Positions 1 to 32,694 of a stretch of 32,694 bases of DNA are shown here, in pieces. Under the pieces are notes generated by a model. That model saw only the letters and a list, made by a program, of their open reading frames with translations, had not been told where the DNA came from and did no database searches. This stretch comes from a virus. Position 1 is the stretch's first letter. Each line of letters opens with the position of its first letter. The stretch spans positions 1-32,694 of the IMG/VR virus record IMGVR_UViG_3300004448_000502. The stretch is one strand, 5' to 3'. The translations under genes were made by a program, and so were the position numbers.

Positions 1-514
1 TCAGAGTTTGTCTTGCTTGAATATAGGCAGAATCGATTAAAGTTGTTGTTGCAGAAGAATCTACTCCAACTGGAGAAAATAAAGTAGGAACGTCGGTAAG
101 AGAAGAATATGAAAAATCTTGTCTTACTTGAATATACGCACTATCAATAAGACCAATAGCACTAGAAGAATCGAATGTAGAGGCACGTGCTATTATGTAA
201 GCAGAGTCTATTACACTTTCGACAAAACTAGAATCTCTGTGAGTGGAAATTCTAGCATTAATATAAGCAGAGTCGATAATTGATTCTATTGTATCAGAAT
301 CAACTTGATTAAGACTTTGCCTTGCTTGAATATAGGCAGAGTCGATAAGAACTCTCGCCTCTCCAGAATCTAAAAACTGACCAGCATCAATTCTTTCATT
401 AACATAACCAGAATCAACTACACCACTGATTACATTTACATCAGCATTACTTGCTATTATCTGTAAAGGTCTGTTAGGAGATCCGACTGTAATTTTTTTA
501 ATGATAGTGGTCAT
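1..514 (-). CDS. Repeat-rich virion/fibre-like protein (IDSAYI repeats), 3' end outside window
   Basis: Reading from ATG at 514 toward the window start gives an open frame of 171 codons with no stop, so the C-terminus is missing. After an N-terminal part starting MTTIIKKITV, it carries about six copies of a short motif of the form [L/I/V]IDSAYI-x-AR-[Q/I/A]. They start near residues 32 (degenerate), 56, 79, 101, 122 and 159, mostly 21-24 residues apart, with a longer insert before the last. Similar IDSAYIQARQ repeats are, to my knowledge, found in structural or fibre proteins of marine T4-like phages. A plausible ribosome-binding site (AGGTG) lies about 8 bases before the ATG, and the gene follows the 524-874 gene in what looks like one late operon. 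The structural role is inferred from family resemblance and context. Confidence 0.6.
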   Translation of the reverse strand, partial: MTTIIKKITVGSPNRPLQIIASNADVNVISGVVDSGYVNERIDAGQFLDSGEARVLIDSAYIQARQSLNQVDSDTIESIIDSAYINARISTHRDSSFVESVIDSAYIIARASTFDSSSAIGLIDSAYIQVRQDFSYSSLTDVPTLFSPVGVDSSATTTLIDSAYIQARQTL

Positions 515-523
515 TCAAAACAC

Positions 524-874
524 CTATGTTACTTGAGGAGTGACTTGTATTCTCCCCTCTAATATTCTTTCTACTAAAGTGTTTCCATCGCTATCAGTAG
601 AAGTGATTTCTACATCATACACGTAACGACCTTTTGCAAGTGCACTTGTTTGAATATTTGTGAGAGAGAGACTGACAATACCGTCTGTAGTTGGGTTTGC
701 AACACCACTTGTGAATACAGTGGTGCCAGAACTATCACTGTTGTAATTCTTTTTTATCTTTGCGAAGACAGAATAATTCGTGACATCTTTTGCTGCTCCA
801 GTAAAATCTACTAAATGCAACTGTATCTCAACATCAGACCCTTGGTCGATGGTAAATTCTTCGTACTGCGCCAT
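524..874 (-). CDS. Small beta-rich virion-associated protein (fibre/baseplate accessory type)
   Basis: The protein is 116 residues from the chosen ATG. It begins MAQYEEFTIDQGSDVEIQLH and continues with alternating hydrophobic strands (YSVFAKIKKNY, GRYVYDVEIT, RILEGRIQVTPQ). This resembles the beta-sandwich N-terminal domains of phage receptor-binding or upper baseplate proteins; that is inference, as no catalytic motif is visible. The ATG at 874 is preferred over an upstream in-frame GTG at 922 for two reasons: AGAAGG lies 6 bases before the ATG, and the late promoter at 934-941 would give the GTG almost no leader. It lies just upstream of the IDSAYI-repeat gene with a 9-base gap, consistent with cotranscription. 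Confidence 0.6.
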   Translation of the reverse strand: MAQYEEFTIDQGSDVEIQLHLVDFTGAAKDVTNYSVFAKIKKNYNSDSSGTTVFTSGVANPTTDGIVSLSLTNIQTSALAKGRYVYDVEITSTDSDGNTLVERILEGRIQVTPQVT

Positions 875-933
875 GAATACCTTCTGTAATTCTTTGTCGG
901 ACGAGCGGAATCGCCCCTGCACCTATTTAATAT

Positions 934-941
934 TATTTATA
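934..941 (-). promoter_or_regulatory. T4-type late promoter TATAAATA
   Basis: The minus strand reads TATAAATA, identical to the T4 late promoter consensus. It sits 60 bases upstream of the ATG at 874 in the divergent region between the late minus-strand pair and the plus-strand accessory operon. Exact copies also occur on the minus strand upstream of 18652, 24005 and 27878, which supports use of gp33/gp55-type late transcription. Confidence 0.7.
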
Positions 942-1021
942 ATATTAAAGATCTATATTAATAAATTTTGTAGGTTCTGATTATAATAAAATCACTTATA
1001 TCATAGTATATATAAAGTAGG

Positions 1022-1050
1022 TGCACAAACGAAAAAGGATGTGATATAAT
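1022..1050 (+). promoter_or_regulatory. Sigma70-like extended -10 promoter of the accessory operon
   Basis: TATAAT at 1045-1050 is preceded by TG at 1042-1043 (an extended -10 element). TGCACA at 1022-1027, 17 bases upstream, matches the -35 consensus at four of six positions. The predicted transcription start, about 7 bases after the -10, falls on or next to the ATG at 1057, so the first mRNA may be leaderless or nearly so. An AAGGAT at 1035-1040 is too far from the ATG to be a normal ribosome-binding site. The rest of the 875-1056 region is AT-rich and contains the minus-strand late promoter but no other gene that I can see. Confidence 0.6.
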
Positions 1051-1056
1051 AGATAT

Positions 1057-2193
1057 ATGATAATAAAAAAAGCATGCGTAACTGGTATTGGTATGATTGA
1101 TTCTTTAGGTAATAATCCTAAAGAATGTTTTAAAGGTCTAATTAATAATCGAGATTATCATCAGAAAATTGATTCTATTTGCCCTGATTACAGTAATCAA
1201 TTTGGTTTTTTTCCGAAAACAGAAACAATACTTCCTAACAAAATTAATAAACGACATTTAGTAAGATCTTTAGAGTATGGTATACATTCTGTTGATCAAG
1301 CTATTTTTGATTCTGGTGTACGAATGTCAGAAAATGTTGGTGTATTCTATTCTTCACTTACAAATGGGAACGATTATAAAAAAAATTTTATAAATCAAGA
1401 AAAATTTAGGCATATAAGAAAAAGCACAAATGGATTATTAGATTCTATTGCTAGTTATATTTCAATTTACTATGGATTTAAAGGTGTTAATACATGTCTA
1501 CAATCTGCGTGTGCAACGGGATTAGTTACAATTGATTTCGCAATGAACTATATTGATGAATATGATTACATTATTGTTGGTGGTGCAGATGCAGGATGTA
1601 ATAATATTGACATGAAACTTTTCAATATGTTACATGCAACTGGTACTCGATCAATGCCATTTGATGAAAAGAGAGACGGATTTATTATGGGTGAAGGTGC
1701 TGGTTGTTTAGTATTAGAATCAGAAGAAAAGGCAAAAGCAAGAAACGCAAAAATATATGGTTATGTTTATCCGGCAGGACATGCATCAGATGCTTTTGGA
1801 CAAACAAGTCCAGATGGTTCTGGTGCATTACTTTCTATGAAAAAAGCAATTCAAAATAGCGGTTTATATCCCAATGTTGTTAACGCCCATGGTACTAGTA
1901 CTCCATCTGGTGATGAGGTGGAATATAATTCAATAAAACAAATATTAGATAAACCTATCTATTCTGTAAAAGGTAAGATTGGTCATACGTTTGCTGCTGC
2001 AGGAATACTTGAGGTAATCTATTCTTTCCTTAGTATGAGTAATCATGTTATACCACAAACATTTGGTTGTGTGAACACTAAGATGGACATAGTAAAAGAA
2101 AATATAAATAAATCTACTAACGTAACTTTAAAAAATTCGTTTGGCTTCGGTGGTAAATGCTGCAGCATGATTATTGAGGGAAATAATGATTGA
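1057..2193 (+). CDS. 3-oxoacyl-[acyl-carrier-protein] synthase (KAS I/II, FabF/FabB-like)
   Basis: The 378-residue protein is a thiolase-fold condensing enzyme, which would join an acyl group to malonyl-ACP by decarboxylative Claisen condensation. All hallmark motifs are visible. They are the nucleophile Cys152 in QSACATG, the PFDEKRDGFIMGEGAG segment at 201-216, His278 in NAHGTSTPSGD, Lys305 and His310 in KGKIGHTFAAAG, and the glycine-rich NSFGFGGKC near 360-368. The Cys-His-His triad and the Lys-to-His spacing of 5 match E. coli FabF. It is about 30 residues shorter than FabF (412 aa), mainly in the N-terminal half. No acyl carrier protein gene is present in the window, so it would have to use the host ACP. 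It is first in the accessory operon and overlaps the next gene by 8 bases. The specific substrate is unknown; the FabF-type family call is firm. Confidence 0.93.
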   Translation: MIIKKACVTGIGMIDSLGNNPKECFKGLINNRDYHQKIDSICPDYSNQFGFFPKTETILPNKINKRHLVRSLEYGIHSVDQAIFDSGVRMSENVGVFYSSLTNGNDYKKNFINQEKFRHIRKSTNGLLDSIASYISIYYGFKGVNTCLQSACATGLVTIDFAMNYIDEYDYIIVGGADAGCNNIDMKLFNMLHATGTRSMPFDEKRDGFIMGEGAGCLVLESEEKAKARNAKIYGYVYPAGHASDAFGQTSPDGSGALLSMKKAIQNSGLYPNVVNAHGTSTPSGDEVEYNSIKQILDKPIYSVKGKIGHTFAAAGILEVIYSFLSMSNHVIPQTFGCVNTKMDIVKENINKSTNVTLKNSFGFGGKCCSMIIEGNND

Positions 2194-2833
2194 AATTTTT
2201 GATATTGAAGATACTTCTTTTTTAAAACAATATGAAAAAGAATTAATGGAGCAAGAAGAAAAGGTACAAATGGCAGGAGCAAAAATGCTTTTCAATCTGC
2301 CTCAGTACCAAATGAGACAAGATATTACGAAAAGATTATTTTCTCATTTCGATAATTTGTTTTATCCAAATTATATTCGGGTAGATCATACATCTTATAT
2401 TTTTAGATTTAAACCCGATACACCTACAATGCTTCCTCATGTAGATTTCGATTTAGAAACATGTAAACATATTAAGGATAAAGCAAAAAGAGTTATTATA
2501 TATGTAAATTCAGTGTGGGATACAAAATGGAAAGGTGGAACTTACTTTGATGCTTTCGAAAATCATAAAGTAAATTCAAGGTCAGTAGCAAAAACACCAA
2601 AGTCTAAATTTACAGAACAAGCAACTTATGTAGAAAATGTGCCTGGAAGAGCAGTTGTATTTGATCCAGATGAATTACATTTACCTGATGAATGTAGTGG
2701 AAATAATGTACAACGTTTGACCTTTGCGGGATTAATTGTCCACCCAGATTATCACTATATTATAAAAGAATTAGAAGGACCGGATAACATTAATGGAAGT
2801 TCAGTTACTCGTGTTTCGTCTCCCCAGATGTAA
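2186..2833 (+). CDS. 2-oxoglutarate/Fe(II)-dependent oxygenase (prolyl-hydroxylase-like), copy A
   Basis: The 215-residue protein has a full set of 2OG-oxygenase ligands. H85 and D87 in LPHVDFD form the HxD iron site, H165 in PDELHLPDE is the distal iron ligand, and R177 in NNVQRLTF sits 12 residues later where the 2-oxoglutarate-binding Arg is expected. WKGGTYFDAF at 115-124 matches the GGTxF strand common in prolyl-4-hydroxylase-like domains. The ATG at 2186 overlaps the ketoacyl synthase stop and has GAGGGA upstream, so it is preferred to the in-frame TTG at 2174. Such enzymes hydroxylate proteins, sugars, lipids or small molecules, and the substrate here is unknown. Its 3' end overlaps an opposite-strand gene by 79 bases. 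Confidence 0.82.
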   Translation: MIEIFDIEDTSFLKQYEKELMEQEEKVQMAGAKMLFNLPQYQMRQDITKRLFSHFDNLFYPNYIRVDHTSYIFRFKPDTPTMLPHVDFDLETCKHIKDKAKRVIIYVNSVWDTKWKGGTYFDAFENHKVNSRSVAKTPKSKFTEQATYVENVPGRAVVFDPDELHLPDECSGNNVQRLTFAGLIVHPDYHYIIKELEGPDNINGSSVTRVSSPQM

Positions 2834-3303
2834 AAAGTTTGTAGTAAATTATTATAGAAAAGAGGTGTGGGATATCTTTTCCAATACGATGCTCCAAATC
2901 TCAAAAGTAAAGAATCGACCTGTGTTTTCTTTTTTTCTATATTTCGGGTAAAGAAAAGTGTATCAACATATCGGCGGTGGAATTGAGGATTATCTTTATA
3001 AAAGTTAAAAGTTAGATTCATACCAACTTGATGGTGGTGTTTTTGATTTGCATAAGTTCTAAAAAAAGCACGTGCAACTTGTTGGTTACCTAAATTTTCT
3101 AAACCCCAAATATGGGCAGGAGAATCATCAACAAAAAAGAGAGTCATAAAGAAACATCGTGAAAGGGTTTTATATGCATAATTACATTTTAGTTTATTTT
3201 GTTTGTCGGTTCTCGCAAGTAATAAGATATCATGGTATTCCTGTATTGGTTCATCAAATACAAGAACCTTTATCCTATCAGAATATCGAATTGTAGTAAT
3301 CAC
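2755..3303 (-). CDS. Unknown protein encoded against the accessory operon
   Basis: This 182-codon frame is the only open frame filling 2834-3304. Its composition looks genuinely protein-like, with aromatic-rich, evenly spaced hydrophobic strands such as RCFFMTLFFVDDSPAHIWG and QVARAFFRTYANQ. I do not recognise the family. The strand pattern of the first 100 residues is faintly reminiscent of GNAT acyltransferases, but I see no clear acetyl-CoA loop. The only available start is GTG at 3303, with weak GGAA upstream. It begins 1 base from the ATG of the divergent gene at 3305, and its C-terminal 26 codons overlap oxygenase A. Everything else between 1057 and 8747 is on the plus strand, so it is either an independently acquired gene or part of an inverted cassette. 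Confidence 0.55.
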   Translation of the reverse strand: MITTIRYSDRIKVLVFDEPIQEYHDILLLARTDKQNKLKCNYAYKTLSRCFFMTLFFVDDSPAHIWGLENLGNQQVARAFFRTYANQKHHHQVGMNLTFNFYKDNPQFHRRYVDTLFFTRNIEKKKTQVDSLLLRFGASYWKRYPTPLFYNNLLQTFYIWGDETRVTELPLMLSGPSNSFII

Positions 3304-3304
3304 T

Positions 3305-3793
3305 ATGTTTCCAATCTATCAATTTATTTATCCTTTTAATACTTATGCTTTACTTACAGAGTTAGAATACTATCGCGATGAGTTTAAGGCTTATGAAGAT
3401 GTGAGATATGATGCACTTGATAATTGGAAAGTATTAAGAGATAAACCTCTACGCGCATTGACTAAACAATACTATAAGTTTTGTGATGACACAGGATTGG
3501 AAGGTAAACCTCGATATTATATTTTAGATGGCAAATCTATGTTACCGCCACATGTTGATTTAAATACTGAATGTTCTATCAATCATTTATTATCAGGAAA
3601 TGCAGCACCAATTACATATACAAAATATGGAAACTTTGAATATAAAACTGCATTAATAAATACAAAAGAAGAACACTCGGTAAATAACGCAGAGTATAAT
3701 GATAGATACTTATTCAAAATTTCATTTTTCAATCATACGTTCGAAGAAGTGAAGGATAAAATACTTGCTTACAAAACTAGAACAAAAGTTTGA
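3305..3793 (+). CDS. 2-oxoglutarate/Fe(II)-dependent oxygenase-like protein, copy B
   Basis: The 162-residue protein begins MFPIYQFIYP. It shows a compact double-stranded beta-helix signature: H83 and D85 in PPHVDLNTEC (HxD), H124 in KEEHSVNN and R134 in NDRYLFKISF. The distal His and Arg are 10 residues apart, as in small aspartyl/asparaginyl-hydroxylase-like enzymes. The longer in-frame extension upstream to 3203 is only the antisense of the opposite-strand gene and was not used. No convincing ribosome-binding site precedes the ATG, so how it is translated is unclear. The end overlaps the next gene by 29 bases. The substrate is unknown; its neighbours suggest a shared pathway. Confidence 0.75.
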   Translation: MFPIYQFIYPFNTYALLTELEYYRDEFKAYEDVRYDALDNWKVLRDKPLRALTKQYYKFCDDTGLEGKPRYYILDGKSMLPPHVDLNTECSINHLLSGNAAPITYTKYGNFEYKTALINTKEEHSVNNAEYNDRYLFKISFFNHTFEEVKDKILAYKTRTKV

Positions 3794-4244
3794 TCACAAA
3801 GAGCTGTTAAAAATTTACAGCAGTATGGTTAAAAAACATTCACAAATTCACATCTCTTCTCCAGATGGGAAAACATATTGGTATGAGAGCGGTGATCTTC
3901 GTAAATATAAATTAGATCAAAATGACTTCACAGAAGTGAACAGTTTTTTTAAGGGAACTTATGTTGAATCTGTTTACAAAGAACTAGACATGTGTTATAA
4001 TACATGCAGAGGTCGATTTATGACTTTGACTTCTGATAATCGTGCGTATTCATATCACTATGATATGACAAAAAGAATACACATTCCTCTTATAACACAT
4101 GACGATTGCATGTTTATTGTTGATGACAATGTATATAAAATGCCTGAGCTTGGTAAGGCGTATATGCTAGACACAACAAAGAAACACACTGCATTAAATT
4201 TAGGATGGGACCAAAGAGTCCACATGGTTGTATGCTTGAAATAA
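3765..4244 (+). CDS. Aspartyl/asparaginyl beta-hydroxylase-like oxygenase, copy C
   Basis: The 159-residue protein closely matches the Asp/Asn beta-hydroxylase pattern. H98 and D100 lie in YSYHYDMTKR, followed by R104 and the strand RIHIPLIT. H141 is in KKHTALNL and R151 in DQRVHMVV. This is the HxD...H...R set of a 2-oxoglutarate/Fe(II) enzyme that usually hydroxylates protein side chains or modifies lipids or peptides. The TTG at 3765 is chosen because GAAGGA lies about 8 bases upstream; a downstream ATG at 3825 would remove 20 residues without touching the catalytic core. It overlaps both neighbours (29 and 13 bases), consistent with translational coupling. Confidence 0.8.
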   Translation: MLTKLEQKFDHKELLKIYSSMVKKHSQIHISSPDGKTYWYESGDLRKYKLDQNDFTEVNSFFKGTYVESVYKELDMCYNTCRGRFMTLTSDNRAYSYHYDMTKRIHIPLITHDDCMFIVDDNVYKMPELGKAYMLDTTKKHTALNLGWDQRVHMVVCLK

Positions 4245-4951
4245 TTTATAAAATTTGGCCACAATTTAGAGAATTGCCTGAAGAAAAGGTTATTCGATGG
4301 TATGAGACATATAATGTTCAAACCACGATTGAAAACGAAAAATATTTTGCATTACATACTTCTCCACTTGTACCAACATCAATGATTATCGATGTTGATT
4401 TATTTCATAATGAAATAGAAAAATATAGAAATCACTTTACCCGATGGGGCATTAATCATGTCAATTTTCCAAGATACGGCATACCTCTAACAAATTTAAC
4501 CGGCAGTTTAGAAGAAAAAAACGACCCATCACGTATGCCTCTTGACGAACATTTTATGTACCATCAAGATAAAGATATTATACATGATAATGATATAAAT
4601 GTGCATACTGAAATTTGTGATTTATCTAGTTTAGATCCTATTAATCCAATTAAATCTTATCTTGTGCGCAGTAGCATTTTACGATGGGATACAATGGGTC
4701 ATTTTAAACCACATATTGATGTGGGATTGCCTGCACCAAACTTAAGATTATGGGGTACAACTAATCCTAATATGCGTTTAAAGATTGGTGGCGAAATGAT
4801 AAGAAATTTTGAGCCTGGTCGTATCTATATCATAGATACATCAAAAATTCATGAAGGATGGGCAACTGATAATAATGTATATCAATTTTTTATTGGATGT
4901 AGTATAGAATCGTATGAAACACTCTTACAACTTTCTCAAGTCAATAGGTAA
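4232..4951 (+). CDS. 2-oxoglutarate/Fe(II) oxygenase-like protein, copy D (Arg not found)
   Basis: The 239-residue protein resembles copy C in its C-terminal half. H161 and D163 in FKPHIDVGLP form the HxD site, R172 sits in the LRLWGTTN strand, GEMIRNFEPGRIYIIDTS follows, and H207 in KIHEGW is the distal ligand. The expected Arg about 10 residues after H207 is replaced by Tyr217 in NNVYQFF. It may therefore bind a different co-substrate or have lost normal catalysis. An extra N-terminal region of about 140 residues has no recognisable motif. ATG 4232 overlaps the preceding stop; a possible TTG/GTG extension upstream is not supported. No clear ribosome-binding site is seen, which suggests coupling to the previous gene. 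Confidence 0.72.
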   Translation: MLEIIYKIWPQFRELPEEKVIRWYETYNVQTTIENEKYFALHTSPLVPTSMIIDVDLFHNEIEKYRNHFTRWGINHVNFPRYGIPLTNLTGSLEEKNDPSRMPLDEHFMYHQDKDIIHDNDINVHTEICDLSSLDPINPIKSYLVRSSILRWDTMGHFKPHIDVGLPAPNLRLWGTTNPNMRLKIGGEMIRNFEPGRIYIIDTSKIHEGWATDNNVYQFFIGCSIESYETLLQLSQVNR

Positions 4952-5738
4952 TCCATTCTTTCCAGAAGAAGCGAATGATATTATCCTTCTTCCAGATTGT
5001 TTTAATGCTGCTTTGATTAGTACGACTATAGCAAATACACTAGCTCATAATTTAAAATTATATAATTGTGGTCTTATCGGTAATACGATTAAGATATGTA
5101 TAGTAATTAATGATTCTGAAAAAGGGAAATATAAAAAAAAAGATGAAGAAACAAATCTAGAAAGATTAATTTTTGTATGTAACGAATTCGAATCAAATGG
5201 TCTGGATATTCGATATTCTATTTTTTCTGTGAATAAAATAAATTACGCCGCTCATGAGCAGTGTAATTCAATGTGGTATTTCAAAAGACAATGGGTCGGT
5301 GATAAGAATCAGATTATGGTAAAAAAGTCAAGCCCAGTCGGATACTCACAATTTGAATTTCAAACAAGAAATATAAATCTAAATTTTGTATATGAGTATG
5401 CAAAGGAAAAACATCTGAAAGTAATTGAATTTGATTATAGCAGTAAGTATGATTGGTTATTAAATGAGATGATTCATTCTAAGTTTATTGTATCTGAATT
5501 CGGAGGTCTATCTATTCTAGGTGTTTTCGCAAAGTGTCCAGTTTTTATTGTAACAGAAGGACTGATATCAATTGTCATTGGTGGTGAAAGAAAAGTTGTC
5601 ACATATGGCAACGGAAATTTATCTACATCATCTATTATCGATCATATTGATCAAGGATTGATAGAACAAAAACCGTATAACGGATTTCTTAAATGTATTA
5701 CTCCCAAAGATAAAAATAAATTAGGTAAGGTGCTATGA
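4914..5738 (+). CDS. Unknown protein, possibly glycosyltransferase-like
   Basis: The 274-residue protein begins MKHSYNFLKSIGNPFFPEEA. I do not recognise it with certainty. The C-terminal part contains a conserved-looking patch (HSKFIVSEFGGLSILGVFAK, residues about 187-206) followed by CPVFIV. This resembles the nucleotide-sugar side of GT-B or capsule-type glycosyltransferases, where a surveyed residue patch precedes a strand and a short loop. Its position before three DxD glycosyltransferase-like genes makes that role plausible but unproven. It overlaps oxygenase D by 38 bases and ends in an ATGA overlap with the next gene. Confidence 0.5.
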   Translation: MKHSYNFLKSIGNPFFPEEANDIILLPDCFNAALISTTIANTLAHNLKLYNCGLIGNTIKICIVINDSEKGKYKKKDEETNLERLIFVCNEFESNGLDIRYSIFSVNKINYAAHEQCNSMWYFKRQWVGDKNQIMVKKSSPVGYSQFEFQTRNINLNFVYEYAKEKHLKVIEFDYSSKYDWLLNEMIHSKFIVSEFGGLSILGVFAKCPVFIVTEGLISIVIGGERKVVTYGNGNLSTSSIIDHIDQGLIEQKPYNGFLKCITPKDKNKLGKVL

Positions 5739-6157
5739 TTATTACCGGTATGCAGGGTGCAGGTAAAACAACTGCATGTAATTACCTCAGTAAAAAATGG
5801 GGGAAAAAATCTTTAATATTTCCTAAAGAAAAAATGAACAATATAGATGATTATAGAAACCAATTAATAGAATTTTGTAATAGCAACGATATTGTCGATA
5901 TGGCGATAGGAGAAGCATCAGCGACTAGATTATTAGAACTAGAGTGCACTATTATTTTAATTAAAACAGAAAAAATAATTAGGATTGATAGAATATCAAA
6001 AAGAAATTATAAAACAAGAATGGAAATACAATCTTCATATGAAAAAGTTTGGGAAGGAATAGAACGTGCACAAAGTATAATAAATCCGAACATCACTATT
6101 ATTAATAATTCTACCATTGAAAATTATTACCAAGAATTGGATAAATTATGTCTGTAA
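5735..6157 (+). CDS. Small P-loop kinase-like protein
   Basis: The 140-residue protein starts MIITGMQGAGKTTACNYL, a Walker A motif (G5 to T12) at the extreme N-terminus, as in nucleoside-monophosphate and shikimate-type kinases. A basic segment, RIDRISKRNYKTR (about residues 83-95), looks like the Arg-rich lid of small kinases. No clear Walker B was assigned, but the ECTIILI strand near residue 70 could serve. It would transfer a phosphate from ATP to a small molecule, possibly a sugar or nucleotide, or could be a DNA/RNA kinase relative. AGGTG precedes the ATG, and its start overlaps the previous stop (ATGA). Confidence 0.7.
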   Translation: MIITGMQGAGKTTACNYLSKKWGKKSLIFPKEKMNNIDDYRNQLIEFCNSNDIVDMAIGEASATRLLELECTIILIKTEKIIRIDRISKRNYKTRMEIQSSYEKVWEGIERAQSIINPNITIINNSTIENYYQELDKLCL

Positions 6158-6753
6158 ACGTAAAAAAATACTGCGTAAAAGTTGGTACTAAATATAAAAA
6201 TGAAAATGTATATCGTTTAGCGGAAATGATAGGTGATCTAACTGTGATCACAGATGACTTTAGCTTAGCAAAAGACTTTAATGTAATTGAAGCAAAATAT
6301 CCTGGCGTCTGGAATAAAATGATGTTTTTCAATGAAACAGAATTTCCTAGAGGAATTTTCTTTGATTTAGATATTAGTGTCCATAAAAAAATTGATAATG
6401 TATTTCAACCAAGCGAATACATGAGATTAGCATATACAGATTGGGAAGATCTAAAAATACTGGAAAGTTATACGATTGGCGACAAATACAAATACTGCAG
6501 TATCAATTCGTCTGTTATGTCATGGAATGAAAAAACAAAACGACAGCATGTATGGCTTCAGTTTCTACGAGACTATGATAAAGCTGTGAGGTTATTTAAT
6601 GGTATTGATACATATTTAGAACATAGACATTCAGATTCAATTGACTTCTTTCCAACTGGTTTAATTGATTCTTATCGTTGTAATCCATATGCAGACGTGC
6701 ATATTATGTCATATGATGGAGAAGGTAAAGATGCGTACTTTAACAATGGATAA
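6148..6753 (+). CDS. Glycosyltransferase-like protein with DxD motif (1 of 3)
   Basis: The 201-residue protein opens VKKYCVKVGTKYKNENVYRL, similar in outline to the gene at 7339 (MIHVICSKWGTKYSSIYVN). It carries a DxD motif at residues 73-75 in GIFFDLDISVH, the metal and nucleotide-sugar site of GT-A enzymes. The first strand with its GTKY loop is shared by the three related genes here. The C-terminal part (residues 120-201) has several aromatic and acidic residues but no further motif I can name. It overlaps the preceding gene by 10 bases and the next by 23. Transfer of a sugar to a phage- or host-surface acceptor is inferred. Confidence 0.7.
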   Translation: MSVNVKKYCVKVGTKYKNENVYRLAEMIGDLTVITDDFSLAKDFNVIEAKYPGVWNKMMFFNETEFPRGIFFDLDISVHKKIDNVFQPSEYMRLAYTDWEDLKILESYTIGDKYKYCSINSSVMSWNEKTKRQHVWLQFLRDYDKAVRLFNGIDTYLEHRHSDSIDFFPTGLIDSYRCNPYADVHIMSYDGEGKDAYFNNG

Positions 6754-7342
6754 AATACCTATTCCTTTTTGGGAATATTCGAGATGTATTCAAAATTTAA
6801 ATCACGAAGAACCTACAAGAGTCAGTGACTTTGCTAAATCATTTTCTGAAAATCAAGTTTATGCAAAAACATGGTTAATCGAACATCTCTTTATGTCCGG
6901 TGATCATGAAGATAAAAATGTATGCATTCTCGGTGGGTGGTATGGTACAGTATTGGTACCTCTTTTAGAAAATAAAATTAAAACTCGCAATATTCGTTTA
7001 ATTGATTTTGATAGGAAAACATGTAATATCGCAAAACGTATTTTTCCTTATATTGAAGTAGAATGTTTGGACATAAATTTTGATCTAGAAAATTTATCGA
7101 GTGATATTATTATCAATACATCTTGTGAACATATGTTACCAATGCGTGAGTTTGATTTAAATGGTCTTTGTGTGTTCCAATCAAATAATTTTAGAACAGA
7201 AACATCTCATATTAATTGTGTAGATTCCGTAGAAGAATTAGTTGAGCAGTCGGGTATTACGAATGTAATTTATAAAGGTGAAACACAATTTCATAGATGG
7301 GATAAAGAGCATAAAAGATATATGGTTATCGGTGAAAGATGA
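6731..7342 (+). CDS. SAM-dependent methyltransferase-like protein
   Basis: The 203-residue protein has the class I methyltransferase layout. Motif I-like strand and glycine loop are VCILGGWYGTVLVPLL (64-79), and the acidic residue at the end of the next strand is D92 or D94 in LIDFDRK. A distinctive NTSCEHML (129-136) follows, then FQSNNF near 149-154. I recall the NTSCEHM and QSNN pattern from marine phage methyltransferases. AGAAGG lies 5 bases before ATG 6731, so this start is preferred to an upstream in-frame codon at 6665. The substrate is unknown; O-methylation of a sugar or lipid would fit the neighbours. The end forms an ATGA overlap with the next gene. Confidence 0.72.
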   Translation: MRTLTMDKIPIPFWEYSRCIQNLNHEEPTRVSDFAKSFSENQVYAKTWLIEHLFMSGDHEDKNVCILGGWYGTVLVPLLENKIKTRNIRLIDFDRKTCNIAKRIFPYIEVECLDINFDLENLSSDIIINTSCEHMLPMREFDLNGLCVFQSNNFRTETSHINCVDSVEELVEQSGITNVIYKGETQFHRWDKEHKRYMVIGER

Positions 7343-8118
7343 TTCATGTTATTTGTTCAAAATGGGGAACAAAATATTCTTCGATATACGTTAATACATT
7401 ATATAATATGGTAAAAAAACATTTACCAACTAAATTTAAATTTTATTGTCAAACAGAAAATTCATGTGGATTAAATACCAATATAGAAGTATTACCATTC
7501 GGAACAGAATTACCCGAATCAACTCCCGAAGCAATGATAGAATCGACAGAATATCTTAATGGATTGCCAAGGTTATGGGATAGACCGAAACTTAATTATT
7601 TCAATCCCGAATGCTGGGGATTAGATGGTATAAAAATAGCACTTGATATTGATATTATCATACATAACGATATGAAACCACTTCTCGATTTATTTCAAGA
7701 TAAGCCGATTACTGGAAGATCTTGGTGGCATAATATGGATAATGAAGCAAAACCACAATGGCGCAAAAGATATTGTGCAAAAAATAATGGTGGATTTTAT
7801 ATGTGGGAAGGAGATATGTTTCATTCGATATGGGATGATTTATTAAAAAACTGGCGTAAAATATATTTTTGTTTTCATGGTGGTTCTGACAATTTTATTA
7901 CAACAAGGCATTTAGATTTATTCGATTTTGTGCCACCAGAAATGTATTATTCATTTAACTGGGGATGCGAATGGCCAGATGATATGAGTTTACATAAAAT
8001 AAGAGAAGATAAAATTATATGTGTTTTTAATACTGATGCACAAAAAAGAAATGCTACAAAACTTGAATTACATCAGTGCGTAAAACTTTATCCAAGAGTA
8101 AAAGAATTATGGAAGTAA
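7339..8118 (+). CDS. Glycosyltransferase-like protein with DxD motif (2 of 3)
   Basis: The 259-residue protein is the longest of the three related proteins. It begins MIHVICSKWGTKYSSIYVNT, with a DxD at 103-105 in KIALDIDIIIH. A region rich in Trp and Asp (RSWWHNMDNEAKPQWRKR, about 126-143) and the NNGGFYMWEGD stretch near 149-159 resemble acceptor-binding parts of GT-A-type transferases. The start overlaps the previous stop (ATGA), with GGTGAAAG upstream. The end overlaps the next gene by 10 bases. A family number could not be assigned from sequence alone. Confidence 0.7.
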   Translation: MIHVICSKWGTKYSSIYVNTLYNMVKKHLPTKFKFYCQTENSCGLNTNIEVLPFGTELPESTPEAMIESTEYLNGLPRLWDRPKLNYFNPECWGLDGIKIALDIDIIIHNDMKPLLDLFQDKPITGRSWWHNMDNEAKPQWRKRYCAKNNGGFYMWEGDMFHSIWDDLLKNWRKIYFCFHGGSDNFITTRHLDLFDFVPPEMYYSFNWGCEWPDDMSLHKIREDKIICVFNTDAQKRNATKLELHQCVKLYPRVKELWK

Positions 8119-8747
8119 AGATATATGCGGTTCGTGTTGGTAGTCGTTATGGTATTGAATTCGAAAAATATCTCAAAGATAAAATACCAAACATAAAATT
8201 TTTAAATGAAGAACGTGAAAATTTTAAACTTCAATGGAATAAATTGCATTTTTTTAATCTTGATATTGATGAACCGATATGTGTAATTGATATTGATATA
8301 GAACTAATAAACGACTATATAAAAATATTTGAATATCCAATACAAAGAGGTGAGTTTCTTACACTTGATTGTTGGTGGGATGATAGACCAATTAATGGTG
8401 GATTTTATAAATTTTATCCTTCAGATGTAAAATTTGTATATGATGAATTTAAAAAAAATAAAAATTATTGGGAAAAATATTTTATAGAGAATGGAACAAA
8501 ACCTGGACCAGTAAATGGAGAAGAAGATTTCGTATACCATATGGTAAAAGATGTATTAGAAATTAAATATCTTCCAAGTACTTGGGCAACAAAAATGAAA
8601 TCAAACCCAAACCGAAAAGAATTATTTCAATTAAATAAAAAATATCCAGGATATCCAGTCGAATATCTTTATCTAGATGGTTTTAATCAAGATATTAAGC
8701 TGATTCACTATCTATATCTGAACCGAATTTATTCTCGGCTTGGGTAA
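8109..8747 (+). CDS. Glycosyltransferase-like protein with DxD motif (3 of 3)
   Basis: The 212-residue protein begins MEVKIYAVRVGSRYGIEFEK, sharing the VGSRY/GTKY start with the other two. Its DxD is at 61-63 in ICVIDIDIELIN. PINGGFYKFYPSD (about 94-106) parallels the NGGFYMW stretch of the previous gene, which supports common ancestry. It is the last gene of the operon, and its 3' end overlaps the convergent structural gene by 53 bases. No obvious hairpin terminator is seen here, so plus-strand transcripts may read into the late genes as antisense. Confidence 0.68.
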   Translation: MEVKIYAVRVGSRYGIEFEKYLKDKIPNIKFLNEERENFKLQWNKLHFFNLDIDEPICVIDIDIELINDYIKIFEYPIQRGEFLTLDCWWDDRPINGGFYKFYPSDVKFVYDEFKKNKNYWEKYFIENGTKPGPVNGEEDFVYHMVKDVLEIKYLPSTWATKMKSNPNRKELFQLNKKYPGYPVEYLYLDGFNQDIKLIHYLYLNRIYSRLG

Positions 8748-9234
8748 TTAGACCAGAATTAGAAACTATATTAATTAATTCGGTTGGAGTTTTTGCTGTT
8801 CTAATTGATTCTTTTAATCCAGAATCTTCACAATCAGATATTTCTTCTATTTCAAATACTGCTAATTTCATATTAAAAAGACCCTCATCATGATATTCTG
8901 AATTGAACTTAAAAATAAAATTGAAAAGTTTATCGTAATTTGTATTATCCGACTTCTCTTGAAAAGCAGATGTAGAAATTTCGCCACTATCAATTAACTT
9001 CTGATGGAAATCGATAATTCTTTTTTGAATCTGTTTACCATATTCTATGGTATCTTCTTCAATTTGATCAAGTGTATATATCTTGATCAAATTTTTAAAG
9101 TTTACATCATTTTCATCAACCGAAATGTATTGTGCTCGAATAGTATTGGTATCAGCATTATCTGCCCATTCCGCAAGAATTGTAGTTCTATCGTTATCCG
9201 TAAATCGAGCAGTTAAAAGAGTATGTCCTTGCAT
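8695..9234 (-). CDS. Conserved-looking phage protein of unknown function in the structural block
   Basis: The 179-residue acidic protein begins MQGHTLLTARFTDNDRTTI. Its middle part (about residues 55-120) looks helical and highly charged, and its C-terminus is DIDSESA. I do not recognise a domain. AGGA precedes the ATG by about 7 bases, and the gene lies 2 bases after its upstream neighbour in transcription order, so it is probably the last gene of the late operon. Convergent overlap of 53 bases with the last glycosyltransferase gene is seen. A virion or assembly role is inferred from position only. Confidence 0.55.
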   Translation of the reverse strand: MQGHTLLTARFTDNDRTTILAEWADNADTNTIRAQYISVDENDVNFKNLIKIYTLDQIEEDTIEYGKQIQKRIIDFHQKLIDSGEISTSAFQEKSDNTNYDKLFNFIFKFNSEYHDEGLFNMKLAVFEIEEISDCEDSGLKESIRTAKTPTELINIVSNSGLITQAENKFGSDIDSESA

Positions 9235-9236
9235 AG

Positions 9237-10229
9237 TTAAGTCCTATAAATTTTTAATGCGTATGTTGTTTCTGTTTCACCAGCACCAGATGGTAAATTC
9301 TGTGATCGATAAGTATCAACGTCTTTATCATCGATTCTTACTTGTGAATTTAATGTTGTATCAGTCATAACGTCACCACGAGTTTGAGGTGTGCTATCAT
9401 TGCCAGTTATCGTACTAATGTCAGTACCCGATACACCTTGAACTTGATATCTAATACGATATGTATTTCTAGAATTAGCTGAATAGAATAACAAATCTTC
9501 TAATATCGAATCAAACTCAGCAGTAGAATAACTTTGTAGATCGTTATCAGAATTAATATAGAGAGGTAATTGAACACTTGGTATCCCATAAGAATTTCCT
9601 TGATTGGTTCTCCACAGATACCAATTTTGGATAGTAGTAGTTGTGGTACCAGATAAAGGTAATATTTCAGTAATGGATCCATCACCACCATGTATGGATA
9701 GATCAAATCTTGTATCAACGAAAACAGGATTAGCATTCATAAGAGTATGATTTGCTAAACCTGACGACTGAGTTGAAATACGATACGTTCCATCTCTATC
9801 GTTACCATCAACAAGTAAGTTAGTGGCATCATTAATAAATGTATCATGCATGTCTGTTTTAGACATTGCTTGAAGATTATCAGAACCATCATAATATAAA
9901 GGATATAATTTATTATTTGTATCTGTAGGATCAGAAGGACCTGTGAGAGTAAGATTTATATGATCATATGTGGTAGAGATACCAGCGTCTGTTGTGTTTT
10001 CTACAGTATTACTACTAAATCTACGATTATTACTTACTTCGGCACTTGGTGAGTCAGATGTGTCAAGCATTCTTCTACGATCGCCGGCGCTTGCAACATA
10101 CGATAAATTAACAGATCTACTCGATCCACCAAAAAGGTAAACGCATCTTTGTTTAATTGTGGTTATTTGAGAAGCCGACATCTGTACGATGCTCGAGCCA
10201 TCCCAATAAACCGGTGTTCTTACTGCCAT
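9237..10229 (-). CDS. Virion structural protein, probably fibre or baseplate-associated
   Basis: The 330-residue protein begins MAVRTPVYWDGSSIVQMSAS. It is rich in Ser, Thr, Asn and Asp, with short repeated beta-type segments such as LYPLYYDGSDNLQAMS and LPLYINSDNDLQSYS. These look like two copies of a motif of the form LPLYY-x-S-x-DNLQ-x-[MY]-S. This composition and the LYY(D)GSDNLQ pattern are typical of marine myovirus tail-associated proteins. No enzymatic motif is present. Its start overlaps the upstream gene's stop by one base. Placement in the gp9-gp12 part of a T4 map suggests a fibre-network role, but no homologue of those proteins is recognisable. Confidence 0.6.
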   Translation of the reverse strand: MAVRTPVYWDGSSIVQMSASQITTIKQRCVYLFGGSSRSVNLSYVASAGDRRRMLDTSDSPSAEVSNNRRFSSNTVENTTDAGISTTYDHINLTLTGPSDPTDTNNKLYPLYYDGSDNLQAMSKTDMHDTFINDATNLLVDGNDRDGTYRISTQSSGLANHTLMNANPVFVDTRFDLSIHGGDGSITEILPLSGTTTTTIQNWYLWRTNQGNSYGIPSVQLPLYINSDNDLQSYSTAEFDSILEDLLFYSANSRNTYRIRYQVQGVSGTDISTITGNDSTPQTRGDVMTDTTLNSQVRIDDKDVDTYRSQNLPSGAGETETTYALKIYRT

Positions 10230-11266
10230 TATAAAGTTCCGCTAGTATTACTTGTAGATAATAAATACCCAGCTAAAAGAGTTGTTCCTGCTGAATTTTT
10301 TATTTGCAGTGGTTTGATATTATCAAGATTAACACTTTCCATTATCAGTGTTGTGACAGTAGCAGTTCCTATTGAAACAGATCCAATTGTACCACCTTGA
10401 ATTTTATCACCCGATATTTGATCATTTGCTAAAGTTAGTGTTCCACCTGATACGTCAACAGAACCAGTCAAAGTTCCTGTGACATCAACACCAGTGTTCG
10501 TAGTTGCAAGTCTACTGACATTATCATGATAAAGATTAACTGCTCCATTTTCAAGACCAGCAAAAACATTTTCACCAGAAAAAGTTTGAACTTGTAATCT
10601 ATCAGTTCGAATAAAAAGAGTCCCTGAACCTGTCTCATCTATATAAGAATGAGTTCCATTATGGTAAATTTTAAGATCATCATTATCCCCAAAATTTACT
10701 TTGCCATTGTCTCCTAAACTCAAATCAGTAGCATTTTGAAGAGTGATGTCTCCATTCATTTGAATGTCATCCTGAGTGAATTTCATTCTCTCGACAAAAT
10801 TACTATCTCTTATTATGAAATTTTCATCATACTTTATTCGTAAATCACCCGAACCATTTATTATATCACCAGTTACACCATCATGGTAAATTTCGAGATC
10901 GTCATCACCTATCTGCTCATTCCATATAATTTTAGATCTACTCGGTAATCTAACATCATCGGAGTCTGCGAATGTCAAATCTCCATTCCAACGAGTAGAA
11001 CTCAAGTCTGTAATTTCACCATTGTTAGCAACCATATCACCTATAGTGAATGTATTGGTAGTAAAGTATGTTGCAACATCTGAAGCGATTTCTTGTGTTT
11101 CATCAATTTGAATTATTTTTGCTTGAATTTCATTGATAGCTGAAACAAGACTACTGGTATCATCAGTAGTAAGTACGTCTTTATCACCCATATTGGTAGA
11201 AATTTGATTTGTTTTAGTTACAAGTGAAGCAACTGGATCTGTAAGATTAATGGTTGTTATCGCCAT
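10229..11266 (-). CDS. Tail fibre-like structural protein with IYH-D/N-G repeats
   Basis: The 345-residue protein begins MAITTINLTDPVASLVTKTN. It contains repeats of the type L-x-IYH-[DN]-G-(x)-IxxxGSG-x-L-x-I: DLEIYHDGVTGDIINGSGDL, DLKIYHNGTHSYIDETGSGT and the shorter VNLYHDNVSRLAT. They predict a trimeric beta-structured fibre. The pattern occurs widely in marine phage fibre and structural proteins. The C-terminus after residue 260 is a Thr/Ser/Gly-rich stretch. The start overlaps the next upstream small gene by 20 bases, indicating an operon. Host-adsorption function is inferred. Confidence 0.68.
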   Translation of the reverse strand: MAITTINLTDPVASLVTKTNQISTNMGDKDVLTTDDTSSLVSAINEIQAKIIQIDETQEIASDVATYFTTNTFTIGDMVANNGEITDLSSTRWNGDLTFADSDDVRLPSRSKIIWNEQIGDDDLEIYHDGVTGDIINGSGDLRIKYDENFIIRDSNFVERMKFTQDDIQMNGDITLQNATDLSLGDNGKVNFGDNDDLKIYHNGTHSYIDETGSGTLFIRTDRLQVQTFSGENVFAGLENGAVNLYHDNVSRLATTNTGVDVTGTLTGSVDVSGGTLTLANDQISGDKIQGGTIGSVSIGTATVTTLIMESVNLDNIKPLQIKNSAGTTLLAGYLLSTSNTSGTL

Positions 11267-11471
11267 TTTTTTCCTCTAATACTTTCATTAAAAGATGTTT
11301 CATTTCTTTCACTTCATCACGAAGAGATTCGATTTCTTTTCTTTCTTGGGAAGCTTTATATTTTCTTTTTTTAGCTCGTGATATTTCTTCACTGTTTATA
11401 TTTACAATCGCTCCGCTTGCTTTGTCTCTCACTAAACTTGAATTATTTTCAACTTTAACATATTTATTCAT
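11247..11471 (-). CDS. Small coiled-coil protein, unknown function
   Basis: The 74-residue protein begins MNKYVKVENNSSLVRDKASG. Residues 33-68 form a strongly charged, probably coiled-coil helix (KKRKYKASQERKEIESLRDE). Small proteins starting with a KVENN-x-LVRD-type segment occur beside large structural genes in marine T4-like phages, to my recollection, but their role is unknown. The gene is wedged between the 1719-residue protein (sharing one base at 11471) and the fibre gene (20-base overlap). It may be a chaperone or minor structural protein. Confidence 0.65.
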   Translation of the reverse strand: MNKYVKVENNSSLVRDKASGAIVNINSEEISRAKKRKYKASQERKEIESLRDEVKEMKHLLMKVLEEKNGDNNH

Positions 11472-14400
11472 TATACTGCCAATGCGATGACCCTCAAATC
11501 TCTGAAAGTTGGAACCTTTGAAGAGTTTGTTGTATCCATAATTATTTTTATTTGGAATTTAGTGAATGCTTCCAAATCACCACCGATTCCTCCAATAAGA
11601 TATTCATAATCCCTGAATACACCAGAAATTTCATCAGCAGAAAGGTCTACTTCTTTTGAAGCCAATATAAAAGGTTGAGATGATAAAACACCATCAGAAG
11701 TTGCTGTTCTAAAATAAACCCTAAAATTAGATTCATCTGGTCTATTTGCAGCTAGTATAATTTTCAATCCAACCGCAGCTTCAGCGAGTGTTACTGGAAC
11801 TGTTAGATGCTTAGCGGCACTCGTTCCACCAAAAGGATTAGTTTCTGCTACTGAAGAAAGAGCAACATTTCCTGCTGCATTTTGATTATCGATTAAGTTA
11901 TCAAATGTTATTACAGAAGCTCTTTGTAAATCTATAACTGGAGATACTCGAGTGTCTGTAGTACTCAAATCAAGTTTGAGATGAAAAGATTTGTCTGAAA
12001 TCGTTGCATCTTCATTTTCCTGAGAAAGAATTATTTTCGGGTCACCGAGTGTGTTAATAGAATTAAGAGTTACCTGTTGATATGTTGTACTCAATGTATA
12101 GTTATTTGATAAACTATAGTTTCTTGTTCCTGCAACACTACTTGATCCATATGAGGCAGCACTAGTGCTTTTTATCGAAGCTCCAAGGTTTGTGCTGTTT
12201 GGAAGTAAAGTTTGTATTTGTGGCGCGAAATGATCATATCTCGCGTTTTGCGTGACTAAAGTTTGAGTACCACCAAATCGAGCAGCATTGCTAAATGTAT
12301 CACCAACTGTCACTGTATATCCAGTATGATCTACTGCGTTGATAGTTCTATCACCAGAAATTTGTGTAACGTCTATTCCACCATAAGTAGCAGAATCTAA
12401 TCCAGAAATATTTACTGTATCTCCTGCATCAAAACCATGCCCTTCTTGGAATACTGTGAGAACAGTATCATCAGAATCGGATAATAGAGAATTATTTTCA
12501 AGAAGGTATTTCGCCACTGGTGCATTTTTTAGTACTAAATTTCCAGAAGATGCAAACTGTGCCCTGTAAATTTTGAACATAAGATCCTTTGACTGATCTG
12601 GTGTCCAAGTTCTTCCATTCTGAGATAAAAATAATGATCCCATAGTTGGTTGCTTCTGAACTCTTTTCGTAGTTGATCCAAGAAGAAATTCATAAACTTC
12701 CGCAACATGTACTGTATAAGCATTTGTTTCTGCTAAAAGTACGATAGCATAATCAAATCCAGCAGGAAGGTAAATAGGCTCATCAAACTGGAAATTTGTT
12801 GGAGATGCTTGTACAGTAGCAACATTCGTACTCGCAATATTTACACTGCTCGGTGAAAGAAACTTAACTGCACCAGGAATCGGTTCTCCAGTTGGTACAC
12901 CATTTTCGACAGGACGTATTTGCAGTTGCACAGGTACAGTAGTATCTTTTGAAGCAAAAAATACATCAACTTTTGTTAAGAAAACACCATTCGGGTTTTG
13001 TACATGATCTACTCTGAATGATTGTGCGACAGGATCTCGAGGTCTTACTCTTCTTATTCTTGTTGTGTTTATATGCCTTGTTGACTGTATAGTTTTTTGT
13101 CTCGTTTGTAGAACACCACTTGATAAGAAAGTTGTAGCTGCAGTACTTGTAGAATTCGTTTCATCATCAACACTAATATTCAAAAGTTTAAATTCTTGTT
13201 CCCCTGTTCTAAACTTTAAAGATGTTGTACTTGGTATTAAAAAAGTTCCTTGAATTTTACCTTCAGAATTTGAAGTGAGTGTTGTTACTCCATCTGGATG
13301 AGCAGAAGTTTTTGTGTAGATATTACCTTCATCCCGAGTCGAAAGAGCAAATCTATTACTATCTAAAAAGTTATCTGGTTCTTGTCTTATGAAATTAGAG
13401 ATAGACTCACCACCAAAAAACGCGAAATGTCTACAGTTCGGTTGTAATCCTTGTACATTAAATGCTATTTTACGAGATCTCATAAATGGAATCACAGAAA
13501 TTTCTACTATCTTATCACCAATTTCTTCACGAATCGTTTGAGAACTCACCTGAACTTGAACACTCGAAACAAAATTATTACCAGAAGTTGGGACACCAAC
13601 CCAAGAACTAGACCAGTTATTGAGAGATCTTGTTGTACGAGAAGAAGAAACATGTGTTACAATATCCTCACCCTGTACTAATCTATCAGCATCATATTCG
13701 ATTTCAACCCAGTCATCAGAAGAGGGAGAAAGATCTATATGACCAAGACTTGTTATCACGTTAAATGGATTCACATTTACTGTGGTTGTACAAAGATCTT
13801 GATTAATTAACACTGGATTACTGTCTATATCTAAAAGAGCGAAATCACCCTTTAACGATACATTCGTAGTGTCTGAAGAATTAAAATTTAATCTTGTTGA
13901 TTTTGGGTAAACTGGAACACTTAAAGTTTTTTCACCTAAACTTATTGATGCTCTGTAATCTTCATTGTTGATATCCGATAAAGCATAACTAGAAAAATTA
14001 TCTGCTAAGAAACCAGATTTAATTCTAGGATTATCATCGGAATCTAATACAAATAATGATTCTGCATTTACCTCAAGAAGATTGAGAGTTGTTGTTTCTT
14101 CAAGTTTATCTATCCTCTGTTCTATACGACCAATATCTTTCATTGTATATCTTTTATGAGGAATTAAAGTAGATGATATATCTGATTCATTAAGAGTGAA
14201 CGCATTAATATTAAAATCATAAAGTGTAAGAGAACCTTCTGGTGTAGCAGGAGGTTGAGGACTAAAGAGTGAAGGAACACCTTGTGAAACTTGTAATTCA
14301 CCAGAACCTTCTCTATTGATTTCATTATTGGTTAATACAGCAACTAGTTCATCTTTTCTCTGTTGATAATGAGTAATATCTGATGTAATAGTTGTGTCAA

Positions 14401-16630
14401 CACGAGGAACGAAATTAATAACTGGATTACCACCTGTTCCATTGCTATCATAATTACCAGCAGGATCTTCGATCGATCTAAAATCTAAAACATCTCGTAA
14501 ATTAATTGTAGATCCATTACTCTTAGTGTAAGACGGTATTGATTTATATGCATCACCACTTCCAGAAGTAAATCCTAAATTACCGAATGCATTAATATAA
14601 GATTGAACACTAAAATATGATGCTCCTGGAGCATTTCCACCTCCAGTATGATTGAAATGTTTAAATCTTACAAATATATCACCTATAGGTGGGTTTAATC
14701 CAGGAGTTTCTAAAAGTCTACCATTTTGATAATAATTATCTCTTTGCCCATCATCAAGCGTGAAATAACTTAGTAGATCAATTCCATCAGAGTCATTTTT
14801 TCTTACTCTACTGACACTGTATATATCAGCTGTATTCAAATCTATGAATCTTGTTCCGTTAGCATCAGTTTTCGCATCGGTCGGCCACTCGATTGTGAAA
14901 GTAGTATCTTGTAATGTTTTTAACCTCACACTATTTTCTGCTTGACTCGTAGTCTGAAAAGTAGCTATTAATTCATATGTTGTACTATTACTAAGACCAG
15001 TAACTTGTAATTGTGTATCTGATGCTTGCTTTGTCATCGATGCTGATGAAGTTATTTCAGAAGATGAATTGTCTTCCTCTGATATAATATAATCTAATGT
15101 TGGTGAACCATGAAAGGTTGACTGACTGGGAGAAGTTGGAGCTTGAAATGTCGCTTCCCCAGAACCATTGCTTATAGCAGTAACTCTACTTCTGAATCTA
15201 TATTGCATATCATTGAAACCATTAAAAGCAGGTTTCGTGAAGGGTAAATCAAAAAGTACTGAATTATTTCCAGTGGATTTTAACACTGCTAAACTATTTT
15301 CTAGAACTAAATTATTAAATTTTGAAGTAGTATTTCCGATAGATTTAACAGAAGAAAAACTTTTATTTGCATTCATTAAAACATCAAAAAGATAATATCT
15401 AAGATTACTGCCATCCCTATCTACACTTCGAACTCTTGCAGTTCCGATAGTGTTTCCGGTCAATCCAGTATTATCATTTAAATTTAATTTTTGAAGAGCA
15501 TCAATATTTGGTAATCCAGCACCATTTCCAGTATCATGTGCAACTAATATATAATTTCCATATCCAGCAACAATTCTTTGGTTATCTAAAGTTTCTGTTG
15601 TTCTTGATTTCGGTACTGTAATTTTTTTGGAAGGAATATCTGCTCTATATCCATCAATATATGCAATACCACTCGAAACTTCAAGTTGAAGGTTTGAATC
15701 ATTCAAATCATTGAATTTCGCTGTAAACGGTTTTACAATATAGTCACCAGACTCTTCTTTTGTTCTGAGAGCCATAAAATCAGATATTAAGTTATAATCA
15801 TCATTTGGGTCTATTTCGTCTACAATACTTCCATTTTCTACTCTCATGAGATAAACGAAATTTTCACTACTTTGAATTTGATCTCTTGTGGTAAGAGATA
15901 ATCTAATTCTATATCTGTCGGCTCCTGAAGCTGCTGTGTTAGGAACTTCTCCTTGATTATCGAATAACGCAGTTTCGTCATTTGATGTTACGATAGTTTC
16001 TGTTATTTTAAATCCGACATCTTTTGTTGGTGTAGAAGAATATTTTTCCAAAGGGATAGTTTGTTTTTCAACGAATACGAAATGCCCTTGTACAAAATAA
16101 TCTGAATTATCAACAGAAATAGATGAACCGATACCAGATGCATTAGTAGTTGCAGTTGATACAGTTCCACTGATAGAAGCGAATGATAAGTTTACCGAAT
16201 TACCAATACGACTTACAGAAGATCCAGCAACTGCAGAGGTCACATTCGTATATTTAACGATAAGTGTGTCAGGATCTGTAGAACTATTTGTTCCAGTTAT
16301 TTTATCGATGACTTCAAATTTAATACCAGAGTTTGTATTAGTTTCACCTATTATTATACTGTTAAACTGAGATCCATTTACAGTTGTTAATTTTATAAAT
16401 TCTCTTTGAGTATTGAGAGTAGTGCCTCCTGGTCTTACAAGTGCACCTTCTTTAAATATATTTTTTCCAAATCTTTCGATTTCTTTTTGAATGATAGTTT
16501 GCGATTGAGTTAATTCTCTCGCCTGAAGAACCTTACCACTATTAAAAAGAACTCTATGATAGTTATCACTATCTTTAAAATCATCTTTATATGTAGAAGC
16601 GAAAGTTGTTTCTATTAAATTTGTTGCCAT
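11471..16630 (-). CDS. Large virion structural protein (DUF4815-like), baseplate/fibre associated
   Basis: At 1719 residues this is the largest gene in the window. The N-terminal segment MATNLIETTFASTYKDDFKD, then YHRVLFNSGKVLQARELTQS and KEIERFGKNIFKEGALVRPG (to about residue 68), matches what I recall of DUF4815-containing virion proteins of marine T4-like phages. The rest is Ser/Thr/Asn/Asp-rich and probably beta-structured. A few hydrophobic or conserved-looking patches occur, such as RRVRPRDPVAQSFRVDHV about 1190-1210 and PAGFDYAIVLLAETNAYTVH about 1280. It lies between gp8 and the fibre-like genes, the position of gp9-gp11 in T4, and may replace one or more of them. No enzymatic site is visible. 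Confidence 0.72.
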   Translation of the reverse strand: MATNLIETTFASTYKDDFKDSDNYHRVLFNSGKVLQARELTQSQTIIQKEIERFGKNIFKEGALVRPGGTTLNTQREFIKLTTVNGSQFNSIIIGETNTNSGIKFEVIDKITGTNSSTDPDTLIVKYTNVTSAVAGSSVSRIGNSVNLSFASISGTVSTATTNASGIGSSISVDNSDYFVQGHFVFVEKQTIPLEKYSSTPTKDVGFKITETIVTSNDETALFDNQGEVPNTAASGADRYRIRLSLTTRDQIQSSENFVYLMRVENGSIVDEIDPNDDYNLISDFMALRTKEESGDYIVKPFTAKFNDLNDSNLQLEVSSGIAYIDGYRADIPSKKITVPKSRTTETLDNQRIVAGYGNYILVAHDTGNGAGLPNIDALQKLNLNDNTGLTGNTIGTARVRSVDRDGSNLRYYLFDVLMNANKSFSSVKSIGNTTSKFNNLVLENSLAVLKSTGNNSVLFDLPFTKPAFNGFNDMQYRFRSRVTAISNGSGEATFQAPTSPSQSTFHGSPTLDYIISEEDNSSSEITSSASMTKQASDTQLQVTGLSNSTTYELIATFQTTSQAENSVRLKTLQDTTFTIEWPTDAKTDANGTRFIDLNTADIYSVSRVRKNDSDGIDLLSYFTLDDGQRDNYYQNGRLLETPGLNPPIGDIFVRFKHFNHTGGGNAPGASYFSVQSYINAFGNLGFTSGSGDAYKSIPSYTKSNGSTINLRDVLDFRSIEDPAGNYDSNGTGGNPVINFVPRVDTTITSDITHYQQRKDELVAVLTNNEINREGSGELQVSQGVPSLFSPQPPATPEGSLTLYDFNINAFTLNESDISSTLIPHKRYTMKDIGRIEQRIDKLEETTTLNLLEVNAESLFVLDSDDNPRIKSGFLADNFSSYALSDINNEDYRASISLGEKTLSVPVYPKSTRLNFNSSDTTNVSLKGDFALLDIDSNPVLINQDLCTTTVNVNPFNVITSLGHIDLSPSSDDWVEIEYDADRLVQGEDIVTHVSSSRTTRSLNNWSSSWVGVPTSGNNFVSSVQVQVSSQTIREEIGDKIVEISVIPFMRSRKIAFNVQGLQPNCRHFAFFGGESISNFIRQEPDNFLDSNRFALSTRDEGNIYTKTSAHPDGVTTLTSNSEGKIQGTFLIPSTTSLKFRTGEQEFKLLNISVDDETNSTSTAATTFLSSGVLQTRQKTIQSTRHINTTRIRRVRPRDPVAQSFRVDHVQNPNGVFLTKVDVFFASKDTTVPVQLQIRPVENGVPTGEPIPGAVKFLSPSSVNIASTNVATVQASPTNFQFDEPIYLPAGFDYAIVLLAETNAYTVHVAEVYEFLLGSTTKRVQKQPTMGSLFLSQNGRTWTPDQSKDLMFKIYRAQFASSGNLVLKNAPVAKYLLENNSLLSDSDDTVLTVFQEGHGFDAGDTVNISGLDSATYGGIDVTQISGDRTINAVDHTGYTVTVGDTFSNAARFGGTQTLVTQNARYDHFAPQIQTLLPNSTNLGASIKSTSAASYGSSSVAGTRNYSLSNNYTLSTTYQQVTLNSINTLGDPKIILSQENEDATISDKSFHLKLDLSTTDTRVSPVIDLQRASVITFDNLIDNQNAAGNVALSSVAETNPFGGTSAAKHLTVPVTLAEAAVGLKIILAANRPDESNFRVYFRTATSDGVLSSQPFILASKEVDLSADEISGVFRDYEYLIGGIGGDLEAFTKFQIKIIMDTTNSSKVPTFRDLRVIALAV

Positions 16631-16634
16631 GTTT

Positions 16635-18023
16635 TTACACCGTTATAATGATTTTAATATCTTCTTGTTGAGAAGAAGTTCTTGAGATAGCAGATGCCCT
16701 ATTTTCTATGTATAGTAATTCTCCAGAGTATGGATTGACTTCACTATAAAGATTAGCACTATCTGCTGTGGTATTTCCAGAAGCAGAAGTTATAGTGACG
16801 CCATCTGAAAAAACACCAAAACCACTCGAGTCATTTTGATGAAAATATACTATATCACTATCTATATCATCTATGAAAGCTTTAATAGGAGGAGAAGAAG
16901 TATCTTGAAGAAGATCTCCTATATCTGCACCAAAATCGGCTGCAGCTGCGGTTGTAGGCATTCTCATATATCTCAGTGTTCGAGAAGAAGTTCCCCTAAA
17001 TATTGGACCATCTGATGCACTGTCTGTTAATCTTATATTTTTAAATAATCCTATATGCCTAAATTCTCTGCCTTCACCTACTAAAAAAGTTCCAGCGACA
17101 TCACCATCTGGTTTGATATTGAACATAATATTAGATGCTTTTAAATCACGCCTTGCATCAGAACCTACGCCACCATAAGGAGCAACTACAGCTCTTGCTA
17201 AAGCACCTGACCCAGAAGTATCACTAATAATCACCTGTGCATAATCATAACCAGAACCAAGACCAGCACTTTCATTATTCATATCGATTTTAACGATAGA
17301 TCCACCAGTTACTGTAGCAGTGCCAACAGCTCCAGTTCCATTACCTCTTATAGTTACTGTTGTTCCAGATGTATAACCACTGCCACTCGATATAATTTCC
17401 ACTCCTATCACTTGCCCCTTTATAGCAGCTTCTTGAACATCATATTGATTTTCATCGGCAGATGAGGCAAAGGGTTCTGCTGAGTCAGAAAACTGAACAG
17501 GCATAAAGTTAGAAGTAAGAAATGTTGTAGACGTTGCTGCAGTTAATTCATACAAATATTTCCAAACATATCCATCACTTGTTTGAAAAGGTTGAGTTTT
17601 AGCTACTCCTGCTGTTATATAATTCGGTTTTACAGTAGAACTTAATCCTTCAGCAGTAGTGTTATTTTTTGGTTGTTTAAGGCAAATATAAACGTGGTTA
17701 TCATCAGTGAGAACATAATAAGAATTAGTTGGGATACCTACAACAGAATCAGAATAAGCAGAAAAAATACTACCCTGCGACCAGCTTCTCCTTGGTACTA
17801 CAAGAGAAGCTGCTTCAACTTTTTTAACAGATTGGAGATTATTCCTTAGAATTAATTCATCTTTATATGTTCGAGTTGGTGTGATAAGAGTATCCGAAGC
17901 ATTATATGCATCAGATTTTCCTATTCCAATATAAAATTCATTGCTATCATTTGGATCATTCACTAAAGATAAATAATGTGATAGATTGTCTTTTTTATAT
18001 GTATCTGTTATTATAGCTGTCAT
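16635..18023 (-). CDS. 8: Baseplate wedge subunit gp8
   Basis: The 462-residue protein begins MTAIITDTYKKDNLSHYLSL. Its N-terminal half contains the pattern of marine T4-like gp8: EFYIGIGKSDAYN near 28-40, DELILRNNLQSVKKVEAASL near 55-74, SYYVLTDDNHVYICLKQ about 99-115 and a DGYVWKYLYELT near 150-161. It is longer than T4 gp8 (334 aa), with a glycine/serine-rich beta insert (GSGYTSGTTVTIRGNG and following) in the middle. In T4 the protein is a dimer linking gp6/gp7 and gp10 in the wedge. Its position after the gp7-like gene and one small gene keeps T4 order. AGGATA precedes the ATG. Confidence 0.8.
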   Translation of the reverse strand: MTAIITDTYKKDNLSHYLSLVNDPNDSNEFYIGIGKSDAYNASDTLITPTRTYKDELILRNNLQSVKKVEAASLVVPRRSWSQGSIFSAYSDSVVGIPTNSYYVLTDDNHVYICLKQPKNNTTAEGLSSTVKPNYITAGVAKTQPFQTSDGYVWKYLYELTAATSTTFLTSNFMPVQFSDSAEPFASSADENQYDVQEAAIKGQVIGVEIISSGSGYTSGTTVTIRGNGTGAVGTATVTGGSIVKIDMNNESAGLGSGYDYAQVIISDTSGSGALARAVVAPYGGVGSDARRDLKASNIMFNIKPDGDVAGTFLVGEGREFRHIGLFKNIRLTDSASDGPIFRGTSSRTLRYMRMPTTAAAADFGADIGDLLQDTSSPPIKAFIDDIDSDIVYFHQNDSSGFGVFSDGVTITSASGNTTADSANLYSEVNPYSGELLYIENRASAISRTSSQQEDIKIIITV

Positions 18024-18031
18024 GAAATATC

Positions 18032-18652
18032 CTATGTAATTGAAACTAAGCTATTATTAGAGTCTGGGCTTCCTAAGAGAAACCAGTTTGTTCCATCCCA
18101 AATACACTGAGCAGAAGAAAAAATATTAAGAGAAAATCCGTTATCTCCTCCTCTGAAATTATCTGGTTCTATAGTAGCGACTCCATTATTTTTATTTGTA
18201 AAAATTTTATACTCACCAACAACAACACCATCACTCAAAGTAAGAGTGAAATCGGAAGATCCATCACATATAATAAGTGTAGCATCTGAATCTACAAAAC
18301 CTGTAGAAGATGTACTATTTGAAGAATAAGCGACTCTACCGAATGTTTTTTTAGTAACTGTCTGTTCAGAACTATCTGCTATCAAAGATCCCGTGAAATT
18401 TGGTAATGTTAGTATTTGATCTGTGTCAGGGTTTTCTGATTTAAGCGTCAGTTCATTCGCATCTGGAGTGCTTCCTTCAAAAATGATTCCATCATTTGCC
18501 AATGAAATTTGAGTAGAAAGTACATCACTGTCGCCACCCAACTTTAAATATAGTTCAGCGAACGTGTCATTCATTTTTTGACCAGCCGAGCGAAGTGTAT
18601 CACCTGTACCATCGTTTGCTGCTGATCCAACACTAATAGATTGTCTTGCCAT
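18032..18652 (-). CDS. Small fibre-like structural protein
   Basis: The 206-residue protein begins MARQSISVGSAANDGTGDTL, followed by RSAGQKMNDTFAELY. This N-terminus (GSxANDGTGDTLRxAxQKxNxxFxELY) is a common start of marine phage tail-associated proteins. A beta-rich, glycine-rich body and the NWFLLGS ending follow. It has its own late promoter at 18681-18688, 29 bases upstream of the ATG, and a strong AAAGGG ribosome-binding site. T4 has no gene between 7 and 8, so this is an insertion relative to T4. A role as a short fibre or decoration of the baseplate is inferred. Confidence 0.7.
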   Translation of the reverse strand: MARQSISVGSAANDGTGDTLRSAGQKMNDTFAELYLKLGGDSDVLSTQISLANDGIIFEGSTPDANELTLKSENPDTDQILTLPNFTGSLIADSSEQTVTKKTFGRVAYSSNSTSSTGFVDSDATLIICDGSSDFTLTLSDGVVVGEYKIFTNKNNGVATIEPDNFRGGDNGFSLNIFSSAQCIWDGTNWFLLGSPDSNNSLVSIT

Positions 18653-18680
18653 TAAATAAACCCTTTATTTTTATATCTAC

Positions 18681-18688
18681 TATTTATA
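18681..18688 (-). promoter_or_regulatory. T4-type late promoter TATAAATA
   Basis: Exact TATAAATA on the minus strand, 29 bases upstream of the ATG at 18652. It overlaps the last codons of the gp7-like gene, so it gives an internal late start for the 18652 gene and the downstream gp8. Confidence 0.72.
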
Positions 18689-21600
18689 CCGAAGAATCAC
18701 TCAAATATCGAGTAAACATATCATTATCCATAGTTTCTGTCGTAGTCGACATATCTGTATTTAATTCACCAGTGAAAAATTCATCTGTAAATTGTAACTT
18801 ACTCACGCTCCATCTTTCAGAAGATCCCGAATCAACCTGTTTCACCATAACTTTATAAGCAAATAACGCATTGTCATAAGACTCTGAACTCTCTCCTAAC
18901 CAAATTATTTGATTAGATTCTATAGCTGTTCCACTTCCTGATGTAGAAGTTAAATTTGTAATTGAACCAATAAAACTATCTTTATAGAATAAATTTGTCT
19001 GAGTTGTTGTCGCTTCAAAATATGTGTCGTCATGTATTATTCCATCAGAATCTAATATAAGTTTGGATACACTCCAAAAAGAATTATTTCCAGAATCATA
19101 CATCAATTTGTCTGTTCTATATATTTCATTATCTATATTAGAATACCATAAATCACCTGAATCTATTGTAACTCCAACAAATTCACCTTTACCTTCATAT
19201 CTCCAATTAAGAGTAGCAAGGTTTGTAGAGTTATTAATTTTCATGTATGTATCATTAGCGGAATCAATTGCATCACTGTCTAAAATTAATTTGGATAAAT
19301 TATAATATTTAAAAGTGTTCACTGCATTACTTAATGATTGATTGAAACCATCAACTCTGTAAACTATATTATCATTTGCTCGCCAAAATTTTCCAACAAG
19401 ACCAACCGAGTCGATTGATGTTAGATTAACAACTATATTAGAATCCCAATATATGGTAGCAGTTTCATTGGTCACATTATGTGAGAAAAATGTACCAGAT
19501 CCTCTTGTAGTATCAGAATCAATCACCATTTGAGTCACAGACCAACGTTGTCCAACTAATTCAGGTGGTTCTGTATTAATATCTGTTCCACCAGAATCAC
19601 GCTCTCTACCAGGAAATTCTTGAATTGAATAACTGCTTTCTAAATTGTCTGCTCTATAAACGATGGCATCTTCACCTAAGAAAAGATCATTAGATCCTAA
19701 ACCTTGATCTCCTCCATAGATGACTCCATTAGATTCTAAACCATACCCATTAGATGTTCCAATGTGACTATCATTAAAATAAATATCTACTGTTCCATTA
19801 TTGTCTACTTCAATATAATTATCATTTGGAGTAAGTGCATCAGAATCTCTAATATATTTGTTAACACGATACCTTCTTCCATGAGTCCCTATATTCTCCT
19901 GTACTCTGTTTAATTGATATATGTCATTTGGATCGGTATCAAAATATAAAAACATTCCAAGATAAGCTATAATACCACCGTCACCATTAGTAACAGTATC
20001 ACCTGTTGCTTTTATACCTCTGATTAGGTCTCGTATGCTGGACCAAGCGAATTTATTACCTTTATAAAGTCGTGCTTCATATACGCCCGTAAAAGGTGGA
20101 TTTCTAATATCTATGAATATGTTCTCGTCATTTGGACCTAAACCATTATTAGCTCTTCCATAAAGATCTAGTCCACCATAAAAACTTGTATCTATAACGT
20201 ATCTTCTTTTTCTAGGAAAATCTCCAATACTAGGATCTTTCAATTGATGTGGTCTATAGAGTTTAGGGGATTTATCACTATCTTGTTGATAAACTAAAAA
20301 TCTGTCACCATATGTGAATAAATTTCCTTGAGTATCGCTATCAACTGCTTCTATATAACTTCCTTCGTGAAAACTATATTGCTGTATTGTTGAAGGATCA
20401 CTTGACTCTTGATAATCTCTTCCAATTGGAAACTGTGTCATATCGACTATTGAATAAGAATCTGCTCCACCACTTTCGAATATAGTTGGTTCTATGAAAG
20501 GATACCCATCAAATATATTCGTAGCACCAGCCGAATCTTCTACCCATCTGTTTCTGCTGCTATCAGTGTAATATATTATGTTATCAGGATTTTGATAAAT
20601 TACTTGAAAAGGAACTTCTGAATCAAATTGCTCAGTTTCTGCATCTGAGTCAGAAATATACTCATATGTTTCGATTGGTGGAATGTATCTTCCCGTTTCA
20701 CTATCATTATAAATTACTTGAAATGGTGTTACATAGTATCTATTACTATCACTCGTACCAATTGAAACCCATTGTTCGTTTGAATCTAAAGAAGGTAATA
20801 ATGAAAATGTGCTATCATACACTGATTGGTTTTCAGATCCAATAACACCAGTTATGTCGAATGTGAGAGAGTTTGGTGTAACAAGATTTTTATTCGTTCC
20901 GTAGATATAATTTAATGTTGTTATCGTAATATCTTTATAATTATCTACTATATCGTTGAGTTTCAATCTAAAATTGACACCATTAGATTCTATGAGACCT
21001 GTAATTTCCGTGTTTTGAAAAGTCGTAATGATTCCAGATGCTTCATCTGTAACAAGGAAAGCTCCGATATTAGGATCAAGTGGATTTTCTGTGAAACCAG
21101 AAAAACTAATTATACCATTTTCATCAGTAAGAACTCGAGTTCCTAAATAAAAACCAGCAGGATGCACAAACTTTTTATATAATGTTTCGTAATCATCAGA
21201 TGCGAGAGAAACAGTAACAAGTATCGAATATATTTGATATAAAGCATTATTTTGAATAAAATTTTGATCGTTGAATCCTATTCTACCTTGTTCACCTGTT
21301 GGTTCTTTTCCTCCAACATAAAGCATTTCATTTTTAGGGTATGAAATTGTCGCTTCTTCTCCGAAAAATCCTTTGAAGAAAGCTTCAGCAGAAAGTTTTG
21401 TCCCTTTTGACCCATATAACAAAGGGAGATATTTTGCCATTAATCTTGGATTTTGAAAAAATGAAGATGCGGTAAGTCCGTTACCTATTTCAGATATAAG
21501 TTGATCTAAATAGTTTTCATCATTCTGAGCAGCATCTCTCGCAGAAATTATGTTATTAATTTCGGTTTTAAAAGAATGTCTTCCAGAACTATCGAGAAAG

Positions 21601-21740
21601 TTATAATACTTTTTCAATAAGACAGTCAAATCACTTGAAGAGTTATATTCACTCTGAAAGTATTCTGGAAGTATTTCAGATACTTTAGATCTATCTAAAT
21701 TTAAATTTCTTCTATTTTTATCTTCTAATCTGTGCGTCAT
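18684..21740 (-). CDS. 7: Baseplate wedge protein in the gp7 position, with C-terminal tandem repeats
   Basis: At 1018 residues it matches T4 gp7 (1032 aa) in length and lies directly after gp6, as in T4. Residues 1-205 carry a pattern I associate with marine T4-like wedge proteins: SEILPEYFQSEY, KYYNFLDSSGRHSFKTEI, YLPLLYGSKGTKLSAEAFFK, FFGEEATISYPK and KKFVHPAGFYLGTRV. The C-terminal third is unusual: a module with an anchor of the form [RFY][WY][SRN][VL]-x-[KQ]-x-x-x-x-DSD recurs at about residues 623, 732, 812, 888 and 976 (the last lacks DSD). Start ATG 21740 overlaps the gp6 stop (ATGA). The gp7 identity is from position, size and N-terminal pattern rather than a recognised T4 sequence, so it is moderate. 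Confidence 0.68.
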   Translation of the reverse strand: MTHRLEDKNRRNLNLDRSKVSEILPEYFQSEYNSSSDLTVLLKKYYNFLDSSGRHSFKTEINNIISARDAAQNDENYLDQLISEIGNGLTASSFFQNPRLMAKYLPLLYGSKGTKLSAEAFFKGFFGEEATISYPKNEMLYVGGKEPTGEQGRIGFNDQNFIQNNALYQIYSILVTVSLASDDYETLYKKFVHPAGFYLGTRVLTDENGIISFSGFTENPLDPNIGAFLVTDEASGIITTFQNTEITGLIESNGVNFRLKLNDIVDNYKDITITTLNYIYGTNKNLVTPNSLTFDITGVIGSENQSVYDSTFSLLPSLDSNEQWVSIGTSDSNRYYVTPFQVIYNDSETGRYIPPIETYEYISDSDAETEQFDSEVPFQVIYQNPDNIIYYTDSSRNRWVEDSAGATNIFDGYPFIEPTIFESGGADSYSIVDMTQFPIGRDYQESSDPSTIQQYSFHEGSYIEAVDSDTQGNLFTYGDRFLVYQQDSDKSPKLYRPHQLKDPSIGDFPRKRRYVIDTSFYGGLDLYGRANNGLGPNDENIFIDIRNPPFTGVYEARLYKGNKFAWSSIRDLIRGIKATGDTVTNGDGGIIAYLGMFLYFDTDPNDIYQLNRVQENIGTHGRRYRVNKYIRDSDALTPNDNYIEVDNNGTVDIYFNDSHIGTSNGYGLESNGVIYGGDQGLGSNDLFLGEDAIVYRADNLESSYSIQEFPGRERDSGGTDINTEPPELVGQRWSVTQMVIDSDTTRGSGTFFSHNVTNETATIYWDSNIVVNLTSIDSVGLVGKFWRANDNIVYRVDGFNQSLSNAVNTFKYYNLSKLILDSDAIDSANDTYMKINNSTNLATLNWRYEGKGEFVGVTIDSGDLWYSNIDNEIYRTDKLMYDSGNNSFWSVSKLILDSDGIIHDDTYFEATTTQTNLFYKDSFIGSITNLTSTSGSGTAIESNQIIWLGESSESYDNALFAYKVMVKQVDSGSSERWSVSKLQFTDEFFTGELNTDMSTTTETMDNDMFTRYLSDSSV

Positions 21741-23563
21741 AGTGTCACTGTAGATGGAGTGTTTTGGAAATCAACCCTTGTAACCACGGAAAGAGCTGAT
21801 TCATCTGGTTTTAGTATATAGTTTCTTATTGGTCTAATGGTACTTTGATTCGAAGGAATAGCAGAAATTTTTATCCCACTTCCGACTATAGCACTCACAT
21901 TGAGAGTTGTTATATTAACTGATCCAGAAACGTAATCATAAGACCCTATATTATCACTGAGAACAAAAACAGTACCCTCTGCAGTTGCTATTTCTAAAGT
22001 ATTCGTTCCTAATGTATTTCTTATAAATGCGCTTTGACCGTTAAATGTAAAAGGAGAGGAAGTTATTATGTAATTGACATCATCAGCAATAGCAATCGAT
22101 GAAGGGAAATTTACAGAATATCCATTATTTGTATTCAGTGTAGGAGTGAAAGACTGTTGCATTTTAACTTCCATGGAGGAGTTAAGAATAGCAGGAGAAA
22201 GAGAATCTATTTCTGATAATATAGTTGACCTTCTAAAAACTCTGTCAAACGTATTTAAATTGTTAGCAAAAAAGTTTATTACAGTTGTTCTAATTAAATT
22301 TTCTATACTTTTTGTAGTAGATCCTGTTAAGTCTGGATCAAAATTGTATGTAACAGTCATTTCTAAAAATGTATTCGTAGGATCTGAAAATTCTGTTCCT
22401 ATCGAAAGTATAGCAAGATTTGTCGATAAATTTTCTTTAATACTTGCTTTGGTTATAGTTTTTGTTGCTTCTGGGATACCATCTTTAAAATTAAGACTGA
22501 CATAAACTTCTCCATATGTAGGTGGAATATTATCATTCCCACCCCAAGCAGAAACATCTTGAACTACGTTACCATAATTTGCTAATATAAGCGCTTTATA
22601 GTCTTCGGCAGTCACTAATCTTTGTTGTGTCGCAAATTTAACAGGAGCATTTTTCTTAATAGAATCAAGAGATTCTTTTTCTGCACCACCTGCTGAGTTT
22701 ACTTCAGTTGTTGTTGTTACACTGAATCCTGAAAGAGGAGTTCCTACTGCTTCAAAAGAAGAGGCTAAGTTAGCATCAGATCCAGAAGAAGAAAGATATT
22801 CTATTACAATTTTATTACCAGCTTCTGGTTTTTTTCCAAGTATATTTCCATCACTAAATGTAAATTCGTAATATCCGTTAGGTGCTTCTCGCAAAATGTA
22901 AACAGTAGAATTAGAACTGATACTCAAAACTTCGTTTATATTAGTGTATGAAGTGAATGAAGAAGATGTGGGAGTATCAAAAACACTTACAGAAACAGTA
23001 CTCGTATCCATATTCACATCAGGAATAACATAAACTTGATCATCTATAGTTTCGCCAACAAGAAATGTTTTCGTTTTAAGGACACCTTCTGTGATTGGAA
23101 TAGATGAAGAACCAGATTCTGTTTTAAAAACAAAATTACCTGTACCATCATTAATCGCAATAAATGCATCGAGAGTTCTGAATGTATATGTCGTTTCGTT
23201 TACTGATGATATAAATTGACTGAACTTTGGAAGAGTTACAGTAGAAGTGGATGTATCAGTCGAAGCGATAGAAATATTCACAGTTGCCTGAGATCCAGTT
23301 TTTGACCTTGGATAGTATCCTAAATTTTCTGCATGAGAAACAACAGATGCTCTGATCTGAGAAGAGTTTAAAAATGATTCGTTGATCGCCATATTAGCGA
23401 TTAATCCATTCAGGTGTGTATTGTATGCTAATACATCTAATATATTAGAAAGTCCACTTCCTTCAAAATTATAATCAGCAAACTCGGTTTGCCGAGATAA
23501 ATAAGTTTTAAGACTTTCTTTTATTGTATCGAAATCTAAATCAGATGATTGAATTATTGTCAT
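21737..23563 (-). CDS. 6: Baseplate wedge subunit gp6 (baseplate J-like)
   Basis: The 608-residue protein begins MTIIQSSDLDFDTIKESLKT. Residues 10-90 contain the gp6/gpJ-type start, including YNFEGSGLSNILDVLAYNTH, NESFLNSSQIRASVVSHAEN and LGYYPRSKTGSQATVNI. The middle has RLVTAEDYKALILANYGNVV (about 315-334), a hallmark of baseplate J-type proteins. T4 gp6 has 660 residues; it forms the continuous dodecameric ring of the baseplate. The order gp25-gp6-gp7 is kept as in other T4-like phages. It starts one base after the gp25 stop and overlaps the gp7-like gene by 4 bases. Confidence 0.9.
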   Translation of the reverse strand: MTIIQSSDLDFDTIKESLKTYLSRQTEFADYNFEGSGLSNILDVLAYNTHLNGLIANMAINESFLNSSQIRASVVSHAENLGYYPRSKTGSQATVNISIASTDTSTSTVTLPKFSQFISSVNETTYTFRTLDAFIAINDGTGNFVFKTESGSSSIPITEGVLKTKTFLVGETIDDQVYVIPDVNMDTSTVSVSVFDTPTSSSFTSYTNINEVLSISSNSTVYILREAPNGYYEFTFSDGNILGKKPEAGNKIVIEYLSSSGSDANLASSFEAVGTPLSGFSVTTTTEVNSAGGAEKESLDSIKKNAPVKFATQQRLVTAEDYKALILANYGNVVQDVSAWGGNDNIPPTYGEVYVSLNFKDGIPEATKTITKASIKENLSTNLAILSIGTEFSDPTNTFLEMTVTYNFDPDLTGSTTKSIENLIRTTVINFFANNLNTFDRVFRRSTILSEIDSLSPAILNSSMEVKMQQSFTPTLNTNNGYSVNFPSSIAIADDVNYIITSSPFTFNGQSAFIRNTLGTNTLEIATAEGTVFVLSDNIGSYDYVSGSVNITTLNVSAIVGSGIKISAIPSNQSTIRPIRNYILKPDESALSVVTRVDFQNTPSTVTL

Positions 23564-23564
23564 T

Positions 23565-24005
23565 TTATCTTAACCTTGTGAGAGATATATTCAGTGTATC
23601 TTCTTCTTCAGTGCTTATCACCTGAAACACAACAGATATCCTAAGTTCATGACTATCAGGAGAAACTTCAACATTGACTTCCTTCACGATAGCTCTTTTT
23701 TCAGAATTATATATGGCATTATAAACTGTATCTTTTATATCATCTTCATCTACTTCTGTAGATAAGGAAAAAAGATATGCATTTAATCCTCCACCGAAAT
23801 AAGGATCAAAAGGTTTTTCGGTTTTATTAGTCATTAATATATTTTTAATAGATTGCTTCACAGCAGCAGCATCAGTTTTCTTAAAAACATCTCCATCAGA
23901 TTTCTTAGCGAAACTCAAATCGATATCTTTATATAATTTTGTACGAGATGTAATTATCGTTTTATTAGATAAATTACCATCTTCGTTTGAAAATACTCTA
24001 GCCAT
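23565..24005 (-). CDS. 25: Baseplate wedge subunit gp25 (lysozyme-like family)
   Basis: The 146-residue protein begins MARVFSNEDGNLSNKTIITS. The central TEKPFDPYFGGGLNAYLFS (about 63-81) matches the gp25 core motif, in which a conserved Gly and flanking residues contact gp6. This is followed by EVDEDDIKDTVYNAIYNSEK. T4 gp25 has 132 residues, so size agrees. Gp25 connects the wedge to gp6 and the sheath end; contractile tails in general carry a homologue. An exact late promoter lies 19-26 bases upstream, and AAGGAT precedes the ATG. It is followed by gp6 in the usual order. Confidence 0.9.
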   Translation of the reverse strand: MARVFSNEDGNLSNKTIITSRTKLYKDIDLSFAKKSDGDVFKKTDAAAVKQSIKNILMTNKTEKPFDPYFGGGLNAYLFSLSTEVDEDDIKDTVYNAIYNSEKRAIVKEVNVEVSPDSHELRISVVFQVISTEEEDTLNISLTRLR

Positions 24006-24023
24006 ATGTAAAATCCTTTACAC

Positions 24024-24031
24024 TATTTATA
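24024..24031 (-). promoter_or_regulatory. T4-type late promoter TATAAATA
   Basis: Exact TATAAATA on the minus strand in the 28-base gap between gp5 and gp25. It should start late transcription of gp25, gp6 and the gp7-like gene. Confidence 0.75.
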
Positions 24032-24033
24032 AC

Positions 24034-24852
24034 TTAATCTCCGATAAATACTGTACTTGATCCCGATTCAATTTTATTTGTTCCAGCTGCGTTAACATCA
24101 AAGTGTGATCCTGTTCCTTGGTCACCTGTATCAGCTGTATCACCAATCCTAGCAGCTCCTTTATTTCCACTATTTAAATTAATAGTTTGTCCATCCATAG
24201 TAATATGTCCGTCTGCTACAATTTTTAAATTTCCTGTCACATGCAGTTTATCGTTTCCTGTTACAGTTCTGAATCCATTTTTGTGATGTGTTACGACATC
24301 ACCATTCGGATGCATTTCAACAAAAGTACCTGACTTGTGATATATGTGAATCCTCTCTGCATTTGGTGTATCATCAATTTCAATCGCATGCCCACTCGTA
24401 GTTTGATATGCTTTGTTATGTGGATATTGAGCTGCGTATGGACTACTCGGTTCTCCGTTCACACTATCAGGAGTTTTACTAATCGTATTAGTACCAGTTG
24501 CAAGTCTACTTGTGGATACTGTATCTCTATTGTCACCTTCATATTTTGGTATGAAACCGAGTACAAGTGGAAGTTGTGAATTTTGACCATCAAGGAAAAT
24601 ACCAAACACCATTGCATCGGGTTGAACACCAAGAGCATTTCCTAATTCATTTGTTCCACCACCAGTAATCGGTGCCACAACTTGTGCCCATGGTAAATCC
24701 ACATCTGGTATCTCTATAAGACTATCAGAATGCACACCTTTAATTCTTACCTGTATTCTTCCAAGTTTCTGAGGATCGTTGATACTCTTGACGATTCCGA
24801 TAAACCATCGAGTTTGATCTCCATAAAAATCTATATTATCAGATGGTATCAT
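24034..24852 (-). CDS. 5: Central spike protein gp5, OB-fold plus beta-helix, no lysozyme domain
   Basis: The 272-residue protein begins MIPSDNIDFYGDQTRWFIGI. Residues 10-110 form the gp5/VgrG-type OB domain (GIVKSINDPQKLGRIQVRIK, LPWAQVVAP, VFGIFLDGQNSQLPLVLGF). Residues 145-272 form a repeating beta-helix (SGHAIEIDDTPNAERIHIYH, GTFVEMHPNGDVVTHHKNGF, DKLHVTGNLKIVADGHITMD). T4 gp5 (575 aa) has a lysozyme domain between these parts; here they join directly through a short Ser/Pro linker. The trimer forms the membrane-piercing tip below gp27. It overlaps gp27 by 14 bases. The identity is strong; the absence of lysozyme is seen directly. Confidence 0.9.
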   Translation of the reverse strand: MIPSDNIDFYGDQTRWFIGIVKSINDPQKLGRIQVRIKGVHSDSLIEIPDVDLPWAQVVAPITGGGTNELGNALGVQPDAMVFGIFLDGQNSQLPLVLGFIPKYEGDNRDTVSTSRLATGTNTISKTPDSVNGEPSSPYAAQYPHNKAYQTTSGHAIEIDDTPNAERIHIYHKSGTFVEMHPNGDVVTHHKNGFRTVTGNDKLHVTGNLKIVADGHITMDGQTINLNSGNKGAARIGDTADTGDQGTGSHFDVNAAGTNKIESGSSTVFIGD

Positions 24853-26149
24853 TATTAGCCAACTTTACACAAGAGAGAGATATATCATATCTTTCTTTTT
24901 TAAACATATGTCTACACGCAAATATCAAGTATTTTCCTGATTTTTTATCATCCACAAAATCACCTCTTTCGGATCTATCTGGATCTGCTTTCTGAAAAAG
25001 TAAATCTACATTATTCCCTATTGAATAACTTTGGTCTCCATCGATAAAATCTTCTCCGTCTACTATGACTTGAAGAGGAGACTTTTTTACAAAAGAATTC
25101 ATCGCATCTTTTATTACTTTCGTTTTATATTCAGCAGCATTTTTATATTCACTGTATGCATTCCTACCATTAAATGCATCAGATCCACCGATTTGAGTTA
25201 TTTTTCTATTCTTTAATTTATTAAAAGAAGTTTCGTTTATTTTATAATCTTCTGAAAATAAAAAACTTTTTTGCTTTCTGTTGACCACTTCTGTTTGCTC
25301 TAACTTTTCAAATAAATCTTTCATCACATCAAAGTCAAATTTATTATTTAAATTTTTATTTGTATCAATAAATTGATATTCAGATGCGACTAATCCTTTT
25401 CGAATTATTTCTAGTAAATTTTCTGTAACTCCAAACTGAAACCGAGTAATCTTTTTTGATTTGCTTTTATCCACTATACCATTAACAGTAGCAGTAGAAT
25501 GTATGAAAGGAGTTTTTTCATTCATAGAAGTTTGAGAAAGCATATTTCCTAAATCATTAAAAATAAAATGATCTTCTACTAAATTTCTATAAACATAAAA
25601 TGGATACCCATCAGTAGTAGTTGCATTTCTATTTAACCAAATAATAGATTCAATCGGATTTAAATTTGGAATGATAACTTTAATTGAATTGAAATCTTCA
25701 TTTTCAATTAAAAAGTTTTTTTCTGGTAAATACTCTCCAATTATTTTTTTAATTATTTCTGATCGTTTTCCTGTATAAACTTTATTCAAATTATATAGAC
25801 TCGATATATAAGCAACATCTTCTGTCAGGTGTATTATGTTTATGTCAGTGTTATTTCCTTCTCGAATCGTTTTTACGATTTTGGTGATGTAGAAAACTTT
25901 TGATATCATTTGAGTATCATCATTTTTCAAACTTTTGATTCTTATTGTTACTGTTTCTCCACCAAGAATATCTACACCTTCGACAACAGCAGAGTTATCG
26001 AGAAATACCATTTCTCCTGTCAGATATGGTTTATTCAAACTTTCGAATATATCTAAATCACTCACGTTCGCCATAATTTCAAGAGGAATTTCTATTCTTT
26101 CCGAGTTGAGTAATATAGATTCATATTTGTATGATGATCTGCTTTCCAT
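24839..26149 (-). CDS. 27: Baseplate hub subunit gp27
   Basis: The 436-residue protein begins MESRSSYKYESILLNSERIE. The first half shows the hub-type tube-like beta fold (ANVSDLDIFESLNKPYLTGE, VEGVDILGGETVTIRIKSLK, VFYITKIVKTIREGNNTDI). YLIFACRHMFKKERYDISLS near the C-terminus matches hub proteins that bind gp5. T4 gp27 has 391 residues, similar in size. A trimer of gp27 adapts the sixfold tube to the threefold spike. The neighbour (gp5) and overlap support the call. Identification rests on fold-like segments, size and position rather than on exact sequence recall. Confidence 0.8.
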   Translation of the reverse strand: MESRSSYKYESILLNSERIEIPLEIMANVSDLDIFESLNKPYLTGEMVFLDNSAVVEGVDILGGETVTIRIKSLKNDDTQMISKVFYITKIVKTIREGNNTDINIIHLTEDVAYISSLYNLNKVYTGKRSEIIKKIIGEYLPEKNFLIENEDFNSIKVIIPNLNPIESIIWLNRNATTTDGYPFYVYRNLVEDHFIFNDLGNMLSQTSMNEKTPFIHSTATVNGIVDKSKSKKITRFQFGVTENLLEIIRKGLVASEYQFIDTNKNLNNKFDFDVMKDLFEKLEQTEVVNRKQKSFLFSEDYKINETSFNKLKNRKITQIGGSDAFNGRNAYSEYKNAAEYKTKVIKDAMNSFVKKSPLQVIVDGEDFIDGDQSYSIGNNVDLLFQKADPDRSERGDFVDDKKSGKYLIFACRHMFKKERYDISLSCVKLANNDTI

Positions 26150-26889
26150 TAGCTTCTGATAGCCTCTTTAAATGAGGAAACTATTTCATTAATTCTACTT
26201 GGTTTGACAACTCTTATTTGTTTCAATTCATCATTTTGTTCGTGAAGTTTATCTAATATAGTGACTTCTGTATATAGTGCAGCATTTGAAGCAGCACCAT
26301 TTGCATCTATGATATCCACATATTCTCCACTTGAATTTTCATAGTGATCAGCTGCAAGATATTCATCTTCATAAGATCCTATTAAAACTAGTTCAGAAGT
26401 TCCAGTAGTTTCTATATTTTCTCCAACTATAAACTGAGTGGATCCGTTCACAGATACAGTCAGTTGTCCTAGATTGAAATCTTTATGAGTAATAGTTCCA
26501 GTGGCACCAGAAGTTCTACCCGATATTGTATCACCTGTTTTGAAAAAAGTGGGGAAATTTATAATTGTTGATAAAGTTGTTATAGTTTTATTTTTATATC
26601 TTTCCTTCACATATTCTAAAAGTTGTGCATTAGAAAGAGGCCATCCACTTTCTCTCAATTTATCATTCATCAAGTAAAAAGTCCAATGAAAATTTGAACT
26701 ACCATAAAACCTAAATGACAACTGATCGGGTCTTTCATTTTCTATGACAGTATAATCTTCATAGAGTGAAGTGTTATCTTTTACTTGATCTATGACATCA
26801 GCATATAAAGTTATATTTCTAAATATATCTGGATTTGCTTCATTGCCAAATTTATATTCAATTTCTGGAAAATGCTTAAAAAAGTTCAT
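26149..26889 (-). CDS. 53: Baseplate wedge subunit gp53
   Basis: The 246-residue protein begins MNFFKHFPEIEYKFGNEANP. It shows the gp53 pattern of marine T4-like phages: ITLYADVIDQVKDN, YEDYTVIENERPDQLSFRFY, SSNFHWTFYLMNDKLRESGW and PLSNAQLLEYVKERY, all in residues 27-115. T4 gp53 has 196 residues; the added length is a beta-rich C-terminal part (TGTITHKDFNLGQLTVSVNG and following). Gp53 locks the wedges together around the hub. The stop overlaps the gp27 start by one base, and the start overlaps gp48 by 4 bases. Confidence 0.88.
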   Translation of the reverse strand: MNFFKHFPEIEYKFGNEANPDIFRNITLYADVIDQVKDNTSLYEDYTVIENERPDQLSFRFYGSSNFHWTFYLMNDKLRESGWPLSNAQLLEYVKERYKNKTITTLSTIINFPTFFKTGDTISGRTSGATGTITHKDFNLGQLTVSVNGSTQFIVGENIETTGTSELVLIGSYEDEYLAADHYENSSGEYVDIIDANGAASNAALYTEVTILDKLHEQNDELKQIRVVKPSRINEIVSSFKEAIRS

Positions 26890-27878
26890 TCTAACATTCC
26901 TGTTGGTAACGTGATTCCTTCATATGTGAAATATGATTCGTCTTCTTCGTTGATAATATCTTGTCTTGAAAGTGCTTTGTATTCTCTAAATTGGAGAGTA
27001 AGTGAAATATGAGTTGGTGATCCATCTGTAAATAATCCTTCACCTGGCTGTCTATTATATGTTGTTTCTATATTTGCAAGGTATGAAAGTTTTATCGGTG
27101 TTCCAACATTTTTGAATATTCCATTTTTACCAGAAAGCAATCTAACAAGATATATGTTTGGATATCTGTAAGCTATAGGTATAGAACCAACTCCAGCACT
27201 CTCTTCTGGATAAGCATTGATTCTAAACTGTTTAATTATTTTTTTAACTTCTCGAGATTCTTCAGCAGATCGAGGATGGAAATCAAATTGAAACATAAAG
27301 TTTCTTATTTGCGCACCTCTGAAAGTAGTTCTCAAATTAGGATTTATCACAACCCTTCCTAATAGACCAACAACATCTCTCGCGACAGATGGAACTCCTG
27401 GAACACTGGCTGCTCTGGCAGCTGCGATAGCAGATAAAGATCCAGATCCTGCAACAACATTAAACAAGTCGAGAAGACTATCACCCATCTCTTGTATACC
27501 TTTGAGAACTCCCTCTCCTAAAGAAGCTCCTTGTCCTATCGCACCATATGCTGCTCCACCTGCAAGACCAAGTTCCGCAGTTCCATAATCTAACGCATCA
27601 TTCACTTGAAAAGTTAATGGCAAATATAATTCAGTTCTTTGATTCAGTTTATTTAATTTCATAGAAGTTAGTTTTGATCCAGAAACAGTACCGTTGAACC
27701 TCTGGTCGATTCCAGAACCTGTACCACCAGAACCTGCTTTTTTAAATTTAAATTCTGTACCGATAACTTCCATTGGTTGGAATATAATTTTAGATTGTAA
27801 TCTACCTTCTTGATTCAGTGGATACTTTAAATTCAAATTACCTTCATCGATGGTAATTTTTTCTATTTCTCTTGGCAT
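26886..27878 (-). CDS. 48: Baseplate tail-tube cap gp48
   Basis: The 330-residue protein begins MPREIEKITIDEGNLNLKYP. It has a central Ala/Gly-rich segment (about 100-175) followed by VINPNLRTTFRGAQIRNFMF (about 190-209). The C-terminal half resembles tail-tube-like proteins: FQFDFHPRSAEESREVKKII and IRVLLSG-type strands (YPNIYLVRLLSGKN). T4 gp48 has 364 residues and sits on the hub to start tube polymerisation with gp54. It is the first gene of the long minus-strand late block, with a late promoter at 27912-27919 and TAGGA upstream of the ATG. Confidence 0.82.
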   Translation of the reverse strand: MPREIEKITIDEGNLNLKYPLNQEGRLQSKIIFQPMEVIGTEFKFKKAGSGGTGSGIDQRFNGTVSGSKLTSMKLNKLNQRTELYLPLTFQVNDALDYGTAELGLAGGAAYGAIGQGASLGEGVLKGIQEMGDSLLDLFNVVAGSGSLSAIAAARAASVPGVPSVARDVVGLLGRVVINPNLRTTFRGAQIRNFMFQFDFHPRSAEESREVKKIIKQFRINAYPEESAGVGSIPIAYRYPNIYLVRLLSGKNGIFKNVGTPIKLSYLANIETTYNRQPGEGLFTDGSPTHISLTLQFREYKALSRQDIINEEDESYFTYEGITLPTGMLE

Positions 27879-27911
27879 GTAATTTTCCTATAAATAAAAA
27901 TTTACTGAAAC

Positions 27912-27919
27912 TATTTATA
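27912..27919 (-). promoter_or_regulatory. Late promoter TATAAATA in a 48-base divergent region
   Basis: Exact TATAAATA on the minus strand, serving gp48. The plus strand of the same bases reads TATTTATAATAAA, so a TATAATAA-like element on the plus strand could serve gp4 at 27927. That plus-strand start would fall at or very near the ATG. The whole gap between the two divergent genes is 48 bases. Confidence 0.7.
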
Positions 27920-27926
27920 ATAAAAA

Positions 27927-28424
27927 ATGGCATATTCTGGACGTTACATAGTAAAGAACACAAACAAATACAAAGGTGATTTTACGAAAGTCATCTACAG
28001 ATCGTTGTGGGAACGCAACGCAATGAGATGGTGCGACGATAATACAAAAGTAAAGTCATGGTCTTCCGAAGAAGTTGTGATACCATATTATTATGATGTC
28101 GATAAAAGGTATCATCGATACTTTGTTGACCTTAAAATTGTAATGGAAGGTAAAACGATACTTGTGGAAATCAAACCCGAAAAAGAAACTACACCACCGA
28201 CTGGAGAAAAACGAACAAAAAGATATATCAACGAAGGTTTAACATATATCAAAAATATGAACAAGTGGGAAGCTGCTGAAGATTATTGTAAAGATCGTGG
28301 TTGGGAGTTTCAGATATGGACTGAAAAAACTTTACAGGAAATGAAACTATTACAAAAACCAGTTCCTGGTAAATTGAAGAAACTAAAACCTTTGGCACCA
28401 TATCGTAAAAAACCTAAAAAATAG
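27927..28424 (+). CDS. 4: Head completion protein gp4 (nuclease-like)
   Basis: The 165-residue protein begins MAYSGRYIVKNTNKYKGDFT. It shows the T4 gp4 pattern YRSLWERNAMRWCDDNTKVK and IPYYYDVDKRYHRYFVDLKI. The core resembles a PD-(D/E)xK nuclease: E29, D68 in YFVDLKI, then E81 and K83 in LVEIKPEK. T4 gp4 (150 aa) closes the filled head before tail attachment, and these residues suggest a nuclease-derived fold. It has no clear ribosome-binding site, which fits a near-leaderless transcript. It begins the plus-strand structural cluster. Confidence 0.88.
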   Translation: MAYSGRYIVKNTNKYKGDFTKVIYRSLWERNAMRWCDDNTKVKSWSSEEVVIPYYYDVDKRYHRYFVDLKIVMEGKTILVEIKPEKETTPPTGEKRTKRYINEGLTYIKNMNKWEAAEDYCKDRGWEFQIWTEKTLQEMKLLQKPVPGKLKKLKPLAPYRKKPKK

Positions 28425-28432
28425 TATAAATA
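28425..28432 (+). promoter_or_regulatory. Late promoter TATAAATA next to the 28438 gene
   Basis: Exact TATAAATA on the plus strand, starting one base after the gp4 stop. With the T4 late spacing (about 6 bases after the octamer to the first base), the transcript would start at about the A of the ATG at 28438. Either the mRNA is leaderless or the start is a few bases away. Confidence 0.6.
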
Positions 28433-28437
28433 GGTCT

Positions 28438-28971
28438 ATGAGTAATTTATTTCAACAACTCGAGATCGAAGCATTCCGTGCTGGTATTACACCACGGACG
28501 AAAGAGTCTATTGCTTGGTTTCGTAAAAAAGCGTCACAATTGAGAAATGTCAATCGACGTGAAATTATGCGTGATGAACAAATCGCATTAAAAAATAGAC
28601 CGAAAACAGGTGCATTCGGTAATATGTACATGTATTATTATGATGCGAAACATAAAGATACACTTCCTTATTATGATGCCTTTCCTCTTGTGATACCAAT
28701 GGGTCCAGCAAAAGGAGGGTTTTATGGTATGAACTTACACTATCTCCCACCAGTCTTAAGAGCGAAAGCGCTTGATGCTTTGCTCGGAAATGGTGGAGTA
28801 CCAGAAAAATTTATTCGACCGACTATACATCGATATTTGTTCAGTCAAGTAAAAAGTCGTTTCGCGTTAGTAGACAAACCTGAATGGGAAGTTGCAACTT
28901 TTTTACCAACAGCCGATTGGAGAAAAGCAACTTCCTCTGTAGTTTATAAAGATTCAAGGAAAAAAATGTAA
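28438..28971 (+). CDS. Conserved T4-like phage protein of unknown function (structural cluster)
   Basis: The 177-residue basic protein begins MSNLFQQLEIEAFRAGITPR. It contains YMYYYDAKHKDTLPYYDAFP followed by LVIPMGPAKGGFYGMNLHYL (about 64-103). I recall this pair of segments as a conserved feature of a protein in many T4-like and other myoviruses near tail-completion genes, annotated only as hypothetical or structural. No catalytic motif is seen. Its position between gp4 and the tail-tube-like gene suggests a role in virion assembly. The stop and the next start overlap by one base (TAATG). Confidence 0.72.
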   Translation: MSNLFQQLEIEAFRAGITPRTKESIAWFRKKASQLRNVNRREIMRDEQIALKNRPKTGAFGNMYMYYYDAKHKDTLPYYDAFPLVIPMGPAKGGFYGMNLHYLPPVLRAKALDALLGNGGVPEKFIRPTIHRYLFSQVKSRFALVDKPEWEVATFLPTADWRKATSSVVYKDSRKKM

Positions 28972-29528
28972 TGTCAGTAGATGTCTTAAAAAGTATCATA
29001 GGAAAAAGAAATGGTATCGCCAGACTCAATCGGTTTACAGTCGAACTTCCTAGGATTGCTGGAACAACTATAACTCTTGATGAAACGACAGTTTTGTGTA
29101 AAACTGTTTCGATACCAGGAAAAGGTATCGCAACTCATGATAGAAGAATCATGACAGAAAATGAGAAAATAGGATATGGATATATCGTACAAGAAGTTCC
29201 TATGACATTCCTTCTTTTAAATGATTATGGAATGAGGGATTATTTTGATAAATGGATGAATTCTATAGTAAATCAAGAAAATCATGAAGTAAGTTATAAA
29301 ACAGAATATCAAAAAAATATAAAAATACACCAGTTACGAACTCCTATTGAAGCTGATAGATTTGCTTTTTTTGGTACCAATGAAATAAACAGAAGCAATA
29401 AAATTTACTCTGTAGAACTTGAAAATGCATTCCCAACAACACTTAACTCAATAGACTTCTCAAACGACCCTGATGTGATAGGAGAAGTATCTGTATCAAT
29501 GGCTTATACAAAATGGAGACGAATATAA
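28971..29528 (+). CDS. 54: Tail-tube-fold protein, probably tube initiator gp54
   Basis: The 185-residue protein begins MSVDVLKSIIGKRNGIARLN. It has the tail-tube pattern: RLNRFTVELPR near 18-28, VLCKTVSIPGKGIATHDRRI near 41-60, GYGYIVQEVPMTFLLLNDYG near 67-86, RDYFDKWMNS, then IKIHQLRT and the ending VSMAYTKWRRI. Both gp19 (tube) and gp54 (tube initiator) have this fold. Gp54 is preferred because gp48, gp26 and the hub genes are close and no sheath or portal gene is present. It is shorter than T4 gp54 (320 aa) and nearer to gp19 (163 aa), so tube protein remains possible. AAGGA lies upstream of the ATG. Confidence 0.72.
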   Translation: MSVDVLKSIIGKRNGIARLNRFTVELPRIAGTTITLDETTVLCKTVSIPGKGIATHDRRIMTENEKIGYGYIVQEVPMTFLLLNDYGMRDYFDKWMNSIVNQENHEVSYKTEYQKNIKIHQLRTPIEADRFAFFGTNEINRSNKIYSVELENAFPTTLNSIDFSNDPDVIGEVSVSMAYTKWRRI

Positions 29529-29529
29529 T

Positions 29530-30240
29530 ATGCTACCAAGAATAAATGATGATAAACCAATATATGAATTAAAATTACCAACAAACGGAAAGACTTATAA
29601 GTACAGACCATTTTTAGTAAAAGAACAAAGAAATATATTGATGGCAAGTGAATCTGGATCGGCGCGAGAAGGAATTATGAGTATGCTTCAATGTATTGAG
29701 TCTTGTGCTCCAGAAGCAAAAATAAGTGAACTTTCTACTACCGAGATAGATTATATCTTTCTTCAAATAAGAGGAAAATCTGTAGGAGAAAAAAGTGAAA
29801 TAAATTTAAAATGTAAAAAATGTGATTTAGAAAATCCTATAGAAATTAATTTATCCGAAGTTGAAATAAAAGGATATAAAAAAGAAGATACTGTAGAATT
29901 AACCGATAAAATAAAATTAAAAATGAAATATACCACATATGATGACAGTGTTAAAAATATTGAAAAACTCGAAAAGGAACAATCTGCAGCAGAATTAATT
30001 TTCACTACATTGAAAATTTCTTTGCACTCACTCGAAGTAGATGATGAATTAATTATGTTTGCTGATGAAAGTGAAGAAGAAATTGATCAATTTTTAAATT
30101 CCTTAACTTCTGAACAATTAAATAAATGTGTTAGTTTCATAGAAGAAGCACCAGGATTGAACTATCAAACAAAATTTACTTGTCTCGGTTGTGAAGAACA
30201 TAATGAAGTTAGTATAGAAAGATTTCAAGATTTTTTTTAA
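29530..30240 (+). CDS. 26: Baseplate hub assembly protein gp26 (T4_baseplate family)
   Basis: The 236-residue protein begins MLPRINDDKPIYELKLPTNG. It has the family pattern KYRPFLVKEQRNILMASESG (about 24-43). Four cysteines in two CxxC pairs (C95/C98 in LKCKKCDL and C218/C221 in FTCLGCEE) may bind zinc. T4 gp26 has 208 residues and takes part in hub assembly. It ends in FQDFF-stop, directly on a run of eight T, and a -1 frame continues for 59 residues beyond it (see the frameshift entries). The position, one gene before the tape-measure candidate, matches the tail-assembly chaperone slot of other tailed phages. Confidence 0.85.
   Translation: MLPRINDDKPIYELKLPTNGKTYKYRPFLVKEQRNILMASESGSAREGIMSMLQCIESCAPEAKISELSTTEIDYIFLQIRGKSVGEKSEINLKCKKCDLENPIEINLSEVEIKGYKKEDTVELTDKIKLKMKYTTYDDSVKNIEKLEKEQSAAELIFTTLKISLHSLEVDDELIMFADESEEEIDQFLNSLTSEQLNKCVSFIEEAPGLNYQTKFTCLGCEEHNEVSIERFQDFF
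30231..30237 (+). promoter_or_regulatory. Slippery heptamer T TTT TTT for programmed -1 frameshift
   Basis: In the gp26 frame the bases read GAT TTT TTT TAA, so the heptamer fits the X XXY YYZ rule and the stop follows at once. The -1 frame opens only at 30213, just before the site (TAG at 30210-30212), and stays open to 30416. A weak purine run (AGAAAGA, about 30216-30222) upstream might help. No strong downstream stem is obvious. Confidence 0.65.
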
Positions 30241-30416
30241 TATCCCTCTCACATGAAAATCTAGAAAATTATTATAGAACAAATTTTCAATTGATGTATC
30301 ATTTTAAATATTCTTTGACTGAACTTGATAATATGCTACCATGGGAGAGGGAAATATATTTAACACTTCTGAAACAACAGATAGAAGAAGAAAATAATAG
30401 GAATAAAAATGGCTAG
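30237..30416 (+). CDS. C-terminal extension of gp26 by -1 frameshift (gp51 position)
   Basis: After slippage on base 30237 the ribosome would add 59 residues, starting LISLSHENLENYYRTNFQLM and continuing with YHFKYSLTELDNMLPWEREI, giving a 295-residue gp26-fusion. No ATG occurs in this frame before 30294, and that ATG has no ribosome-binding site, so independent translation would yield only 40 residues. The SLTEL-x-x-MLPWER-x-IY pattern resembles short ORFs that follow the first chaperone gene in tailed phages and the small proteins called gp51 in marine T4-like phages. The stop at 30414-30416 overlaps the start of the tape-measure candidate. A sequencing error in the T run would create the same picture. 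Confidence 0.62.
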   Translation, partial: LISLSHENLENYYRTNFQLMYHFKYSLTELDNMLPWEREIYLTLLKQQIEEENNRNKNG

Positions 30417-32061
30417 TCTATCAGATGTAAACCAAACCTTAATGGACCAAAACGATTCTTTAAAAGATATCGCCCAAAATTCGGTTGAAACTAAAAATTT
30501 AATTTTAAAACAATTACAAAACACAACTGGATTTAAAGCAATTGAAAGGCAACAAGAGTCCTCTATTAATAGAACAATTACTGGTGCAAGTGGTGTCGCG
30601 ACAGGTGCTATGAAAGGTGTTGGGAATGCATTAGGGAATTTAACTGGATTATTTCAAAAGGGTGGAATGGTTGGACTTCTCGCTTTATTAGCGAAAGGAC
30701 TTATTACTCGTGGAGTTCCTGCTCTTCTCATGACTTCTTTTTCGGACAATATAGCAGAATATCTCGCAGGAGAGGATGGAAGTGATGAAGTGAAAGGTGT
30801 GATAGAAAGGTCTATTATTGGTGGATCACTTGGATTTTTACTCGGATGGAGAGGGGCTCTTGTTGGTTCTTTACTTGGAGCTTTATTAACTGATGAAAAC
30901 AGAGCAAAATTATCAGAACTTGGAGAAAATTTTGCTTCTCTTGCTTCGGAATGGAACTTGACTTTACCAAGTTTCGAATCAACTCTTAATTTCATAACAA
31001 ATACATTTGGTGGAGCACTTGATTTTATCAACAATATAATTTCTGGTGATTTCAGTGAGGCATTCACAAAAAATCTAGATGATTTAGTCTTAGCAGTTGG
31101 TGGTCTTTTTCTTTTATTTTCACCGAAAGGAACTATTTCACTTGCATTGAAAGGATTAAAGAAAACAATGGGTCTTGCTAAAACAGCATTTTTAGCTGGT
31201 GCTACAGGATTAGGAGCGAAAGAAGTTGTAAAAAATACTACCAAAGCAGCAACTACTGCTACTGCTGCCACTGCTGCGGCAGGATCTGTTGTTTTATCAA
31301 AGTCTGGAAATAAAATGATTGCAGGGGCAGATGGCAAAGCAACGACTGTCAAAGCACCAGCTGGTTCTAAAGTTGGAGACATACCAGCACTAACTGGACC
31401 TAAAGTTGAGAAGTATGCGAAACTGATGAAATTTTTAAAATTCCCAGGAATCGGTTTAGTGATGTCTGTTCCAGAAATTATTTCAATAGTCACATCAGAT
31501 AAATCAAAGTCAGAAAAAGCAAAGGGTTTATCTGGAATAGTAGGTGGAACACTTGCTTCTGGTGGAGGTGCTGTTTTAGGTGGAGCGATCGGAGCATTCG
31601 GTGGACCTGCTGCACCTCTCACAGCACCATTAGGTATGCTAGCTGGTGGAATAGGTGGGTATTTCTTAGGCGATTATTTAACTAAAAAAATTGTCGGTCT
31701 TATGTTAGGTGAACCAGATAATAGTAAATTAGAAACTGGAGAATCTTCACAACCTCAACCTCAAAAACGCGCAATCGGAAGTATAAGAAGTATTGAACGT
31801 GGTTCTAGTTATAAAGTTAATGGTAAAGAAGCAACTCCTGAACAACGTCAGGCAAAACTCGATTATCGCCCAGGAACAGTTTCAGAATCTATAAGCACTG
31901 AAGCATTACAGGAAAATGCTAATGCAAAAAATCAACCTGCGGTAATTATGCAAAATAATTCAGCACCGCAGGTTAATAATGTAAGTAGTTCATCCACACC
32001 TATAATTGCACCAATGGTGAACAATGCAGATGTGAATGATTCCTTAGTTGTTGCCTATTAG
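30409..32061 (+). CDS. 29: Tape-measure candidate (gp29-like)
   Basis: The 550-residue protein begins MASLSDVNQTLMDQNDSLKD, with a polar helical N-terminus (1-60). Several hydrophobic or Gly/Ala-rich stretches follow: about 86-110 (GGMVGLLALLAKGLI), 136-160 (IIGGSLGFLLGWRGALVGSL), 226-240 (LAVGGLFLLF) and 375-425 (SGGGAVLGGAIGAFGGPAAP). This mix of helices and potential membrane segments is typical of tape-measure proteins, which set tail length and may enter the host membrane. T4 gp29 has 590 residues. Position directly after gp26 and its frameshift extension is the classic tape-measure slot. No T4 gp29 motif was recognised, so the call depends on position and composition. AGGA lies 7-8 bases before the ATG. 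Confidence 0.65.
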   Translation: MASLSDVNQTLMDQNDSLKDIAQNSVETKNLILKQLQNTTGFKAIERQQESSINRTITGASGVATGAMKGVGNALGNLTGLFQKGGMVGLLALLAKGLITRGVPALLMTSFSDNIAEYLAGEDGSDEVKGVIERSIIGGSLGFLLGWRGALVGSLLGALLTDENRAKLSELGENFASLASEWNLTLPSFESTLNFITNTFGGALDFINNIISGDFSEAFTKNLDDLVLAVGGLFLLFSPKGTISLALKGLKKTMGLAKTAFLAGATGLGAKEVVKNTTKAATTATAATAAAGSVVLSKSGNKMIAGADGKATTVKAPAGSKVGDIPALTGPKVEKYAKLMKFLKFPGIGLVMSVPEIISIVTSDKSKSEKAKGLSGIVGGTLASGGGAVLGGAIGAFGGPAAPLTAPLGMLAGGIGGYFLGDYLTKKIVGLMLGEPDNSKLETGESSQPQPQKRAIGSIRSIERGSSYKVNGKEATPEQRQAKLDYRPGTVSESISTEALQENANAKNQPAVIMQNNSAPQVNNVSSSSTPIIAPMVNNADVNDSLVVAY

Positions 32062-32694
32062 GCATCTTCATTTGCTAATCGAGAAAAATAAGACATAGCA
32101 TCATTTTCATCATCCATCTGATCAGCAGTCACTGGTTCTAACTTTTGTGGTTCAGGAGCAGATACTGGTTCATTGATCTGTATTTCCTGTCTTACTGTGT
32201 AAGCACCAGCAGTTGCTTCTTCACCAAGTACTCTCATCAACTTAGTTTTTAACTCGTCATAAGTTTTATAATTGGTTGGATCTGTAAAATCATTTAAATT
32301 GTGTAGTTGATTATATACAGATTCCAAACGAGAATCATCACCATCATAAAGAGAGGTTTGAGAAGAAAATTCGGATTTATCATAATTTCGATAACCTTCT
32401 ACTTGTCTAATTTTGAGTTTAAAGTCGGCACCTTCCCACATATCAAATGGATTAACTGGTGACTCATCGGCAAACTCAGGTTGCATTGAATCCATCAGTT
32501 TGTCAAAAATCTTTTTACCAAACTTATAGAGAAATACTTTACCCTCATTTTGAGGTGCAGAAGGATCCTGTAGAACAAGAACATTAGTCACATAATGAAG
32601 ACGACGTTTTTGTGCACGTGCTCTTTCTTTATCTGCGTCTATTCCTGAGTTCCAAAGTTTCGAGTTGAGTTCGCCAACTGGATCATTCTGACCA
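32058..32694 (-). CDS. 32: Single-stranded DNA-binding protein gp32, N-terminus outside window
   Basis: The frame is open to the window end. From the edge it reads DPVGELNSKLWNSGIDADKE, then RRLHYVTNVLVLQDPSAPQN, EGKVFLYKFGKKIFDKLMDS and NPFDMWEGADFKLKIRQVEG, YRNYDKSEF. This is the T4 gp32 OB-fold core (PxxPENEGKVFKYxFGKKIWDK, WEGANFVLKxxQVxGFxNYDxSxF) in marine-phage form. The acidic C-terminal tail (VTADQMDDENDAMSYFSRLA and following), which recruits replication proteins in T4, is present. About 211 residues are seen; the N-terminal self-interaction domain and part of the zinc region lie outside. It ends opposite the tape-measure candidate with a 4-base stop overlap. Binding single-stranded DNA in replication and recombination is expected. 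Confidence 0.93.
   Translation of the reverse strand, partial: GQNDPVGELNSKLWNSGIDADKERARAQKRRLHYVTNVLVLQDPSAPQNEGKVFLYKFGKKIFDKLMDSMQPEFADESPVNPFDMWEGADFKLKIRQVEGYRNYDKSEFSSQTSLYDGDDSRLESVYNQLHNLNDFTDPTNYKTYDELKTKLMRVLGEEATAGAYTVRQEIQINEPVSAPEPQKLEPVTADQMDDENDAMSYFSRLANEDA

Follow-up and report, generated by a model that had tools for sequence, protein, structure and literature searches.

Eleven plus-strand genes, many of them resembling enzymes of acyl-chain condensation, oxygenation, sugar transfer or methylation, lie amid minus-strand tail genes in a genome fragment of an uncultured T4-like myovirus (IMG/VR record IMGVR_UViG_3300004448_000502; the window analysed here is the whole stretch of 32,694 nucleotides). 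Do they constitute one route, leading from condensation on an acyl carrier protein (ACP) to glycosylation and methylation, as the initial annotation proposed, or several distinct units? The operon itself is real, as are its structural flanks, and ORF analysis indicates that its genes mostly overlap adjacent genes. However, instead of about ten genes beginning at position 1022, we found eleven plus-strand genes between 1057 and 8747, plus an overlooked minus-strand gene (X); position 1022 is a promoter-like hexamer, equally frequent in shuffled sequence, and the first gene, KS, starts at 1057. The genes of the locus and its borders are:

524-922, minus strand: m132, tail-fibre-assembly-like; left island border, outside the pathway
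1057-2193, plus strand: KS, beta-ketoacyl-ACP synthase (condensing enzyme) of a phage-specific clade
2186-2833, plus strand: OX1, Fe(II)/2OG-type oxygenase, partner of KS
2758-3303, minus strand: X, 182 aa, between OX1 and OX2; conserved, possibly a GNAT-like acyltransferase (weak resemblance)
3305-3793, plus strand: OX2, 2OG-type oxygenase
3765-4244, plus strand: OX3, Asp/Asn beta-hydroxylase-like 2OG oxygenase (PF05118, 1e-7)
4205-4951, plus strand: OX4, 2OG-type oxygenase with a variant 2OG-binding site
4914-5738, plus strand: GTa, putative enzyme, C-terminus GT-B-like by eye only
5735-6157, plus strand: small P-loop kinase-like protein, 140 aa (AAA_18, 1e-9)
6148-6753, plus strand: GTb, GT8-like glycosyltransferase, in the GTc alignment
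~6731-7342, plus strand: MT, class I methyltransferase / spermine-synthase-fold protein (PF01564, 1e-5)
7339-8118, plus strand: GTc, GT-A-fold glycosyltransferase
~8109-8747, plus strand: GTd, glycosyltransferase related to GTc
8695-11471, minus strand: m179, m330, m345 and m74, tail genes; right island border

Since all operon genes except the small P-loop protein have homologues in independent contigs, they are truly coding. A promoter scan of the locus gave no more sites than shuffled sequences, and a search for RNA elements found none there. A reading as a defence system was rejected, PADLOC matching only a generic P-loop.

The protein families had mostly been assigned correctly. Among the four oxygenases announced, OX1, OX2 and OX3 carry the HxD...H...R pattern, with H84/D86, H164 and R176 invariant in OX1, and H90, D92, H131 and R141 invariant across 6 homologues of OX2, a protein for which a Pfam search gave no match. 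OX4 (H170, D172, R181 and H216 invariant in 10 homologues) has the HxD...H part, but the usual Arg about 10 residues past the second His is absent and Arg181 is present instead; a PDB search with its profile retrieves proline hydroxylases and one beta-hydroxylase (E about 0.001-0.006). The glycosyltransferase assignment holds for GTb, GTc and GTd: the DxD is invariant in the alignment containing GTb and GTc (A8), as is the DID of GTd (D60, D62) in 18 homologues (A9), and profile comparison aligns both GTb and GTc with GTd (GTd against the GTc family, E 3e-18). Among these three, the GT-A fold was checked by structure for GTc alone (AlphaFold pLDDT 88; top Foldseek matches LARGE1, UGGT and LgtC, E about 1e-9 to 1e-7). 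GTa is conserved (47% identity in L013, 26% in L016), but it has no detectable family in Pfam and PDB searches, and its glycosyltransferase label is thus putative. The same applies to the announced kinase: a P-loop is present, in a protein of only 140 aa whose kinase-like label is putative, for which we found no homologue among the fetched loci; in L016 this position is occupied by a different P-loop-like gene. X has homologues in L108 and L021 (34-39% identity) and distant ones in L016 and L119/L120/L124; its structure model is of low confidence, and the best PDB matches, mostly GNAT acetyltransferases, are non-significant. PDB profile searches with the glycosyltransferases, OX1, OX2, GTa and X returned no significant relatives.

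The nine genes from OX2 to GTd form a syntenic island, OX2-OX3-OX4-GTa-(P-loop)-GTb-MT-GTc-GTd. In Pelagibacter phage Mosig and numerous IMG/VR contigs this island recurs, complete or partial, flanked by the same tail genes; MT by itself has 593 confirmed relatives among viral contigs. It is found in L016, L015 and L013 (truncated at its left end), where counterparts include OX3 (56% identity in L016), GTb (66% in L013, 53% in L015) and GTc (78% in L013), and the right-border tail genes keep an identical order in all three. The left-border gene m132 resembles Mosig_00070 (45% identity; 'putative tail fiber protein') and gp061 of HTVC008M (36%; 'L-shaped tail fiber protein assembly'), and its homologues flank the island in L016, L015, L119, L120, L124 and L133 as well. 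On the right, m330 and m74 are 32% and 35% identical to Mosig_00097 and Mosig_00099, and m345 matches tail-fibre PHROGs. The related island of Mosig EXVC030M (MT647606, 54-72 kb) has the same flanking tail genes and homologues of MT (34% to Mosig_00090, 'putative methyltransferase'), GTd (33% to Mosig_00092), GTb and an OX4-type oxygenase; however, it lacks a KS and has, instead, genes of aminotransferase, carbamoyltransferase, radical-SAM and desaturase type. In HTVC008M the tail region likewise includes an uninterrupted run of four 2OG genes, encoded on the opposite strand, but these oxygenases are different, their position is slightly shifted, and the cluster contains no KS, glycosyltransferase or methyltransferase.

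The initial annotation was right to suspect a surface-modifying function, in that the same island occupies the same place in related phages, and this place is the 'host recognition cluster' described in pelagimyophages and cyanomyophages (PMC7029224). Like that cluster, the island is a hypervariable part of the structural region of a T4-like phage, has variable, non-syntenic content that includes glycosyltransferases, and adjoins a VrlC-like gene and tail-fibre genes; the other published border, gp14, falls outside the window. GT8-type glycosyltransferases and radical-SAM cassettes abound in the published cluster and in islands of the present type, where radical-SAM, QueC-like and aminotransferase cassettes are interchangeable content. 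In contrast, the text of PMC7029224 includes no ketoacyl synthases or oxygenases in the cluster, and KS-OX1 is an addition here.

The constant adjacency of tail-fibre-type genes also suits a different function, decoration of the virion, whereby the 2OG oxygenases would hydroxylate the neighbouring fibres and the glycosyltransferases and MT would glycosylate and methylate them, KS-OX1 being either an unrelated passenger or a protein-modifying pair. Protein-directed transferases (UGGT, LARGE1) are among the folds closest to GTc, and the family of OX3, that of the Asp/Asn beta-hydroxylases, includes enzymes with protein substrates. The lipid A hydroxylase LpxO is presumably also a member of PF05118, a point that we take as a lead only. 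However, adjacency to fibres is equally expected for any variable region concerned with host range, a protein is an unlikely substrate for KS, and desaturases neighbour KS in many phages. We regard virion decoration as a rather unlikely account of the whole locus.

KS itself appears to be an intact condensing enzyme. It matches PF00109 (5e-27) and PF02801 (7e-22), its best PDB matches are FabF (E 8e-48), and it possesses the Cys-His-His plus Lys site and GFGG gate of the KAS I/II superfamily. A nonfunctional KS had been named in advance as evidence against the proposed pathway; instead, Cys152, His278, Lys305 and His310, as well as F364, G365 and G366, are invariant in 20 sequences, and its relatives are under purifying selection (dN/dS mostly 0.01-0.3). 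KS thus shares with FabF and FabB (KAS II and KAS I) the fold, by homology, and the full set of catalytic residues, but has a shorter N-terminal half, an altered pocket loop and a C-terminal GFGGKC in place of GFGGTN. Its identity to bacterial FabF reaches at most about 34% over full-length matches, and it falls in a separate clade in the tree, comprising 30 lineages (at 90% identity) and 190 confirmed contig matches. Alignments were required to retrieve this clade: single-sequence queries with KS, or with OX4, yielded no confirmed relatives among viral contigs, and a two-sequence KS alignment searched against genomes gave no match. The clade was not found among deposited phages, whose KS matches (28-39% identical) were excluded as phage KS since many of the records are unverified or bacterial-looking. 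Phage-borne KS genes for fatty-acid synthesis are known from Rhodobacteraceae prophages, where fabG-acpP-fabF copy the bacterial fab order, ACP and FabG included (PMC8224337); the KS of the window differs from these in belonging to another clade and in standing with an oxygenase only. No ACP gene was found in 24 viral records (20 of them KS-bearing besides that of the window), but most of these are incomplete and many are fragments, which makes this absence weak evidence.

KS is associated with oxygenases and desaturases well beyond the window. A 2OG oxygenase lies within two genes of KS in 15 of 30 lineages, against 7.5% of other genes at the same loci, a count biased upward by models partly seeded from KS neighbours. 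Because of this bias we added a test based on Pfam models only, which do not derive from those neighbours, and found 17 of 32 2OG matches within 6 kb of KS where 7.8 were expected (p 0.0001). The KS-adjacent 2OG families are mutually unrelated, which could merely mirror the 2OG-rich hypervariable regions of marine phages. Of the 30 lineages, 13 have a desaturase at the KS locus, compared with 11 of 105 other viral loci, and in L201 an acyl-ACP desaturase (PF03405, 4e-52) overlaps KS; the window itself contains none.

KS might instead serve general membrane-lipid auxiliary metabolism by boosting or redirecting the elongation or unsaturation of host fatty acids, a role also proposed for cyanophage lipid desaturases, with OX1 being incidental. 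The desaturases near KS, including the overlapping one of L201, and the several phages that carry KS alone are consistent with such a role. Against such a role, strong OX1-family matches in the 30 KS records all lie directly downstream of KS (5 of 5, in five lineages) and nowhere else, KS scores far under the FabF equivalog cut-off (243.5 against 493.75 bits, TIGR03150 of NCBIfam), and its acyl-pocket loop is unlike the bacterial GSGxGG motif. We therefore consider it improbable. Several other KS lineages lack an adjacent oxygenase (the L139/L156 type, L122, L180 and L181), which shows that the pairing with OX1 is not obligatory. OX1 has only weak matches, to PF13640 and PHROG 274, and none to known lipid hydroxylases; the PHROG 274 label 'DNA endonuclease V' was rejected since it conflicts with the HxD...H...R pattern.

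That KS and OX1 behave as a separate two-gene cassette at the island edge is indicated by three observations: the otherwise similar island of L016 lacks them, the same contig having a KS near gp32-type genes; the pair occurs near gp32 without a glycosyltransferase island in L134, L154 and L167; and the glycosyltransferase/methyltransferase core is mostly KS-less, with any KS in only 3 of 50 contigs carrying it. The locus is thus best described as two modules, and a single pathway is not supported. Separate occurrence of the genes, foreseen by the initial annotation as grounds for abandoning its proposal, is seen between the modules and not within them. A single route, in which an acyl chain made by KS would be hydroxylated by the oxygenases, then attached and capped by the glycosyltransferases and MT to give a phage glycolipid or modified lipid A, could still be argued from the tight run of genes, from the similar gene set within one island of the L182 phage, and from the fact that GT8-like enzymes are frequently LPS transferases (PMC7029224). 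Nevertheless, many KS loci have no glycosyltransferase or methyltransferase nearby, and L016 keeps the two at separate sites of one genome, making such a route quite unlikely.

The reading that we favour, at slightly less than an even chance, is that the locus is a host recognition cluster, a variable island next to the tail fibres of a T4-like aquatic phage, composed of two modules, in which KS-OX1 alters the acyl chains of the host envelope. The synteny, the modularity, the intact KS site, the purifying selection and the association of KS with oxygenases and desaturases are well supported; the biochemical functions, and with them the substrates, products, target molecule and benefit of the modules, are inferred. 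The OX2-GTd module would carry out surface decoration by 2OG hydroxylation, GT8-like sugar transfer and methylation, acting on host O-chains or surface glycans, or on the phage's own fibres. The KS-OX1 module, inserted at the island edge, would take acyl chains from the host ACP and elongate them by condensation, and OX1 would oxidise the acyl product or its carrier lipid; in other phages the partner of KS is another 2OG family, a fatty-acid desaturase, or both. As a net effect, the acyl chains of a host envelope lipid (phospholipid or lipid A) would be altered, possibly favouring virion production or blocking superinfection.

Judging from these data, many phages of aquatic environments may remodel the fatty chains in the envelopes of their hosts. 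It is possible, if still doubtful, that they possess an ancient condensing-enzyme lineage of their own which, with partner 2OG oxygenases and desaturases, produces non-host acyl chains via the host ACP and changes the envelope of the infected cell. Phage desaturases are already known; if this is true, phages would alter the construction of carbon chains besides their saturation, through a phage-specific, oxygenase-coupled clade of at least 30 lineages, and KS-OX1, as a defined cassette, would make the substrates of marine-phage 2OG oxygenases testable in at least one case.

The initial annotation had read the accessory genes as one operon that could serve a single pathway. The operon itself is borne out, with 11 genes on the plus strand, nearly all of which are shown to be real by their homologues in independent contigs; the annotation overlooked X, a gene on the minus strand:

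1057-8747, plus strand: KS (beta-ketoacyl-ACP synthase), 2OG-type oxygenases OX1-OX4, GTa, a P-loop gene, GTb, MT (methyltransferase), GTc and GTd (GTb-GTd, glycosyltransferases; GTa, only a tentative glycosyltransferase call)
2758-3303, minus strand: X, a conserved gene between OX1 and OX2 with weak GNAT-like resemblance

The window, a linear IMG/VR fragment of 32.7 kb, carries the T4-like myovirus genes gp32, gp6, gp8, gp53, gp5-type, tail-tube and tube-cap. Its nearest deposited relative by gp8 (37%) is phage C48C1, which has the same gene order but lacks any island between its tail genes. One contig, L002, is nearly identical to the window, but stops short of the island.

By tBLASTn with the MT and GTd genes we found Pelagibacter phage EXVC030M (Mosig), whose 54-72 kb region is flanked by homologues of the window's borders (the tail-fibre-assembly-like m132 on one side, the tail genes m330 and m74 plus VrlC on the other) and shares with the window's island (OX2 to GTd) the MT, GTd, GTb-type and OX4-type genes. 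IMG/VR scans using two-sequence alignments as queries gave 593 confirmed MT relatives, of which 80 were kept, and 26 GTd loci. In contigs L015 and L016 the order is m132, OX2...OX4-GTa-...-GTb-MT-GTc-GTd, m179-m330-...-VrlC-gp8, and L013 has the same order, beginning at a truncated OX3. Some of these three carry QueC-like PP-loop, aminotransferase, radical-SAM and extra GT8 genes between GTa and GTb. The island insertions at L108/L133 (3-6 kb region) and L013 (2190-5552), which encode an aminotransferase as well as radical-SAM/SPASM enzymes and QueC-like PP-loop ATPases, are a hint that one more small molecule is modified.

Concerning the enzymes, the GTc model (pLDDT 88) adopts a GT-A fold resembling those of LARGE1, UGGT and LgtC; GTb falls within the GTc alignment, GTd is related to GTc at profile level, and DxD is invariant in all three. 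HxD...H...R is kept in OX1 and OX2, and OX4 lacks the usual 2OG-binding Arg and has an invariant Arg181. OX3 matches PF05118, a family that also includes lipid A hydroxylases such as LpxO, which we take as a lead only. The glycosyltransferase/methyltransferase module may target the host O-chain or tail proteins. The island is syntenic among these phages and matches an already known type of region, the host recognition cluster, a hypervariable stretch lying between VrlC and gp14. That cluster contains tail fibres, GT8 transferases and radical-SAM cassettes, and its authors tie it to O-chain modification against coinfection (Zaragoza-Solas et al., 2020; PMC7029224).

KS-OX1, by contrast with the single pathway first proposed, is a cassette of its own. 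KS is directly followed by OX1 in the lineages of the window, L182, L134, L154 and L167, and all strong OX1 matches among the 30 KS records are the gene directly after KS. The pair lies between m132 and X-OX2 in the window and L182; in L016 this site contains OX2 as well as an X-like gene but not KS-OX1, and the contig carries a KS elsewhere (47.2-48.4 kb), adjoining a lipoprotein gene and a gene series that in L134-type phages runs to a gp32-like gene (gp32 recognised by eye). KS also adjoins m132 in L119, L120 and L124. There the genes after it are a further 2OG-like one, a fatty-acid desaturase, then radical SAM, GTc-like, methyltransferase or other small genes, and finally GTd-like genes. 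In L134, L154, L167, L180, L181 and L122, KS comes right after a conserved lipoprotein gene, a few genes before a gp32-like gene. This second site may be the other hypervariable region, the one in which pelagimyophages are reported to carry curli-like genes.

What is unusual about the locus is KS, whose sequence, active site included, is that of an intact condensing enzyme. It scores half of the FabF equivalog cut-off, has no PHROG match, and matches deposited phage records at 28-39% only. Some 'phage' records of unverified status (e.g. OR846837, OR848561, OR844991) contain FabF-type genes that look chromosomal. Alignments used as queries gave 190 confirmed hits in viral contigs, and 83 loci were analysed, forming 30 clusters at 90% identity. 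In the tree, a branch with support 84/45 (94/92 once the long-branched L132 is left out) has the phage sequences on one side, and a split supported at 100/99 separates them from every bacterial FabF/FabB sampled; the clade is provisional because bacterial sampling was confined to best-scoring hits. The closest bacterial sequences reach at most 34% identity over full-length matches (partial matches, up to 40%). The clade is under purifying selection, with pairwise dN/dS of 0.01-0.3. The combination of such a cassette with the island was not found in the literature searched, which covered subscription journals in part; a prophage fabF with acpP and fabG (PMC8224337) and virome fabF reads (PMC10653327) both differ from the phage-clade cassette.

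In 15/30 lineages a 2OG oxygenase is found no more than two genes away from KS, versus 56/747 for other genes of the same loci. Since KS neighbours had helped to seed the models used here, the test was repeated with two Pfam models. Of their 32 matches, 17 fall within 6 kb of KS where 7.8 would be expected, with a p of 0.0001 that overstates independence because some contigs have several matches. Fatty-acid desaturases occur on 13/30 KS loci versus 11/105 background loci; by Pfam at whole-contig level the difference is small (14/48 versus 11/50), because divergent L184-type desaturases, identified via their histidine boxes, score below the Pfam model. In L201 (9977-12807) the gene overlapping KS encodes an acyl-ACP desaturase (PF03405, 4e-52) and precedes one for a PhyH-type oxygenase; two further 2OG oxygenases lie just upstream. 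About 15 kb of L132 (IMGVR_UViG_3300023179_000086, a viral contig of 73 kb) look like a lipid-modification cluster, with a divergent KS, a Rieske protein and as many as eight genes for fatty-acid desaturases. A search of 24 viral records turned up no ACP, and control genomes gave the expected matches. In the proposed mechanism KS would elongate host acyl-ACP, and OX1 would oxidise the KS product or the lipid bearing it; acyl-ACP as the substrate is favoured by the presence of an acyl-ACP desaturase beside KS.
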